Assembly: GCF_017565405.1 (NCBI RefSeq)
Contig: NZ_JAGEKR010000003.1
Location: forward strand, 124,001-188,000
DNA length: 64,000 bases
Direction of reading: 5' to 3'
Origin: Allobranchiibius sp. CTAmp26
GTDB lineage: Bacteria > Actinomycetota > Actinomycetes > Actinomycetales > Dermatophilaceae
Part shown: one piece after another, positions 1 through 64,000 of the stretch
Position numbering within the stretch: the first letter of the stretch is position 1
Layout of the letters: each line of letters starts with the position of its first letter
Made by a program: the position numbers and the translations under genes
Notes under the pieces: model-generated
The model's input: the letters and a program-made list of their open reading frames with translations, nothing else
What the model was told of the DNA's origin: nothing
Databases searched by the model: none

Positions 1-1133
1 GTGCAGAAGTACGAGCACGACCCGTTGCTACCGCTGGTCACGTCGAACAGACCGGACGTGTTGGCGTAGGGGAGCGTGTTCGCGTAGCCCGCGGTGTTGC
101 CGGACAAGGCGTAGACCGAGGCGACGATCGGCGACGAGAGCGAGGTGCCGCCGTACTGCGCCCAGGACGACGAGCTCGCCGTGGTGGGCGCGTAGACCGC
201 GAGGCCCGTGTTCGGGTCGGCATCCGCCGAGACGTCCGCCATGGAACGGCCGGAGCAGTGCGTGACGGCCGAGCTCTGGCCGGCGGGCGCGGTGTTGAGC
301 GTCGTGCAGCCCGATCCCGAGCCGCTCCAGGCGGTTTCGGTCCAGCCACGCGTGTTGGACGCGGTGTTCAGCGACGTGCCACCGACCGCGGTGACGTAGT
401 GGGAGGACGCCGGGTAGCTCGCGCCCTGGTAGCCGTTGTCACCCGTGGAGGCCGTGACCGCGATGCCGGGGTGGTTGTAGTAGGTGCCGTAGGTAGAGTC
501 CGCGCTGTCGCCGCCGCCGTAGCTGTTGGAGATCGCGACCACACCGGCCTTCTTCGCAGCGGTGTTGACTGCCGTGCCGAGGTTGACGTTGGAGGCCGTC
601 TTGGCCTGCACGAGGAGGATCTTGCAGTCGGGGCACGCGGCCGATACGGCGTCGAGGTCGAGGGCCTGCTCCTGGTCCCAGCCCACGTTCGTGGTCGGGA
701 GGGAGGTCGTGCTGCCCGACTGGTTCTCGATGGTGAGGCAGCCGTTGGCCACAGTGCAGGCCGACAGACCGAACTGGCTGCGGTAGACGCCCAGGTCGCG
801 CTCGGCGTTCGGGTACCCGTACGCGTCCACGATGGCTACGGTCCGTCCGCCCGAGTTCAGACCGGTGAGCTTGTACGCGCTGCGGATGTCGGTCGGGGTC
901 TTGCCGGAGATCGCCCTCGGGGTGATCGACTTGCCGGCGGCGCTGACCGCGGCACCCTTGGTGTTCTCCAACTTCACCGCGAAGCAGGTGGCGTAGCCCT
1001 TCGAGACCTTCTGCGCACACGAATGTGCTTGCTGCACACCAGATCCGGCGGCAGAAGCAGACGGGGTGAGGGCGCCGGTGAGCGCCGAGGCCGAAGCCAG
1101 GGCGAGCGCGGCGATAACGGGGGACTTGCGCAT
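1..1133 (-). CDS. S53 (sedolisin) family serine peptidase, 3' end beyond window
   Basis: Secreted acid-type serine-carboxyl peptidase. The start ATG at 1133 follows AAGGAG at good spacing. Residues 1-29 form a signal peptide (MRKS, hydrophobic Ala/Leu core, ASA cleavage site). The fold begins near residue 98 (TVAIVDAYGYPNAERDL, typical of S53). The catalytic pair Glu155/Asp159 lies in WDQEQALDLD, the oxyanion Asp232 in STGDNGY and the nucleophile Ser331 in GGTSLSSP; a calcium-site-like DVTSGSNGSC follows near residue 364. Only about 65 residues separate signal and catalytic domain, much shorter than the roughly 180-residue propeptide of classical sedolisins. The reading frame is open to base 1, so the C-terminus is missing. 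Family assignment is firm; substrate unknown. Confidence 0.9.
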   Translation of the reverse strand, partial: MRKSPVIAALALASASALTGALTPSASAAGSGVQQAHSCAQKVSKGYATCFAVKLENTKGAAVSAAGKSITPRAISGKTPTDIRSAYKLTGLNSGGRTVAIVDAYGYPNAERDLGVYRSQFGLSACTVANGCLTIENQSGSTTSLPTTNVGWDQEQALDLDAVSAACPDCKILLVQAKTASNVNLGTAVNTAAKKAGVVAISNSYGGGDSADSTYGTYYNHPGIAVTASTGDNGYQGASYPASSHYVTAVGGTSLNTASNTRGWTETAWSGSGSGCTTLNTAPAGQSSAVTHCSGRSMADVSADADPNTGLAVYAPTTASSSSWAQYGGTSLSSPIVASVYALSGNTAGYANTLPYANTSGLFDVTSGSNGSCSYFC

Positions 1134-1218
1134 TCGGGATCTCCTTGTTGCGAGGCCGTGCCGGGAAATGTCCGGCGAGCCGCAGCCTCTCCGGCGGCTC
1201 CTCCGAGAACAAGAGCGT

Positions 1219-1246
1219 GCTACATCTCTGCACACTACTTAGACAA
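1219..1246 (-). promoter_or_regulatory. Candidate promoter of the S53 peptidase
   Basis: On the minus strand TTGTCT (1246-1241), a 16-bp gap and TGTAGC (1224-1219) match a sigma70-type promoter, about 85 bp before the peptidase start. Inferred from sequence only. Confidence 0.35.
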
Positions 1247-1369
1247 CCTCTTGACCGGATCCATAGGGAATTCCCAGGAAAGGCATCGATCTGCTCCAAT
1301 GGTGAAGCAGATCGGCCTTCTTCGCCGCCCGCCGGGAACCGCCGGGAGTCGTCTCGTACCGTGCCCCGT

Positions 1370-2164
1370 ATGACGTCCGCCTCCTCGGTGCCTGCCTTCT
1401 ACACATCCCTCGGGGCGGGGCACTACCGGCCGAGCATCTCTGTGCAGGGAGCATGGCGGCCGGATGAGCAGCACATGGCGCCGGTCAGCGGGCTGATCAC
1501 CGAGGCGCTGGTGCGGCACGAGCACCGCGCAGGCATGCGCATCGCACGGCTCAGTTTCGAGATCCTCGGCCTGATACCCCTGGAAGACCTGCACATCGCG
1601 GTGCGCACGCTGCGCCCGGGACGCACCATCGAACTGTTGGAGGCCGACCTGACGATCGGCAGCAGGACGATCGTGCGGGCGCGGGCGTGGCGCCTGCAGC
1701 TCAGCGACACCACCGACGTACAGGGCAACGAGCTGCCCACGATGCCGCCTCCGCAGGACTGCCTGGACTATCCCGAGGGAGGCACCGAGTGGCAGGGCGC
1801 GTTCATCGCGTCCCTGGAGTGGCGTACGGCGCCCGGTGGCCGGGAGGGCCGCCGCGGGGTGTGGGTGCGCAGCGCCGCCGCCCTCCTGGAGGACGAACCG
1901 GCCGACCCGATCTCGTCATTCGTGATGCTGGTCGACGCCGCCAACGGCAGCGCCACCCGGATGCGGCCGACTCAGATGATGTTCCCGAACGTCGACCTGG
2001 GCATCCACCTCGTGCGCGCTCCCGATCCCGCCTGGGTCGGACTGGACACCGCGGTGACCTTCGGAGCCGACGGTGTGGGGCTGACCTCCACGACGCTGAA
2101 CGACGTAGGCGGACCGGTGGGTCGCGCTGAACAGATCCTCACGGTGCGGCACTTCGCGAGCTGA
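1370..2164 (+). CDS. TesB-like acyl-CoA thioesterase family protein
   Basis: 264-residue cytoplasmic protein with the double-hotdog look of the TesB/acyl-CoA thioesterase superfamily: an N-terminal hotdog (FYTSLGAGHYRPS, then HEHRAGMRIARLSFEILG) and a C-terminal hotdog (FVMLVDAANGSATRM ... LGIHLVRAP, ending in QILTVRHF). It probably hydrolyses acyl-CoA or acts as a related hotdog protein; the substrate cannot be read from sequence. The reading frame stays open further upstream, but ATG 1370 is preferred because TACCGT ends 7 nt before it, the spacing of a leaderless promoter, and because homologous sequence begins there. Its last 249 bases are antisense to the end of the PAP2 gene. Confidence 0.8.
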   Translation: MTSASSVPAFYTSLGAGHYRPSISVQGAWRPDEQHMAPVSGLITEALVRHEHRAGMRIARLSFEILGLIPLEDLHIAVRTLRPGRTIELLEADLTIGSRTIVRARAWRLQLSDTTDVQGNELPTMPPPQDCLDYPEGGTEWQGAFIASLEWRTAPGGREGRRGVWVRSAAALLEDEPADPISSFVMLVDAANGSATRMRPTQMMFPNVDLGIHLVRAPDPAWVGLDTAVTFGADGVGLTSTTLNDVGGPVGRAEQILTVRHFAS

Positions 2165-3139
2165 CTCCGCCCGCCGGAGCCGTGCACGGCGCAGCAACCG
2201 CCATCCGGCCAGCACGCAGACCGCGAAGAACGCGCCCGCCAGCTCATCGATCACGTAGTGCTCGCCGCCGTAGACGAGCGAGACCGCCATCAGCAGCGGG
2301 TAACAGGCCAGCAGGCACTTGACCCACCACCGAGCGCCGAACCAGAAGAACCCGGCGATGAGCACGGTGAAGGCCTCGTGCAGAGAGGGCATGGCGGCGA
2401 CCAGGTTGGCCTTGGCCTGCCCCACGGTGATGGTCCGAGCAGCGAAACTCAGGTGCAGGTAGTCCCATCCCTCTGAGCTGTAACGGCCGATGGGTGCACC
2501 GGAGACGTATCCCTGCCCGGAGGCCAGCCACGGGGGCGACATCGGGAAGAGGAAGTAGGTCACCAATCCTATGAGCGTCATCGCGAGCACGCAGTAGACC
2601 CACGCACGGAACCGGTCGCGCCACCAGATCCACAGAGCGACCGCGATGAGCGGAGTGATGAGGAAATGGCTGGTGTAGCTGAGGCTGAAGAGCACGGTGT
2701 ACCAGCGGGCACCCCCCGGATGGTGCAGGTGGGCCTGGAGCCACTGGGTCGGCAGCGTGCCATCGAAGAGGAAGCGGTCGGCGTCGATCGGGAAGACGGT
2801 GTGCAGGGGGACGCCGATGATGTTGCGGGCGCCGTCACGCGGAGCCGCACCGTCCGTGTCGTACTGGCCGGCGAAACCCCGGCTGAAGTCGTAGGCGAGG
2901 AGCAGTGCCTGGAACGGCAGCCAGTCCAGCATCAACCTGCCCCACGCGCGCCATCCTTTGCCGACGACGGCGCATGAGAGCCCCCCGAAGATCCACAGCA
3001 TGATGCCGAGCCTGTCCAGGGGCACCCCGAACAACGCGAGATAGCCGATCAGCACCACGAGGTATCCGACGACAGCGACTCGTCGCCACCACACCCAGTC
3101 GATCGGCTGCGCTGTGAGGCTGTCCTCGGCCGCTGCCAT
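1916..3139 (-). CDS. PAP2 superfamily membrane protein (inositolphosphotransferase-like)
   Basis: 407-residue polytopic membrane protein with the two signature blocks of the PAP2_3/inositol-phosphorylceramide-synthase-like branch: AAMPSLHEAF and GEHYVIDELAG, giving the catalytic His/His/Asp set. Several hydrophobic segments surround them. It likely transfers or removes a phospho-head group on a lipid at the membrane. ATG 3139 is chosen because homology starts soon after; the upstream open frame is low-quality. The gene follows the thiamine transporter ATPase by 19 bp, so it may be the last gene of that operon. The final ~85 residues (after WRLLRRARLRRAES) look non-homologous, are rich in Gly/His/Arg and run antisense through the thioesterase gene. 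Confidence 0.75.
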   Translation of the reverse strand: MAAAEDSLTAQPIDWVWWRRVAVVGYLVVLIGYLALFGVPLDRLGIMLWIFGGLSCAVVGKGWRAWGRLMLDWLPFQALLLAYDFSRGFAGQYDTDGAAPRDGARNIIGVPLHTVFPIDADRFLFDGTLPTQWLQAHLHHPGGARWYTVLFSLSYTSHFLITPLIAVALWIWWRDRFRAWVYCVLAMTLIGLVTYFLFPMSPPWLASGQGYVSGAPIGRYSSEGWDYLHLSFAARTITVGQAKANLVAAMPSLHEAFTVLIAGFFWFGARWWVKCLLACYPLLMAVSLVYGGEHYVIDELAGAFFAVCVLAGWRLLRRARLRRAESAREVPHREDLFSATHRSAYVVQRRGGQPHTVGSEGHRGVQSDPGGIGSAHEVDAQVDVREHHLSRPHPGGAAVGGVDQHHE

Positions 3140-3158
3140 AGGCGAACAGAGTATGGAC

Positions 3159-4169
3159 TCAATCTGTCCGGGAGATGACCGACCTCCCGATGTCGGGCAG
3201 CGCCGCGACCGACGACGGCTGCACGCGCAACCGCACCCGGGCACCCGCCGGGGGCGCTGTCTCGTCGTCGGTGACGGCCGGCAGGGCGCCGAGACCCTCC
3301 ACCTGCACCTCGAGTCGTACGCCGTCGGGGCCCGCTGCGCTCGAGATCACCGTGGCCACGATCGGCCCGGTCGAATCGACACGAAGCGCGTTGCGGCGCA
3401 GTGCTGTCGAGCGACCGGGGTGGCCCAGGGACAGTCCCGCTTCGGGGGGCAGCACGGTCCGGTAGCCGAGGAAGCGTGCCGCGTCTGCATCGATCGGCGC
3501 ACGCCAGACATCCAGAGCGGGACCGTGCTGGACCACGCGGCCGTCGCGTAGGAGGGCCACGTCGTCCGCGACCGCGAACGCCTCCTCTTGATCGTGGGTG
3601 ACCATGATGGCCGTCGTCCCTGTCGCGCGCAGCACATCGCGCAGCTGCGTCGCGAGCTGCTCGCGCAAGGTGGCGTCGAGGGCCGACAGCGGCTCGTCCA
3701 GCAGCAGCAGCCGCGGTTCGGCGGCGAGGGCGCGCGCCAACGCGACCCGCTGCTGCTGCCCACCCGAGAGCGAGCCGGGCCGCCGATCCTCCAGCCCGGC
3801 GAGCCCCACCAGGTCCAGCAGGTCTGCGACCCGGGCCCGCACGACCCGTCGCGACAGCCGACGACGGCGTAGGGCGTAGCCGACGTTCTGTGCGACGTCG
3901 AGGTGGGCGAAGAGCTGGCCGTCCTGGAACATCAGGGCGAATCCCCTGCGATGGGTGGGTGTCTCCGTCAGATCCACGCCGTCGAAGACCACCCGCCCAC
4001 GGTCGGGCCGCTGCAGGCCCGCGACGATCCGCAGGAGGGTCGACTTGCCGCACCCGGACGGCCCGAGCACCGCCAGCGTGTGGCCGGCGGCCACCGTCAA
4101 ATCGACCCCGTCGACTGCGGCCTTGCCGCCGAAACCGACGCTGACACCCTCCATCCGCAATTCACCCAT
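3159..4169 (-). CDS. Thiamine ABC transporter ATP-binding protein (ThiQ/FbpC-like)
   Basis: 336-residue ATPase subunit. Walker A GPSGCGKST at residues 36-44, Q-loop MFQDGQLF, ABC signature LSGGQQQR, Walker B LLLLDEPLSALD and switch His in MVTHDQEE are all intact. A C-terminal ~100-residue beta-rich domain (TOBE-like) follows. It energises import by the neighbouring permease. Its ATG shares a base with the permease stop (TGATG), so the two are translationally coupled. Thiamine or a thiamine precursor is inferred as substrate from the TPP riboswitch at the operon head; without it the family would also fit iron or putrescine import. Confidence 0.88.
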   Translation of the reverse strand: MGELRMEGVSVGFGGKAAVDGVDLTVAAGHTLAVLGPSGCGKSTLLRIVAGLQRPDRGRVVFDGVDLTETPTHRRGFALMFQDGQLFAHLDVAQNVGYALRRRRLSRRVVRARVADLLDLVGLAGLEDRRPGSLSGGQQQRVALARALAAEPRLLLLDEPLSALDATLREQLATQLRDVLRATGTTAIMVTHDQEEAFAVADDVALLRDGRVVQHGPALDVWRAPIDADAARFLGYRTVLPPEAGLSLGHPGRSTALRRNALRVDSTGPIVATVISSAAGPDGVRLEVQVEGLGALPAVTDDETAPPAGARVRLRVQPSSVAALPDIGRSVISRTD

Positions 4170-5821
4170 CAGAACCGGCCCACCGATCCGACGCGCAGAC
4201 TCTCCACCCCGGCCATCACGGCAGCGGTCATGAGAGCGAGCAGGACCGACGCCGCGAGCGCCATCCCGAAGTTGTCGCCGCCCGGGTGCCCGATGAGCTG
4301 ATAGATGACCACCGGGAGTGTCGGGTGATCCGGCCGCGCCAGGAAGCTGGTGGCCCCGAACTCCCCCAGCGACACCGCGAATGCGAACCCGGTCGCGGCG
4401 AGCAGGGGGCGCCATACGACGGGGAGGTCGACGGTGCGCACGACCTGCCATCGACCGGCACCCAGGCTCGCGGCCGCCTGCCGTTGCCGGTCGTCGATGC
4501 CGACGAGCGCGGGCGCGACCGTGCGCACGACGAGGGGAAGCGCCACCAACGCCTGGGCGATGGGGATCAGGATCTGCGAGTCGCGCAGATCGAGCGGCGG
4601 CCGGTTGAGCGTGACGATGAAGCCGAATCCGACTGTCACCGCGGAGATCCCGAGCGGCAACATGAAGACGGCGTCGAGGACGGCGAGTCGCCGGGGACGA
4701 CCTGACCGACCGTTCGGTCGGTGGGCGACGGTCACCGCGACGGCTAGCCCCAGGATCACCGACAACAACGTCGCGTCGACGGCGATACGCCACGAGCTGG
4801 CGATGGCGTCGCCGACCGGGACCAGCAGGGCGCCGCCGTCACCTGCCGTGCCCAGTCGGCGGTAGTTCTGCAGGCTCCATCCACCGTCGGCGTGCAGGGA
4901 GCGCGCGACCAGGCTCGCGAGCGGCAGCACCAGGAAGATCACCACGGCGGCGGTGACGGCGAGGACGGGCAGATCCTGCCGAGCGGGACGGCGTCGTCGC
5001 CCGACGCCCGCGCCGGCCGGTTGCGGTCGTACCCCGCTGCGGGCGCGTTCGACGACGACCAGCAGCAGGACGACCACCACGAACTGGGCGATCGAGAGCA
5101 CAGCGGCCGTGCGCAGGTCGAGCACGTCGGTCGTCTGCTGGTAGATCTCGGTCTCGATGGTGCTGTAGCGCAGTCCGCCCATTGTGAGGACGACACCGAA
5201 GGCCGTCGCGCAGAAGAGGAAGACGATCGTCACGGCCGACAGAATCGTCGGCGCGAGGGCAGGGAGCGTGACGGTCCTGAACACCCGCACCGGCCCGGCT
5301 CCCAGGGCGGCGGCCGCCTCCTGCGGGCGCGGATCGAGTGCAGCCCAGGCGCTGCCGACGGTGCGCACGACGACCGACAGGTTGAAGAAGACCAACGCCA
5401 GTGCGATCGCCACCCAGGTGCCGTCGAGGCCGAGAAAACCGAGGGGCCCGGAGCTCACCAGCAGGGTGCGGAAAGCGACACCGACCACGACGGTCGGCAG
5501 CACGAACGGCGTGGCGACCAGGGCCCGCAGCACCCCGGCCCCGGGGATGCGCAACCGGTAGAGCGCGTACGCGACCGGCAGGCCGAGCACGGTGGTCACC
5601 GCGGTGCCGAGCGTGGCGATGCCAAGCGTGAAGAGGACGACCCGACGCTCCCGCGGGCGCCCGAACACTCGGGCGGCGTCCGCCAGCGCCCAGTGGCCGT
5701 CCGGATGCAGCCCGCGCGCGAGCATGCCGGCCACCGGGAGCACGAAGAACACTCCGAGGAAGGCGAGCGGGACCAGGGCGACCGCCGCAGGCCACCATCG
5801 GCCCAGTCCGTTGACTCTCAT
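4169..5821 (-). CDS. Thiamine ABC transporter permease, two-domain (ThiP-like)
   Basis: 550-residue inner-membrane permease made of two fused binding-protein-dependent transport domains, the usual size of ThiP/FbpB proteins. Each half carries an EAA-type loop: ALDPRPQEAAAALGAGPVRV in the first and GIDDRQRQAAASLGAG in the second, the cytoplasmic sites that contact the ATPase. About 12 hydrophobic segments are visible. It forms the translocation pore for the substrate delivered by the lipoprotein encoded 10 bp upstream. ATG 5821 opens the reading frame. The stop overlaps the ATPase start. Confidence 0.88.
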   Translation of the reverse strand: MRVNGLGRWWPAAVALVPLAFLGVFFVLPVAGMLARGLHPDGHWALADAARVFGRPRERRVVLFTLGIATLGTAVTTVLGLPVAYALYRLRIPGAGVLRALVATPFVLPTVVVGVAFRTLLVSSGPLGFLGLDGTWVAIALALVFFNLSVVVRTVGSAWAALDPRPQEAAAALGAGPVRVFRTVTLPALAPTILSAVTIVFLFCATAFGVVLTMGGLRYSTIETEIYQQTTDVLDLRTAAVLSIAQFVVVVLLLVVVERARSGVRPQPAGAGVGRRRRPARQDLPVLAVTAAVVIFLVLPLASLVARSLHADGGWSLQNYRRLGTAGDGGALLVPVGDAIASSWRIAVDATLLSVILGLAVAVTVAHRPNGRSGRPRRLAVLDAVFMLPLGISAVTVGFGFIVTLNRPPLDLRDSQILIPIAQALVALPLVVRTVAPALVGIDDRQRQAAASLGAGRWQVVRTVDLPVVWRPLLAATGFAFAVSLGEFGATSFLARPDHPTLPVVIYQLIGHPGGDNFGMALAASVLLALMTAAVMAGVESLRVGSVGRF

Positions 5822-5831
5822 GTGTCGTCGG

Positions 5832-6893
5832 CTAGGACGTGACGTCCTGCCACTGGCTGATCCACCGGTCGCGCTGAGCGCTGATCTGCGTCGCCGGCAG
5901 GTTGAGCGGCTTGCTCGGGGTCTTCACGAAGGACGTCCAGTCGGCCGGCACGGGTACGCCGCGATCGACGGGGAAGACGTACATGCTGGCCGGCATCGAA
6001 CTCTGGAAGGTGCGACCCAGCATGAAGCGGATGAAAGCCTCGGCCCCGGCCGTGTTCTTGGCACCCTTGAGCACGCCGGCGTACTCCTGCTCCTGGAAGC
6101 AGCTGTCCATCAGCGCCGTCGTCGTCGACTTGCCCGCGGTGACCGTGTCCGCAGGAGATGTGTTGTAGGACAGGACGATCGGGCGATCTCCCTTGCCGCC
6201 ACCGGCCGTGTAGTCGACACCCCACGCGTCGCTCCAGCCGCTGGTGAGCTTGGCGCCGTTGGCCATCAGCTTCTTCCAGTACCCCTGCCAGCCGTCCTGT
6301 CCGTACTTCGCGACGGTGGCGAGCAAGAACGCCAGGCCCGGTGAGGACGTGGCCGCGCCCGGGCTCACGAACAGCCCCTTGTACGCCGGGCTGGTCAAAT
6401 CGCCCATGCTGCGCGGCGCGGTGCGGTGGTGCTTGGCGAACCAGGCGTCGTCGACGTTCACGCAGACGTCGCTGTAGTCGATCGGCGTGAGCATCGTGGC
6501 CGGTGCGCCGCTCAAGGCGTACTTGGCTGCGCCCGCCGGCAGCGAAGGCGAATACGCCTGCAGTGCGCCCGAATTCGCCACTCGTGAGGCGAAGGTGTTG
6601 TCGATGCCGAAGGTGACGTCGCCGGTCGGGTCGCCCTTGGTGAGCACCAGGGAGTTCGCGAGCTGCCCGGCGTCGCCGGAGGCCTGCACCTTGACCTGGT
6701 AGCCCGTCGTCTTGGTGAATTGCGCGAGCACGGTCTTGGGCACGGCCCACGAGTCGTGCGTGACCAGCACGACCTGGCGGTTGGCTGTCGAGCTGCCATG
6801 CGACGTACCAGCGGCGTCGCTGCCACTCACGGCGCAGCCGGCCAGGGCGGGCAGCGTGATCAGCGCGCAGACGGACATGGTCGTGAACTTCAT
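5832..6893 (-). CDS. Thiamine ABC transporter substrate-binding lipoprotein
   Basis: 353-residue extracytoplasmic binding protein. Lipobox LAGC places the lipidated Cys near residue 20, after a hydrophobic signal. The body resembles TbpA/FbpA-type periplasmic receptors: VVLVTHDSW at the start of the mature domain, GDVTFGIDNTF, and the hinge region with PIDYSDVCVNVDD. ATG 6893 is chosen because GAGGAGG lies about 9 nt upstream and the preceding codons are part of the riboswitch region. First gene of the importer operon; a TPP riboswitch in its 5' leader makes thiamine or a close derivative the likely ligand. Confidence 0.88.
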   Translation of the reverse strand: MKFTTMSVCALITLPALAGCAVSGSDAAGTSHGSSTANRQVVLVTHDSWAVPKTVLAQFTKTTGYQVKVQASGDAGQLANSLVLTKGDPTGDVTFGIDNTFASRVANSGALQAYSPSLPAGAAKYALSGAPATMLTPIDYSDVCVNVDDAWFAKHHRTAPRSMGDLTSPAYKGLFVSPGAATSSPGLAFLLATVAKYGQDGWQGYWKKLMANGAKLTSGWSDAWGVDYTAGGGKGDRPIVLSYNTSPADTVTAGKSTTTALMDSCFQEQEYAGVLKGAKNTAGAEAFIRFMLGRTFQSSMPASMYVFPVDRGVPVPADWTSFVKTPSKPLNLPATQISAQRDRWISQWQDVTS

Positions 6894-6925
6894 CGGATTC
6901 GACCTCCTCGTAATGAGGGGCCTCA

Positions 6926-7006
6926 ACTTCCTACACCGGTACTAACCGGATCAGGTTCGAGGGTCTGCGGCCGATCCGCACTCTCAGCGCTGCTGCGCTC
7001 CCCTGT
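6926..7006 (-). promoter_or_regulatory. TPP riboswitch (THI element)
   Basis: The minus strand carries the conserved TPP aptamer blocks in order: GGGGAGC near 7005-6997, GCTGAGAG with CTGAGAG at 6987-6981, ACCC followed by GAACCTGATC at about 6958-6949, and a 3' arm TTAGTACCGGTGTAGG pairing back to the 5' stem. The aptamer ends about 33 nt before the binding-protein ATG, and the ribosome-binding site GAGGAGG lies in that gap. Binding of thiamine pyrophosphate should lower expression of the importer. The short distance and lack of a T-rich terminator favour translational control, which is inferred. Confidence 0.93.
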
Positions 7007-7102
7007 CGTATCCGTCGCTCACGATACGCGCGCCGGACAGACCCCCACGCCCGCAGGGTAGGTTTGACGAAGGTTTGCGATTCGTCTTCGAAAGGTGGGC
7101 TC

Positions 7103-7423
7103 ATGGGTTCGATTGCGTGGAAGGTGCTCTCCGTAGCGACCCGATTGGCGTCCACCCGGGTCGCGACGAAGGTCACCCAGACCGGGTGGAGAGCCGCGAC
7201 CGGCAAGAAGGCACCGACCGATCGTTACGAGCCCGAGCGTTCGCATGCGGAGGCCACCGCGTTCGCCGTCGTGTCGGCCGCGATGCTCGCGGGCGCCACG
7301 ACCTTCGTCGAGCGCAAGGTCGCCGACTACTACACGCGCTCCACCGGCGAACTCGCTCCGCCCATGCAGAAGGCGATCGAGAAGCGCGAGAAGAAGTTGC
7401 AGAAGGAAGCCGACAAGCACTGA
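7103..7423 (+). CDS. DUF4235 family small membrane-associated protein
   Basis: 106-residue protein of the DUF4235 family, common in Micrococcales. It starts MGSIAWKVLS, has a central hydrophobic helix (FAVVSAAMLAGATTF) and ends in a charged helix (KAIEKREKKLQKEADKH). Function is unknown; a single-pass or peripheral membrane role is plausible. ATG 7103 is used rather than the earlier in-frame codon at 7064 because AAAGGTGG precedes it. It is transcribed divergently from the thiamine importer and converges on the MpaB gene. Confidence 0.75.
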   Translation: MGSIAWKVLSVATRLASTRVATKVTQTGWRAATGKKAPTDRYEPERSHAEATAFAVVSAAMLAGATTFVERKVADYYTRSTGELAPPMQKAIEKREKKLQKEADKH

Positions 7424-7431
7424 TCGACGAG

Positions 7432-7473
7432 TGTCCGCAGTTCCGTGCGCAGGTGCGCGCGGAACTGCGGACA
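7432..7473. terminator. Palindrome between convergent genes
   Basis: Perfect 14-bp arms (TGTCCGCAGTTCCG and its complement) enclose a 14-nt loop that itself contains GCGC-AGGT-GCGC. It begins 9 bp after the DUF4235 stop and ends 23 bp before the MpaB stop, so it can act as a two-way terminator. No T-run is present. Confidence 0.6.
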
Positions 7474-7496
7474 TCCGCGAGCGGGTCACAGAACGG

Positions 7497-8381
7497 TCAA
7501 GCGGCGGCGTCCTCCGCATCGCGCAAGCCCGCCATCGCCCAGTTGATCGTGGCGACACTCAGCGTGCCCGCGATGGTGTCCGCCCGGCGTGCGAGGTCGA
7601 GGCCGGACTGTCCGAGGGCGCGCCGCGCCCAGTTGGGCAGCGCCGCCACGCCGCCGCGGGCGACGAGGCCGTAGACGGGCTTGGCCGCGCGGGGAAGCGG
7701 CGGCTCGCGCAGCAGGAAGTGACAGGCGTCGACCGCGGCCGGCGTCGATCGCAGCACCGCGCGGTAGGACTGCAGTCGCTCGCGAAGCTCGGTGACGTCG
7801 GCCGGCAGATCACGGGCGCCGAGCAGGGTGGACGCCGTACGGGCCTGGGAGACATAGGTATCGGACTCCTGTGGCGTGAGCCGATCGCCGGAGTACATCT
7901 GGTACGCGGCGAGGAAGCTGTGCACCTCGGCGACGTGCACCCAGCTCAGCAGGTCCGGATCGGACGCGGCGTACGGCGCTCCGTCGTCTCGGCGGCCGCG
8001 GACCCGCTCGTGGATCGAGGCGACCTGGGCGATGACCTCCTCGGCATGCTCGATCGTGCCGAAGGTCGTGGCGGCGATGTAGTAGCTGGTGCGCTGCAAC
8101 CGGCCCCAGGGGTCACCGCGGAACCCGCTGTGACCGGCGACGCCGGCCATCGCCGATGGGTGCAGCGACTGCAACAACAGCGCCGCCACACCGCCGGGGA
8201 ACATCGCGGCGTGCTGGTGGACACGCCAGATGGGGTCCTCGGGGGTGAACCAACGCGGCCCCTCGGCCTCCCAGATGCCCTTCGCCTTGGCGGGAGCGTC
8301 GTCCCCGGCCACCTTCGAGCGCAGGAGCTGACCGAGCGCGCGCTGTGCGCCGGTGGCGGGGACTCGTACGAAGGGGATCAT
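7497..8381 (-). CDS. Oxygenase MpaB family (DUF2236) protein
   Basis: 294-residue protein of the DUF2236 family, named after a fungal meroterpenoid oxygenase and related to the latex-clearing protein Lcp fold with haem b. Recognisable blocks are WRVHQHAAMFPGG, LLQSLHPSAMAGV, GRLQRTSYYIAATTFGT and WVHVAEVHSFLAAY, the His residues being likely haem ligands. The reaction of bacterial members is largely unknown. ATG 8381 is favoured because CATACT ends 7 nt upstream, as in leaderless genes; an ATG at 8441 would add 20 residues with less GC-rich third positions. Confidence 0.8.
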   Translation of the reverse strand: MIPFVRVPATGAQRALGQLLRSKVAGDDAPAKAKGIWEAEGPRWFTPEDPIWRVHQHAAMFPGGVAALLLQSLHPSAMAGVAGHSGFRGDPWGRLQRTSYYIAATTFGTIEHAEEVIAQVASIHERVRGRRDDGAPYAASDPDLLSWVHVAEVHSFLAAYQMYSGDRLTPQESDTYVSQARTASTLLGARDLPADVTELRERLQSYRAVLRSTPAAVDACHFLLREPPLPRAAKPVYGLVARGGVAALPNWARRALGQSGLDLARRADTIAGTLSVATINWAMAGLRDAEDAAA

Positions 8382-8449
8382 CACTTCGAGTATGCGGTCC
8401 CGTGGAATCGAGCCCTTCGCCGACCGGCTCGACGCCTGCATCCGCCCCG

Positions 8450-9472
8450 TCAGCGAGGGAGGAGTGCTGCCGCTGCGGTGACGAAGTTGAAGACGGAGGA
8501 GTAGTCGTCGGCATCGATGGTGCCGTTGGAGACCGAGCGACATCCGGTCTCGTTCGCCCACAGGGACGCATCCCTTCCGTCGGCGTAGATGAGCGCGATG
8601 ACGGTGACGGATCCGTCGTCCATGGGGCAACTGGTGACGCCGCCATCGGTGTGAGCGAGGTCGATCGCGGTCGCGCTGCGCGCCAGCCGACCCGCCTGAG
8701 CGGTGCCCAGCCGGGCCTGGGACCGCAGCGCGGACGCTGCACCGTTGAGCCCGTTGTAGGAGCAGATCAATCCGGCTGTCGGCGACCCCGCGGGCAGCAA
8801 TGAAGTTGCCGGTCCGCGTGTGACGTTGATGGCGCCTCTGTCACTGCCAGGGCAGCCGCCCGCCACCGTGACAGCGAGTCGTCTGCCGCCGACGGGTGCG
8901 GTTGCCGGGGTGGGATCCATCCAGAGCGCGATCCCGTCGGCGCGCCATACGCTGCCGTTCACGCCGTCCGGTGCGATCCCGATGTCGAGCATCGCGTTCT
9001 GCCAGGCCGTGCTCCGCCGATCGTCGGCGTAGCTCCACCCCATGCTGGTGACGACGGAGCCGGTGGTGGAGTTCCCCGAACCGGTCGCGGTCAGTCCGCG
9101 CGGCGCGTGCGCGGCGAGCCAGGTCGCGGACTGCCCCATCGTCATCGGCACCCGCCACAACCGCGACGTATCGACGAGAGACGCCGACATCTGAGCGCCC
9201 ATCGCCGGACCGCGCAGCATCTCGGGCGCCGTGGTCAGCGGGGATGCCCCGGCCGGGACCGTGACGAGGTCGATCAAGCGGCGCGTTTCGGTCGACGTCT
9301 GCGTCTTGTGCGTCGACGCCAGGACCTGCGAGACCTTGCTCGGGGTCGTGACGTGCCCCGGACGGGGTGCCGGTGCCGAGCCGCATGCCGCCAGCGCCGC
9401 GCACCCGACGCCCGCCGCCACCCAGGCCGTGACCGTCCGGCGACGGGTCCGGGTCGGACGAAGACTGCTCAC
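8450..9472 (-). CDS. Secreted lipoprotein of unknown function
   Basis: 340-residue lipoprotein: a basic N-terminus (RPTRTRRR), hydrophobic stretch and lipobox LAACG near residue 28. The mature part is Ser/Thr/Gly-rich with few charged residues and conserved-looking Trp residues (TSRLWRVPM, GWSYAD). Four Cys in the C-terminal half could form disulfides outside the cell. I do not recognise a domain. GTG 9472 is used; GTG 9493 is an alternative, and neither has a strong ribosome-binding site. It lies 40 bp downstream of the serpin-like gene on the same strand. Confidence 0.6.
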   Translation of the reverse strand: MSSLRPTRTRRRTVTAWVAAGVGCAALAACGSAPAPRPGHVTTPSKVSQVLASTHKTQTSTETRRLIDLVTVPAGASPLTTAPEMLRGPAMGAQMSASLVDTSRLWRVPMTMGQSATWLAAHAPRGLTATGSGNSTTGSVVTSMGWSYADDRRSTAWQNAMLDIGIAPDGVNGSVWRADGIALWMDPTPATAPVGGRRLAVTVAGGCPGSDRGAINVTRGPATSLLPAGSPTAGLICSYNGLNGAASALRSQARLGTAQAGRLARSATAIDLAHTDGGVTSCPMDDGSVTVIALIYADGRDASLWANETGCRSVSNGTIDADDYSSVFNFVTAAAALLPR

Positions 9473-9512
9473 GTTTCTGAGACGCCCCGACACGCAGTTC
9501 GGTTGATCGAGA

Positions 9513-10682
9513 TCAGTCCTGCGCGTCGTCGGGTTCGGCGATCCACGCGGCGAAGACGGGGAGCCCCTGCCACGGATCGCCCGGTGTGGACCCCAGGGCG
9601 GTGGCCACGACGGCGTACGGGTGGCCGAACCGGAGGGTGGCGGTGCGATAAGGACCCGACGGCCTGGCCACGCGGCCACTTGCAGGAATTCCGAGGACTG
9701 TCACCGCTGCGGCTTCGAACCCCCGCCGGCCGTACCGGGCGACCGCACTCTGCACGGCCTTCGCTGGGTGAGGGAGGCCGGCGAGCTGCTGCAGCGCGTC
9801 CCCCGCCGCCACGAAACCGAGCGAAGCCTCCGTGAGCAGATCGTGTTCGCTGCTGGCGCTCCAGGCAGGGAGCAGGGCATCCACGCGTTCGCCGCGTTCC
9901 TCGGCGCGTTCCTCGGTGATCGTCCACTGGGCGTTCTCGCCGATCGGGAGGTCGAAGAGCGAGACGGCTCCGGGACCCGCGCGGGCGTGGCCCTCCGCAG
10001 CCGCGATCTCGTGGGCGGCGGCGAGGACGTCGGCCGCTGCCACGGCGGGGTCGGCGATGACGGACGTGACCTCCAGGTCGTCGGCCAGCGCGCTGTGGAC
10101 GGCGACGAGCCCCGCCCGTTCGGTGTTGGCAATGAACGCCGTGTGGCCGAGCAAGCGAGATGCGCGCAGCACCCGATGCAGGGTGGTGCTCCACGGACCC
10201 AACAGATCAGCTGCGTCGGCGATCTCGAACGGCGTCGCCCAGGTGACCCGGGCGGCCAGCGCCGACGCGAGCAGGACGGCGGATTCCTCGGTGTTCAGGG
10301 GGAATCGGTGGATGAGTCCGAGGGTGTGGTCGCGCGCCCACGCATCGGCCTGATCCTGGGTGGGGACGCCGCCCGTCTCGACCTCGGCGGGCAGGGTGGC
10401 CAGCCACTGGTCCAGTCCAGGCGGGCCGTCTCTCCTCCAGGCAGCCGCCGCCGCGGACACCGCCGGATGCGGGTGGGCGAGCAGCTCGCTCGCCGCGTGA
10501 TGTGCGGTGTCGACGTCGGCGCCGAGGGCGTCAGCTATTTCATCCGCCAGCTCGCCGGACGCCGCGGGCGCCGCGAGGGCGAGCACCAGCCACGCGCCCA
10601 ATGGTGACCCGACGTGGTGCTTGCCGGAACTCAGGGCGGCGAAGCGGTCTGCGTAGCGACACATCAGGGCGGGGAGTTCCAT
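9513..10682 (-). CDS. Serpin-like protein (degenerate serpin fold)
   Basis: 389-residue cytoplasmic-looking protein (no signal peptide). Several blocks follow serpin order: VGSPLGAWLVLALAAPAASG with a following ELADEIADALG resembles the serpin SPxS helix and LGxxG; LNTEESAVLLASALAARVTW and ATPFE resemble the strand s3A region (NAxxFxGxWxxPF); and the C-terminal FGHPYAVVATAL ... GLPVFAAWIAEP resembles the serpin HPFxF ... GxxxFxGxVxxP end. The hinge of the reactive loop is hard to recognise, so inhibitory activity is doubtful. ATG 10682 is chosen over GTG 10691 because CACAGT lies 7 nt upstream. Assignment rests on motif order and needs a structure search. Confidence 0.5.
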   Translation of the reverse strand: MELPALMCRYADRFAALSSGKHHVGSPLGAWLVLALAAPAASGELADEIADALGADVDTAHHAASELLAHPHPAVSAAAAAWRRDGPPGLDQWLATLPAEVETGGVPTQDQADAWARDHTLGLIHRFPLNTEESAVLLASALAARVTWATPFEIADAADLLGPWSTTLHRVLRASRLLGHTAFIANTERAGLVAVHSALADDLEVTSVIADPAVAAADVLAAAHEIAAAEGHARAGPGAVSLFDLPIGENAQWTITEERAEERGERVDALLPAWSASSEHDLLTEASLGFVAAGDALQQLAGLPHPAKAVQSAVARYGRRGFEAAAVTVLGIPASGRVARPSGPYRTATLRFGHPYAVVATALGSTPGDPWQGLPVFAAWIAEPDDAQD

Positions 10683-10747
10683 GCCCGTCACTGTGCCCGC
10701 TCACGCGATCAGATGCGCGGCAATTGATTCGTGTAGCCGCGCTGCGT

Positions 10748-10887
10748 CCGACAGTGCGTGCGGTCGTAACCGCAACGCACGCATCGTCGGCCGAGCGCGC
10801 GAATTGTCGGCGGTGCGGTCACTTTCCGACGCGCGCACCACCGCTCAGCCCATGTTGTCGGCCACACGGTCACTTCCCCACGCGGTC
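10748..10887. repeat. Repeat-rich spacer with GTCGG/CCGAC motifs
   Basis: In this spacer the pentamer GTCGG or its complement occurs at 10748, 10786, 10806, 10826 and 10857. Two related segments, TTGTCGGCGGTGCGGTCACT (10804-10823) and TTGTCGGCCACACGGTCACT (10855-10874), form an imperfect direct repeat about 51 bp apart. CCGACAGTGCGTGCG (10748-10762) pairs imperfectly with 10776-10790. The rest of the 225-bp gap holds nothing I can name. Confidence 0.45.
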
Positions 10888-10907
10888 GCCGTACGCGGCC
10901 GGGTCGC

Positions 10908-11288
10908 TCAGCGCAGCAGGTCGCCCTGGCCGAAGAGTTCGGCGGTCTGGGCGGCCGACGGGCTGCCGGCGTCGACGTCGGCGCCGGCCTCGAGCAGCAC
11001 CCAGACGATGGTGTCCTCACCCTTGAACACGGCACCGGCCAACGGGGACTGACCCCGGTCGTTGAGCCGGTTGACGTCGGCGCCACGCTCGATCAGGGCC
11101 TTCACCGCGGAGGCGTGCCCGTGGTAGGCCGCGAGCATCAGCAGGCTGTTGCCGGAGGCGTCGGTGAGGTCGACGGGCACGCCACGGTCGACGTACGCGG
11201 CGAGCCGGGTGGCGTCGCCGGTCCGGGCGAAGTCCGCGCAGGCATGACCGATCTCCACCAGGGCGGGGTCGGGAGAGGCATCGGTCAC
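10908..11288 (-). CDS. Ankyrin repeat protein
   Basis: 126-residue protein with about three ankyrin repeats: DASGNSLLMLAAYHGHASAV (near 43-62), a second one with GADVNRLNDRGQSPLAGAVF, and a C-terminal partial unit GADVDAGSPSAAQTAELFG. The TPLxxA-type core and the GADVN turn are clear. It should be a small protein-binding module; no partner is evident. GTG 11288 is taken as start since TAGCCT ends 7 nt upstream, typical of a leaderless gene here. It lies 20 bp upstream of the hutI stop on the same strand but is probably not part of the hut operon function. Confidence 0.85.
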   Translation of the reverse strand: MTDASPDPALVEIGHACADFARTGDATRLAAYVDRGVPVDLTDASGNSLLMLAAYHGHASAVKALIERGADVNRLNDRGQSPLAGAVFKGEDTIVWVLLEAGADVDAGSPSAAQTAELFGQGDLLR

Positions 11289-11309
11289 GAAGGTAAGGCT
11301 AACCCGCGC

Positions 11310-12473
11310 TCAGGTCCCGTCCAGAATCACGTGAGCCAACGGGACACCGGGCCGGTACGGCAGGTGCCGATAGCTGGGGGCGTCCAGCGCGGTGAGATCG
11401 GCCCGGGCACCGACCCGGAGCACGCCGATGTCGTCCCGTCGCAGCGCATGGGCACTCCCGGAGGTGGCCGCGCGGACCGCCTGCGCCGGGGTCATGCCCA
11501 TCTCGCGCACCGCGAGCGCGATGACGAACGGCATCGAGCTGGAATAGCAGGTGCCGGGGTTGCAGTCGGTCGCGAGGGCGACCCGCACGCCGGCGTCGAG
11601 GAGCGCGCCCCCGTCGGGATACGGGGAACGCGTGGAGAACTCCACCCCAGGCAGCAGGGTCGCCACGGTGTCGGACCCGGCGAGGGCGTCGACGTCGTCG
11701 CCGGTCAGATAGGTGCAGTGGTCGACGCTCGCCGCACCGACCTCGACGGCGAGCCGCACTCCGGGACCCCGGCCGAGCTGGTTGCCGTGCACGCGCGCGA
11801 GCAAGCCCGCGTCCTGGCCCGCGCGCAGCACCCGCCGCGACTCCTCCTCGGTGAAGGCGTGCGGGCTGTGCGGTTCGCAGAAGACGTCGATCCACCGGGC
11901 GTACGGCGCGCAGGCGGCCAGCATGTCCCCGGTCACCAGGTCGAGGTACGCGGCGCGGTCGTCGCGTGCGTCGGGCGGGATGACGTGTGCGCCCAGATAG
12001 GTGGTCTCGGCGGTGAACTCGCTCGCGATCCGCAGCGCCCGTGCCTCATCGTGCGGGGTGAGTCCGTACCCGCTCTTGATCTCCACGGTGGTCGTGCCCT
12101 GCGCGCGCATCTCCGCCACCCGGCGGCCTACGAGGGCCCGCAGCTCATCATCGGTCGCGGCGCGGGTGGCCGCCATCGTGAGCGCGATGCCGCCCCCGTC
12201 GTACGGCGTGCCGGTCATCCGGGCCTCGAACTCCGCCGACCGGTCGCCGGCGAAGACGAGGTGCGAATGGCTGTCGACGAATCCCGGCAGCACACAACGG
12301 CATTCGACGTCGATCGACCGGTCGGCAGCGGGTGCGGCGGCCGCTGATCCGATCCACTCGATCCGGCCGTCGGTCGCCACCAGGGCCGCATCGGGCACGA
12401 TGCCGAGCTCGTCGCCGCGGGTGTCGTCGACAGTGACGAGCTCGCCGATGTTCGTGACGACGGTGCTGGTCAT
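11310..12473 (-). CDS. hutI: Imidazolonepropionase
   Basis: 387-residue zinc amidohydrolase that opens 4-imidazolone-5-propanoate to N-formimino-L-glutamate, the third step of histidine breakdown. Metal ligands sit in [13 protein letters not shown] (HxH), in LGAHVIPP and in [10 protein letters not shown] (Asp). A substrate-site block YGLTPHDEA is also present. Full length for the family. The ATG overlaps the hutF stop by 4 bp (ATGA), so translation is coupled. It is the last gene of the hut operon, which reads hutH-hutU-M20 hydrolase-hutF-hutI on the minus strand. Confidence 0.95.
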
Positions 12474-13789
12474 CGTGCGTCCTCCCAGAGCGGGTCGATG
12501 GCGTCGGTCAGCAGGGTGCCGACATCGCCCAGGACGTGTCGCCCGCCCTCGACGACCAGATCGCCGTCGCGGATCACTGTGTGCACGTCGCCCGCCGTGG
12601 CGGCGTAGAAGATCTGGGCCGGGGCGGAACCCGCCGTGGTCACCGAGTCGGTCGACACCGCAACGAGATCCGCTCGTGACCCCTGCGCAAGTGCCCCCGC
12701 ATCGGGCCAGGCCAGACTGCCGTGGGCGGTGAGCGCCTGGTGCAGCCCCGTCAGAGTGAAACGACCGCGCTCGTGAGACGTGAGGCGCTCGTGCATCTCC
12801 AGCGCCCGCGCCTCCTCGAAGAGGTCGATCACCGCGTGCTGGTCGCTGCCGAGGCTGAGATGGGCGCCCGCGTCGCTCAGCCTGCGGGCCGGCCCGATGC
12901 CGTCGGCGAGGTCGCGCTCGGTGGTCGGGCAGAAGCACGCGGTCGTCTCGGCCCGACCCAGCAGGCCGATGTCGTCCTGGGTGAGGTGGGTGGCGTGCAC
13001 AGCGGTGGTGCGCGCCGTCAGCGCGCCACCGTCCTGTAGCAGCCGAGTCGGCGTGACGCCGTAATACCGCACGCACGTGTCGTTCTCGGCGCGTTGCTCG
13101 GACAGGTGCACGTGCAGCGGCCGCTCACCGGTGGCGGCCACCACTGTCGGGATGGCTTCGCGGGGCACGGCGCGGACGGAGTGGATGGCGGACCCGATCC
13201 GGGTGGTGTCGTCCTCCCGCAGCGCCTGCATGCGATCGACCCAGGCGTCGACGTCGACGTCGCCGAAGCGCAACTGCTCGGCGTTCAGCGGCTCGTGTCC
13301 GTCGTCGGTCAGTCCGCCCGCGAGGTAACAGGTGTCCAGCAGCGTGAGGCGCACCCCGGCGTCGCGGGCGGCCTGTCGTAGCGCCTCACCCATCGCGTTC
13401 GGATCGTCGTACGGGCGGCCGCCCGGCGCGTGGTGCAGGTAGTGGAACTCCCCCACGCTGGTGATCCCGGCCAGGGCCATCTCTGCGTACGTCGCCCGCG
13501 CAAGCCGCAGGTAGCTGTCCGGATCCAGTTGCGCCGCAACGTCGTACATGCCATCGCGCCAGGTCCAGAACGTCCCGCCGCCGGCATGGGTACGCCCTCG
13601 CAGCGCCCGATGGAACGCGTGGCTGTGGCAGTTGGCCAAGCCCGGCAGCACGACGCCGGGCAGCCGGTGCGCGTCACCCTGCGGCTGCCCGGGCCGCACC
13701 GACGTAAAGCGGCCGCCGTCGATCTCGAAGCGAACGTCTGTGGCGATCCCGGTCGGCAGCAGGGCGTGCGCTGCCCAGTAGGCGGTCAT
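12470..13789 (-). CDS. hutF: Formimidoylglutamate deiminase
   Basis: 439-residue amidohydrolase that deaminates N-formimino-L-glutamate to N-formyl-L-glutamate plus ammonia, defining the five-step histidine route. Metal-binding HSHAFHRAL follows [10 protein letters not shown]; further ligands are in [19 protein letters not shown] and [11 protein letters not shown]. Length and motif spacing match HutF and distinguish it from the neighbouring HutI. Start ATG 13789 overlaps the upstream M20 hydrolase stop (TGATG). Confidence 0.93.
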
Positions 13790-14994
13790 CCGGCCAGGTC
13801 CCGCAGGACGGCGGTGAGTGCGCGTACGCCGGCATGGCAGTCGGCCTGCTCCGCGAACTCCTCGGGTGAATGCGAGACGCCGGTGGGGTTGCGTACGAAG
13901 AGCATCGCGGTGCTGACGCCCGCGTTCGAGAGGATGCCCGCGTCGTGTCCGGCACCGGTGCCGAGCATGGGCACGTCACCCAGGACCGTCTGCAATCGAG
14001 CGGCCAGTGACGTGTCGAACGCGGTCGTCGGAGTCCACGACTCGCGGCTCACGTCGGCCGCCGCGCGCTCCGAGAGTTCCTCGACCATCGCGAGCACAGC
14101 CGCCTCGTCGGCTCCCCGTGCGTCGAGCCACGCGGTGACGTGCGACGGGATGGCGTTCACCCCATTGGGTTCGACCTGCAGCTTGCCGACCGTCGCCACG
14201 CACCCGTGCTTGTCTGCCAGACCGCGCGCCTCGGCGACCGCCACCGCACAGGCGAGCATCGCGTCGTGCCGGTCCTCCAGTCGCGTCGTGCCCGCGTGAT
14301 TGGCCACCCCCGCGAAATCGAGTCGCCAGCGACCGTGCGGCCAGATGTCGGTGCCGATCGCCACCGCCGCGCCGTCCTGGGCGTAGCGGTCGGCGTCCGC
14401 CATCGCACGGCCCTGTTCGACGTGCAGCTCGACGAAGCTGGCGATCCGGCTCACGGTGTCCTCGTCCGTGCCGATGGTGGTGGGGCGTCCCGCTCGCTGG
14501 AGCGCTTCGCCCATCGTGACGCCGTCGGCGTCGGTGAGACCGAGCGCGCGGTCGGCGTCGAGCTCCCCGGTGATCACCCGTGAGCCGGCGCAGGCCACCC
14601 CGAAGCGGGCACCCTCCTCGTCGCCGAAGTTGACCACTCCGATCGGGCGTTCGGGCCGGAATCCGCTGTCCCGCAGAGCATCCACCGCGGCAAGCGCGCT
14701 CACCACACCGAGCGGACCGTCGTACGCACCGCCGTCCGGCACGGAGTCCAGGTGCGATCCTGCGACCACTCCGGGCGCGACGTCCGGGTCGCCCCACCAC
14801 GCCCACTGGTTGCCCATCCGGTCCTCGACGAGGTCCAGGCCGCGCGCAGAGCACTCCCCGGCGAACCACTCGCGCAGGGTGTGGTCCTCGCGGGTCCACG
14901 CGAACCGCCGGTAGCCGCCGGAGGCAACGCGGCCGACCGGCTGCAGGTCAGCCCACATCCGGTCGAAACCGGCGTACGACGTGTCCGTCGGCAC
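13786..14994 (-). CDS. M20 amidohydrolase in hut operon (allantoate amidohydrolase/carbamoylase-like)
   Basis: 402-residue M20/M28-type dinuclear metal hydrolase of the allantoate amidohydrolase/N-carbamoyl-amino-acid hydrolase family. Metal and substrate blocks: AGSHLDSVPDGGAYDGPLG, NFGDEEGARFG, ELHVEQG, NHAGTTRLEDRHDA and the distal GAGHDAGIL. Family members cleave C-N bonds of carbamoyl, formyl or ureido amino acids. Its place between hutU and hutF, and the absence of a HutG-type deformylase nearby, suggest that it removes the formyl group from N-formylglutamate; this is inference. GTG 14994 starts 3 bp after the hutU stop; the 3' end overlaps hutF. Confidence 0.85.
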   Translation of the reverse strand: MPTDTSYAGFDRMWADLQPVGRVASGGYRRFAWTREDHTLREWFAGECSARGLDLVEDRMGNQWAWWGDPDVAPGVVAGSHLDSVPDGGAYDGPLGVVSALAAVDALRDSGFRPERPIGVVNFGDEEGARFGVACAGSRVITGELDADRALGLTDADGVTMGEALQRAGRPTTIGTDEDTVSRIASFVELHVEQGRAMADADRYAQDGAAVAIGTDIWPHGRWRLDFAGVANHAGTTRLEDRHDAMLACAVAVAEARGLADKHGCVATVGKLQVEPNGVNAIPSHVTAWLDARGADEAAVLAMVEELSERAAADVSRESWTPTTAFDTSLAARLQTVLGDVPMLGTGAGHDAGILSNAGVSTAMLFVRNPTGVSHSPEEFAEQADCHAGVRALTAVLRDLAG

Positions 14995-14997
14995 CGC

Positions 14998-16653
14998 TCA
15001 GCCCTCGCGCATCGGCACGCGCACTCCGCGGGCCTCCGCGACCTCTTCCGCGCGGTCGTATCCCGCGTCGACGTGCCGGATGACGCCCATGCCCGGGTCG
15101 TTGGTGAGCACCCGACGCAGCTTCTCAGCCGCCAGCGCAGTGCCGTCGGCGACGGTGACCTGACCGGCGTGCTGCGAGCGGCCGATGCCGACGCCACCAC
15201 CGTGATGGATGGACACCCAGCTGGCGCCGGACGCGGTGTTGACCATGGCGTTCAGCAGCGGCCAGTCCGCGATCGCGTCGGATCCGTCTGCCATCGCTTC
15301 GGTTTCGCGATACGGCGACGCGACCGAGCCGCAGTCGAGATGGTCGCGCCCGATGACGATCGGGGCGGATACCTCGCCGCTGGCGACCAGGTCGTTGATG
15401 GCGAGGCCGGCCTTGTCGCGCTCGCCGTAGCCCAGCCAGCAGATCCGTGCCGGCAGCCCCTGGAAGGCGATCTTCTCCTTGGCGCCGCGCATCCACTTCT
15501 GCAGGCGATCGTTGTCGGGGAAGAGGTCCATCACGGCCTTGTCGGTCGCGTAGATGTCCTTCGGGTCGCCGCTGAGCGCCACCCAGCGGAAGGGGCCCTT
15601 GCCCTCGCAGAAGAGCGGCCGGATGTACGCAGGCACGAAGCCCGGGAATTCGAACGCCCGGTCGTACCCGCCGTGTCGGGCCTCATCGCGGATCGAGTTG
15701 CCGTAGTCGAAGACCTCGGCGCCCGCGTCCTGGAACTCCACCATGGCCTTGACCTGGCGTGCCATCGACGCGCGGGCGCGGTCGGTGAAGTCCTCCGGCT
15801 TCTTGTCGGCGTAGTCGTGCCAGTCGCCGAGATCGACGTCGTCCGGGAGGTAGGAGAGCGGATCGTGAGCGCTCGTCTGGTCGGTGACGATGTCGATCTC
15901 CACGCCACGACGGAGCAGCTCGGGGAAGACCACCGCCGCGTTGCCCACCACACCGACGGAGTACGCGCGGCGGGCTCGCTTGGCGGCCAACGCCTTCGCG
16001 ACCGCGTCGTCGAGGTCGTCGGCGACCTCGTCGAGGTAACGGTGGTCGACACGGCGCCGCAGGCGCGTCTCGTCGACGTCGACGATCAGACAGACGCCAT
16101 CGTTCAATGTGACAGCCAGTGGCTGAGCGCCACCCATCCCACCGCAGCCGCCCGTCAAGGTCAGCGTGCCCGCAAGGGTGCCGCCGAAACGCTTCTCGGC
16201 CACGGCCGCGAACGTCTCGTACGTGCCCTGCACGATGCCCTGGGTGCCGATGTAGATCCACGAACCCGCGGTCATCTGCCCGTACATCGTCAGGCCGAGG
16301 TGCTCCAGCCGCCGGAACTCCGGCCAGGTCGCCCAGTCGGGCACGAGGTTGGAGTTGGCGATGAGCACCCGCGGCGCCCACTCGTGGGTCTGCATGACTC
16401 CGACCGGCCGGCCGGACTGCACGAGCATGGTCTCGTCCTCGCGCAACGTCTGCAGGGTGCGCACGATGGCGTCGAAGGACCGCCAGTCGCGGGCGGCGCG
16501 ACCGGTGCCGCCGTAGACGACCAGATCGTCGGGGCGTTCGGCCACCTCCGGGTCGAGGTTGTTCATGAGCATCCGCATGGGTGCCTCGGTCGACCAGGAC
16601 CGTGCGGAGAGAGTCGTGCCGCGGGGTGCGCGGACCGGGCGTGCGCCTTCCAT
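14998..16653 (-). CDS. hutU: Urocanate hydratase
   Basis: 551-residue NAD+-dependent urocanase, converting urocanate to imidazolonepropionate. Hallmarks: [11 protein letters not shown] near the N-terminus, the NAD-binding [19 protein letters not shown] region, FDYGNSIR, and [15 protein letters not shown] containing the active-site Cys. Length is normal. Two ATGs overlap at the start; 16653 is preferred because GGAGG lies 5 nt before it. It follows hutH after 55 bp in the same operon. Confidence 0.95.
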
Positions 16654-16708
16654 CATTTCCTCCGTGCCGTGGTGGTGTGGTTCATCTTCGCGTCCTGCCG
16701 GGGTGGTG

Positions 16709-18268
16709 TCATGAGAGTCGTCCGACGACACCCTCGGCGTGCCGCACGGCGTCGCCGGAGGCGACCAGCTGCACGGCGGCCTCGATGTCGGGGGCCAGGA
16801 AGCGGTCGGGTCCGGGGCCGGGGAGCGCGCGCACGACTGCTGCCGTGCCGGGCGACGAAGCGAGCGGCGCCCGCAGCGCGATTCCCCGTGCGGCAGTGAG
16901 CATCTCGATCGCCAGCACCCGCGTGAGGCCGTCGACCGTGCGCCGCAGCTTGCGCCCGGCGGACCACCCCATCGATACGTGGTCCTCCTGCATGGCGCTC
17001 GACGGGATCGAATCGACACTGGCCGGCGCCGCGAGGCGCTTCAGCTCGGAGACGATCGCGGCCTGGGTGTACTGGGCGATCATGTAGCCGGAGTCCACGC
17101 CGGGGTCATCGGCCAGGAACGCGTGCAGGCCGGCGTTGCGCGCCGGGTCCAGGAACCGGTCGGTACGTCGTTCGCTCATCGAGGCGACGTCGGCCGCCAC
17201 GATCGCCAGGAAGTCCAGCACGTAGGCGACCGGAGCGCCGTGGAAGTTGCCGTTGGACTCCACGCGGCCGTCCGTGGTCACGACCGGGTTGTCGACCGCC
17301 GCGGCGAGTTCGCGCGACGCGATCAGCTCGGCGTGCGCCAGGGTGTCACGCGCCGCCCCGGCCACCTGCGGCGCGCAGCGCAGCGAGTACGCGTCCTGCA
17401 CCCTCGTGCAGGCTGCCGGGTCGCGATGGCTCTCTCGGATCTCGCTGTCGGCCAGCACGATCCGCAGATTCGCGGCGCTCAGCGCCTGCCCGGTGTGCGG
17501 GCGCAGCGCGTGCAGATCGGCCGCGAAGACGTCGTCGGTGCCGAGCAGCCCTTCGACGCTCATCGCGGCCGAGATGTCGACGGTGGTGAGCAGCAGGCGC
17601 AGGTCGACGATGGCCATGCACAGCATCCCGAGCATTCCGTCGGTGCCGTTGATGAGCGCGAGTCCCTCCTTCTCCTGCAGCTCGACCGGGTCGATCCCGG
17701 CCTCGGCGAGCGCCTCACCGGCCTCCTTCACGGCGCCGGCTGCATTCCGCACCGGGCCCTCCCCCATCAGGGCGAGAGCGCAGTGTGCGAGCGGCGCGAG
17801 GTCGCCGGAGCAGCCGAGCGAGCCGTACTCGTGCACGACGGGCGTGATCCCGGCGTTCAGCATCGCGACGTACGCCGCCAACGTCTCCTCACGAATGCCC
17901 GTGCGGCCGGTCGCGAGGGTGGAGATGCGCAGCAGCATCGTGGCGCGCACGACCTCGCGCTCGACCTCTGGGCCGGACCCTGCCGCATGCGAGCGGATCA
18001 GGCTGCGCTGCAGCTGCTTCCGCTGCTCCAACGGGATGTGCTTGGTCGCGAGCGCACCGAAGCCGGTGGAGATGCCGTAGTGCGGGATCGCGTCGTCGGC
18101 CAGGCGGTCGATGATTCGGCGGCTGTTGCGCACCTCGGCCAGCGACTCCTCGCTGAGCCGGATGGAGGCACCCCCTCGCGCCACGTCGACGACCTGCTCG
18201 ATGGTGAGCGGTCCGATGCCGACCTCCACCTCGTTCTGGGTGCCCTGCTCGACTGCGGTCTGCGTCAT
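16709..18268 (-). CDS. hutH: Histidine ammonia-lyase
   Basis: 519-residue homotetrameric lyase that removes ammonia from L-histidine to give trans-urocanate, first step of the pathway and first gene of the operon. The catalytic MIO cofactor should form from residues 153-155 in [15 protein letters not shown]; here the tripeptide is Cys-Ser-Gly rather than the commoner Ala-Ser-Gly, a variant known in some family members. The active-site Tyr lies in HYGISTGFG (residue 64) and other conserved blocks are [11 protein letters not shown] and [15 protein letters not shown] 18268 follows a GGGGG stretch. An IclR operator-like palindrome lies 55 bp upstream. Confidence 0.95.
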
Positions 18269-18322
18269 GCCCCCATTGCACCGCGCCCGCGGTGGTGAGC
18301 ACTACGACCGGGAGGCATATCG

Positions 18323-18340
18323 TGTCTCGTATCCGAGACA
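18323..18340. promoter_or_regulatory. Operator-like palindrome between hutH and IclR gene
   Basis: TGTCTCG-TATC-CGAGACA is a perfect 7-bp inverted repeat with a 4-nt centre, in the 111-bp gap between divergent hutH and the IclR gene. Symmetry and place fit the binding site of the adjacent regulator. Confidence 0.7.
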
Positions 18341-18379
18341 AGCCCGTCGCGGCGCGTCCCCGGAGAGGTCGGTACGACG

Positions 18380-19147
18380 GTGGCCAGCGACAACGCCCCG
18401 GCGGCTGGGCAGGTGCTCGCCATCCTGCAGGCCATGGCCGGGCACGCGGAGCCGGTGCCCGCGGCCACGCTCGCGCGCGAGGTCGGGCTGCCCCGGTCCA
18501 CGACCTATCACCTGCTCGCGACTCTGCGTGAGCGCGGTTTCGTCACCCACCTCACCGAGGAGAAACGCTGGGGTCTGGGCGTGTCCGCGTTCGAGCTGGG
18601 GTCGGCGTACAACCGGCAGGCGCCGTTGCAGCGCATCGCCCGCGTGGGCCTCACCCGCCTGGTCGACACCACGACGCACACGGCACACCTCGTGGTGCTG
18701 CACGGGCGCGACGTGCTCTACGTCATCGAGGAGCGGGCGCCCGGCCGGCCGTCACTGGTGACCGATGTGGGGGTACGGCTGCCGGCCCAACTCACCGCGT
18801 CGGGTCTGGCGATGCTCGCGGCTCTGCCCGCAGCGCAGGTGCGGGCGCTCTATCCGGACCGCGCGGCGTTCGTGCAGCGCGCGGCACGGGGCGCGACGTC
18901 GCTAACCGCGCTGCGTTCCGAGCTCTCGCAGGTGCGCCAGCGGGGGTACGCCGTCGAGAAGGACTCCGTCACGCGGGGGTTCGCGTCCGTCGCGGCCGCC
19001 GTGCTCGACCACAACGCGCATCCCGTTGCGGGTGTCGCGGTCACCTATCCGCACGACCACTTCGGCGGTGGGACCGTCGACGCACTGGCGACGGCGACGG
19101 TGCGAGCGGCCGCCGACCTGTCCTACCGGCTCGGCCACCGCCCCTGA
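18380..19147 (+). CDS. IclR family transcriptional regulator of the hut operon (inferred)
   Basis: 255-residue regulator. The N-terminal winged helix-turn-helix (VLAILQAMAGH ... LAREVGLPRSTTYHLLATL, residues ~12-50) is followed by the C-terminal effector domain with LVVLHGRDVLYVIEER, ARLPAQLTASG-like block VRLPAQLTASGLAMLA and a C-terminal RGYAVEKDSVTRGFASVAA segment, all typical of IclR proteins. Divergent orientation from hutH and the palindrome between them indicate that it controls histidine use, perhaps sensing urocanate; the effector is a guess. The start is GTG 18380, preceded by GGAGAGG at a rather long distance. Confidence 0.88.
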   Translation: MASDNAPAAGQVLAILQAMAGHAEPVPAATLAREVGLPRSTTYHLLATLRERGFVTHLTEEKRWGLGVSAFELGSAYNRQAPLQRIARVGLTRLVDTTTHTAHLVVLHGRDVLYVIEERAPGRPSLVTDVGVRLPAQLTASGLAMLAALPAAQVRALYPDRAAFVQRAARGATSLTALRSELSQVRQRGYAVEKDSVTRGFASVAAAVLDHNAHPVAGVAVTYPHDHFGGGTVDALATATVRAAADLSYRLGHRP

Positions 19148-19152
19148 CCCGC

Positions 19153-19222
19153 CGAGTGGCATACATATGTATCCAGTGGCGTAGGTACGAGTGCGCCGCT
19201 CGATGGATATGTGCGCCACTCG
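19153..19222. repeat. 70-bp four-unit palindromic element, copy A1
   Basis: Four 10-bp units at positions 1, 21, 41 and 61 of the element: CGAGTGGCAT, CCAGTGGCGT, then inverted GCGCCGCTCG and GCGCCACTCG, each separated by 10 bp. The halves form a long imperfect hairpin. It fills the junction between the converging IclR and DUF427 genes. Same length and plan as copies at 20169, 21917 and 30407. Confidence 0.8.
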
Positions 19223-19238
19223 ACGGAAGGTGGGCTGC

Positions 19239-19607
19239 CTAGTCCTCGACGGAGATGTCCACCCGATCGGGGTAGAACGCCATGTGGCCCTCGATCTCGG
19301 CGACCGCGTCGTGCGGGTGCTCGTAGACCCAGATGGCGTCGTGCACCGTGCCGGTGTCCGTCTGGATGTCGCGGTACGTCGCATCCCCCTTGTACGGGCA
19401 GTGGCTGGTGGTGTCGCTCGCGCGCAACAGCAGCGGGTCGACATCGCTGGGCGGTAGGTAGTACGCCGGGGGGTAGGTCGATTCCTGCAGCACCAGTGCC
19501 GACCGGGTGTCGGCCACCACGGTGTCCCCCACGCGTACGACGACGTGGCGGGTGGTCGGCTCCACAGTGATGGGGTGGTCCGGGCCGGGGATCAGTACAT
19601 CGGGCAT
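19239..19607 (-). CDS. DUF427 domain protein
   Basis: 122-residue single-domain DUF427 protein, a small beta-barrel family with unknown function often encoded near oxidoreductases. Family blocks visible are ALVLQESTYPPAYYLPPSDV, SHCPYKGDATY and EGHMAFYPDRVDI. The Cys/His-containing SHCPYKG motif is the best conserved part. ATG 19607 follows GGAGCG. The gene converges with the IclR gene across repeat A1 and is followed upstream by the SRPBCC gene on the same strand (40-bp gap). Confidence 0.88.
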   Translation of the reverse strand: MPDVLIPGPDHPITVEPTTRHVVVRVGDTVVADTRSALVLQESTYPPAYYLPPSDVDPLLLRASDTTSHCPYKGDATYRDIQTDTGTVHDAIWVYEHPHDAVAEIEGHMAFYPDRVDISVED

Positions 19608-19647
19608 GAGGCGCTCCGTTTCGTGAGACCAGCTGATATCTCCGACG

Positions 19648-20151
19648 CTAGACCCGTGCCGTGCCGGCTTCCGCGAGACCCTTCAGATTGAGCAGTTGGC
19701 GACGCGCCATCACCAGGTCGCCGACCGATACGAGCGGCGCGATCAGGCGGCCGCGCGCCATGACCACCTTGAGCAGCAACCGGGTCGACCCGTCGATCGG
19801 CACCAGGACGTACGACATCACCGCGCCCATGATCTGCGCGGTCAGCTGCTGATCGGGTACGACGGACAGGATCCGTCCCTGCGGCCGCCCGGCCACCGCG
19901 GTGAAGTGTTCGCCGACCACCGGCGCCGGCAGGTCACTCAACCGGTCAGGCGAGCGCCGACCCGCGTTGTCGATCCAGTCGTAGGAGTACGGCGCCAGCC
20001 TGATCTGCCCGATCCACGACCACACCCGCCCCGCCGGGGCATGCACCGTCACCCCTCGCCAGGCCTGCAGGACCGGATCCGGCACCACGGCGTCACAGGG
20101 GAAGGCGCGGGCGACCTCCTCGTCGGTCACGCCCCAGCGGTCACCGATCAC
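19648..20151 (-). CDS. SRPBCC (polyketide cyclase-like) family protein
   Basis: 167-residue helix-grip protein: an initial strand VTVHAPAGRVWSWIGQI, a proline-rich cavity wall (SYDWIDNAGRRSPDRL), beta strands GRILSVVPDQQLTAQI and SYVLVPIDGSTRLLLKV, and a C-terminal helix MARRQLLNLKGLAE. Such proteins bind small hydrophobic ligands; the ligand is unknown. Many open-frame codons lie upstream, but they run through the palindromic element A2 and antisense to mobA. GTG 20151, preceded by GGGGAAGGGGA, is the credible start. Could form a short operon with DUF427. Confidence 0.72.
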   Translation of the reverse strand: MIGDRWGVTDEEVARAFPCDAVVPDPVLQAWRGVTVHAPAGRVWSWIGQIRLAPYSYDWIDNAGRRSPDRLSDLPAPVVGEHFTAVAGRPQGRILSVVPDQQLTAQIMGAVMSYVLVPIDGSTRLLLKVVMARGRLIAPLVSVGDLVMARRQLLNLKGLAEAGTARV

Positions 20152-20168
20152 GACGTCCCCTTCCCCGC

Positions 20169-20238
20169 CGAGTGGCGTACCTATGTATCCAGTGGCATAC
20201 CAACGAGTGCGCCACTCGAAACATATGTCTGCCACTCG
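20169..20238. repeat. 70-bp four-unit palindromic element, copy A2
   Basis: Same plan as A1: CGAGTGGCGT, CCAGTGGCAT, inverted GCGCCACTCG and CTGCCACTCG at a 20-bp pitch, same orientation as A1 and about 1 kb away. It lies in the divergent gap before mobA and the SRPBCC gene, so here it cannot be a simple terminator for a flanking convergent pair. The two copies bracket the DUF427-SRPBCC genes as direct repeats. Confidence 0.8.
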
Positions 20239-20271
20239 GGGTGGGAGCAGAGCGGGGGACAGACTGGGCGC

Positions 20272-20829
20272 ATGGACCTCACGGCGATCGTGCTCTGCGG
20301 CGGCCGGTCCTCCCGTTTCGGCTCCGACAAGACCCGCGCGCCGCTCGACGGGCGACCGCTGCTCGACCACGTGCTGGACACCCTGCCGCCCGACTGGCCG
20401 ATCGTGGCCGTGGGTCCGCGCCGAACGACGGCCCGAACGGTCACCTGGGTGCGCGAGGAACCGGCGTTCGCGGGTCCGCTCGCCGCGCTGGCCGCCGGAC
20501 TCGCGTCGCTCGCCACTCCCACTTTCGTCCTCGTCGGCGCCGACATGCCGTACGCCGCGGGCACCGCCGTCGCGCTCACCGAGCAACTGTCCCGCGCACC
20601 CGAGGATGTCGACGCCGTCGTCGGGCGGACGCCGGACGGGCGCATGCAGCCGTTGCTGCTGGCCTGCCGAACCGCCGCGGCACGGTCGGCGCTGCCACCG
20701 GACCCGGTAGGCGCGTCGCTGATGAGCTGGGTACGCCGGCTGCGCAGCTCGGCGTACGACGTCACCGCCACGGCGGCCCACGACGTGGACACCCCGGGCG
20801 ATCTGACCGGACCGCCCGGCACCAGCTGA
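20272..20829 (+). CDS. mobA: Molybdenum cofactor guanylyltransferase (MobA-like)
   Basis: 185-residue nucleotidyltransferase that links GMP to molybdopterin. The N-terminal GTP-binding signature LCGGRSSRFGSDK with the following PLDGRPLLDHV is complete, and the metal-binding GADMPYA sits near residue 92. GRMQPLLLACR is the usual downstream block. The fold is that of NTP transferases, and related CofC-type or sugar-1-P enzymes are less likely because of the LxGGxSxRxGxDK form. ATG 20272 has CAGACT 6 nt upstream, suggesting a leaderless mRNA. Downstream is a quinone reductase gene 94 bp away. Confidence 0.85.
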   Translation: MDLTAIVLCGGRSSRFGSDKTRAPLDGRPLLDHVLDTLPPDWPIVAVGPRRTTARTVTWVREEPAFAGPLAALAAGLASLATPTFVLVGADMPYAAGTAVALTEQLSRAPEDVDAVVGRTPDGRMQPLLLACRTAAARSALPPDPVGASLMSWVRRLRSSAYDVTATAAHDVDTPGDLTGPPGTS

Positions 20830-20923
20830 AGGAGCGGCTCGATGAGGCGCCCTGCACGCGGCAGCTCATTGCACCAGTGCCGCCGCCCGACGCACCCGGT
20901 CGGGCCATGACTACGGTCGAGGG

Positions 20924-21901
20924 ATGAAGGCCATCACGCTCCCGGAATTCGGCGACGAAGACGTCATGACGCTCGCCGACGTGCCCGACCCCACCCCCGG
21001 CGCCGGTGAAGTCGTCGTCGAGGTCGCCGCCGCGGGCGTCAACCGCGCCGACCTGATGCAGCGCCAGGGTTTCTATCCGCCGCCGCCGGGTGAGTCCGAG
21101 ATCGTCGGTCTCGAGGTGAGCGGGCGGATTGCCGAGGTCGGCGACGGGGTCGAGGGCTGGCGGGTCGGGGACGAGGTGTGCGCGCTGCTGGCCGGTGGCG
21201 GTTACGCCGAGCGGGTCGTCGTCCCGGCCGGACAGCTCCTGCCCATCCCGTCCGGTGTGAGCGTCGTCGACGCCGCCGCACTGCCGGAGGTCGTGTGCAC
21301 CGTGTGGTCCAACGTCTTCATGGTCGGAGGTCTGAAGGAGTCCGAGACCCTTCTGGTGCACGGCGGTTCGAGCGGTATCGGCACCATGGCGATCCAGCTG
21401 GGGCATGCGTTCGGCGCGCGGGTCGCCACCACGGCCGGCTCCCCGGACAAGCTGGCAGCCTGCCGTGCACTCGGCGCGGACATCCTCATCAACTACCGCG
21501 ACCAGGACTTCGCCGACGAACTCGACCACTCCACCGACGGCCACGGCGCCGACGTGATCCTGGACGGCATCGGCGCCAAGTACCTCCCGCAGAACGTCCG
21601 CGCGCTCGCCCCGCACGGCCGTCTGGTGACGATCGGGATGCTGGGCGGCGCCACGGGCGAGCTCGACCTCAGTGCGCTGCTGCGCAAGTGGGGCACCGTG
21701 ACGGCCACCGGTCTGCGGGCCCGCCCGCGCGACGAGAAGGCCGAGATCGTCACTGCCGTACGCGAGCAGGTCTGGCCGCTGATCGCCGACGGCCGCGTCC
21801 GGCCGATCGTGCACGAGCGGCTGCCGTTGGCCGAGGCTCCGCGGGCGCACCGGATCCTGGGCGAGTCCAGCCAGATCGGCAAGGTCCTCCTCACGACCTG
21901 A
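20924..21901 (+). CDS. NAD(P)H quinone oxidoreductase, MDR superfamily
   Basis: 325-residue zinc-independent medium-chain reductase close to the PIG3/QOR group. The N-terminal GroES-like part contains GVNRADLMQRQGFYPPPPGE and GLEVSGRIAEVG; the Rossmann part contains the nucleotide-binding LVHGGSSGIGTMAIQL. It should reduce quinones or reactive carbonyls with NADPH in the cytoplasm. The Cys ligands of zinc alcohol dehydrogenases are absent. ATG 20924 has TACGGT 6 nt upstream. Its 3' end faces the Nudix gene across repeat B1. Confidence 0.9.
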   Translation: MKAITLPEFGDEDVMTLADVPDPTPGAGEVVVEVAAAGVNRADLMQRQGFYPPPPGESEIVGLEVSGRIAEVGDGVEGWRVGDEVCALLAGGGYAERVVVPAGQLLPIPSGVSVVDAAALPEVVCTVWSNVFMVGGLKESETLLVHGGSSGIGTMAIQLGHAFGARVATTAGSPDKLAACRALGADILINYRDQDFADELDHSTDGHGADVILDGIGAKYLPQNVRALAPHGRLVTIGMLGGATGELDLSALLRKWGTVTATGLRARPRDEKAEIVTAVREQVWPLIADGRVRPIVHERLPLAEAPRAHRILGESSQIGKVLLTT

Positions 21902-21916
21902 TCACGCCCCATCCGT

Positions 21917-21986
21917 CGAGCGGAGGGGTCCGCGCTCGAGTGGAGGTGATATCTCCCCTCCACTCGTCGGGGGACCCCTCCACTCG
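21917..21986. repeat. 70-bp four-unit palindromic element, copy B1
   Basis: Units CGAGCGGAGG and CGAGTGGAGG at positions 1 and 21, inverted units CCTCCACTCG at 41 and 61, and a near-palindromic centre GGTGATATCTCC. The unit core CGAGYGG is shared with A1/A2 although the rest differs. It occupies the spacer between the converging quinone-reductase and Nudix genes. Confidence 0.8.
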
Positions 21987-22007
21987 ATGGCAAGGAACCG
22001 AGCGCGG

Positions 22008-22520
22008 TCAGTCGCCTGCCACCAGGCTCCCCGGCTGCGGCGTCGTACGCGCGTGGACGGCCCCCTGCAAGATCCGTCGGGTGGACTCGTCGGCCTCGCC
22101 CTGGGGCCAGTCGTCCGGGTCGACCCACTCGTATCCGATGGCTTCGCTCGCGACGCGCACCTTCGGTTCGCGGTCGCACTGCACCCGGTAGATCACGTCG
22201 GCAACGCGCGATCGGTGATCGAAGACGGTGGTGAAGGCGTCACCGGGCGTGATGCGCAGCCCCGTCTCCTCCCAGACCTCGCGGATCACGGCCTCGGCCG
22301 GCTGCTCCCCGCGATCGACGTGGCCACCGGGCAGCGACAGCCCGGAGCGGTGGATCTGTCGCAGCGCGAGCACCCGACCGTCGTACTCGATGAACGCGAC
22401 CGCGCCGAGCCCCCACGTCGGCAGGACCACCCGGGTCGCCAGGTGACTCGGCCCGGCGGGCAGCACCCGGTACGCGCGCAACGCCAGCCGCCGCAGCGGT
22501 CCGGGGTACGCGTGCGACAT
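22008..22520 (-). CDS. Nudix hydrolase
   Basis: 170-residue Nudix protein. The box begins GGHVDRGEQPAEAV and continues into REVWEETGL, so the G-x5-E-x7-REUxEExGU pattern is complete (residues ~63-86) and Mg-dependent pyrophosphate cleavage is expected. It probably hydrolyses a nucleoside diphosphate derivative; the substrate is unclear. ATG 22520 follows CAGGAGGTC. It lies 3 bp after the AI-2E-type transporter gene, so it is very likely cotranscribed with it. Confidence 0.9.
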   Translation of the reverse strand: MSHAYPGPLRRLALRAYRVLPAGPSHLATRVVLPTWGLGAVAFIEYDGRVLALRQIHRSGLSLPGGHVDRGEQPAEAVIREVWEETGLRITPGDAFTTVFDHRSRVADVIYRVQCDREPKVRVASEAIGYEWVDPDDWPQGEADESTRRILQGAVHARTTPQPGSLVAGD

Positions 22521-22523
22521 CGC

Positions 22524-23711
22524 TCAGACCTCCTGCGAGTCGGGCGAGCGACCGTTGCGGATGGCTTTGACGCCGTTGTTGAGGACTGCGACGAGCGGCA
22601 CGCCCACAAAGGCGCCGAACGCCCCGGCGAGCAGCGTGCCGGCGGTGACGGTGACCAGGATCGCCAGCGGATGCAGGTCGACGGCCTTGCCCAGGATGAT
22701 CGGGTTGAGCAGGTTGCCGAACAGCTGCACGATGAGCACCAGCACCACGGCCATCACGATCGCGGTGGCGACGCCCTTGGTCACCAGGGCGATGAGGCAG
22801 ACGATGACCCCGGCGACGATCACCCCGATCAGCGGCACCAGCGAACCGAGGAAGATCAGCACCGCCAGCGGCGCGACCAGGGGCAGACCGGCGATCCACA
22901 TGGCCGGCACCATCGCCAGCGCGTTGATGCCGCCGAGCAGCACCAGGCTGCGCATGTACGCCGTGAGCGTGCGCCAGGCGGCCGCCCCGGCGGTCGCCAC
23001 GTGAGCGCGGCTGTGGACCGGCGCGAGACGCACCACCCACCGCCACATCGAGCCGTTGTCGAGCAGCATGAAGAGCGTCGCGAAGAGGCAGAGCACCGCG
23101 CCGGACAGGATGCCGAGCGCTCCGCTGGCCTGCGAGGCGACCCCGGAGAGGATGTTGCCCTGGTTCTGCGCCAGCGTGTCGCCGAGGTTGGTCGTGTACT
23201 TGTCCGCCTGCGCGGGCGCGACGTGCAGCGGTCCGTGGACCAGCCAGTGCCGGATCGTGTCCGCAGCGTCCTGCACCTGGGTGATCAGGACGTCCTTGGC
23301 AGCCGCGATCTGCGAGAGGGCGTACCAGGTGAGGAAGGCGATCGCCGCGATGCCGAGCACGAAGACGAGCAGGGCGGCGAGCGGACGCGGCAGCCCGAAC
23401 CCGCGCAGGATGCGCACGGCGGGCTCGAGCAGCGCGCACAGCATCACGGCGATCGTGATGGTCACCGTGACGAGGTAGACGTGCGAGAGCAACGCACCGA
23501 GCGCGGTAATGGCCGCCAGGATGAGCAGCACGCAGATCGACCACCAGGCCGCCACCTGCACACCGAAGCTGACGTCGTCGATCGGGCGTTTGGGACCCTC
23601 GTCCGCGGCGGTCGAGCCTCGTGACAGCTGCTCACCCATGTCGGCGGGCTCCGCGGGTCGGGACGGTTCTTCGTCACCCCGCGCCCACGGCGTGGCCCAG
23701 CGCGTCGTCAT
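22524..23711 (-). CDS. AI-2E family transporter (PerM-like permease)
   Basis: 395-residue membrane protein of the AI-2E exporter/PerM family: a charged ~50-residue cytoplasmic N-terminus, a pair of adjacent helices (SICVLLILAAITALGALL and VTITIAVMLCALLEPAV), a long soluble loop with amphipathic segments, and the family's C-terminal helices with FLGSLVPLIGVIVAG and GNLLNPIILGKAVDLHPLAI. Family members export signals or exchange ions; the substrate is unknown here. ATG 23711 has GATGCT 6 nt upstream, supporting this start over the earlier in-frame codon. Cotranscription with the Nudix gene is likely. Confidence 0.88.
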   Translation of the reverse strand: MTTRWATPWARGDEEPSRPAEPADMGEQLSRGSTAADEGPKRPIDDVSFGVQVAAWWSICVLLILAAITALGALLSHVYLVTVTITIAVMLCALLEPAVRILRGFGLPRPLAALLVFVLGIAAIAFLTWYALSQIAAAKDVLITQVQDAADTIRHWLVHGPLHVAPAQADKYTTNLGDTLAQNQGNILSGVASQASGALGILSGAVLCLFATLFMLLDNGSMWRWVVRLAPVHSRAHVATAGAAAWRTLTAYMRSLVLLGGINALAMVPAMWIAGLPLVAPLAVLIFLGSLVPLIGVIVAGVIVCLIALVTKGVATAIVMAVVLVLIVQLFGNLLNPIILGKAVDLHPLAILVTVTAGTLLAGAFGAFVGVPLVAVLNNGVKAIRNGRSPDSQEV

Positions 23712-23739
23712 AGCGGGAGCATCCCACGCGTCGTCGGCG

Positions 23740-25407
23740 TCACCCGACGGCAGCCGCCGCGGCGCGCCCGGCGGCGCGTCCGGAGAAGATGCATCCACCG
23801 AGGAAGGTGCCCTCCAGGGAGTTGTACCCGTGCACACCGCCGCCGCCGAACCCGGCGGCCTCGCCTGCGGCGTACAGCCCCGGCACGGGAGCGCCGTCGT
23901 GACCGAGCGCCCGCGACGAGAGGTCGGTCTGGATCCCACCGAGCGACTTGCGGGTGAGGATGTGCAGTTTGACGCCGATGAGCGGGCCCGCGGCCGGGTC
24001 GAGGATCCGGTGCGGCGCGACGACGCGCGCGATACGGTCGCCGCGGTAGCGACGGGCGGCGTGGATCGCCGTGACCTGAGCGTCCTTGGCGTACTTGTTC
24101 GCCACCTCGCGGTCCCGCGCCACCAGCTGCCGCTCGATCAGGTCGTGCTCCAGCAGCGGCTCGTCGGTGAGCTTGTTCATGCCGTCGACCAGCTCGCGCA
24201 GGCCGTCGGCGACCACGAAGTCGGGACCCTTGTCCATGAACGCCTGCACCGGCGGCGGAGCCGCAGAGGTGACCCGGGAGGCCAGCGCACGCAGGTCGCG
24301 GTCGGTGATGTCCGGGTTCTGCTCCGAGCCGGACAGACCGAACTCCTTGGCGATGATCTTCTGGGTCACGATGAACCACGAATGGTCGTGCTCGGCGAGG
24401 TCCGGCGTCGTCCGCAGATGACGCAGGGTGGACAGCGTGTCGTAGCCCGGCCAGCACGGCATCGGCAGCCGCCGTCCGAGCGCGTCGAACCACATCGGCG
24501 ACGGGCCGGGCAGGATGCGGATCGCGTGCTGCGGCCAGACGGGCGCGTAGTTGGCGATGCCTTCGGTGTAGTGCCACATCCGGTCGCGGTTGACCGTGCG
24601 GGCACCGGCGTCCTCGGCGACCTTGATCATCGCGCCGTCGACGTACGCCGGCACGCCGGTCAGCATGTGCTTCGGCGCGGACCCGAGCCGCTGCGGCCAC
24701 CACTCGCGAACCATGTCGTGGTTGCCGCCGATGCCGCCGGTCGTGACCACGACGGCCTGCGCGGTGAGTTCGAAGTCGCCCACGACGTCCCGGGTGCTAG
24801 GGGCACCGCGCAGGGCGTCGTCGGGCGCCAGCACGTCACCGCGTACGCCGGTCACCACACCTGCCTGGGTGACCAGTTCGGTCACCCGGTGCCGGTGGTG
24901 GAAGGTGAGCCGCCCGGCCTCGGCAGCCTGCAGCGCCGCGTCGACGAACGGCTTCACCACGCCGGTGCCGGTCCCCCAGGTGACGTGGAAACGCGGCACC
25001 GAGTTGCCATGGCCGTCGGCGCGTCCGTCGCCACGCTCGGCCCACCCGACCAGCGCGAGCCAGCTCATCCCCTTGTCCTTCAACCACGAGCGCTTCTCCC
25101 CCGCGGCGAAGTCGACGTACGCGCGGGCCCACTTCTGCGCCCAGGAGTCCTCGTCACCCAGCCGGTCGAACGCAGCGCTGCCCTGCCAGTCCTGCCACGC
25201 CAGATCCGCCGAGTCGTGCACGCCCATCCGGCGCTGTTCGGGAGTGTCGATCAGGAACAGCCCCCCGAACGACCACCACGCCTGGCCACCGAGGTTCGCG
25301 GCGTTCTCCTGCTCCACGACGGCGACCCGCTTGCCCGCCTCGACCAGCTCACCGGCAGCCACCAGGCCCGCGAGCCCGGCTCCGACGACGATGACATCTG
25401 CATCCAT
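23740..25407 (-). CDS. FAD-binding dehydrogenase (KstD/fumarate reductase-like)
   Basis: 555-residue flavoprotein of the FAD_binding_2 family. DVIVVGAGLAGLVAAGEL at the N-terminus is the dinucleotide-binding fold, with Glu of VVEQE at the ribose; the C-terminal PGLYAAGEAAGFGGGGVHG and SLEGTFLGGCIFSGRAAG close the FAD site. Members annotated as FAD-binding dehydrogenase are related to 3-ketosteroid dehydrogenase and fumarate reductase, but the substrate of this subgroup is not known. ATG 25407 has TAGGTT 6 nt upstream, so the mRNA may be leaderless. The transporter gene follows 28 bp downstream. Confidence 0.87.
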   Translation of the reverse strand: MDADVIVVGAGLAGLVAAGELVEAGKRVAVVEQENAANLGGQAWWSFGGLFLIDTPEQRRMGVHDSADLAWQDWQGSAAFDRLGDEDSWAQKWARAYVDFAAGEKRSWLKDKGMSWLALVGWAERGDGRADGHGNSVPRFHVTWGTGTGVVKPFVDAALQAAEAGRLTFHHRHRVTELVTQAGVVTGVRGDVLAPDDALRGAPSTRDVVGDFELTAQAVVVTTGGIGGNHDMVREWWPQRLGSAPKHMLTGVPAYVDGAMIKVAEDAGARTVNRDRMWHYTEGIANYAPVWPQHAIRILPGPSPMWFDALGRRLPMPCWPGYDTLSTLRHLRTTPDLAEHDHSWFIVTQKIIAKEFGLSGSEQNPDITDRDLRALASRVTSAAPPPVQAFMDKGPDFVVADGLRELVDGMNKLTDEPLLEHDLIERQLVARDREVANKYAKDAQVTAIHAARRYRGDRIARVVAPHRILDPAAGPLIGVKLHILTRKSLGGIQTDLSSRALGHDGAPVPGLYAAGEAAGFGGGGVHGYNSLEGTFLGGCIFSGRAAGRAAAAAVG

Positions 25408-25508
25408 GCGGCAAACCTACGTCCCGTATGGCGCTCACTACCGGTTTTGCCCGCGCTCGGTGAGCGAACGTCGCCCGGCCGGGCCGCCGCAGGAGCGAAG
25501 ATGGGCGC

Positions 25509-26330
25509 GTGGTCGCCCAGACGCTCCCCGACGCCGTCGCCCAGCTGTACGCCGGGGCGCCCGCCGACTTCGTGCGCTCCCGCGGCACGCTGGAGGCTGC
25601 GGCCAAGAAGGACGGCGACAGCGCCCTCGCCGCGCAGATCAAGGCGCTGCGCAAGCCGAGCGCCGCCGCTCACCTGATCAACCGGCTGAGCACGACCGGC
25701 GACCTGCGGGAGCTGCAGTCGCTCGGCGAGCGGCTGCGGACCGCCCAGTCGCAGCTCGACGCTCCGGCCATGAAGTCCCTGGGCGCCGAGCGACACCAGC
25801 TGATCGACGACCTCACCGAGCGCGCGTGCGCCGATGAGTCCGGCGTGACGGCAGCCGTCCGCGAACAGCTGCGCGCCACCTTCACGGCCGCGCTCGCCGA
25901 CCCGCAGGCGCAGCAGGCCGTCCAGAGCGGGGCGCTGGTCACGGCCCTGAGCTACAGCGGATTCGGCGAGGTCGACCTGTCCGACGCTCTGGCAACGCCG
26001 CTGACCCTCCTGCAGGGCGGCAAAGCCACCGAGAGGTCCGACAACGACCGGACCGCGGACGACGACCGGCGCCGGACCGCGCAACGGGACGCGGCTCGTC
26101 GCGCCGCAGCCGCCCGCTCCGCGCGTGAGCAGGCTCGGCTGGAGCGCGCGGACGACGCGGTCGACGCAGCGCAGCAGTCCGTGGAGCGTGCGCAGGCACG
26201 ACTGGACGAGGCACGTGCGGCCGTCCGCGCGGCGAAGACGACGCTGGATCAGGCGCAGGCCGACCGGCGTACGGCGCAGGACCGGGTCGCGAAGGTGGAG
26301 CAGGAGGGCGACGAGCCGGACCGGCACTGA
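25509..26330 (+). CDS. Conserved actinobacterial protein with C-terminal coiled coil
   Basis: 273-residue protein seen as a hypothetical protein in many actinobacteria. The N-terminal ~170 residues form a helical domain (AQLYAGAPADFVRSRG, then ALAAQIKALRKPSAAAHLIN, the most conserved part). From residue ~175 it is a highly charged Ala/Arg/Asp/Gln coiled coil to the end. No catalytic motif, signal or membrane segment is visible. Start GTG 25509 gives the family's usual N-terminus. Divergent from the FAD dehydrogenase gene; a structural or nucleic-acid-binding role is conceivable but unproven. Confidence 0.7.
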   Translation: MVAQTLPDAVAQLYAGAPADFVRSRGTLEAAAKKDGDSALAAQIKALRKPSAAAHLINRLSTTGDLRELQSLGERLRTAQSQLDAPAMKSLGAERHQLIDDLTERACADESGVTAAVREQLRATFTAALADPQAQQAVQSGALVTALSYSGFGEVDLSDALATPLTLLQGGKATERSDNDRTADDDRRRTAQRDAARRAAAARSAREQARLERADDAVDAAQQSVERAQARLDEARAAVRAAKTTLDQAQADRRTAQDRVAKVEQEGDEPDRH

Positions 26331-26358
26331 CCGAAGATCCGGCCGGCCCGTCGACCCC

Positions 26359-26451
26359 TCAGCAGGTGACCGTCAGGTAGAACGGGACGTCGCCGAAGGT
26401 CATGCCCGCTTCGGCGTAGACGCCCCCACCCTGTCGAGGCAGGGGTTCGGG
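26359..26451 (-). pseudogene. Possible C-terminal coding remnant
   Basis: Directly after the TGA of the lipoprotein at 26452, and in the same frame, 30 further codons read QGGGVYAEAGMTFGDVPFYL and end TVTC before a stop at 26359. The segment looks protein-like rather than random. It could be the relic of another gene or a tail cut off by a new stop; it has no start or ribosome-binding site of its own. It also holds a GCCGAAG/CTTCGGC stem that could instead be a terminator. Confidence 0.3.
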
Positions 26452-26985
26452 TCAGCTGACGACCTTGCCCTGGCAGTAGCTGGCGAGGGCCTTGCTGTCG
26501 CGGCTGAGCGCGACACCGGAGGCAGTCCTGCCGGCGGAGCTCTGCGCGGCCAGGGTCTCCATGTCCTTGGCGACAGCGCCGATGTGCGTGGTGTAGGTCT
26601 TGTCCGCGGCGCCCTTGGTCGTCGTCCGGATCGAGGCGGCCGTGGTGCGGTAGTTGTCGGCGGCGGGCCGGATCACACTGGTCTTCTTGGTCAGCAGTGC
26701 GGCGTTCCACCGGATGGTGGCGGCGGCGACTCGCGCTGTCGAACCGAGGCACGCCTTGCTGAGCGCGGTGTTGGCGGTCGAGGTCGGGCTGGGGCTCGTC
26801 GTGGAGCTGCTGGGGGTCGGGCTCGCCGAGCTGCTCACCGACGTCGTCGTCGAGCTCGGGGTGCTGGTCGAACTGCTGCCGGCGGTGCTGCCACCGTCGT
26901 TGCACGCGGACAGGACGAGCGTTCCGGCAAGGGCAGCGAGGGGCAGGGCAGGCACAGCGATGGTGCGTCGCAGGGATCGGGACAT
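26452..26985 (-). CDS. Small Ser/Thr-rich lipoprotein
   Basis: 177-residue lipoprotein: signal MSRSLRRTIAVPALPLAALA, lipobox LSAC with the lipidated Cys near residue 28, then a ~45-residue linker of Ser/Thr/Pro that would hold the domain off the membrane and could be O-glycosylated. The globular end (ACLGSTARVAAATIRW ... LASYCQGKVV) has two Cys likely joined by a disulfide. No known domain is recognised. ATG 26985 is clear because it starts the signal peptide. Confidence 0.75.
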   Translation of the reverse strand: MSRSLRRTIAVPALPLAALAGTLVLSACNDGGSTAGSSSTSTPSSTTTSVSSSASPTPSSSTTSPSPTSTANTALSKACLGSTARVAAATIRWNAALLTKKTSVIRPAADNYRTTAASIRTTTKGAADKTYTTHIGAVAKDMETLAAQSSAGRTASGVALSRDSKALASYCQGKVVS

Positions 26986-27031
26986 GCCTCCACTGTGCAC
27001 AGACGTGTCGTACGCCGCCAAATCCGCGGCC

Positions 27032-27946
27032 TCAGCCCCGGGCGAGCACTCCCAGCCCCGGACGGGCGTCCAGCCAACGCAGGATCTGTCCGGCGGTCCA
27101 GTCCGGAAAGTCGAACATCGGTGTGTGCCCGATGCCTTCGCCCTCGACGTAGGTCCACGACGGGTTGCGCTTGGCGAGGGCGCGCGCGGAGCGCACATTG
27201 ATGAGTTTGTCGCGGTCGCCGTGCAGCAGCAAGACCGGTCTGGCGATCCGTCCGACGACGCCGTAGTAGCGCTTGCGATGGCCGAGCATGGTGAGCAGCG
27301 ACCGGCCGGCGACCTCGAAACTCGCGCCCGTGCCGCGCTGCGACATCCGCTGCTCGGACAATCGCACGTGCCGCTCGATCAGGTCGGGATCGATGTCGTC
27401 GTAGCGGGTGGTCACCATCCGGATGGTGCGCTCGACCTCGTCACGCACCGTGCTGGCCGCCAGCCGCTTGGCCGCGATCCTGGACAGCCCGGGCAGCGTG
27501 GTCATGGCGAAGTCCCGCACCACGTCCCGGTGCGGATATCCCCGGAACACCAGCGGGATCGCCGGATCGATGAGAACTGCGCCCGCCACCGCCTCGGGGT
27601 CGCGGGCCGTGAGCTGAGCCGTCAGCAGCCCGCCCATCGAGTTACCGGCGACGATGGCCGGCCGACCGACCATCTCGGCGGTGAACCGTTGCAAAAGCTT
27701 CAGATTCGCCGGTACGGAGGCATCCCGGGGGTGCACCTGGGTGAGGCCGAAGCCACCGAGGTCGAGGCTGAGGACCGTCCCACGTGCCGCGAGCATCGGC
27801 GCGACCGCCCCCCAGTTGTCCAGAGAGCCACCCAGCCCGTGCACGAGCACGAACGCCGGCCCATCCGCCGGTCCCTCGTGCCGCTCGTAGTGCACCCGTG
27901 TGCCATCGATATCCACATAGTCATCGCTGCCCGTCACCCGACCCAT
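27032..27946 (-). CDS. Alpha/beta hydrolase
   Basis: 304-residue alpha/beta-fold hydrolase. Oxyanion block [10 protein letters not shown], nucleophile elbow GNSMGG (Ser near 103), acid in [10 protein letters not shown] and catalytic His in [11 protein letters not shown] are in the normal order. A cap domain lies between. It is most like esterases and C-C hydrolases; the substrate is unknown. ATG 27946 lies only 20 bp from the divergent rraA start, leaving room for no leader, so the transcript is probably leaderless (TATGCC 6 nt upstream, an imperfect -10). Confidence 0.88.
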
Positions 27947-27966
27947 CTAACCGGCATACTCCCGGC

Positions 27967-28455
27967 ATGGCTGAAGTCACCTGCACCGCAGACCTTTTCG
28001 ACGAGCGTGGCGACGAGCTGGATTCGTGCGAACTGCAGCTGCGCCAGTACGGCGGGCGGGCGGCGTTCGCCGGCACCGTGGTCACCATCCGGTGCCTGGA
28101 GGACAACGCGCTGGTGAAGTCGATGCTGGCGACACCCGGCGAAGGAAAGGTGCTGGTCATCGACGGCGCAGGTTCGCTGCGCACCGCCCTGATGGGCGAT
28201 GTCATCGCCGGATCCGCCCTCGAGAACGGCTGGTCGGGGGTGGTCGTCCACGGGTGCGTCCGCGACGTGGCGGCGCTCCGGGCGCTGGATCTGGGGGTCA
28301 AAGCGCTCGGCAGCAATCCGCGCAAGAGCGCCAAGACCGGTGCCGGCGAGGTCGATGTGCCGGTGTCGTTCGGCGGCATCACGTTCCACCCCGGCGCACA
28401 GCTCTGGAGCGACGAGGACGGGATCCTGGTCACCCGACCGCCGGTGGGCCGGTAG
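27967..28455 (+). CDS. rraA: RraA family protein (ribonuclease E activity regulator A-like)
   Basis: 162-residue RraA/MenG-type protein. [50 protein letters not shown] and [14 protein letters not shown] follow the family throughout, including the Asp/Arg residues (GCVRD) used by related aldolases to bind metal and substrate. In E. coli it inhibits RNase E; many homologues act as 4-hydroxy-4-methyl-2-oxoglutarate aldolase/oxaloacetate decarboxylase, so the role here is not certain. CATACT sits 6 nt before ATG, a clear leaderless signature, in a 20-bp divergent gap. Confidence 0.9.
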
Positions 28456-28474
28456 CAGGCTCGCACCCGACCGC

Positions 28475-28522
28475 GGTTGTCCGCGGTTTTGTGGTGCCGG
28501 CGCCACAGATCCGCTGACAACC
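28475..28522. terminator. Imperfect palindrome between rraA and a phosphatase gene
   Basis: A 48-bp inverted repeat with 24-bp arms and 20 matching pairs: it opens GGTTGTC and closes GACAACC, with GCC/GGC at the centre. It lies in the convergent spacer, so a two-way terminator is likely. Confidence 0.6.
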
Positions 28523-28537
28523 GGCAACGGCTGGTGC

Positions 28538-29191
28538 TCAGCCGGCGCCGGTGGGGTCGGCCTGCGCGGTCTCGGGCAGGTCGTCCTCCAGCCCGCCGGC
28601 CGGCGCGTTGTTCCACGAGACCAGCCGCCATCCGGAGGTCTGGTCGCCCTCCAGCGTGACGATGCCGGTGTTGTCGAGCGACTCGGCCGCGAGCTGGCCA
28701 GTGCCCGCGCACCGCAACCCCGACCAGGTGCGGATGAGCGCGCCGTGACTGACGAGCACCGCTGCGTCCAGCCCGCGGTCGCAGATCGCGTCGACAGCAG
28801 CATCGACCCGTTTCAGCATCTGATGCCCGTCCTCGCCACCGGGTGTGGACGCGTCCAGATCGCCCTCCCGCCACAGCCGCAGCGTCGTGATGTACGCCGT
28901 GATGCTGGTCTCGTCGGTACGCCGCTCCAGCGCGCCCGCCTGCACCTCGTACACCCCCGGCAGCACCTCGACCGGCAGGCCGCGTGCTGCCGCCAGCGGC
29001 TCCGCGGTGAGCTGCGCGCGGGTCGCCTCGGAGGCGAACACGGCCTGCACCTCACGCTCGGCCAGCGCGTCGACCAACGCGGACGCCTGCCGCGCACCGA
29101 GATCGGTCAGGCCCGGACCGGGCAGGAAGGTGTCGAGGGAGCCCTCGACGTTCGCGGGGGTCTGTCCGTGCCGTATCAGCATCAACCGCAT
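28538..29191 (-). CDS. Histidine phosphatase family protein
   Basis: 217-residue phosphoglycerate-mutase-like phosphatase. The phosphohistidine motif LIRHGQTPAN stands at residues 5-14, the second Arg in FASEATRAQLTAEP, the catalytic acid region near VYEVQAGALERR and the second His in VLVSHGALIRTW. It should hydrolyse a phosphomonoester; many paralogues have unknown substrates. ATG 29191 opens the family N-terminus. It is a paralogue of the gene at 29700 but only distantly similar. Confidence 0.88.
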   Translation of the reverse strand: MRLMLIRHGQTPANVEGSLDTFLPGPGLTDLGARQASALVDALAEREVQAVFASEATRAQLTAEPLAAARGLPVEVLPGVYEVQAGALERRTDETSITAYITTLRLWREGDLDASTPGGEDGHQMLKRVDAAVDAICDRGLDAAVLVSHGALIRTWSGLRCAGTGQLAAESLDNTGIVTLEGDQTSGWRLVSWNNAPAGGLEDDLPETAQADPTGAG

Positions 29192-29340
29192 GCGCTCATC
29201 GTCGCAGGCCGGCGGTCCCGACCCCGCCGTGGACCACCCACGCGACTCCGATCCGTTTGATCGACAACGAGATTGCGCATCATCGCCGCCTCACCGGAAT
29301 GGCACAGCAACCCCATAGACGACGCCGTCACTCTCTCCTC

Positions 29341-29631
29341 ATGACTACTTCTCCCGCCGCCAGCGCCCCCATCGACTCCCGTCCGTCACACCGGCTGCGT
29401 CGTACGCTCGCCGCTGTCTGCGCCGGCGCCGGCGTCGCCGTCGTGGGGGTGTCCGCGATGCCCGGCACCGCGCAGGCCGCCGGTGTCGCGACCGGCTACC
29501 GCTACCTCCCGACGTCCTCTGCCGCGACCGGATCGTCCCTCTCGCCGACCTCACTGCCGGTCCACAACCTGGAGAGCTCGGCCGTCCTGCGCTACACGGT
29601 CGCCGCGGACGGATCCCTGCGGAGCATCTGA
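29341..29631 (+). CDS. Small secreted or anchored protein of unknown function
   Basis: 96-residue protein with a ~45-residue signal: SHRLRRTLAAV, a hydrophobic core with GAGVAVVGVSA, and the cleavage site AQAAG. The mature part is only about 50 residues, Ser/Thr-rich, ending in LRYTVAADGSLRSI. No homologue is recognised. The start ATG 29341 is supported by the signal peptide; the ribosome-binding site is weak. It sits between two histidine phosphatase genes, 68 bp before the second. Confidence 0.55.
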   Translation: MTTSPAASAPIDSRPSHRLRRTLAAVCAGAGVAVVGVSAMPGTAQAAGVATGYRYLPTSSAATGSSLSPTSLPVHNLESSAVLRYTVAADGSLRSI

Positions 29632-29699
29632 CCCCCCGTCGACGGCACGGCCCGGGTGTCCGCGGCGGCTGCCGGACCTCCCAGTGCGATCATCGCCGT

Positions 29700-30395
29700 A
29701 TGACGCGCTCGGTCTTCCTGGTCCGCCACGGACAGGCGTCGTTCGGCAAGGCCGACTACGACCAGCTCTCGCCGATCGGTCGCCAACAGGCACGCGCGCT
29801 CGGCGAATCCTTCCAGCGGCGCGAGTGGCGCCCGGACCGGATCCTGTGCGGCTCGATGAAACGCCACCAGCAGACCGTCGCCGAGATCATGGCCGGCGCA
29901 CAGCTGGACGACCTCGAGGTCGACAGCGACCCGGCGTGGAACGAGTTGGACCACGTGGAGGTCATCACCGGCTACAAGCCGGCGTACCGCAACATGCTGG
30001 TGCTCAAGGCCGACATGGTCCGCACGCTGCGACCACGTGCGGCGTTCGAGGACATGTTCGTCAACGCCATCCTGCGCTGGGCCGGAGGGGAGCACGACGA
30101 GGACTACCGCGAGACGTTCGCGGCCTTCACCGATCGGGTCACGCGCGCGCTCGACGGACTGGTGGCCGCCACGCAGGAGGGTGAACGCACGCTGGTCGTG
30201 TCGTCCATCGGGGTGATCGCCTGGGTGGTCACCCGACTGCTCGGAGGGCAGACCGACCCGACCTGGCGCGAGTTGTCGATGGCCGGTTACAACACCGGGG
30301 TGACGCGGCTGCAGGTCGACAAGTCGGGCCCGCACCTGCTGACCTTCAACGAGATCAGCCACCTGGAGATCGCGCGGCTGCTCACCCACCGCTGA
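29700..30395 (+). CDS. Histidine phosphatase family protein
   Basis: 231-residue protein with the phosphohistidine motif FLVRHGQASFG at residues 6-16, LSPIGRQQARALG typical of the family, the second Arg region LCGSMKRHQQT and the distal VVSSIGVIAWVV, where the expected second His (usually SHG) is replaced by Ser-Ile-Gly. Loss of that His makes normal phosphatase activity uncertain. ATG 29700 has GATCAT 6 nt upstream. Its 3' end faces the acyl-CoA ligase gene across repeat B2. Confidence 0.8.
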   Translation: MTRSVFLVRHGQASFGKADYDQLSPIGRQQARALGESFQRREWRPDRILCGSMKRHQQTVAEIMAGAQLDDLEVDSDPAWNELDHVEVITGYKPAYRNMLVLKADMVRTLRPRAAFEDMFVNAILRWAGGEHDEDYRETFAAFTDRVTRALDGLVAATQEGERTLVVSSIGVIAWVVTRLLGGQTDPTWRELSMAGYNTGVTRLQVDKSGPHLLTFNEISHLEIARLLTHR

Positions 30396-30406
30396 CCACC
30401 ACGCAT

Positions 30407-30476
30407 CGAGCGGAGGCGTCCGCGGCCGAGCGGAGGTGAAATCACCCCTCCACTCGAGCGCGGACCCCTCCGCTCG
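30407..30476. repeat. 70-bp four-unit palindromic element, copy B2
   Basis: CGAGCGGAGG and CGAGCGGAGG at positions 1 and 21, inverted CCTCCACTCG and CCTCCGCTCG at 41 and 61, with centre GGTGAAATCACC. Same length and layout as B1 8.5 kb away. It lies between the converging phosphatase and acyl-CoA ligase genes, starting 11 bp after one stop and ending 18 bp before the other. Confidence 0.8.
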
Positions 30477-30494
30477 ATCGTGAAAGCGCTAGGC

Positions 30495-32267
30495 TCAGCG
30501 GTAGCTGGGTGCCTTGCCCGCGGCGACCTCGTCGGCGTAGCCATCGTAGAGCGGCACGTACTCGGCCTTGGCGAGCACGAAGACCTCGTCCCCACCGGCG
30601 TCCTGGAATCCCTGATCGCGCAACTCGACCTTGCGGCTCTTGAAGGTGCTGGTGTGCTCCAGGGTCGCGACGAGCCGGATGAAGAGCGGGACGGCGTACG
30701 TCGGCAGGCTGTCGATGAGGTGGTCGGCCATCACCCGACCGTCGAAGCTCGCGCCCTCGACGAGCTGTACGGCGGCCATGCCGGCCTTGCCGTCGGTGCC
30801 TGCCACCTCGACGCCGTAGACCGTGCAGTCCTCGACGTCGTGGGCGTGCCCGAGCGCCGCCTCGACCTGGGTGGTGGCGACGTTCTCGCCCTTCCAGCGG
30901 AACGTGTCACCGACCCGGTCGACGAACGCCACGTGCTGCATGCCCTGCTTGCGCACGAGGTCACCGGTGTTGAACCAGCAGTCGCCGCTCTTGAAACCGT
31001 TGCGCACCAGCTTCCGCTCGGAGGCGTCGTCGTCGGTGTAGCCGTCGAACGGCTGGCGGTCGGTCACCTTGGCCAGGAGCAGCCCGACCTCGCCGACCCG
31101 GACCGTCTCCAACCGGCCGCGGGCATTGCGGCGGGGCTCACCCGTCTCGTCGTCGTAGGCCACCACCTTGTGCGGCAGCGGGCACATGCCGGCGGTCTCG
31201 TCGACGTCGAGCGCGTTGATAAAGGCGATGTTGCATTCGCTGGCGCCGTAGAACTCGGCAATCCGCTTGACGGCGAACCGCTCCTGGAACTCCTTCCAGA
31301 TGTCCGCGCGCAGTCCGTTGCCGACGATGACGCGGATCCCGTGCCGGGTGTCGTCCGGGGACGGCTTCTGCGCGAGCAGGTAGCGGCACAGCTCGCCGAT
31401 GTAGACGAACGAGGTCGCGTCGTAGTGACGTACGTCGTCCCAGAACTTGCTCGCCGAGAACTTCGGCGCCACCGCCATGGCCGCTCCCCCGTGCAGGACG
31501 GCGCCGAGCGCGACCGTCACGGAGTTGTTGTGGTACAGCGGCAGGGAGCAGTAGAGGGTGTCCTCACCGTTCAGCCGGACGCCGAGCGCGCCGAGACCGC
31601 CGTACGACTTCAGCCACCGGAAGTGGCTCATCACCGACGCCTTGGGCATGCCCGTGGTCCCCGACGTGAAGATGAAGTACGCGCGCTCGTTCGCGACGAT
31701 CTGCGCGGTGACCTTCGGGTCCTCGCTCGACGCCCCGAGCGACATCTGCTTCAGCTCCGACATGGTCAGCACGTGCTGGGAGGTGACGATGTCGCCCGCG
31801 CTCGCGAGGTCGTCGCCCAGGTCGTCACCGATCACGACCGCGCGGGCACCGAGGATCCCGATGCTGTGGGCGAGCACCTCGCCGCGCTGGTTGTAGTTGA
31901 GCAGCCCGGCGACCGCGCCGAGCTTGACCACCGCGAGCATCACCAGGAGGTTCTCGATGTCGTTGGCGGCCATCAGGCCGACCACGTCGCCGCGCTGCAC
32001 CCCCTCACCGATCAGCGTGTACGCGTACCGGTTGATCTGCGCGTTCGCCTCGCCGTAGGTGATGACGCGGTCGCCGCCCTTGAGGAACGGGCGGTCCGGA
32101 TGCGCGGCCGCTTCCTCCTGGAACACCGACCCGATGGACATCACGGCCGTGGGCTTGAGGGTGAGACCCGGGCCCTTCGTGATGGTGTGACGTAGCTCGG
32201 GAAGCGCACGCAGGCTGCCCTTGGCGAAGTCGAGGAGGGTGACACGCTGACGAGTGGTGGTGCTCAT
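30495..32267 (-). CDS. Long-chain/very-long-chain acyl-CoA synthetase (FadD6/FATP-like)
   Basis: 590-residue AMP-forming ligase. The phosphate loop FIFTSGTTGMPKASV, the adenine-binding YGASECN, the ribose-binding Asp in WFNTGDL and the C-terminal hinge DRVGDTFRWKGENVATTQVE are all present. The GENV(A/S)T form and overall length match the fatty-acid transport protein branch, which activates imported long or very long fatty acids. The catalytic Lys appears as KSRK near the end. ATG 32267 follows GAAGGAA. A palindrome 35 bp upstream may be a TetR-type operator. Confidence 0.9.
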   Translation of the reverse strand: MSTTTRQRVTLLDFAKGSLRALPELRHTITKGPGLTLKPTAVMSIGSVFQEEAAAHPDRPFLKGGDRVITYGEANAQINRYAYTLIGEGVQRGDVVGLMAANDIENLLVMLAVVKLGAVAGLLNYNQRGEVLAHSIGILGARAVVIGDDLGDDLASAGDIVTSQHVLTMSELKQMSLGASSEDPKVTAQIVANERAYFIFTSGTTGMPKASVMSHFRWLKSYGGLGALGVRLNGEDTLYCSLPLYHNNSVTVALGAVLHGGAAMAVAPKFSASKFWDDVRHYDATSFVYIGELCRYLLAQKPSPDDTRHGIRVIVGNGLRADIWKEFQERFAVKRIAEFYGASECNIAFINALDVDETAGMCPLPHKVVAYDDETGEPRRNARGRLETVRVGEVGLLLAKVTDRQPFDGYTDDDASERKLVRNGFKSGDCWFNTGDLVRKQGMQHVAFVDRVGDTFRWKGENVATTQVEAALGHAHDVEDCTVYGVEVAGTDGKAGMAAVQLVEGASFDGRVMADHLIDSLPTYAVPLFIRLVATLEHTSTFKSRKVELRDQGFQDAGGDEVFVLAKAEYVPLYDGYADEVAAGKAPSYR

Positions 32268-32301
32268 GAAATTCCTTCGCGAGACGCGGGGCAGGGTGCA
32301 T

Positions 32302-32317
32302 GTTACGGATCGGTAAC
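32302..32317. promoter_or_regulatory. Operator-like palindrome upstream of the acyl-CoA ligase gene
   Basis: GTTAC-GGATCG-GTAAC, a 5-bp inverted repeat with a 6-nt centre, starting 35 bp upstream of the ligase ATG. The form resembles sites of TetR-type regulators of fatty-acid genes. The rest of the 213-bp gap, downstream of glmS, shows only weak inverted repeats that may end the glmS transcript. Confidence 0.45.
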
Positions 32318-32480
32318 CTAGCCGATGTTAGCTGGATCACTCTGTCATGGCGACCTGTCTCCAACCCCGGAGTCGGGCGTTCTGGTCGGGGCGGCCCGAA
32401 ACTCCAGGTTCTGCTTTCCCGCTGCACGACGCCCTCGGGGTGACCCCACCTGCTCTGAGCTGCCGACTGCGCTGGCGCCG

Positions 32481-34301
32481 TCACTCCACGGTGACGGACT
32501 TGGCCAGGTTGCGGGGTCGGTCGATGTCGCGTCCCAGCGCCGCGGCCGCGTGATAGGCGAGCAGCTGCAGCGGGATCGTCAGCACGATCGGGTCCAGCTC
32601 GACCTCGCCGTGCGGTACGACGATTCGCTCGGCCGCGAGGTCGCCGAACTCCACACCGGGATGGGTGACGGCGATGACGGGTCCGGTGCGGGCAGCGATC
32701 TCGTGCAGGGCGCCCAGGTTGCGCTCCACCAGTTCGTCGTCCGGCACGATCGCCACCGTCGGCATCTGAGGTGAGATCAGCGCGAGCGGTCCGTGCTTCA
32801 ACTCACTCGCCTGGTAGGCCTCGGCGTGCTGGTAGCTGATCTCCTTCAGCTTCTGGGCGCCCTCGCGCGCGACGGCATACCCGCGCACCCGCCCGATGAA
32901 GAACGACGACGGAGCCTGCGCCAACCCCTTGGCGACGACGGCGATCTCGGCCTCGTTATTTAGCACCTGCTGCACCTGACCGGGCAGCGCGCGCAGCCCC
33001 GCCACGATCCGCGCGCCGTCGGCGTACGACAGATCGTGCACCCGGCCGAGCAGCAGCGCGAGCAGCGCGAACCCGACACCCATGTGGGTGAGGACCTTCG
33101 TGGACGCGACGCTGACCTCGGGCCCGGCGTGCAGATAGATGCCACCGTCGCACTCGCGCGCGATCGACGAGCCGACCACATTGACCAGCCCCACGACCCG
33201 GCCGCCCTTGCGCTGGATCTCGCGCACGGCAAACAGGGTGTCGGCGGTCTCACCGGACTGGCTCACCGCGACGTACAAGGTGTCCGACTCCACGATCGGA
33301 TTGCGATAGCGGAACTCCGAGGCTGCCTCGGCGTCCGCCGGAATGCGCGCGAGGTCCTCGATCATCGAGGCGCCGAGCTGGCCGATGTAGAACGAACTGC
33401 CGCAACCGATCGCCTTGACCCGCTTGAACCCGCGCAACTCGCGCGCGTCGATCCCGAGCCCGTCCAGCCGGGCCGTGGCGAACCGGTCGTCGAGACGCCC
33501 GGACAGCATCCGCTCCAGCGAGGTCGGCTGCTCGTGGATCTCCTTGTGCAGGAACGTGTCGTGGCCTTCCAGCTGCAGTTCGTCGGCCTGCAGGGTCAAC
33601 ATCTCGGGCTGCTTCGACGTGCGCGCGAGGTCGGCGGTGAAGGTCTCATAACCACCGGCGGTGACGATCGCGAGCTCTCCGTCGTCCAGATGCACGACCC
33701 GCGAGGTATGCCGCACGAGCGCCGAGGCATCGGAACCCACGAACATCTCCCGGTCGCCGATGCCGATGATCAGCGGTGAGCCCTGCCGGGCGACCACGAT
33801 CCGGTCCGGCAGCTGCGCGTCCAGGACCGCGACGGCGTAGGTGCCGGTGATCCGGCGCAACGCCTCGATCACCCGGTCCTCGAGTGCGGACGCCGTGGAC
33901 CGGCCGATCAGCTGCGCGAGCACCTCCGTGTCGGTGTCGGAGGCGAAGTGCACTCCGTCCGCTTCGAGTTCGGCGCGCAACGGCGTGGCGTTGTCGATGA
34001 TCCCGTTGTGCACGAGCATGATCCGGCCGTCCGCGCTGCGGTGGGGGTGCGCGTTCGCCTCAGTGGCCGGACCGTGGGTGGCCCAACGGGTGTGACCGAT
34101 CCCGACCTTGCCGGACAGCCGCTTGGGTAGCGCCGCTTGCAGATCACGCACCCGGCCCACGGCGTGCACGACCTTCGGGCCGGACCCGGTCAGGACCGCG
34201 ATGCCCGCCGAGTCGTAGCCGCGGTACTCCAGCCGCGTCAGGCCCTCCAGCAGGATCGGCGCGGCCTGCTCCGAGCCGATGTATCCGACGATTCCGCACA
34301 T
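32481..34301 (-). CDS. glmS: Glutamine-fructose-6-phosphate aminotransferase (isomerizing)
   Basis: 606-residue enzyme making glucosamine-6-phosphate for peptidoglycan. The mature N-terminal nucleophile is Cys2 of MCGIVGY; the glutaminase domain has YRGYDSAGIAV, GIGHTRWATHG and LVHNGIIDN. Two SIS domains follow, with the sugar-phosphate site at CGSSFYIGQLGAS and SQSGETADT, and the C-terminus ends PRNLAKSVTVE as usual. Full length. A 90-codon gene begins 283 bp upstream and ends 10 bp before the glmS start, so both are likely on one transcript. Confidence 0.97.
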   Translation of the reverse strand: MCGIVGYIGSEQAAPILLEGLTRLEYRGYDSAGIAVLTGSGPKVVHAVGRVRDLQAALPKRLSGKVGIGHTRWATHGPATEANAHPHRSADGRIMLVHNGIIDNATPLRAELEADGVHFASDTDTEVLAQLIGRSTASALEDRVIEALRRITGTYAVAVLDAQLPDRIVVARQGSPLIIGIGDREMFVGSDASALVRHTSRVVHLDDGELAIVTAGGYETFTADLARTSKQPEMLTLQADELQLEGHDTFLHKEIHEQPTSLERMLSGRLDDRFATARLDGLGIDARELRGFKRVKAIGCGSSFYIGQLGASMIEDLARIPADAEAASEFRYRNPIVESDTLYVAVSQSGETADTLFAVREIQRKGGRVVGLVNVVGSSIARECDGGIYLHAGPEVSVASTKVLTHMGVGFALLALLLGRVHDLSYADGARIVAGLRALPGQVQQVLNNEAEIAVVAKGLAQAPSSFFIGRVRGYAVAREGAQKLKEISYQHAEAYQASELKHGPLALISPQMPTVAIVPDDELVERNLGALHEIAARTGPVIAVTHPGVEFGDLAAERIVVPHGEVELDPIVLTIPLQLLAYHAAAALGRDIDRPRNLAKSVTVE

Positions 34302-34311
34302 GGTTCTGGTC

Positions 34312-34584
34312 CTATCCGTAGATCATCCGGCGCAACTGCCGGACTGAGAGTGAGGGTGGTGCGACGTTCCGGTCCGCGAGCTCGGCGGCGATCAGCTCGA
34401 AGATCTCGTCGTTGCGTCGGCCGTAGGTCTGGTGGTGCGCATGTCGGCGCCGGACGAAGTCGTCCACCGGTTCGGCGTACCAGGCAACGACGTCGTCGAC
34501 GACCCGCGCCGCCTCGGACGGCGCGAGACCTGTGGACTCGGCGACACGACGTACGAGCTCGGCATCGGGCACGTCGAGCATCAT
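34312..34584 (-). CDS. Small conserved protein upstream of glmS
   Basis: 90-residue, predicted all-helical, acidic N-terminus and basic C-terminus. Segments: MLDVPDAELVRRVAESTGL, a helix VVDDVVAWYAEPVDDFVRRR, then HHQTYGRRNDEIFELIAAEL and a conserved-looking end SVRQLRRMIYG. I do not recognise a characterised family, though similar small proteins occur in actinobacteria. It ends 10 bp before glmS, so cotranscription and perhaps a regulatory role are plausible. Two ATGs overlap at the start; 34584 is given. No clear ribosome-binding site. Confidence 0.7.
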   Translation of the reverse strand: MMLDVPDAELVRRVAESTGLAPSEAARVVDDVVAWYAEPVDDFVRRRHAHHQTYGRRNDEIFELIAAELADRNVAPPSLSVRQLRRMIYG

Positions 34585-34607
34585 GGACCCATCTGCGTGC
34601 GTAATGC

Positions 34608-34637
34608 ACGTATCTGCCCGCTATCGGGCAGATGCGT
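34608..34637. promoter_or_regulatory. Inverted repeat upstream of the small gene-glmS operon
   Basis: ACGTATCTGCCCG-CTAT-CGGGCAGATGCGT: 13-bp arms with one mismatch, 24 bp before the operon's first start. ATCTGC also occurs at 34591. It may be an operator or a 5' leader hairpin. Confidence 0.5.
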
Positions 34638-34691
34638 GACGTTCACTGCTCATTTCATTGTCCCGCACCTCGCCATTGCTCTTCAGATTCA

Positions 34692-34758
34692 CTCGCCGAC
34701 TGCGCAGGTCGCGGCGGCAGAACGCCTGGAATCGCGCGCGACATGCGCAGTCGGCGAG
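34692..34758. repeat. Inverted repeat C1 upstream of the LigD-type polymerase gene
   Basis: CTCGCCGACTGCGCA and its exact complement TGCGCAGTCGGCGAG stand 37 bp apart; the GTCGCG next to the left arm pairs partly with CGCGAC beside the right arm. The same arm sequence recurs at 35776-35839 at the other end of the polymerase gene. Confidence 0.75.
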
Positions 34759-34783
34759 GTGGGCAGGGCTAGGTTCGGCAGGT

Positions 34784-35773
34784 ATGGCGAGCAAGGGCAG
34801 TCCCGCGGTCGAACTCGAGGTGGGCGACCGGACCGTCCGCATCTCCAACCCCGACCGGGTGTACTTCCCCGCACGCGGTGAGACCAAGCTCGACCTGGCG
34901 AACTACTACCTGTCCGTGGGCGACGGGATCGTGCGTGCACTGCGTGACCGGCCGTGCATGCTCCACCGGTTCCCGACGGGGGTCGAGGGCGAGAAGGTGC
35001 ACCAGAAGCGGGTGCCGCGGGGCGCACCGGATTGGCTGGAGACGGTGCGGATCCACTTCCCCCGGTGGAACCGCACAGCCGACGAGCTGTGCGTCACCGA
35101 GCTCGCCAGCGTGGTGTGGGCGGTGCAGATGTCGACGGTGGAGTTCCACCCGTGGAACTCCCGGCGCGCCGACACCGAGCGACCGGACGAGTGGCGCATC
35201 GACCTCGACCCGATGCCGCAGGCGTCGTTCAGCGCCGTCCGCCGCACCGCGCACACGGCGCACGAGGTGCTCGACGAACTCGGGATCCGCGGCTTCCCCA
35301 AGACTTCCGGCGGCGACGGGCTGCACGTCTACGTGCGGATCGAGCCCCGGTGGGAGTTCGCGGAGGTACGGCGCGCGGCGTTCGCCTTCGCGCGCGAGAT
35401 CGAACGGCGGATGCCGCAGGAGGTGACCACCACCTGGTGGCGCCGGGACCGCGACCCGGAGGCCGTCTTCGTCGACTACAACCAGAACGCCCGGGACCAC
35501 ACGATCGCCAGCGCGTACTCGGTGCGCGGCAATCCGGACGCCACCGTCTCCGCGCCGATCGAGTGGGATGAGATCGACGATGTCGAACCCGGCGACATGA
35601 CGATCGCCACCGTCCCCGATCGGTTCGCGCGCCTGGGCGACCTGCACGCTGAGATCGACGACACGGCGTACGGCCTGGAGACGCTGCTGGAGTGGGCCGA
35701 CCGCGACGACCAGGCGCCCCCGGAGAATCCGGAGGGCACGGAGAGCACGGAGGGCACAGAGGGCACCGACTGA
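34784..35773 (+). CDS. LigD-type DNA polymerase/primase domain protein
   Basis: 329-residue stand-alone polymerase domain of the archaeo-eukaryotic primase superfamily, as in bacterial LigD (non-homologous end joining). It has NPDRVYFP near the start, the metal-binding RIDLDPMP, the SGGDGLHVYVRI nucleotide-site block with its His, and DYNQNARDHTIASAYSVR. Ligase and nuclease domains are absent, as in actinobacteria that encode the parts separately. The C-terminus is a short repetitive Glu/Gly/Thr tail (GTESTEGTEGTD). ATG 34784 has TAGGTT 8 nt upstream. The gene is flanked on both sides by C-type inverted repeats. Confidence 0.9.
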   Translation: MASKGSPAVELEVGDRTVRISNPDRVYFPARGETKLDLANYYLSVGDGIVRALRDRPCMLHRFPTGVEGEKVHQKRVPRGAPDWLETVRIHFPRWNRTADELCVTELASVVWAVQMSTVEFHPWNSRRADTERPDEWRIDLDPMPQASFSAVRRTAHTAHEVLDELGIRGFPKTSGGDGLHVYVRIEPRWEFAEVRRAAFAFAREIERRMPQEVTTTWWRRDRDPEAVFVDYNQNARDHTIASAYSVRGNPDATVSAPIEWDEIDDVEPGDMTIATVPDRFARLGDLHAEIDDTAYGLETLLEWADRDDQAPPENPEGTESTEGTEGTD

Positions 35774-35775
35774 TC

Positions 35776-35839
35776 CGCCGACTGCGCATGTCACGGCCCG
35801 GATCGGGCGATCGCACCCCCCCGACATGCGCAGTCGGCG
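35776..35839. repeat. Inverted repeat C2 downstream of the LigD-type polymerase gene
   Basis: Perfect 17-bp arms CGCCGACTGCGCATGTC / GACATGCGCAGTCGGCG with a 30-bp loop, filling the spacer between the converging polymerase and glycosyltransferase genes. Arms match C1. Likely a two-way terminator, or a mobile palindrome. Confidence 0.75.
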
Positions 35840-35843
35840 AATC

Positions 35844-36698
35844 TCAGCCGGCCTGCGGGAGCTGGTCCTCGAGCCCCGGCAGACTCACCCGCCCGCGCCC
35901 CATCCGGGCGCGGATCCCGGCGAGCCGGGTGTCGTACGCGGCGCGGCTGCGGCGCATTCGGCGTACGCCGCGCAGGTCGTCCAGCGCTGTACTGACCACG
36001 TCGACGCGGCTGTCGGGGTCGTCGTACCAGTCGACCGGCACCTCGTGGATGCGCAGACCGGCCCGCTCGGCGAGCACGAGCAGCTCGGTGTCGAAGAACC
36101 ACGTGTCGTCCTCCACCAACGGCAGCAACTCACGCGCGACGTCGCCTCGGATCGCCTTGAACCCGCACTGCGCGTCGGTGAAGCCGACCCGCAGCGAGAC
36201 CCGCAGGAGCCGGTTGTAGCTGCGGGAGATGAGGTCGCGCTTGAGGCCGCGTACGACGTGTGCGCCGTGCGCGAGGCGACTGCCGATGGCGAGATCGGAA
36301 TGGCCCGACATCAGCGATGCCACCAACGGTGACAGCGCATCCAGGTCGGTGGACAGATCCACGTCCATGTACGCCAGCACGAGCGCGTCCGAGGCCAACC
36401 ACGTCGCCCGCAGCGCCCGACCGCGACCCTTCTGGTCCAGGTGGATGACCCGGACCCCGGCGACGTCCTGCTCCAGCCTGCGTGCCACCGCCAGGGTGGC
36501 GTCGGTGGAGGCGTTGTCGGCCACGGTGATGCGGAACGCGTAGGGGAAGTGCTCCCCCAGGTACGCGTGCACCGTCTGGACGCAGGCCGCGAGCGACTCC
36601 TGCTCGTTGTAGACCGGGATGACGACGTCGAGCACGGTCGTCGGTTGTCCGACCGAATTGCGCTGTCGTGTCGCGTATTCCGGGAGATAAGTCGTCAT
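35844..36698 (-). CDS. GT2 glycosyltransferase (YkcC/dolichol-phosphate mannosyltransferase-like)
   Basis: 284-residue GT-A fold enzyme. VVIPVYNEQESLAA opens the nucleotide-sugar domain; YMDVDLSTDLDAL holds the DxD metal site; QCGFKAIRGDVA and FDTELLVLAERAGLRIHEVP match polyprenyl-phosphate hexose synthases. It has no C-terminal membrane helices. It should charge a polyprenyl phosphate with a sugar, to be used by the membrane GT39 enzyme. In transcription order it follows the GT39 gene after 44 bp, the YkcB-YkcC pairing known from Bacillus. Confidence 0.88.
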   Translation of the reverse strand: MTTYLPEYATRQRNSVGQPTTVLDVVIPVYNEQESLAACVQTVHAYLGEHFPYAFRITVADNASTDATLAVARRLEQDVAGVRVIHLDQKGRGRALRATWLASDALVLAYMDVDLSTDLDALSPLVASLMSGHSDLAIGSRLAHGAHVVRGLKRDLISRSYNRLLRVSLRVGFTDAQCGFKAIRGDVARELLPLVEDDTWFFDTELLVLAERAGLRIHEVPVDWYDDPDSRVDVVSTALDDLRGVRRMRRSRAAYDTRLAGIRARMGRGRVSLPGLEDQLPQAG

Positions 36699-36742
36699 AT
36701 CAGTGTCCTGTCTTCAGTGTCTTCAATGCCCACACGTCGTTG

Positions 36743-38827
36743 TCAGCTCGCGCTGACGGGCTCGGTCAGGTCGTAGAAGGTCGTGCTGCCGATCGTGACC
36801 TTCTTGTAGTGGGCCTCGACCCAGGAGGTGATCGAGCTGCCGGCACCGGAGGATCCGCCCATCCCACCGCCACTGCTGGCGAGGAAGTAGTGGATCTTTC
36901 CGGCCTTCGCGTAGGCCTGGAACTGCGCCAGGGTCGGCGAGGGGTCGCTGCCGTTGAAGCCACCGATGGCCATCACCGGCTCACCGCTGCCGAGCTGCAG
37001 GCCCGCGGCGTTCTGACTTCCGATGGCCGCCGCCGCCCAGGTGTACTTCGAGGCGTTCGACTGCAGCGCCGCGACCACCTCGGTGTTCGGCGTCGAGGAG
37101 TTCAGCAGGCCGCCCATCCCGCCGGCTGCGCGCCTGGCACCCGTCGTGGTGCCACCGGTCGTGGTGCCGCCGGGCGCCTGGCCCGTGGTCGCACCGCCGG
37201 GTGCCCCGCCCGTCGTTCCGCCCGGCGCGCCACCAGCGCGTACCGCACCGCGCGCGCCACCCGGGAAGCCTCCGCCCATGCCCGATCCGCTCGGCCCGGC
37301 CACCACGATCGAACCGGTGTGCCCGACCTTGAGGGTGGAGACGGTGTACGCGGTGGGTCCGGCGAGACCGGCTACGAGCGCCGCAGCGACCACGAAGGGC
37401 ACGAACCGTGCGTGCATCCAGCGAATCGCGAGCATTAGGAACGCCGCTGCCATGCCGACTGCCAGGATCGAGACACGCAGCCAGTCGCCGTACGCCGTCA
37501 CCCGGCTCAGCAGGATGAACGACCATGTCGCGGCAGCGGCGGTCGCCACGGCCATCGTGACGGTGCCGAGCGAGGTGTGCCGTCGCTGCCACATCTCGAT
37601 GGCGCCCGCGCCGACGATGGTGGCGACGGCCGGCGCCAGTGCGACGGTGTAGTACTGATGGAAGATCCCGGCCATGAAGGAGAAGGTCAACCCGGTGACG
37701 ATCAGCCAGCCGCCCCACACGAGGTAGAACGCACGGCGCAGGTCGGTACGGGGCCGCCGGCCGCGCACGACGAGGCCGACACCGAGCAGGATCAGCGCGG
37801 TCGGGATCAACCAGGAGATCTGGGCGCCGACCTCGCTGCCGAACATCCGGGTGATCCCTGTCGTGCCCCACTGGCCGCCGGCGTTCCCGCCTCCGCCGCC
37901 GCCGACCGATCCGGTCTCATTGCCGGACAGCCGACCGAAGCCGTTGTAGCCGAAGGTGAGGTTCCAGAACGAGTTGTCCTGGCTGCCCCCGACGTACGGC
38001 CGCATGCTCGCCGGGGTGAGGGAGACGATCGCGACCCACCATCCTGCGGATACCACCATCGCGGCGAGACCCGCTGCGGCGCCGAGGATCCGGCGGCGCA
38101 CGGTGGTGTTCGCGGCCACCAGGTAGGCGATGCCGAAGAACGGGACCACCAGGAAGACCTGGAACGTCTTGGTGAGGAAGCCGAAGCCGATGAATGCGCC
38201 GACGGCGATCATCCACCTGGCCGAGCCCTTCTCGATGGCGCGCATGGTCGCCCAGCCCCCGAGAGCCATCAGCAAGGTGAGGAGCGCGTCCGGGTTGTTG
38301 AAGCGGAACATCAGCACGGCGACCGGTGTCAGGGCGAGCACCGCACCTGCGATGAGCCCGCCAGCGGCGCTGAAGTAGCGCTTGACCGTGGCGTAGACGA
38401 CCGCGACCGCTCCGACGCCCATCAGTACCTGGGGCATCAGGATCGCGAACGAGTTGAGTCCGAAGACGCGCACCGACAAGGCCATCAGCCAGAGTGCGGC
38501 CGGCGGCTTGTCGACGGTGATCGAGTTCGCGGCATCGGAGCTGCCGAAGAGGAACGCTTCCCAATTGACCGAGCCCGCCTGCGCTGCAGCCGAATAGAAC
38601 GAGTTGGCCCAGCCGCTCGCGGTCAAGTTGTAGAAGTAGGCGGCCGCCGTGACGATCAGGAGGCCGAAGAGTGCCGGTCGCGCCCACGAAGGGTCACCGT
38701 CCGGGCCGCGCCACACCTGCTTGAGGCGGTCGGTGGCGAGGGATGAGCGAGACGCACCTGCACCGGGCCGGCCGGTCGGGGCGTTCACCGCGTCGGAGGA
38801 GCGCAGGTGCGCTGTTGCGGGGTTCAT
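36743..38827 (-). CDS. GT39-type membrane glycosyltransferase with YkcB-like C-terminal domain
   Basis: 694-residue polytopic protein. Residues ~50-480 form the ArnT/PMT-like membrane domain with about 11 helices; the catalytic acidic loop is seen as AAAQAGSVNWEAFLFGSSDAA region and ITVDKPPAALWLMALSVRVFG, where VDKPPAALW is the family hallmark. A Gly/Thr/Ala linker (GGAPGGTTGGAP and similar, ~515-560) leads to an extracytoplasmic C-terminal domain (WAAAAIGSQNAAGLQLG, VMAIGGFNGSDPSPTLAQF) typical of YkcA/B proteins. It probably transfers a sugar from the lipid carrier made by the neighbour onto a surface protein or polymer. Confidence 0.88.
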   Translation of the reverse strand: MNPATAHLRSSDAVNAPTGRPGAGASRSSLATDRLKQVWRGPDGDPSWARPALFGLLIVTAAAYFYNLTASGWANSFYSAAAQAGSVNWEAFLFGSSDAANSITVDKPPAALWLMALSVRVFGLNSFAILMPQVLMGVGAVAVVYATVKRYFSAAGGLIAGAVLALTPVAVLMFRFNNPDALLTLLMALGGWATMRAIEKGSARWMIAVGAFIGFGFLTKTFQVFLVVPFFGIAYLVAANTTVRRRILGAAAGLAAMVVSAGWWVAIVSLTPASMRPYVGGSQDNSFWNLTFGYNGFGRLSGNETGSVGGGGGGNAGGQWGTTGITRMFGSEVGAQISWLIPTALILLGVGLVVRGRRPRTDLRRAFYLVWGGWLIVTGLTFSFMAGIFHQYYTVALAPAVATIVGAGAIEMWQRRHTSLGTVTMAVATAAAATWSFILLSRVTAYGDWLRVSILAVGMAAAFLMLAIRWMHARFVPFVVAAALVAGLAGPTAYTVSTLKVGHTGSIVVAGPSGSGMGGGFPGGARGAVRAGGAPGGTTGGAPGGATTGQAPGGTTTGGTTTGARRAAGGMGGLLNSSTPNTEVVAALQSNASKYTWAAAAIGSQNAAGLQLGSGEPVMAIGGFNGSDPSPTLAQFQAYAKAGKIHYFLASSGGGMGGSSGAGSSITSWVEAHYKKVTIGSTTFYDLTEPVSAS

Positions 38828-39062
38828 GGGAGGAACCGTGGCGGGATGCTCTGTGCGGTTGCTGTGGCAGGACCCTTACCCCCCGATGTGAGTGGAGCCA
38901 CGGCTGTCCGAGCACGTCAACCCACGTGCAGCATCTAGATCGTCGTCGCGAATCACCGTGTCCGCACGTCGAATCCGGTGCACGGCGCTGGCATAGCTGC
39001 GGCACAGGCACCCCGGTCACGATCTGCGCGGACCACCTCATGAAACAGACAAGGAGTGTGCG
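38828..39062. other. Divergent 235-bp gap with one palindrome
   Basis: Gap between the divergent GT39 gene and the Gly/Thr-rich protein gene. GCACGT (38912-38917) and ACGTGC (38924-38929) form an operator-like inverted repeat. AAGGAG at about 39051 is the ribosome-binding site of the right gene. I see no small ORF or RNA gene here. Confidence 0.4.
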
Positions 39063-39611
39063 ATGCCGCACGAGGATCATCAGCCCGCCGACTCACCCCG
39101 AGCCGACCCGACCCGACCGATCCACCAGCAGGCGCCCGAGCAGTTCGGGGCCGAGCACCGACCGGCGCCGCATGCGCAGTTCCGACAGGCGCAGCCGGGC
39201 GTAGGGCCGATGTCGCCGCTCGCGGCATCCGAGGCGGACACCGAGGGAACGTCGCCCGCGTTGCGACGACCTCGCTGGTCCGGCAAGAAGACAGCGGTGG
39301 TCGCGGCCGTTGCCATCGGTCTGTCGTCGGCCGGCGCGATCGGCGCGGCAGCGGCGTCACCTGCGGGCCAGTCCGGTGGGGGCGGGTTCGGCCAGAACGC
39401 ACCTGGGAGGTTCGGTGGGGCGGGCACCCAGCGTGGGACCGGCACCCAGAGCGGTACCGGAACCGGCGCCCAGGGGAGTGCCGGAACCGAGGGCGGTACC
39501 GGCGCGCAGGTCGGGCCGGGCGGCTCCGGGCTGTCCGTGCCGCCGGGCGCTGGCACTCGCGGTCAGGGCACGACGTCCAGCCAAGGCACCACGAACGGCA
39601 CGACCACCTGA
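39063..39611 (+). CDS. Membrane-anchored Gly/Thr-rich exported protein
   Basis: 182-residue protein: an ~80-residue polar, Pro/Gln-rich cytoplasmic N-terminus, one hydrophobic helix (KKTAVVAAVAIGLSSAGAIG, ~75-95) and an exported low-complexity C-terminus of Gly, Thr, Ser and Gln with GTGTQ-type repeats ending SSQGTTNGTTT. This composition is like that of heavily O-glycosylated cell-surface stalks. Strong ribosome-binding site AAGGAG before ATG 39063. It is divergent from the GT39/GT2 pair, so it is a candidate substrate of that system; this is inference. Confidence 0.7.
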   Translation: MPHEDHQPADSPRADPTRPIHQQAPEQFGAEHRPAPHAQFRQAQPGVGPMSPLAASEADTEGTSPALRRPRWSGKKTAVVAAVAIGLSSAGAIGAAAASPAGQSGGGGFGQNAPGRFGGAGTQRGTGTQSGTGTGAQGSAGTEGGTGAQVGPGGSGLSVPPGAGTRGQGTTSSQGTTNGTTT

Positions 39612-39615
39612 GACC

Positions 39616-39663
39616 GTGCGGACGGCCCGGGACTCCGTCGGGGGAAGCACCGGGCCGCCGCAC
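39616..39663. terminator. Hairpin between converging genes
   Basis: GTGCGG-A-CGGCCCGG pairs with CCGGGCCGCCGCAC (one bulged A) around a 19-nt loop, starting 5 bp after the Gly/Thr-rich gene and ending 2 bp before the SDR stop. Confidence 0.65.
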
Positions 39664-39665
39664 CT

Positions 39666-40541
39666 TCACTTGGAGCGCTGCGCCATCCTCGCTTGCAGTT
39701 TGGCCACGAGCGGCGGTATGGCCGGGCCACCCTTCGCGAGGCTCTTCCCCGCGCGCTTCATCGTCGCCGTATAGATCGGGCGACTGAATCGCTTGCTGTT
39801 GTAAGCGATCCGACCATCGGGATCGGTCAGCACGATGAACTTGCCCGCCTTCATCCCGGCGTACGCCGCGGCGGCGACCTCACCCGCGCCACGCGGAGCC
39901 TTGTTGATCAGGTCCACCGCCGTCTCCTCCATCTCGACGTCCTTGCCCTGCAGTGACGACGCGAGATTGGTCCGGAAGAAGCTCGGGCAGATCACCGAGA
40001 CCGTGATGTCCCATGGTGACAGTTCGTGCAACAACGTCTCGGATAGGGCGACCACGCCGGCCTTGACTGCGTTGTACGACGCCATGGCCGGCGAGTGCAC
40101 CAGGCCGGCGAGCGACGCGGTGTTCACGATCTGCCCGCCGCGCTGTTCCTTCAACATCGGGGTGAAGGTGCGGCACCCCCGGACGACACCCAGCAGGTTG
40201 ATGTCGACGATCCACTTCCAGTCGTCCATCGACGTCACGTCGATGCGGCCACCCGCCGCCACGCCGGCGTTGTTGACCAGCAGGTCCAGCCCCTGCCAGT
40301 TCGACTCCACCCAGACCCGGGCCTCGTCCCATTGCTCGTCGGAGCGGATGTCGAGCCGGCGGTACTCGACCTCCGGCGGCAGCACGCCCACCGGTGCCTG
40401 GTCGTGCACGTCACCGACCAGGACCCGGGCGCCATCGGCGACGAGCAGCTTGACCAGTTCCAGACCCAGGCCACTGCACCCGCCGGTCACCAGCGCCCGC
40501 TGGCCGGCGTACGAACGGGGACTCGCGTGTGAAGATCTCAT
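39666..40541 (-). CDS. Short-chain dehydrogenase/reductase (SDR)
   Basis: 291-residue classical SDR. The cofactor loop is TGGCSGLGLEL (GxxxGxG, residues ~18-28), GDVHD and RLDIRSD mark the adenine site, NNAGVAAGG is the family NNAG block and the catalytic Ser/Tyr/Lys are in NTASLAG and MASYNAVKAG (Y and K four apart). The C-terminal ~40 residues are basic (SKRFSRPIYTATMKRAGKSLA), perhaps for membrane or partner contact. It probably oxidises or reduces a hydroxylated lipid or ketone; the substrate is not defined. Confidence 0.9.
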   Translation of the reverse strand: MRSSHASPRSYAGQRALVTGGCSGLGLELVKLLVADGARVLVGDVHDQAPVGVLPPEVEYRRLDIRSDEQWDEARVWVESNWQGLDLLVNNAGVAAGGRIDVTSMDDWKWIVDINLLGVVRGCRTFTPMLKEQRGGQIVNTASLAGLVHSPAMASYNAVKAGVVALSETLLHELSPWDITVSVICPSFFRTNLASSLQGKDVEMEETAVDLINKAPRGAGEVAAAAYAGMKAGKFIVLTDPDGRIAYNSKRFSRPIYTATMKRAGKSLAKGGPAIPPLVAKLQARMAQRSK

Positions 40542-40571
40542 GGCGGCGACCCTACTCGCGCGTAACCTGGA

Positions 40572-40877
40572 TCACACCCACCGACCGGAACGTACCTGGA
40601 CGGCCACCTCGAAGTGCGCCGAGTCGCCGTCGCCCAGGCCCTCCGCCTCGCGGACCGCCGACTTGAGCGGCAGCGCGTACCGACCGTCTCTGGGGAAGAG
40701 CGATGTCTCCCACGAGGTGTCTCCGATCCGCGCATGGACCGGGATCATCCCCCACCCGTAGCTGACCTCCTTGGCCAGCTCGCGCAGCTCGGCGCAGTCC
40801 GGCTCGGGAAGGTTCACGAAGTAGAACGGTGCCGGTCCACGCCAGTACCAGATCTCTGCATCGAAGCTCGATTTCAT
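40572..40877 (-). CDS. DUF1905 family protein
   Basis: 101-residue single-domain DUF1905 protein, a small beta-barrel. Family features: FDAEIWYWRGPAPFYFVNLP at the start, then YGWGMIPVHARIG and the C-terminal strand-rich segment with FPRDGRYALPLK. Function is unknown; homologues often occur alone or fused to YdeI-type domains. It begins 17 bp after the SNF2 helicase stop, so it is probably its operon partner. ATG 40877 gives the family start. Confidence 0.87.
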   Translation of the reverse strand: MKSSFDAEIWYWRGPAPFYFVNLPEPDCAELRELAKEVSYGWGMIPVHARIGDTSWETSLFPRDGRYALPLKSAVREAEGLGDGDSAHFEVAVQVRSGRWV

Positions 40878-40894
40878 CGCAAAGACAACGCCTT

Positions 40895-43800
40895 TCACTC
40901 CAAGAGGGAGGCGATGTCCGCGGCCGTCACGGCGCCCGCGACCGCACCTCCGGAATCCATCACGGAGGCGAACAGATCCCGCTTGCGCTCCTGCAACGCC
41001 ACCACCTTCTCCTCCACGGTGCCCTGCGAGACCATCCGATAGACCGTCACCGGTCGTTCCTGCCCGATGCGGTGCACCCGGTCGATCGCCTGTGCCTCGG
41101 TGGCCGGGTTCCACCAGGGATCGAGCAGGTAGACGTAGTCGGCCTCGGTGAGGGTGAGCCCCACACCGCCGGCCTTGAGCGAGATCAGGAACGCCGTCTG
41201 GTCGCCGGACCGGAACCCGTCGATGACATCCTGCCTGCCCCGGGTGGATCCGTCGAGGTACGACGTGCGCACCCCGGCCGCGTCGAGCGCATCACGCGCG
41301 AGCGCCAGATACGACGTGAACTGGCTGAAGACCAGGGCGCGGTGCCCTTCGTCGGCCAGTTCCGTGAGGTGCTGCGCGAGGAGGGTCAGCTTGGCGGACT
41401 GCTCGGCCGCGGGATAGTCGTCGTCGACCAGCCGCGGGTCGAGCGCGAGCTGCCGCAGCCGGGTGAGGGAGGCGAGGATCGCGACGCGGTTGGTGTCGGC
41501 GTCCTCCAACAGCCCGAGGATCCGCTGGCGTTCACGCTGCAGGTGGCGGCGGTAGGTCGCCTCGTGACGGGCGGACGGCTCGACGTGCAGGAGCTGGATC
41601 TGCTTCGCGGGCAGGTCGGCGGCCACGGCCTCCTTGGTACGCCGCAGCATCAGGGGGCGGATCCGACGACGTAGCTGCTCCAGCAGCTCGGGCGCCTTCC
41701 CGCTCTCGATGGGGCGGCGGTAGCGCTGGGCGAAGACCTCGGGATCGGGATAGAGGCCCGGCGCGGCGAGCGCGAACATCGACCACAGGTCCATCAGCGA
41801 GTTCTCCAGCGGGGTGCCGGTGATCGCCAGCGTGAACGGCGCACCGAGTCGCTTGGCCACCTGGAAGGTCTTGGACCGGTGATTCTTCACCCACTGTGCC
41901 TCGTCGAGGATCAGCCCGCTCCACGCCTGGGAATGGAAGTTGTCGGCGTCGAGGCGCAGCACGGCGTACGACGTCACGACGATCCGCGCGTCACCGACGG
42001 TCTCGGCGAGCGACCGGCCGCGCTTACCGGACGTCTGTGGCAGCGCCACGATCGGGATGTCGGGCGCGAACCGGGCGGCCTCACCGACCCACGTGCCGAC
42101 GACCGAGGACGGTGCCACGACGAGGACGGGCTCGGTGAGGTCGCCGCGCTCATGCGCGCGCGCCAGCATCGCCAACGTCTGCACCGTCTTGCCGAGGCCC
42201 ATGTCGTCGGCCAGCACGCCGCCGAGACGGGCGTCCCAGAGTGTGCTCAGCCAGGCGAACCCGTCGCGCTGGTAGGGCCGCAGCTCGGCGCGGAAGCTGC
42301 TCGGCAGCTTCGGTGGCTCGATCCGCCCGACGTCGCGCAGTCCGCTGACCGCCTCCGCCCACCGGGTCGACTGCCTCCCGGGCACCCCGAGGGCGACCAG
42401 CTCGTCGTAGAAGCCGACCTGGAAGCGGCCCACCCGCAGCCCCTCCCCGGGCTCCCGGTCGACCAGGTCACGGGCCTCCTCGATCAGCTCGCGCAAGCGA
42501 TGCAGCGAGGGGTCGTCAAGGGTGAACCAGGTGCCGGACTGCAGCAGCATGCTCTCGTCGCCGCGTACAAGCGCCGCGAAGAGCGGCTCGAACGGGACCT
42601 CTTCGCCGCCGACGGTCACGCTGACCCGCAGGTCGAACCAGTCGGTGCCGTCCTCCCGGTCGTCGGTGCCGATCTCGATCAGCGGGGTGTCCGTGACCTG
42701 CTCGTACGCCGGCAGCTCGCCCTCGACGATCACCTGCAGGTCGTCGTGCTCGCTCCACTGCGGAAGCGTGTCCGCGAGCCGGACGGCCTCCCAGCCGGCC
42801 AGCGTGTGCTCCGCGCGCGGCCACCACCCGAGGCCGCCGACGGCCTCGAGCAGACCGGCCGACCGCAGCAGCGGGCCGACCCGCTCCACCAGCTCCCGCT
42901 CGGCGATGCGGTCGCGGCCGGCCTGTGACCAGCCGAGCGCGACAGGGTGCAGCCGACGCGCGTCGTACCGGAACGCCGCCCGCACCCGGATCTGCTGGTC
43001 GGCGGGACTGTCGAGCGTCAGCTGCAGGCGCAGAGGGTCGACCGGGGCGGTGGCTCGAGGCAGCTGGGGCAGTTGTCCGCTGTCGGTGAGCCGGGGCAGA
43101 GCCTCGGCCTCGAACTCCGCAGCGTCCTCGGCGGGCACCCGCAGTCCGCCCGACCGCAACAACTCCTCCATGGCGGGACGCGCCGGTGCGGCGAACCCGG
43201 CCAGTGTCATCGCACCGCCACGCTCGATCACGGCGACGCCGTGGGCCGGTGAACCGATGAAGATCCGCTCCCCGTCGGGCAGTTCGGGCAGCGCGGGTGC
43301 CAGCAGGAGGTCACCGTTGTCGCCGTCCTGCAGCACCTGCAGCGACGGGGTGATCGGGTAGGGCGCGACCTCCAGCCCCGCCGACACGCTGAACCCCTGC
43401 ATGATTGCTATTCCCGCGTCGGAGGCCTGGGCGAGCGCAGGCCACAGCGTCGGCGCGAACTGGTCCAGATACAGCTCGCTCGGCAGCAGGCCCCCGTCGG
43501 CGATCCGGTGCAGCGCCGCCAGTGCTCGGTGCTGCGCGGGATCCCAGGGACGCAGCGGACTGTCGTAGAGCACGTCGTGCCAGGCGGCCTCCTTCACCCA
43601 GCGCCCCGTCTTGCCCAGGTAGGTCGGCACGATCGCGATGCGCCGCGCAGGCGTGCTGTCGTGAATCGTCGACGGGCGGGTGACCGGCATCATCCGCAGG
43701 CCCAGGCGGCGGGATGCCGCGGTCGGCTCGGCGTACTCCTGCACGAACCGGCGCCACGCCGCCGAACGGTCGACCTCGACGGCGCCGCCGAGCGACTCGC

Positions 43801-44161
43801 GCGCGACGAGCAGGAGGGTGGCCACGTGCTTGCACCGCGCCTGCATCGGGCAGGAACACCGCGAGGTCCACTGCGGGCGCGGGCCGGTGTCCTTGGTGCG
43901 GGTGACCAGCGTCGTGTAGTCGTGGTCGCGGCTGCCGCCGATGACCCCGAGCAGCATCCGGCCCTGGTCGCCGGTGTTGATCGAGATGACCCGCTCGGCG
44001 TCGACGTAACCGAGCGCGCGCTCGTAGGCCTTGTCGCCGACGTAGGCCTCGACATCGGCGTCGGAGACCTCGCGCAGCCACTCGGCACCGCGCACCTGGA
44101 AGGCGTGCGAGTGCTCGTACGGCGACTGGTCACCGGCGCGTGCGCCATACCCTCCGCTCAC
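40895..44161 (-). CDS. SWIM zinc-finger SNF2 family helicase
   Basis: 1088-residue DNA translocase. A SWIM zinc finger lies near the N-terminus: CSCPMQARCKH gives Cys102, Cys104, Cys110 and His112. A long middle region of unknown fold (~150-600) follows. The SNF2 motor occupies ~610-1085: DDMGLGKTVQTL (motif I), LILDEAQWVKN (motif II, DEAQ), TGTPLENSLMDLW, VFSQFTSYL and AIDRVHRIGQERPVTVYRM (motif VI). It remodels protein-DNA complexes; its target is unknown. The open frame begins at a TTG at 44191; GTG 44161 is preferred because TAGCGT lies 7 nt before it. Confidence 0.93.
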   Translation of the reverse strand: MSGGYGARAGDQSPYEHSHAFQVRGAEWLREVSDADVEAYVGDKAYERALGYVDAERVISINTGDQGRMLLGVIGGSRDHDYTTLVTRTKDTGPRPQWTSRCSCPMQARCKHVATLLLVARESLGGAVEVDRSAAWRRFVQEYAEPTAASRRLGLRMMPVTRPSTIHDSTPARRIAIVPTYLGKTGRWVKEAAWHDVLYDSPLRPWDPAQHRALAALHRIADGGLLPSELYLDQFAPTLWPALAQASDAGIAIMQGFSVSAGLEVAPYPITPSLQVLQDGDNGDLLLAPALPELPDGERIFIGSPAHGVAVIERGGAMTLAGFAAPARPAMEELLRSGGLRVPAEDAAEFEAEALPRLTDSGQLPQLPRATAPVDPLRLQLTLDSPADQQIRVRAAFRYDARRLHPVALGWSQAGRDRIAERELVERVGPLLRSAGLLEAVGGLGWWPRAEHTLAGWEAVRLADTLPQWSEHDDLQVIVEGELPAYEQVTDTPLIEIGTDDREDGTDWFDLRVSVTVGGEEVPFEPLFAALVRGDESMLLQSGTWFTLDDPSLHRLRELIEEARDLVDREPGEGLRVGRFQVGFYDELVALGVPGRQSTRWAEAVSGLRDVGRIEPPKLPSSFRAELRPYQRDGFAWLSTLWDARLGGVLADDMGLGKTVQTLAMLARAHERGDLTEPVLVVAPSSVVGTWVGEAARFAPDIPIVALPQTSGKRGRSLAETVGDARIVVTSYAVLRLDADNFHSQAWSGLILDEAQWVKNHRSKTFQVAKRLGAPFTLAITGTPLENSLMDLWSMFALAAPGLYPDPEVFAQRYRRPIESGKAPELLEQLRRRIRPLMLRRTKEAVAADLPAKQIQLLHVEPSARHEATYRRHLQRERQRILGLLEDADTNRVAILASLTRLRQLALDPRLVDDDYPAAEQSAKLTLLAQHLTELADEGHRALVFSQFTSYLALARDALDAAGVRTSYLDGSTRGRQDVIDGFRSGDQTAFLISLKAGGVGLTLTEADYVYLLDPWWNPATEAQAIDRVHRIGQERPVTVYRMVSQGTVEEKVVALQERKRDLFASVMDSGGAVAGAVTAADIASLLE

Positions 44162-44240
44162 AGCCACGACGCTACCGGCCGGGTCCGACAACGCCGGTCA
44201 CCCTATGGACCAATCCGCGGGGAAGCGTTGCCCACCATGG

Positions 44241-44294
44241 CGCAGGTAAGCCCGAGGGACACAGGTCTACCTGCGTCCCTCGGGCTTACCTGCG
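44241..44294. repeat. Near-perfect 54-bp nested palindrome
   Basis: 20-bp perfect arms start CGCAGGTAAG and end CTTACCTGCG; inside lies a second palindrome CAGGT-CT-ACCTG. CAGGT or its complement thus occurs four times, 19 bp apart within each half. It lies 80 bp upstream of the SNF2 start and 7 bp after the stop of the next upstream gene, so it can end that gene's transcript or control the helicase. Confidence 0.75.
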
Positions 44295-44300
44295 TCACGG

Positions 44301-44781
44301 TCACATCTTGGTGGTGTGGAACGGAACGCCGTGCTGCTCACAGACGGTACGCAGCCGCTCGGCGATGCCGTCGCCGTCCGGCTTGTCGAAGACCACGAGG
44401 GCGACGAACCCCGTGTCGAAGGGGTCGCCGTCCCGGCTCACCTCGACGTGCGCCACCGGCCGGGCGAACGCCGAGCGGGGGCGCACGAACTCCACGCCCG
44501 TCATCTGCGACCAGGCCGCGGTGCGCGATCCGCCACCGTGGGAGCCGACGAGCCCTTCGGACGTCGCTCGCAGGTCACGGCGCGCTCCGGATCGGCGCAG
44601 GTCCCACACCACCAGCGCGATCAGGGCGGCGGCGACCACCAGGATCCACCACAGCCTGAAGACGATGCCCGTGCCGACCGCGGCGACCAGGATCAGGGCC
44701 ACGCGCGGCCAGACACCCAGCGGCACCCCACCCCGCGGCGCCGCGATGACCGAGAAGCCGGCGTCCGCGGTCGGGGCGACC

Positions 44782-44798
<17 letters not shown>
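44301..44798 (-). CDS. Two-helix membrane protein with PH-like C-terminal domain
   Basis: 165-residue protein. Two hydrophobic helices (WPRVALILVAAVGTGIVF and WWILVVAAALIALVVW, ~30-65) are followed by a basic turn (DLRRSGARRDLR) and a cytoplasmic ~95-residue domain resembling the bacterial PH-like fold: LRATSEGLVGSHGGGSRTAA, WSQMTGVEF, then GFVALVVFDKPDG. No enzyme motif. Function unknown. ATG 44798 overlaps the nadE 3' end by 17 bp, so it is translated in the nadE operon. Confidence 0.72.
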
Positions 44799-46827
<2,029 letters not shown>

Positions 46828-46931
46828 GGCGTCAGTCTCCCAGACCGCACCCTCCGCACCGGCCGATCCGCTCGCGCCGAGTCACGGCCGCGCGCGCGAC
46901 GGATCGCCGGTTGTGACCTGCACCACTATCC

Positions 46932-46982
46932 GGAGGAAGCACTCCGGTTATGCCGTAGGCTTTCAGGCGGAGTGTTCACTCC
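46932..46982. promoter_or_regulatory. Two operator-like palindromes before the MFS gene
   Basis: GGAGTG-TT-CACTCC (46969-46982) is a perfect palindrome; GGAGGAAGCACTCC (46932-46945) is an imperfect copy 37 bp upstream. They lie 35-86 bp before the MFS start and are probably bound by the TetR-type regulator encoded just downstream of the transporter. Confidence 0.65.
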
Positions 46983-47017
46983 TCTTACTTCACAGCCTTG
47001 GAAACCGGAGATATTCG

Positions 47018-48496
47018 ATGTCAGTCGCACCTGTGCCACAGCGCGCGCACCACCAGGTGACGTTCGCCGTGCTCGCAGTCGGCGTGGCGGCGTACGCGCT
47101 GTTGCAGTCGCTGGTCACCCCCGTCCTGCCCACGATCCAGCACGCCCTGGGGACGTCTCAGACCAATGTGACCTGGGTGCTCACGGCGTACCTGTTGTCG
47201 GCGTCGATCTTCACCCCGATCCTCGGACGCCTCGGCGACATGAGCGGCAAGAAGCGGATGTTCGTCGTCGCGCTGGTCGCTCTGGCCCTCGGCTCCCTGC
47301 TGTCCGCGGTCGCCTCGTCGCTGGCGATCATGATCATCGGCCGAGTCATCCAGGGCATCGGTGGTGGTGTCCTGCCGCTGGCGTTCGGCATCATCCGCGA
47401 CGAGTTCCCGAGCGAGAAGGTGCCCGGCGCGGTCGGGATCATCGCCGCGCTGACCGCCGTCGGCGCAGGCCTCGGCATCGTGCTGGCCGGCCCGATCGTG
47501 GACGTCCTCAACTACCACTGGCTCTTCTGGATCCCGCTCATCATGATCACGGCCGCCGCACTCGCCGCCCACTTCCTCGTGCCCGAGTCCGAGTCGACGT
47601 CCGAGGGACGGATCAACTGGCTCGCGGCGCTGCTGCTGTCCGGATGGCTGGTCGCGCTGCTGCTGGCCGCGAGCCAGGCCCCGACCTGGGGCTGGGGCTC
47701 CGGCAAGGTGATCGGACTGCTCGTCGCCAGCGTCGTCCTCGCCGCGCTCTGGGTGACCGTCGAGTCGCGCTCGGACCACCCGCTGATCGACATGAAGATG
47801 ATGCGCATCCGCGCGGTGTGGACGGTCAACCTGGTGGCCCTGCTCTTCGGTGTCGGGATGTACGCGATGTTCGCGTTCCTGCCCGAGTTCCTGCAGACCC
47901 CCAGCGCCGCCGGCTACGGCTTCGGCTCGTCCATCACCGAGTCCGGTCTGATGATCCTGCCGCAGGCGGTCGCGATGTTCGTCGTCGGCCTGTTCGCCGG
48001 TCGGCTGGCCGAGCGCTTCGGCGCCAAGAGCCTGGTCGTGCTGGGGTCGCTGATCAGCGTCGGCGCGTTCGCCCTGCTCGCCGTCTCGCACGGGCAGAAG
48101 CTCGACGTCTACGTGACCAGTGCGATCCTCGGGGTCGGCTTCGGCCTGGCCTTCGCATCGATGTCCAACCTGATCGTGGCCGCCGTGCCGCCGGCGCAGA
48201 CCGGAGTGGCCAGCGGGATGAACGCCAACATCCGCACCATCGGCGGTTCGCTCGGCGCTGCCTTCATGGCGAGCATCGTCACTTCGGGAGCCGCCCCCAG
48301 CGGGGTGCCCAAGGAGAGCGGCTACACCAACGGGTTCCTGATGCTGGGCGGGGCGCTGCTGCTCGCGGCCGTCGCCGGGCTGCTCATCCCGACCGCACGC
48401 CGCGCCGCGCGTCACCTGCGGGTCGAGACCGACCTGCCCCACGCGGAGCTGGCCATGGTCGCCGGTGGCACGGTCCTCGGTGACCAGTCGGAATGA
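47018..48496 (+). CDS. MFS drug-efflux transporter (DHA2/EmrB-like, 14 helices)
   Basis: 492-residue major facilitator with about 14 hydrophobic segments. Motif A appears as GRLGDMSGKKRMF, the DHA2 motif C-type segment as LTAVGAGLGIVLAGPIVD, and IGRVIQGIGGGVLPLAFG is typical for EmrB/QacA-like proton-driven drug exporters. It likely pumps toxic compounds out. ATG 47018 follows CCGGAG. Two palindromic operator-like sites precede it, and its stop overlaps or abuts the TetR gene, so exporter and regulator form an autoregulated unit. Confidence 0.92.
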   Translation: MSVAPVPQRAHHQVTFAVLAVGVAAYALLQSLVTPVLPTIQHALGTSQTNVTWVLTAYLLSASIFTPILGRLGDMSGKKRMFVVALVALALGSLLSAVASSLAIMIIGRVIQGIGGGVLPLAFGIIRDEFPSEKVPGAVGIIAALTAVGAGLGIVLAGPIVDVLNYHWLFWIPLIMITAAALAAHFLVPESESTSEGRINWLAALLLSGWLVALLLAASQAPTWGWGSGKVIGLLVASVVLAALWVTVESRSDHPLIDMKMMRIRAVWTVNLVALLFGVGMYAMFAFLPEFLQTPSAAGYGFGSSITESGLMILPQAVAMFVVGLFAGRLAERFGAKSLVVLGSLISVGAFALLAVSHGQKLDVYVTSAILGVGFGLAFASMSNLIVAAVPPAQTGVASGMNANIRTIGGSLGAAFMASIVTSGAAPSGVPKESGYTNGFLMLGGALLLAAVAGLLIPTARRAARHLRVETDLPHAELAMVAGGTVLGDQSE

Positions 48497-48534
48497 TCCC
48501 CGCCGACCGCCGTACGGCGGATAGCGTCGAGTCC

Positions 48535-49173
48535 ATGGCGGCGACGCGGGATGCAGAGGTCAGACCGCTGCGTCGCGATGCGGCCGACAACCGGCGACGG
48601 CTGCTGGCCGCCGCCGAGACCGTCTTCGCCGCCCACGGGCTCGACGCGCCGGTCGAGGAGATCGCCCGGGTCGCCGGGGTCGGGATGGGCACGCTCTACC
48701 GACGCTTCCCCACCAAGGACGCGCTGATCACCGAGCTGGTCCGAGAGCTGCTCACCGACGTGCTCCGTGCCGCCCGCGAGGCGCTGGCCGTCCCTGGCGG
48801 CGACGGCCTCGAACAGTTCCTGGGTGCGGCCGCCGAGTCCCACATCGCGCACCGCGGGTGCCTGCCCCGACTCTGGAGCAGCCCGGACACCGACGCCCTC
48901 CGCCAGGAGGTGCGCGAGGTCATGCTGCAGCTGTTCCTCGACGCCCAGGAGCACCGCCGCGTCCGCGCCGACGCCGACATCAGCGACGTCGACCTGGTGC
49001 TGTGGTCTCTGAGCGGTGTCATCGAGACCACCCACGGACAGAGCGAAACCGCGTGGCGCCGCGGTCTGGCGATCATCGTCGCCGGGCTGCGACCCGCGGG
49101 AGGGGCCCTGACCGAGCCGGCGTTGAGCCCGAGCGCCCTGCAGGAGATCAGAGGTCGCACGCCGACGGGCTGA
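48535..49173 (+). CDS. TetR family repressor of the adjacent exporter (inferred)
   Basis: 212-residue TetR protein. The DNA-binding part (~18-65) reads LLAAAETVFAAHGLDAPVEE then IARVAGVGMGTLYRRFPTKD with its helix-turn-helix; the C-terminal ligand domain holds HRGCLPRLWSSPDT. ATG 48535 has TAGCGT 7 nt upstream, so a separate leaderless transcript is possible. An alternative ATG 48493 overlaps the MFS stop (ATGA) and would add 14 residues. It is inferred to bind the GGAGTG-TT-CACTCC site. Confidence 0.88.
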   Translation: MAATRDAEVRPLRRDAADNRRRLLAAAETVFAAHGLDAPVEEIARVAGVGMGTLYRRFPTKDALITELVRELLTDVLRAAREALAVPGGDGLEQFLGAAAESHIAHRGCLPRLWSSPDTDALRQEVREVMLQLFLDAQEHRRVRADADISDVDLVLWSLSGVIETTHGQSETAWRRGLAIIVAGLRPAGGALTEPALSPSALQEIRGRTPTG

Positions 49174-49193
49174 GCACCACTCGCAGACGAAAA

Positions 49194-49234
49194 GGACATG
49201 CCGGGCAGGGCAGTCGGCCCCGCCCGGCATGTCC
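49194..49234. terminator. Two-way terminator hairpin
   Basis: GGACATGCCGGGC and its exact complement GCCCGGCATGTCC enclose a 15-nt loop; GAAAA precedes the left arm. It lies between the converging TetR and DoxX genes. Confidence 0.75.
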
Positions 49235-49249
49235 CCGGGTGGTGAGAGA

Positions 49250-49807
49250 TCAGGCCTGCGCGGACCCGGTGCCGTCCTCGGGCGCGTCGGCCTTCGCCGC
49301 CTCGGCGGAGGCGACGGCCTTGCTCCGGCGGTTGATGACGAACGCGGCGGCGGGCACGACGGCCGCCATCGCCACGGCGCGCATCCACGGACGGTTCAGA
49401 GTGTGCCCCAGCGCGTGGTCGAGCGAGAGGGACCCGGGCCCGGTGAGGGCGAGCGTCGTGGCGATCAGGCCGACCGTGGCGGGCAGCTCGTAGCCGCCGT
49501 TCTGGCCGAAGAACCCGTTCGAGGCGTGCACGGAGCCCGCGACGGCCATGGTCCCGGTGACCGCACCGGCTGCCGCCGGGGTCGCGAGGCCGAGCGCGAG
49601 CAGCGCGCCGCCACCGGCCTCGCCGAGGCCCGCCGCGTAGGCGTTCGCCTTGCCCGGCTTGAAGCCCATCTGGTCGAAGAAGGCGCCGGTGCCCTCGATG
49701 CCGCCGCCACCGAATGCGCCGAAGAGCTTCTGGCTGCCGTGGGCGGCGAGAGCACCCCCGACGCCGAGTCGAAGGGCGAGCAGGCCGATGTCGCGTGAGG
49801 AAGTCAT
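49250..49807 (-). CDS. DoxX family membrane protein
   Basis: 185-residue protein with four hydrophobic helices. DoxX features: LLALRLGVGGALAAHGSQKL, FDQMGFKPGK, GLGEAGGGALLALGL and the NGYELPA-type block GGYELPATVGLIA. DoxX proteins take part in redox or sulfur stress responses (with SodA in mycobacteria) but their reaction is unknown. Of several in-frame ATGs, 49807 is chosen because TATGAT ends 7 nt upstream. It is divergent from an aldo/keto reductase gene with a palindromic site between them. Confidence 0.88.
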   Translation of the reverse strand: MTSSRDIGLLALRLGVGGALAAHGSQKLFGAFGGGGIEGTGAFFDQMGFKPGKANAYAAGLGEAGGGALLALGLATPAAAGAVTGTMAVAGSVHASNGFFGQNGGYELPATVGLIATTLALTGPGSLSLDHALGHTLNRPWMRAVAMAAVVPAAAFVINRRSKAVASAEAAKADAPEDGTGSAQA

Positions 49808-49822
49808 GAGCATCATCATATC

Positions 49823-49836
49823 GGTGACACGTCACC
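49823..49836. promoter_or_regulatory. Operator-like palindrome between DoxX and aldo/keto reductase genes
   Basis: GGTGAC-AC-GTCACC, a perfect 6-bp inverted repeat immediately upstream of the DoxX -10 hexamer and 57 bp before the reductase ATG. It could control both divergent genes; no regulator gene is adjacent. Confidence 0.6.
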
Positions 49837-49892
49837 ATTGTCGCTAGGGTGGCATGTGACCTACGTCCCGCACGTCGCACGAGAGGACCATC

Positions 49893-50885
49893 ATGCAAAC
49901 CCGCACTCTGGGCACCGAAGGACTCACCGTCTCCGCCGAAGGTCTCGGCTGCATGGGCATGAGCGCCTTCTACGGCGCACACGACGACACCGAGTCCACG
50001 GCCACCATCCACCGCGCGTTGGACCTGGGGGTCACCTTCCTGGACACGGCAGACGCGTACGGGCCGTTCACCAACGAGGTCCTGGTCGGCAAGGCCGTCG
50101 GCTCGAGACGCGAGTCCGTGCAGATCGCAACGAAGTTCGGCAACGAGCTCGACGCAGACGGGACGCGCACGGGTCGGGTCAACGGCCACCCGGACTACCT
50201 GCGCGCCTCGGTCGAGGGATCGCTGCAGCGGCTCGGCGTCGAGGTCATCGACCTCTACTACCAGCATCGCGTCGACCCCCAGGTGCCCGTCGAGGAGACC
50301 TTCGGTGCCCTCGGTGAGCTCGTCGCGGCGGGCAAGCTGCGCTACCTCGGGATCAGCGAGGCCGCACCCGAGACCATCCGGCGCGCCCACGCGACCGCCC
50401 CCCTGTCGGCGGTGCAGACCGAGTACTCCCTCTTCACCCGCGACGTCGAGGACAACGGCGTCCTGGAGGTGTGTCGCGAGCTCCGGATCGGGTTCGTGCC
50501 CTACTCGCCGCTGGGTCGCGGCTTCCTGTCGGGCAAGATCCGCTCCATCGACGACTTCGCGGAGGACGACTTCCGACGTACCTCCCCCCGGTTCCAGGGC
50601 GAGAACTTCCAGCGCAACCTCGACGTCCTGGACAAGGTGGTCCAGATCGCCGACGACAAGGGCGTGACGCCCAGCCAGTTGGCGCTCGCGTGGTTGCTGG
50701 CCCACGGCGAGCAGATCGTGCCGATCCCCGGGACCCGCCGGATCGAGAACCTCGAGGAGAACGTGGCCGCCGCCGACCTCACGCTGACCCAGCAGGACCT
50801 GGACGCGATCGAGGCGGTCTCCCCCGCCGGTGTCGCGGCGGGTGAGCGGTACAGCGAGCAGGGGATGGCCACCCTGCACCACTGA
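49893..50885 (+). CDS. Aldo/keto reductase
   Basis: 330-residue TIM-barrel NADPH reductase of the AKR13-like group. [11 protein letters not shown] near the N-terminus, the catalytic Asp/Tyr in [14 protein letters not shown], Lys in VQIATKFG and His in YYQHRVDP form the usual tetrad; GRGFLSGKI and [18 protein letters not shown] bind the cofactor. It reduces aldehydes or ketones in the cytoplasm. ATG 49893 is preceded by GAGAGGA. A TAGGGT hexamer about 35 bp upstream is a possible -10. Confidence 0.92.
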
Positions 50886-50920
50886 CGGGTCGGTCGATAC
50901 CGGCCGATATCGGCGGCCGC

Positions 50921-50958
50921 TGCACACAGGGTGTCCGTCACCGGGCACGCTGTGTGCA
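50921..50958. promoter_or_regulatory. Inverted repeat at the start of the second MFS gene
   Basis: TGCACACAG (50921-50929) and CTGTGTGCA (50950-50958) are exact complements 20 bp apart; the right arm ends on the start codon and overlaps the probable -10 CACGCT. A repressor bound here would block a leaderless transcript. Confidence 0.5.
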
Positions 50959-52175
50959 TGCGCCTGCTCACCCGTAACCCCTGGATGCGGGTGGCGCTCA
51001 TGCTGTTCGCCGTCGGTTGGGGCGCCAACCAGTTCGCCCCGCTGCTGCTCGTCTACGAGGCACACGAGCACTTGAGCGAGCAGGTCACGACGGCGATGTT
51101 CGCGGCGTACGTCATCGGGCTGATGCCGGCGCTGCTGCTCTCGGCGCGGCTGGCCGGGCACTTCGGCCACCGCGCGATCATCCGGCCGGTGATGCTCCTC
51201 GCGATGGTGTCCTCCGGGGTGCTGCTCCTCGGCCACTGGAGCGAGGCGGCGCTCTTCGTGGGTCGGGTGCTCTACGGCGTGGCCACGGGTGCCGCGATGG
51301 CGCCGGGCACGACGTGGGTCAAGGAACTGTCGGCCGACGCCGCCCCCGGCACCGGCGCGCGCCGGGCCGCCATGTCGTTGTCCGCGGGGTTCATGGGCGG
51401 TCCGCTCGCCAGCGGACTGGTGGCGCAGTGGCTCCCGGCGCCGGAGGTCCTCGCGTACGCCGTGCACATCGCGTTGATGGCAGGCGTCACCGTGCTCGCC
51501 TGGACCACCCCGCAGACCGGCTCGACCACCGATGCCGGCGACCGGCACGAGCATCCGGCGACCGGTCGGCACACGGCGCTCAGCGGTGCCTTCTGGGGCG
51601 GCATCGCGCCCGCCGCGCCGTGGGTCTTCACCTGCGCGTCCATCAGCCTGGTCGTGCTCCCGAACATCGTGCGCGGCTCGGTCAGCGGCTGGCAGGTGGC
51701 GTTCAGCGGGATCATGGCCGGGCTCACGCTGGGCACGGGCGTCCTCATCCAGCAGCCCGCGCGCGGGTGGGAGGCACGCCGACCCGGCATCACCACGCTC
51801 GCGGGCATGGGGTGTGCGATCGCCGGTACCGTGCTCGCCGTCCTGGTCGCCCAGGTCGACGGATGGGCGCTGGTCCCGGTCGCCGGCATCGTGCTGGGCG
51901 CGGGATACGGGCTGGTGCTCGTCGGCGGTCTCACCGCCGTCGAACGCCTCGCTCCGCCGCACCAGCTGGCCATGACGAATGCGGTCTTCTACTGCCTGAC
52001 CTACGTCGGCTTCTTCATGCCGACGGTCACCGCAACGCTGGTGAAGCATTTCGCGATCACCGACGTGCTCGCGATCTTCGTGTTCCTGGCCGTGGTCACC
52101 ACCGTGTGGGTGGTCGTCCGTGGGCGCCGTGACGCCGCCGCGGCCGACGCTGCCCCCTCCATGACGTCGCCCTGA
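50958..52175 (+). CDS. MFS transporter
   Basis: 405-residue major facilitator with 12 predicted helices. It starts MRLLTRNPWMRVALMLFAVG; the first periplasmic loop has GWGANQFAPLLLVYE, and motif A-like ARLAGHFGHRAI follows helix 2. The second half resumes at APWVFTCASISLVVLP. It resembles sugar-efflux/drug-efflux types; the substrate is unknown. ATG 50958 is chosen over the earlier in-frame codon at 50931 because the hydrophobic domain begins right after it and CACGCT lies 6 nt upstream. The GNAT gene follows 37 bp downstream. Confidence 0.85.
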   Translation: MRLLTRNPWMRVALMLFAVGWGANQFAPLLLVYEAHEHLSEQVTTAMFAAYVIGLMPALLLSARLAGHFGHRAIIRPVMLLAMVSSGVLLLGHWSEAALFVGRVLYGVATGAAMAPGTTWVKELSADAAPGTGARRAAMSLSAGFMGGPLASGLVAQWLPAPEVLAYAVHIALMAGVTVLAWTTPQTGSTTDAGDRHEHPATGRHTALSGAFWGGIAPAAPWVFTCASISLVVLPNIVRGSVSGWQVAFSGIMAGLTLGTGVLIQQPARGWEARRPGITTLAGMGCAIAGTVLAVLVAQVDGWALVPVAGIVLGAGYGLVLVGGLTAVERLAPPHQLAMTNAVFYCLTYVGFFMPTVTATLVKHFAITDVLAIFVFLAVVTTVWVVVRGRRDAAAADAAPSMTSP

Positions 52176-52212
52176 CCGACGGGGAGTCATCGCGACCGGT
52201 GAGACTGTGGGG

Positions 52213-52728
52213 ATGGGTGTCCTCCTTCGGCCGCAGCTCGCCGCTGACCTCCCGTTGCTGGCCGGCGGCGAGAGCCCGTACGACGACTTCGGGCCACGTG
52301 GGGCGCGCACGTCGCCGAGACCACCCGAGCTGGACGAACCGGGCGGGCTGTCGATCGTCACGGACGACGGATCACTCGCGGGCACGGTGAGTTGGATCTG
52401 GCAGCACTGGGGACCGAACGCCGGGTCACGCTGCCCGATGATCGGCATCTGGTTGCGCCCGGACCACCGCGGCCGGGGCATCGGACGCGATGCGCAGGCG
52501 CAGCTCGTGGACCTCTTCTTCCGGCACACCACCGCCCATCGCGTCGAAGCGCACACCGACGTGGAGAACATCGCCGAGCAACGCGCCCTGCAGGCAGCCG
52601 GTTTCCTGCGCGAGGGAGTGACCCGGGGCGCACAGTGGCGCAACGGCGGGTACCACGACGGTGTGCTCTACGCGATCCTGCGCGCCGACCCGCGCCCGGA
52701 CCCGGTGGTCACGCCGGCACGGTCCTAG
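52213..52728 (+). CDS. GNAT family N-acetyltransferase
   Basis: 171-residue acetyltransferase of the RimJ/RimL-like type. The acetyl-CoA pyrophosphate loop is IGIWLRPDHRGRGIGRDAQA (R/Q-x-x-G-x-G), followed by VEAHTDVENIAEQRALQAAG and FLREGVTRGAQWRNGGYHD, the C-terminal block usual in ribosomal-protein-type GNATs. It should acetylate an amine of a protein or small molecule. ATG 52213 has GAGACT 6 nt upstream; a GTG at 52207 is the alternative. Confidence 0.87.
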   Translation: MGVLLRPQLAADLPLLAGGESPYDDFGPRGARTSPRPPELDEPGGLSIVTDDGSLAGTVSWIWQHWGPNAGSRCPMIGIWLRPDHRGRGIGRDAQAQLVDLFFRHTTAHRVEAHTDVENIAEQRALQAAGFLREGVTRGAQWRNGGYHDGVLYAILRADPRPDPVVTPARS

Positions 52729-52778
52729 CCCCCTGCGCACGGCGCCTGCCCGACCGCCCGCCGGGATCGGCGACGCCG

Positions 52779-53324
52779 TTACGAGGGGCGGATGCCGCGG
52801 CGGTGCAGATCGGCGTACATGAGCGCGGCCACGCTTTCGCCGTCGGTGATCTCCCCGGCCGCCACGAGCTCCAGAGCCCGCGACCACGGCACCGAGACCA
52901 TTTCGTGGATGCCCTCCTCGGCGCGGCCGCCGAGATCGCCTATCTGGGTGAGTCCTGTTGCCAGATAGACATGTTCGGGGGCACGGCAGATCCCGTTGAG
53001 CGCGTTCATTCGCCCGATGGCGGTCCACTCCCGCGCCCGTAGGCCCGTCTCCTCGCGCAGTTCCCGTTGCGCGGCTACCAGCGGCGCCTGGTCGTCGCAC
53101 GCACCGGCCGGCACCTCCAGCGAGGGTCCCGTGGTGTAGCGGGTCATGCGGACGAGCACGACCTTGTCGGCATCGTCGATCGCGATCACGAAGACCGCGG
53201 GCTGGCGCACCTGCACCACGCCGTAGATCCCGCGCTCCCCGTCGGGTCGGACGACCTGGTCCTCGCTCACCTCGATCCAGCGGTTGCGGTAGACGGTCCG
53301 CGAGGAGAGCTGCTGCCAGCTCAT
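52779..53324 (-). CDS. Nudix hydrolase with altered Nudix box
   Basis: 181-residue protein resembling ADP-ribose pyrophosphatases: VYRNRWIEVSEDQVVRPDG at the start, YTTGPSLEVPAGACDD, then AAQRELREETGLRA. The REUxEExGU core is intact, but the preceding G-x5-E glutamate is missing and the loop is one residue shorter than usual, so activity may be changed. Nucleotide-sugar or ADP-ribose cleavage is the default guess. Start ATG 53324 overlaps the crotonase stop (ATGA), indicating coupled translation. Confidence 0.82.
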   Translation of the reverse strand: MSWQQLSSRTVYRNRWIEVSEDQVVRPDGERGIYGVVQVRQPAVFVIAIDDADKVVLVRMTRYTTGPSLEVPAGACDDQAPLVAAQRELREETGLRAREWTAIGRMNALNGICRAPEHVYLATGLTQIGDLGGRAEEGIHEMVSVPWSRALELVAAGEITDGESVAALMYADLHRRGIRPS

Positions 53325-54112
53325 CGGCCCCGCGGCAGGTAGGCCGGAGTCTCGCGGGCGAACGCCGCCGTTCGGGCGATCTTGAAGTTGCGGCCGGCCA
53401 TCAACCGCACCTGCTCGATGCGTTCGCGGGCGAAGGTACGGCGGGGGCCGGCGTTCCAGCGCGTCTCGAAGAGGCGCTTCGCAGCTGCCAGCGCGTCGGG
53501 CGAGCGGGTGGCGAGCTCGCCCGCGAGGATCTGCGCCTCGGCGTACGGATCGGCGCCGACGGCTCCCACCAGCCCGATCTCGTGAGCGCGCTCGCCGGAG
53601 AAGACCTGCGCGGTCATGGTGAGCCGCTTGGCCTGCTCGATGCCGACCAGCTGGGCCAGCGAGCGGATGCCGCTCATGTCGGGGATCAGTCCCCACTTGC
53701 CCTCCAGCACCGACCATTTCGCGTCGGGAGCGGTGATGCGGAAGTCAGCACCCAGAGCGATCTGCACCCCTCCGCCGTAGCAGTGCCCGTGCACGGCCGC
53801 GATGACCGGCACCGGCAACCGGCGCCAGACCCAGCACGCCTCCTGGAAGGTGTTGGTGCCCCGCCAGGGACGTGGCACCACCGCCTTGGCCACCGCGCCG
53901 GCCTGACCGAACGCCTCGGCGAAATCCAGCCCGGCACAGAACGACTCGCCCTCGCCGGAGATCACCACGGCGCGCACGGACGTGTCCGACCGCAGCGCGT
54001 GGGCGGCGTCGATCAGGCCCTCCAGCATCGGCAGCGTCAGGGCGTTCAGCTTGTCGGGGCGGGCGAGGCGTACGTCGGCGATCCCGTCGGCGACGTTGCA
54101 GGTGACGGCCAT
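53321..54112 (-). CDS. Enoyl-CoA hydratase/isomerase (crotonase) family protein
   Basis: 263-residue crotonase-fold protein. ARPDKLNALTLPMLEGL binds the CoA end; VVISGEGESFCAGLDF supplies the first oxyanion amide; GHCYGGGVQIALGADFRI the second. In place of the hydratase glutamates the loop reads GKWGLIPDMSG, whose Asp resembles isomerase or atypical members, so hydration is not assured. Acts on acyl-CoA in the cytoplasm. Full length and in an operon with the Nudix gene. Confidence 0.88.
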   Translation of the reverse strand: MAVTCNVADGIADVRLARPDKLNALTLPMLEGLIDAAHALRSDTSVRAVVISGEGESFCAGLDFAEAFGQAGAVAKAVVPRPWRGTNTFQEACWVWRRLPVPVIAAVHGHCYGGGVQIALGADFRITAPDAKWSVLEGKWGLIPDMSGIRSLAQLVGIEQAKRLTMTAQVFSGERAHEIGLVGAVGADPYAEAQILAGELATRSPDALAAAKRLFETRWNAGPRRTFARERIEQVRLMAGRNFKIARTAAFARETPAYLPRGR

Positions 54113-54116
54113 GCCA

Positions 54117-55385
54117 TCACCCTACGGACGCGCGCGAGCCACGCCGCATACCCGGCATCTCGAAACCGGCCACCGTCACGAACGGCGACAGCATCACCAC
54201 CAGCACGCATGCCGCGAGGTCCACGTGCGCGGCCGCCAGCGCCACCGCGAGCGCCAAGACCGCGAGGCTCGCCACCAGCAGGGCGAGGTCGCCCTGCGAC
54301 GAGCCGAGGAGGTACGCCCGGATCGACCAGAGCACCACGAGGAAGACGGCCACCGGGACGGCGACGACCGCCAGCGCGGTCGTCGCGCCGACGGCACGGG
54401 TACCACCGGTGTGCTCGGCGAGCTGCGAGCCCGCCACGTGCAGCCCGGCTCCCGTGGCGGCGATCGCGGCGAAGAGCGGCACGTGACCGTAGCCGAAGAC
54501 GAACTGTCCCGCGGGACGCCCGCGCAGCCGGCCGGCCACGTCCGCAGCGAAGTAGATCCACCACATCGCGAAGGTGAGCCCGATGCCCGCGACCACGACC
54601 GCGACCGCCTGCCAGGTCCACCCGGCGACCCCCGGACGGTGCAGGGCGAGCGACGACGAAGCCACCGTCCCGACGACGGCTTCACCCAGGGTGATGATCA
54701 CGAAGAGCCCGTAGCGCTCGGCGATGTGGGCGGCGTGCCACGGGGTGACCGACCGGCGCTCCACCAGCACCGGGATCCCCACCTCGAGCAGGCCGAGCAG
54801 CACGAACACCGGCCCGGCGATGGCCCAGGGAGGCGAGAGCAGTGCGAAAACGACCCAGCACACCTGGGCCAGCACGATCAGAATGGCGTAGCGGCGTGCC
54901 TTCGAGCGCTCTGTCGCAGATTGACGGCCAGCCCTGATCCACTGCGCCACCAACGCGATTCGCATCACGACGTACCCCGCGACCACTCCCGGTCCGTGGA
55001 AGGACCCCTCACGGGTGACCGACTCGAAGAACCGCGGGATCCCCAGCGCGAGGACGACGACCCCGATCATCTGCACCATCGTCAGGATCCGGTAGAGCCA
55101 GTCGTCGGTGTCGAACGCCGAGGCGAACCACGTGAAGTTGATCCAGGCGAGCGCGGTCGCGAACATCGCCATCACGAACGCGCAGAGCCCGGTGAGCAGG
55201 TGCGCCTCATCCACGCTCGTGGCCAGGTACCCCGCGGCGTTGCCGACGGCGATCACGAAGGTGAGGTCGAAGAGCAGCTCCAGTGGCGACGACACGCGTT
55301 CGCGCTCGTCGGGGTCGCGCCCGGTCATCCGGGTGAGGGGGTGGGCGCGCGCGACCCGGACGTCGGGGGTGCTCGCCTGCGTCAT
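54117..55385 (-). CDS. Low temperature requirement A (LtrA) family membrane protein
   Basis: 422-residue membrane protein with about 12 hydrophobic segments. LtrA features: SPLELLFDLTFVIAVGNAA near the N-terminus, WINFTWFASAFDTDDWLYRI, ERYGLFVIITLGEAVVGT and FGYGHVPLFAAIAATGAGL. Named after a Listeria gene needed for growth in the cold; molecular function unknown. ATG 55385 has GACACT 6 nt upstream, so a leaderless mRNA is likely. The crotonase gene lies 4 bp downstream of its upstream neighbour's end, i.e. the LtrA stop is 4 bp from the crotonase start region on the same strand. Confidence 0.88.
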   Translation of the reverse strand: MTQASTPDVRVARAHPLTRMTGRDPDERERVSSPLELLFDLTFVIAVGNAAGYLATSVDEAHLLTGLCAFVMAMFATALAWINFTWFASAFDTDDWLYRILTMVQMIGVVVLALGIPRFFESVTREGSFHGPGVVAGYVVMRIALVAQWIRAGRQSATERSKARRYAILIVLAQVCWVVFALLSPPWAIAGPVFVLLGLLEVGIPVLVERRSVTPWHAAHIAERYGLFVIITLGEAVVGTVASSSLALHRPGVAGWTWQAVAVVVAGIGLTFAMWWIYFAADVAGRLRGRPAGQFVFGYGHVPLFAAIAATGAGLHVAGSQLAEHTGGTRAVGATTALAVVAVPVAVFLVVLWSIRAYLLGSSQGDLALLVASLAVLALAVALAAAHVDLAACVLVVMLSPFVTVAGFEMPGMRRGSRASVG

Positions 55386-55425
55386 CGCCTCAGTGTCGCA
55401 GCGGCCGGGGCGGGGGACGGTGGCT

Positions 55426-55875
55426 TCAGGTGACGATCGGTTCGGGGCGCCCGGCACGCCATACGTGTGGCGTCATCTCCGACAGGCCTGGGGAGTACGC
55501 GTGCACGGTGAGCGCCAGCTCGTCGCCGATGTTGGTCATGTTGTGCACCAGACCCGGGTTGAAACTGAACTCCTCCCCCGCGTGCAGGTCACTCTCGGCG
55601 AGCCGGCCGCCGCGCCACGTCTCCTGGGTGAGCTCGCCTCGTACGACGTGGAACGCGCCGCTGGCGCCGCCGTGGTCGTGCCATCCGGTCGTGGTGCCCG
55701 CGGGCCACACCATCAGCCAGACCTCGAGATAGGCGGTGGTGTCCAGCTCGATGCGCGTGCGTTCGGTGACGTCGGGGTCGACGCGGGTGAGCAGGTCGTC
55801 GTTACCTGCGAAGAGCCGGGTGATGCGTGACAACTGTTCGTCGCTGAACGTGCGGATGCCTAAGGAGGCGGTCAT
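55426..55875 (-). CDS. Cysteine dioxygenase
   Basis: 149-residue cupin that oxidises L-cysteine to cysteine sulfinate with O2. The iron ligands are the two His of TGWHDHGGASGAF and a third in GLVHNMTN; GAFHVVRGELTQETW is the usual following strand pair. It is shorter than eukaryotic CDO and typical of bacterial ones. ATG 55875 is preceded by GGAG 8 nt upstream. A 24-codon leader peptide containing Cys lies 68 nt upstream on the same strand, and its spacer has repeated CCGG blocks that could fold over the ribosome-binding site, suggesting control by cysteine supply. Confidence 0.9.
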   Translation of the reverse strand: MTASLGIRTFSDEQLSRITRLFAGNDDLLTRVDPDVTERTRIELDTTAYLEVWLMVWPAGTTTGWHDHGGASGAFHVVRGELTQETWRGGRLAESDLHAGEEFSFNPGLVHNMTNIGDELALTVHAYSPGLSEMTPHVWRAGRPEPIVT

Positions 55876-55943
55876 CTGGTGTCTCCGGACGGGAAGGGGG
55901 CCGGCGGTGACCGGCGGCTGACGGGCTGGGTGAACGGGTGGGT

Positions 55944-56018
55944 TCAGGCGCGACAGCGATGCCACATCGCCGGGCGCGTGGTGCGGCGCGTCGGCTGATG
56001 AATGGCGGTGTGGAACAT
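55944..56018 (-). CDS. Putative cysteine-responsive leader peptide of cysteine dioxygenase gene
   Basis: 24-codon ORF with ATG at 56018 and TGA at 55946-55944. It starts MFHTAIHQ, has a TRRTTR segment and ends WHRCRA. Arg/His-rich leader peptides with a Cys close to the end are common before sulfur-metabolism genes in actinobacteria. Its start codon coincides with the likely transcription start (promoter at 56025-56054), so it would be translated as a leaderless message. Slow reading of the UGU codon when cysteine is scarce could alter folding of the spacer before the dioxygenase gene. No protein evidence exists. Confidence 0.6.
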   Translation of the reverse strand: MFHTAIHQPTRRTTRPAMWHRCRA

Positions 56019-56024
56019 GGCTTC

Positions 56025-56054
56025 ACTACATCACGGCGGGGCTGGGAGCGACAA
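56025..56054 (-). promoter_or_regulatory. Promoter of the leader peptide-cysteine dioxygenase unit
   Basis: Minus strand TTGTCG (56054-56049), 18-bp spacer, TGTAGT (56030-56025), then 6 nt to the leader ATG. Both hexamers and spacing fit a sigma70-type promoter with the start at the A of ATG. Confidence 0.6.
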
Positions 56055-56109
56055 ATAGTTTGGCTGTGCGCTCGCTGTCTCCTCCGCGGTCGTACGACGT
56101 CCCGACCGC

Positions 56110-56724
56110 TCAGTGGGTGGGGCGCACGGGCAGCGGCTCACCGAAGCGGGTCCCGAAGGCGAGCTCCGACAGCGGTTTACGTCGACGCTCCCGCAGCTCG
56201 CGCTCGGCGGTGGAGGGATCGACCCCCGTGCGTTCGTCCACCGGCCAGGGCCGTCCGACGGCCACACCGGAGACGACCGACCACTCGTCCGGCACCTCGT
56301 AGGCAGCGGCCAGGGCGTCGTGGTCGAATCCCCCGAACTGGTGCACGCCCAGCCCCATCGACGCCGCCTGAACGCACAGGTGCGCCACGGCCTGACCGAG
56401 GTCGTAGCGCGCGTAATCGGCGAGCGCGGGCTTGTGCTCGGGGGTCGTGCGCGCCAGCGTCACGAGGACGACGCTCGCGGGCGGCAACCACCCGGAGTTG
56501 CCACGGCTGAGTGCACCCACCAGGACCCCGTGCGCCGCGTCGCCGCGTCGAGCCACCACGAACGCCCACGGTTGCGCGTTGCCGTTCGAGGGCGCCCAGC
56601 GGGCCGCCTCCAGGAGGGACGCGAGCTGATCGTCGGACAGCTCGTGCGCCGGGTCGAAGACGGAGGGCGACCGGCGCTCGCGCAGCACGTCGAGGATCAG
56701 CGGCGGGGTCGTGGGATCCGTCAT
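56110..56724 (-). CDS. Nitroreductase family protein
   Basis: 204-residue FMN-dependent oxidoreductase. ERRSPSVFDPAHELSDDQL and LLEAARWAPSNGNAQPW form the FMN-binding N-terminus (the RRSxR-like start and the APSxxNxQPW block); QAVAHLCVQAASMGLGVHQF and ELAFGTRF close the site. It could reduce nitro compounds, quinones or flavins. Start ATG 56724. It is preceded by the dienelactone hydrolase gene whose stop lies 9 bp upstream, so they may share a transcript. Confidence 0.9.
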   Translation of the reverse strand: MTDPTTPPLILDVLRERRSPSVFDPAHELSDDQLASLLEAARWAPSNGNAQPWAFVVARRGDAAHGVLVGALSRGNSGWLPPASVVLVTLARTTPEHKPALADYARYDLGQAVAHLCVQAASMGLGVHQFGGFDHDALAAAYEVPDEWSVVSGVAVGRPWPVDERTGVDPSTAERELRERRRKPLSELAFGTRFGEPLPVRPTH

Positions 56725-56733
56725 TGCAGAAGC

Positions 56734-57492
56734 CTAGGCGCCCACCTCCAGGCGCTCCCGCAGGAACGTCAGCACCGCGTCGACGCCCTCCTGCTGACGG
56801 TGCGCGGTCAGGGTCGCGTGCTTCGCGCCCGGGAACTCCACCGCGGTGAAGGCATCGCCCAACTCGCGCCGAAGCGTCGCGAAACGGGTGCCGGTCGCCC
56901 GGTCACCGGCGTACCGCAACCCCAGCACCGGGCAGCCGGCGGCGGCGCGTGCCTTGACGGTCGCGAGATCGGCCGGACTCAGCGCGAGGTCGGCGCCGCG
57001 GCGGCGACCGACGGCGAACGGCGTCGAGGGCTGGGCGACGACGGGCGCCGCGACCGAATCGTCGACCATCATGGCGAGCGCGAACCCACCGGTGAAGCAC
57101 ATGCCGACGACGCCGACGCCGGGCCCGCCGAGTTCGTCGTGCAGCGAGCGGGACAGCGACCGCAGCCATCCGGCGATCGGGCTGGTGCGACCGGTCGCGA
57201 AGGTGGTGAACTCCTTGCTGACACACAGCTGCGGCACGATGGCGGCGACGTACCCGACACTCACGTCGCGTCCCGGGTCGCCGAACAGATGCGGCATCAC
57301 CACGGTGCACCCCGCCGCGACGACGTCCTCGGCGAACCGGATCACCTCCGGCGTCATCCCCGGGATCTCGTGGATCACGATCACCCCCGGGCCGGTGCCC
57401 TTGCGGTAGATGTCGTGGCTGCGGCCGTCGGCGTCGTACTCCGCCCGGGTCCAGCCGTCGAGGGGGGAACCGGTCTGCGCGAGGGTCGACAT
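56734..57492 (-). CDS. Dienelactone hydrolase family protein
   Basis: 252-residue alpha/beta hydrolase of the DLH type. VIVIHEIPGMTPEV carries the Glu-containing oxyanion strand, GVVGMCFTGGFAL is the nucleophile elbow with Cys (CFTGG) as in true dienelactone hydrolases, GLRYAGDRA the acid and PGAKHATLTAHRQ the His. It cleaves lactones or related esters; the substrate is unknown. ATG 57492 has GATGAT 6 nt upstream, supporting this start over the longer open frame. Confidence 0.88.
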   Translation of the reverse strand: MSTLAQTGSPLDGWTRAEYDADGRSHDIYRKGTGPGVIVIHEIPGMTPEVIRFAEDVVAAGCTVVMPHLFGDPGRDVSVGYVAAIVPQLCVSKEFTTFATGRTSPIAGWLRSLSRSLHDELGGPGVGVVGMCFTGGFALAMMVDDSVAAPVVAQPSTPFAVGRRRGADLALSPADLATVKARAAAGCPVLGLRYAGDRATGTRFATLRRELGDAFTAVEFPGAKHATLTAHRQQEGVDAVLTFLRERLEVGA

Positions 57493-57627
57493 CACGCCAT
57501 CATCGCGGCCTGGACCAGCCGGCGACAGGCCCCCTGACGCCGATCCCGGGAGGTCGGGTCGGAATCTTCCGGGCTCCGCGTGCGCTGACAGGGGTGAAGA
57601 CCCGATCGACACACCGCAAGGAGCGCC

Positions 57628-57984
57628 ATGAGCACCCAGACCCTGACCACCGAGACCTTCACCGACGCCGTCAAGAACGACGGCATCGTGCTGGTCGACT
57701 TCTGGGCCGACTGGTGCGGCCCGTGCAAGCAGTTCGGCCCGATCTTCGAGCAGACCTCCGGTGAGCACGAGGACATCACCTTCGCCAAGGTCGACACCGA
57801 CGCCGAGCCGGCCCTCGGGCAGGCCCTGAACATCAGCTCGATCCCGACGGTGATGGCCTTCCGGGACGGCGTGATGGTGTTCGCGCAGCCCGGTGCGCTC
57901 AGCAAGCCGATGCTGTCGGACCTGATCCAGCAGGTGCGCGACCTGAAGATGGACGAGGTGCGCGCCAAGCTCGCGCAGAGCTGA
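57628..57984 (+). CDS. trxA: Thioredoxin
   Basis: 118-residue cytoplasmic thioredoxin. DFWADWCGPCKQFGP gives the redox pair Cys at about 31 and 34, and the cis-Pro is in ISSIPTVMAF. It reduces protein disulfides with electrons from thioredoxin reductase, which is not encoded here. Strong ribosome-binding site AAGGAG before ATG 57628. It is divergent from the dienelactone hydrolase gene and followed at once by a perfect 30-bp palindromic terminator. Confidence 0.93.
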   Translation: MSTQTLTTETFTDAVKNDGIVLVDFWADWCGPCKQFGPIFEQTSGEHEDITFAKVDTDAEPALGQALNISSIPTVMAFRDGVMVFAQPGALSKPMLSDLIQQVRDLKMDEVRAKLAQS

Positions 57985-57990
57985 CCCCGG

Positions 57991-58020
57991 TAGCCGTGTG
58001 CCCCGCGGGGCACACGGCTA
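57991..58020. terminator. Perfect 30-bp palindrome, two-way terminator
   Basis: TAGCCGTGTGCCCCG followed directly by its complement. It starts 6 bp after the thioredoxin stop, and its last three bases are the TAG stop of the opposing permease gene, so the hairpin overlaps coding sequence. Confidence 0.8.
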
Positions 58021-59613
58021 GGTGGTCGGCAGCTTCAGATCCGGCTCGTCGCGGACCAGCGTCGGGGTGTCGCGGTTGAGCGTACGGCCCTTGAAGAACG
58101 CCGGGATCGTGCGCATCAGCACGAGCATGATGATGACTCCGACGATCATCGTGCCGACCCCGAGGGCGAACGCGCCTCCCATCTGCACATGGGTCCCGGG
58201 CACCGTGAACGTCGTGTAGCTGGCGGCCGTGCTGCTCTTCAACGGGTTCAGCCAGTCGTCGTGCAGGCTCCACGCCAGCGCGAAGTACATGATGATGCCG
58301 CCGAGGGTGGGGATGATCCCGCGCATCCACAGGTCGCGAGCGGAGTTGGTGAGCGTCTTGCGGTAGTACCAGGCGCATGCGAAGCCGGTGAGGCCGTAGT
58401 AGAACGCGATCATCATGCCGAGCGCCGTGACGCAGTCCGCGATGACGTTGGCGGCGTTCGACGTGTAGTTGAGGATCGCGTAGAGCACGATCGAGATGCC
58501 GCCGAAGCCCAGCGTGGCCACGGTGGGTGTACGGAAGCGCGGGTGCACCTCGGCGAACCTGCTCGGCAGCGCGCGGTAGACGCCCATCGACAGCGCGGTG
58601 CGTGCCGTCGGCAGGATGGTGGTCTGCGTGGAAGCGGCCGCGGAGGTCAGCACCATGAAGATCAGCAGGTGCGACATGAAGCCGCCGACGAACCCACCGC
58701 CGAAGACCGCCTTGCCGAGCACGGAGATGACGTCACTGGAGTTGTCACCGTTGCCGAGGCCGATGCCCTTGCTCCCCACGCCGGCGAACGACTGCGCCGC
58801 GATGGTGACCAGCGTGTAGGTGACCACGAGCATCACCGTGGAGATGATCGCAGCGCGGCCCGGCGTACGCCCCGGGTCCGCGGTCTCCTCGTTGACCGAC
58901 ACGGCGCTGTCCCAGCCCCAGTAGATGAAGAGCATCAGCAGCAGGCCGCGGAAGAAGGTCGAGAAGCTGTCGATCTGCAGCGGGTTGAACCAGGACCAGT
59001 CCAGGTGGATGGAGCTGGCGGCGCCGTGCCCGGAGTAGACCCGGATCAGCGCGACGGCGGAGAAGACGAGCAGCACGAAGAGCTCGACGGAGAGCAGCAC
59101 CTGCTGCAGGCGGGCGGACAACTCCACGCCGACGTAGCAGATCGCCGTCATGACCACGATCCAGAGCACCCCGACGAGCAGCACCCAGCCGCTCGTGGAG
59201 TTCGACCCGATGCTGTCGGCACCGACCAGCAGGAAGACGTACTGCCCGGCCACCTGTGCCAGGCTCGCCATCACCAGGATGTCGGCGGCGATGATCCCCC
59301 AGCCACCGATCCAGCCGGTCTTGGGCCCGAACGCCCGCGTGGCCCAGGTGAACGTCGTACCGCAGTCCGGGTCGGCCTTGTTGAGCTCCTGGTAGCCGAT
59401 CGCCGTGAAGAGCATCGGCACGAAGGCCAGGATCACGATGATCGGCGACTGCAGGCCGACACCGGCCACGATGAAGCCCAGGGTCGCTGCCAGGCTGTAG
59501 GCGGGGGCGGTCGACGCCACCCCGATCACGACGCTGGCGATGATCCCGAGTGCGCCGCCGCGCAGACCCTTGTCGGCGGACTGCGACTCTGCGGTGGGTG
59601 CGGTGCTGGTCAT
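58018..59613 (-). CDS. APC superfamily amino acid permease
   Basis: 531-residue membrane protein with 12-14 hydrophobic helices. It begins with an APC signature GIIASVVIGVASTAPAYSLA (substrate-site helix 1), then YQELNKADPDCGTTFTWATR and the helix 6 region WGWDSAVSVNEETADPGRTP. It imports an amino acid or amine with protons; the substrate cannot be assigned. The C-terminus ends in a short polar tail. Start ATG 59613 is well placed; the 217-bp region upstream holds its promoter and the terminator of the PfpI gene. Confidence 0.9.
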   Translation of the reverse strand: MTSTAPTAESQSADKGLRGGALGIIASVVIGVASTAPAYSLAATLGFIVAGVGLQSPIIVILAFVPMLFTAIGYQELNKADPDCGTTFTWATRAFGPKTGWIGGWGIIAADILVMASLAQVAGQYVFLLVGADSIGSNSTSGWVLLVGVLWIVVMTAICYVGVELSARLQQVLLSVELFVLLVFSAVALIRVYSGHGAASSIHLDWSWFNPLQIDSFSTFFRGLLLMLFIYWGWDSAVSVNEETADPGRTPGRAAIISTVMLVVTYTLVTIAAQSFAGVGSKGIGLGNGDNSSDVISVLGKAVFGGGFVGGFMSHLLIFMVLTSAAASTQTTILPTARTALSMGVYRALPSRFAEVHPRFRTPTVATLGFGGISIVLYAILNYTSNAANVIADCVTALGMMIAFYYGLTGFACAWYYRKTLTNSARDLWMRGIIPTLGGIIMYFALAWSLHDDWLNPLKSSTAASYTTFTVPGTHVQMGGAFALGVGTMIVGVIIMLVLMRTIPAFFKGRTLNRDTPTLVRDEPDLKLPTT

Positions 59614-59770
59614 CTGCTGCCTCTCGTTCGTGCGGTGAACGCACTCAAACTAGGGCACATGCAAGCGAATCGGTAGAAGATCGCCCCATCTCCACGGAAT
59701 CCGATGACTACTGCGCGTCACACTTCGGATTCCGCAGGCGAGGGGAGGGGGCTGCTGCGGCCTCTCACAA

Positions 59771-59812
59771 CAGCAGCACCCGCGCATCGGAGGCGATGCG
59801 CGGGTGCTGCTG
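59771..59812. terminator. Terminator of the DJ-1/PfpI gene
   Basis: Perfect 19-bp arms starting CAGCAGCACC around a GAGG loop, 19 bp downstream of the PfpI stop. The hairpin is strong and lacks a T-run. The remaining ~150 bp to the permease start show no further gene. Confidence 0.75.
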
Positions 59813-59830
59813 TGTTGGGGGACTCTGTGC

Positions 59831-60382
59831 TCAGCCCAACGCGTCGATGATCGCCGGGACGAAGTCGCCGAGGTCGTCGGGGTCACGCGAGGTGATCAAC
59901 GTCCAGTTCTCGGTCGGGCAGACCTTGACGGACTCGTCGACCCAGGTACCGCCGGCGTTTCGTACGTCGGTCTGCAGCGAGGGGAACGACGTCAGGGTCT
60001 TGCCCTGCAACACGCCCGCCTCGACCAGCACCCACGGCGCGTGGCAGATCGCCGCGACGGTCTTGCCGGCGGCGGCGAACGCCTTGGCGAGATCGGTCGC
60101 CTTGTCCTCGGTCCGCAGCGTGTCGGCGTTGATGGTGCCGCCGGCGATCAGCAACGCGTCGTAGTCGGCGGCGTTCGCGTCGGCGAGCGCGATGTCGGCC
60201 TCGACGTCCTTGCCGGGATCCTTGTCGCCGACGAGGGTCTTGATCGTGTCCTTCTCGACGGCGGCGATGGTGACCTGGGCACCCGCCTCCTTCAGCTTCT
60301 CGACCGGGACGACCAGCTCGTCCTGCTCGATGCCGTAGTTCGTGACGATCGCGAGGACCTTCTTGCCTTCGATGCCTGCCAT
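59831..60382 (-). CDS. DJ-1/PfpI family protein (type 1 glutamine amidotransferase-like)
   Basis: 183-residue protein. The conserved Cys is in VAAICHAPWVLVEAG (nucleophile elbow with adjacent His), Glu in the N-terminal VTNYGIEQDELVVP, and ALLIAGGTINADTLR the loop nearby. Members act as deglycases, proteases or chaperones in stress; function here is not fixed. ATG 60382 follows GAGGTGAGA. It stands alone between the permease and CoA transferase genes. Confidence 0.9.
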   Translation of the reverse strand: MAGIEGKKVLAIVTNYGIEQDELVVPVEKLKEAGAQVTIAAVEKDTIKTLVGDKDPGKDVEADIALADANAADYDALLIAGGTINADTLRTEDKATDLAKAFAAAGKTVAAICHAPWVLVEAGVLQGKTLTSFPSLQTDVRNAGGTWVDESVKVCPTENWTLITSRDPDDLGDFVPAIIDALG

Positions 60383-60461
60383 GGGCTCTCACCTCGTTGT
60401 GATAGGACGGGTTCGGGTACCGGACTGATACCCCAACGGTGCGCCGGTCATGCGGTGGGCG

Positions 60462-61553
60462 TCATTCTCCCAGTGCGGGCGGGGCACTGCGGTAGGTCGC
60501 AGGGGTCGCGGACAGACCGATGGGGTTGGCGACCTGGCGTCCTCCGGCGCAGTCGACGACGGCCGACAGGCCCAGCCGGTCGGCGTACGCGAACGCCTCG
60601 GCGAGGTCGTTGACCGGACCGGCCGGTACGCCGACCGCGGCCATCCGCTCGCACCACTCCTGCGCGTCCGCGGAAGCCAGCAGGTCCTCGATGATCGGCA
60701 CGAGCTCCTCCCGGTGCGCGACCCGCCGCGGATTGGTGGCGTAACGCTCGTCGTCGGCCAACGCTCGCTGTCCGAGCACCCCTGCCAGCGCGCGGAACTG
60801 ACGATCGTTGCCGCACGCGATGACGAGGGGCTTGTCGCGCGCCTGGAAGACCTCGTACGGGACGAGCGACGGGTGCCGGTTGCCCATCGCCTGCGGGACG
60901 ACGTCCGCGAGCAGGTATCCGCTGGACTGGTTGACCAGGCTGGACAGCAGGCACGACATGAGGTCGACCTCGACCCGCTGCCCCTCACCGGTGCGGTCGC
61001 GGTGCCGCAGCGCCGCGAGGATGCCGACCGCGGCATGCAGGCCCGTGAGGACGTCCACGACCGCCACCCCCGCGCGGGTCGGCTCCCCCGGCGCCGGACC
61101 GGTCATCGACATCAACCCGCCCACCGCCTGCACGACCAGGTCGTAGCCGGGCAGCGAGCTGCCACGGCCGAATCCGGTGACGCTGCAATAGATCACGCCG
61201 GGATTGGTCGTGCGTACGTCGTCGTACCCGAGCCCCAGGCGGTCCATCCCACCCGGCAGGAAGTTCTCGACCACCACGTCGGCACGCGCCACGAGGTCGA
61301 CGGCACGCGCGCGATCGGCTGCGTCGCGTAGGTCGAGGGCGACACTGCGCTTGTTGCGATTGACCGCCTGGTAGTAGGTCGCGACACCCTCCGCGTCGAA
61401 CGGCGGTCCCCACTGGCGGGTGTCGTCACCGGACCCAGGCCGTTCGATCTTCACCACGTCCGCGCCCAGGTCGGCCAGTAGCATCGTGGCGTACGGACCG
61501 GCGAGCACCCGCCCGAAGTCGGCGATGAGCAGTCCGTCCAGGGCACCCGTCAT
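60462..61553 (-). CDS. CaiB/BaiF family CoA transferase
   Basis: 363-residue class III CoA transferase. ADFGRVLAGPYATMLLADLG and VVKIERPGSGDDTRQWGPP form the CoA-binding N-terminus; NRNKRSVALDLR and VVENFLPGGMDRLGLGYDD follow, and the catalytic Asp lies in QRVEVDLMSCLLSSL. It moves CoA between carboxylic acids such as carnitine, formate or bile acids; the substrate here is unknown. The C-terminus is a little shorter than the usual ~400 residues. Start ATG 61553. Confidence 0.92.
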   Translation of the reverse strand: MTGALDGLLIADFGRVLAGPYATMLLADLGADVVKIERPGSGDDTRQWGPPFDAEGVATYYQAVNRNKRSVALDLRDAADRARAVDLVARADVVVENFLPGGMDRLGLGYDDVRTTNPGVIYCSVTGFGRGSSLPGYDLVVQAVGGLMSMTGPAPGEPTRAGVAVVDVLTGLHAAVGILAALRHRDRTGEGQRVEVDLMSCLLSSLVNQSSGYLLADVVPQAMGNRHPSLVPYEVFQARDKPLVIACGNDRQFRALAGVLGQRALADDERYATNPRRVAHREELVPIIEDLLASADAQEWCERMAAVGVPAGPVNDLAEAFAYADRLGLSAVVDCAGGRQVANPIGLSATPATYRSAPPALGE

Positions 61554-61584
61554 GCCGCAGACGCTATCGGCGCGGAACGGGCGC

Positions 61585-62689
<1,105 letters not shown>

Positions 62690-62744
62690 TTATAAGGCCA
62701 CCTCTCGATGACTTCGCTACCCGCCGACGGGAGAGGCACGGGCA

Positions 62745-63806
62745 TCAGCTCGCCGCCCCGTCCGCGACGCCGTCCCGTATGAGGCAGGAGCCCGCGTCCC
62801 GGAAGATCCCGGCGCCGCCCGTGGTCTGGGTCAGCGCGTCGGCGGCCAGCAGCACCGCAGCGGCCGACCAACCGGTCTGCTCGACGGGGTAGACCGCGTC
62901 GTTCGGGATGTTCTTGCCGGTCCAGTAGCCGCCCGAGTCCTCATCGCGCAGGAACTGCACCTGCTCGAACATCGCGAACGCGGCGGAGCGGTCGCCGAGC
63001 GCGTCCAGGGCGGCGATGAGCTCGGCGGTCTCCGCAGCGGTGACCCACGGCTCGTCGGCGACGCACCGGCACCCGCGCTCGTCCCACACGAACCGGTCGG
63101 ATGAGCCTCGGAGCCGGGCCCGACCCTCGTCGCCGCGGAAGACGCCGCACAGGATCGGGTAGTACCAGTCCATCGAGTAGCGCTCGCGGTCGGCGAACGC
63201 ATCCGGCTGCTCCCGGAGGGCACGGTGGATGCCGTCACGCGCCCATCGCCAGCGCGGCAGGTCGTGCCCGAGCCGTTCGGCGATCAGGACCGCGCACTCC
63301 AGCGACTGCGCGGCGCTGGAGCTCCCGGTGACGAGTGCGAAGTCCTGCACGGCACCGCTCTCGGAGACCGCCCACGCGAGCGCTCCGGACGGGAGCATCG
63401 CCGTCAGCGCGAACCGCACCGCCCGCTCGACCGTGGGCCAGAAACGCGCGAGGACGTCCGTCTGCCCGGTCACCAGGTAGTGGTGCCACACCCCGGTCGC
63501 CACGTAGAGGCACTGGTTGGTGTCGGCGGCGGCCTCCTCGACGCGCGCACCGCGCACCACCATGGGCCAGGAACCGTCGGCCCGCTGGGTACGCGCCAGA
63601 TAGTCGTAGGCCGCGACGGCACCCGCGTGGTGACCGGTCACCGACAGCCCCATCGCCGACTCGACGTGGTCCCACGGGTCCAGATGGCTGCCGACGAACC
63701 AGGGGATCGCGCCGTCGGCTGCCTGCTGGCGTGCGATGAACTGCCCTGTCCTCGCTACCTGTTCGACCGAGAGGACATCGGGCACGGCGAGGCGCGCGAG
63801 CGTCAT
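62745..63806 (-). CDS. Alpha/alpha-toroid protein (prenyltransferase/glucoamylase-like)
   Basis: 353-residue protein of the prenyltransferase-squalene cyclase repeat type found next to methyltransferases in actinobacterial cell-envelope clusters. Visible units: FIARQQAADGAIPWFVGSHL, ATDTNQCLYVATGVWHHYL-like block AAADTNQCLYVATGVWHHYL, DWYYPILCGVFRGDEG and DSGGYWTGKNIPNDAVYP. The repeated QxxDG(x)W/aromatic turns mark helical hairpins of the (alpha/alpha)6 fold. Activity is unclear (glycan or isoprenoid binding). ATG 63806 overlaps the neighbouring methyltransferase stop (ATGA). Confidence 0.72.
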   Translation of the reverse strand: MTLARLAVPDVLSVEQVARTGQFIARQQAADGAIPWFVGSHLDPWDHVESAMGLSVTGHHAGAVAAYDYLARTQRADGSWPMVVRGARVEEAAADTNQCLYVATGVWHHYLVTGQTDVLARFWPTVERAVRFALTAMLPSGALAWAVSESGAVQDFALVTGSSSAAQSLECAVLIAERLGHDLPRWRWARDGIHRALREQPDAFADRERYSMDWYYPILCGVFRGDEGRARLRGSSDRFVWDERGCRCVADEPWVTAAETAELIAALDALGDRSAAFAMFEQVQFLRDEDSGGYWTGKNIPNDAVYPVEQTGWSAAAVLLAADALTQTTGGAGIFRDAGSCLIRDGVADGAAS

Positions 63807-64000
63807 ACCGGCTTGCGCAGGTAGACCACGAAACTCTTGCCCATCACCGGGTTCAGAGCGCGCTCGGCCAGCCGGGTCACCGCGGGCGCCCGCATCATGT
63901 CCCACACCAGGAGTCGGTGGTAGCCGCGGGTGAGGACGTTCTCGCGCTCCGTACCCGATGCGCACTTGATCCACCAGTACGGCGAGTGCAGGGCGTGCGC
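63803..64000 (-). CDS. Class I SAM-dependent methyltransferase, C-terminal fragment (runs off window)
   Basis: The last 65 residues of a larger gene whose start lies beyond base 64000. The segment reads HSPYWWIKCASGTERENVLT, YHRLLVWDMMRAP and ends NPVMGKSFVVYLRKPV, the C-terminus of the methyltransferases usually paired with the toroid protein in actinobacteria. The catalytic part is outside the window, so the call rests on this tail and the ATGA overlap with the next gene. Confidence 0.7.
   Translation of the reverse strand, partial: AHALHSPYWWIKCASGTERENVLTRGYHRLLVWDMMRAPAVTRLAERALNPVMGKSFVVYLRKPV

Follow-up and report, generated by a model that had tools for sequence, protein, structure and literature searches.

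A candidate cysteine-responsive leader-peptide attenuator ahead of a cysteine-dioxygenase-family gene in Allobranchiibius

What a short open reading frame (ORF) with a cysteine codon near its end is doing ahead of a gene for a putative cysteine-degrading enzyme, and whether it would turn that gene on when cysteine is scarce or when it is plentiful, is the question raised by a locus of Allobranchiibius sp. CTAmp26. The locus lies in the window, i.e. the whole stretch of 64,000 nucleotides that was analysed. The preliminary description of the window placed a 24-codon ORF 68 nt ahead of a dioxygenase gene; such an ORF is there, on a strand that was left unstated. The leader ORF, the spacer, the dioxygenase gene (here CDO) and the promoter elements all lie on the minus strand, and the range originally given (55876-56054) is bounded precisely by the -35 element and the CDO start. 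The genes and intervals are as follows.

56724-56110, minus strand: nitroreductase-family gene, upstream of the leader
91 nt, minus strand: gap bearing the promoter, between the nitroreductase-family gene and the leader ORF
55944..56018, minus strand: putatively leaderless leader-peptide ORF, 24 codons, MFHTAIHQPTRRTTRPAMWHRCRA plus stop, with orthologous 24-25-codon ORFs in 10 relatives
55953..55955, minus strand: Cys codon TGT, codon 22 of the leader, with a putative regulatory role
68 nt, minus strand: spacer from the leader stop to the CDO ATG (55875)
55426..55875, minus strand: cysteine-dioxygenase-family (cupin) gene, 149 aa, PF05995 CDO_I, E 2.8e-13
54117..55385, minus strand: LtrA-family gene directly 3' of CDO, PF06772, E 5e-87

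On the basis of its family score (PF05995, 50.2 against a cut-off of 23) and of its residues, the CDO product is predicted to be a cysteine dioxygenase, a fold that other thiol dioxygenases share. His66, His68, His111, His125 and Tyr127, which we take to be the iron-binding or catalytic residues by comparison with rat CDO, are invariant in five CDO orthologues. The nearest solved chains are 8qfl-8qfr and 3eqe, named cysteine dioxygenase; chains 8qfl-8qfr may represent an ergothioneine dioxygenase, but the idea that the CDO product is such an enzyme gained no support from the literature looked at. A search for EgtD in the window's genome gave no match, so that any ergothioneine would need to be imported. 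The LtrA-family gene is probably co-transcribed with CDO. The order nitroreductase, CDO, LtrA, enoyl-CoA hydratase is common to the window (53321-56724) and to Flexivirga (L013), and in three other loci (L018, L019, L023) the gene directly 3' of CDO encodes a small protein that resembles rhodanese, as judged by the start of its sequence only.

The leader ORF was followed across the family by means of a profile search, in which a five-sequence CDO alignment was run against 188 same-family genomes and gave matches in 53 of them. The 11 best CDO loci, the window's among them (E below 1e-59), all carry an ATG ORF that ends in W-H-x-C-x-x-stop, with 24 codons in eight cases and 25 in three, and are referred to here as the WHxC group. 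Examples are MFHTAIHQPMRRTARSAMWHRCRA, MHYLTATAPMRAMTRTAAWHRCRV, MSSYATTRPMRLNRRTAMWHLCRY, MSSKATYLRMRAITRPRTWHRCLV (Leekyejoonella) and MSSIATHLTRIADRRPVMWHVCRY (Flexivirga). Each of the ten closest CDO orthologues found in the family keeps a 24-25-codon ATG ORF, and the Cys codon, on whose conservation in relatives the preliminary description had itself staked its proposal, is kept in 10/10. W19, H20 and C22 are conserved in all 11 loci, as are the TGY form of the Cys codon and the TGA stop. The length of the ORF differs by 3 nt only, while that of the spacer ranges freely from 65 to 76 nt in WHxC loci, as expected for a translated ORF. Residues in the middle of the peptide, from the start to WH, are freely variable, so that the leader peptide is probably no stable product. 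In the window and throughout the WHxC group there is a single Cys codon near the end of the ORF, a run of consecutive Cys codons being absent.

The region ahead of the leader ATG is fixed in a similar way, through two elements.

56049..56054, minus strand: -35-like element TTGTCG, at -36..-31 from the leader ATG, with T at -35 in 11/11 loci and TTG in most WHxC loci
56025..56033, minus strand: extended -10-like element TGaTGTAGT, at -15..-7

Relative to the leader ATG, T-35, C-17, T-15, G-14, T-12 and T-7 are invariant across the 11 loci and their species, and the pattern TGnTnnnnT is found at the same distance (-15..-7) in 34/35 related leaders from three clades. The claim had been that a good promoter puts the transcription start on the ATG. 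A good sigma-70 consensus it is not, since a consensus promoter scan of the region found no sigma-70 promoter, the -10 sequence being TGTAGT; a start on the ATG is nevertheless credible because the promoter positions are invariant at a fixed distance across species. Sequence conservation makes credible, therefore, an extended -10 promoter from which transcription would begin on the leader ATG or beside it. None of the 35 leaders has an adenine at -11, an unusual trait in a sigma-70 -10 element.

Overlooked at first was a conserved RNA, in which hairpins of the leader enclose the Cys codon and the stop codon and are followed by a hairpin in the spacer; the same architecture appears in individual folds of leader plus spacer.

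55961..56006, minus strand: hairpin P1, codons 5-6 (GCCAC) with the Trp-His codons (GTGGCAT); GCCA/TGGC plus an inner stem (helices 2 and 3)
55917..55957, minus strand: hairpin P2, Cys-codon arm GCTG/CAGC plus an inner stop-codon helix TGAAC/GTTCA (helices 4 and 6)
55900..55915, minus strand: hairpin P3 in the spacer, GCCGGTCACCGCCGGC (helix 7, both-side changes in 4/5 pairs)

Alignment of the 11 raw sequences with MAFFT followed by RNAalifold gave 6 pairs only, as the arms were misaligned, and this was remedied by covariance-model structural alignment. A first covariance model, built from five Flexivirga sequences alone, picked up loci outside Flexivirga with E values of 7e-12 to 0.03, the window falling below threshold. 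In a structural alignment of ten sequences, 89.4% of cells pair (78.7 when shuffled, 29-43 when slid), 20 of 43 pairs have both-side changes that keep pairing (9.4 shuffled, 2-5 slid) and the covariation score is 0.287 (0.129 shuffled, at most 0.045 slid). Because this alignment was fitted to the structure, greater weight is given to the slide control and to a model, R2, which was built without the window and yet matched it at E 1.4e-11, as the sole match in its genome. R2 also matches polycysteine leaders of another clade absent from its training (best E 5.6e-9). Two extra model matches, one in G086 and a second one in G002, overlap long open frames and look like chance. A search of the leader RNA with the Rfam covariance models gave no match up to E = 1. 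By hand alignment, T gives way to C at the third position of the Cys codon where its partner in P2 goes from A to G, which preserves the pair and still encodes Cys, and a G-C pair becomes A-U in the stop-codon helix of P2. The CCGG blocks of the spacer, thought to pair near the CDO ribosome-binding site, are real; they form P3 and recur with compensatory changes, but they mainly pair with each other and are not the main mask of that site in relatives. An alternative pairing of the 3' arm of P2 with the 5' end of the leader is attractive in Flexivirga, but its motif is missing in G020 and G048, and it was rejected.

The conserved W19, H20, C22 and TGA stop, along with a catabolic target, as with tnaA, could also be accounted for by a TnaC-like arrest peptide, the WHxCR C-terminus of which would sense free cysteine in the ribosome tunnel, arrest at the stop when cysteine is high and thereby induce the enzyme. 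This is very improbable: the Trp-His codons constitute the 3' arm of P1, so that pairing in the RNA accounts for their conservation, the residues from the start to WH vary freely, and sister clades have MRCCCCA or CCRCCR in place of WHxC, which points to the counting of Cys codons.

Those sister-clade peptides belong to a wider set of leaders. CDO genes more distant in the family are preceded, in the corresponding position, by other Cys leaders, of the type MSSTTA...MRCCCCA (in Pedococcus and allied genera), MSSTAA...MCCRCCR or RHIDL, the last being a type already known. A short ORF with at least two Cys among its last 10 residues is present in 35 of 48 more distant loci (5.2 in shuffles, 2 antisense), and one with at least three in 26 of 48 (0.15 in shuffles, 0 antisense). 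In Piscicoccus, Luteipulveratus and genus g60, some of the RHIDL leaders that precede related CDO genes score high enough for the cut-off of NCBIfam model NF042934, entitled 'putative leader peptide'. The window leader and two other WHxC leaders compared with NF042934 and NF042936 gave no match, the MSSTTA leaders match no family, and the Ms4527A model, run against the window's genome, picked up no leader of its type beyond chance level. In Pedococcus-type loci (L051-L064, L066) leaders stand in tandem, about 300 to 20 nt before CDO, the leaderless polycysteine ORF (MSSTTA..MRCCCCA) being followed by a Shine-Dalgarno-led RHIDL ORF, leader 2, which in most of these loci passes the CDO start in another frame. 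The second CDO copy of the window's genome (L010, G000:C2:259922-260314) has a short ORF ending LRAECCRGD ahead of it, conserved in G002 (RAECCRRG), and the second copy in Flexivirga (L092, L094) has a further leader that looks leaderless, MQSITQRDLMRVSRPAARHCCLSA, whose ATG is preceded at 6 nt by TAACTT. GC-rich intergenic DNA often contains short ORFs, and the window leader might have been an incidental one, free of regulation; this is scarcely credible, being contradicted by the conservation, the covariation, the polycysteine enrichment and the match of R2 to the window.

How such a leader could act on CDO is suggested by its own 5' end.

55883..55886, minus strand: Shine-Dalgarno GGAG of CDO, masked in most relatives by the 5' end of the leader, weakly so in the window

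In most species a helix, P0, joins the first nine nt of the leader (AUGUCUUCG) to the CDO Shine-Dalgarno (CGGAGAC). Between the first 12 nt of the leader and the next ribosome-binding site, -9.7 to -12.0 kcal/mol were computed in 8/11 WHxC loci, while P0 is weak in the window (-4.6 kcal/mol, bulged) and in its two genus mates (-4.6 and -2.4). In the tandem clade the leader 5' end gives -9.0 to -12.1 kcal/mol against the site of leader 2 and -4.0 to -9.2 against that of CDO, the former being the stronger partner in 15/15 scored loci. The pairing is preserved in variants of P0, namely the Shine-Dalgarno sequences CGAAGGC (G048) and GAAGAC (L056, L057), and leader GUCUCC with Shine-Dalgarno GGAGAC (L066). 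It is in this weak P0 that the window departs most from the family model, and in its genus a local fold around the CDO site probably takes the place of P0. This complementarity between 5' end and Shine-Dalgarno points to control of translation, and it bears on a different proposal, in which P3, or RNA unmasked after the stop codon, would serve as a terminator, intrinsic or dependent on Rho, under the control of the leading ribosome. The conserved position and the covariation of P3, and the pyrimidines that follow it in some species, would suit transcription attenuation of this kind, but a terminator scan of the region found none and the stems have 4-6 pairs with no U-run after them, so that we regard it as quite improbable.

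The reading that is favoured, with a probability of roughly 0.6, is that 56018-55875 controls the dioxygenase gene as a leader-peptide attenuator that responds to cysteine and acts on translation. It is built on the conserved ORF, its Cys codon, the promoter geometry and the covarying RNA, all of which are observed. Transcription would start at or next to the leader AUG, where, as the conserved promoter suggests, a ribosome would initiate without a Shine-Dalgarno. With Cys-tRNA plentiful, the ribosome would pass codon 22, terminate and leave, upon which the leader RNA would refold into P1, P2 and P3 (and, in most relatives, P0 as a closing helix) and CDO translation would be low. With Cys-tRNA scarce, the ribosome would stall at codon 22 and melt P2 and the 3' side of P1, while ribosomes queued behind it would cover the leader 5' end, and the CDO site would open. 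Translation of the leader, stalling and expression at low cysteine are the parts of this model that we infer.

The sense of the switch is the most delicate of them. The gene had been expected to be on when cysteine is plentiful, a sense for which no sequence feature argues. The anatomy, where it is clear, namely in relatives whose leader 5' end pairs with the CDO ribosome-binding site, weakly predicts expression when cysteine is low, because queued ribosomes would sit on the very 5' end that does the masking; known polycysteine leaders, too, work in this way. Free-energy modelling of a stalled versus a free ribosome lends this sense weak backing, no consistent opening of the site being found across species. 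Induction of a cysteine-degrading enzyme at low cysteine is, moreover, physiologically odd unless the substrate or the role differs, which counts against the model, as do the single Cys codon of the window leader and its weak P0. The same leader could work in the opposite sense if its completion at high cysteine favoured CDO translation, for instance by preventing an inhibitory fold from closing or through re-initiation, and a stall at low cysteine shut translation off. Such behaviour would fit the metabolic logic of a catabolic enzyme and the typical cysteine dioxygenase residues (three His and the His-x-Tyr pair) that are invariant in the alignment, and the computed opening is slightly worse on stalling in three members of the window's genus. 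It is, however, unlikely: no structure was found that opens the site only after completion of the leader, a spacer of 68 nt is long for coupling, polycysteine attenuators, which are the known relatives, are on at low cysteine, and the out-of-frame leader 2 across the CDO start in most tandem-clade loci would repress CDO at high cysteine. Expression at low cysteine, if it is the correct sense, would suggest sulfur scavenging rather than cysteine disposal, and the enzyme may then serve the release of sulfur from another thiol. We put forward, tentatively, the possibility of a new kind of switch that combines RNA and peptide, a leaderless mRNA providing the anti-Shine-Dalgarno strand with its own 5' end; ribosomes queued behind a Cys stall would cover this end and expose the next gene, in the service of a thiol dioxygenase made at low cysteine for sulfur scavenging.

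Leaders of this kind are known. In M. smegmatis, leaderless ORFs with cysteine codons are reported to work through attenuation (Canestrari 2020 as cited in PMC9031893; PMC13236596). The mycobacterial polycysteine leaderless short ORFs (Canestrari 2020; Shell 2015, PMC4633059) share with the present leader an AUG that is here putatively leaderless, one or more Cys codons near the end, a sulfur-metabolism gene downstream and structure between the short ORF and the next gene's ribosome-binding site. The WHxC group differs in its single Cys codon, in its target, a cysteine-dioxygenase-family gene, in that the leaderless 5' end itself masks in most relatives, and in a four-helix leader RNA that matches no Rfam family. 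With the Cys-rich leader peptides of NF042934 (cis_reg_atten) and NF042936 (Ms4527A family) there is a link through the RHIDL leaders of related CDO genes, which reach NF042934, whereas neither model recognises the window leader or the two WHxC relatives compared. TnaC of tnaA and amino-acid attenuators such as the actinobacterial trpL and leuL resemble the window leader, as proposed here, in being short upstream ORFs whose translation sets downstream expression, and differ in the amino acid concerned, in the U-rich terminator, which the window leader does not have, and in sequence, which is unrelated. Attenuation by Cys leaders is thus known as a kind, while this form of it, which we regard as a variant of the polycysteine leaders of mycobacteria, appears to be new, and so does its target enzyme.

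Control by ribosome-sensed cysteine would, in this way, be extended from sulfur assimilation to an enzyme of the cysteine dioxygenase family, through a covarying leader RNA that lends itself to testing one base at a time. If expression at low cysteine holds true, the usual reading of this widespread actinobacterial enzyme as a means of cysteine disposal would be wrong in these bacteria; if it does not, a Cys leader would be operating in the reverse sense, so that either outcome would be informative.
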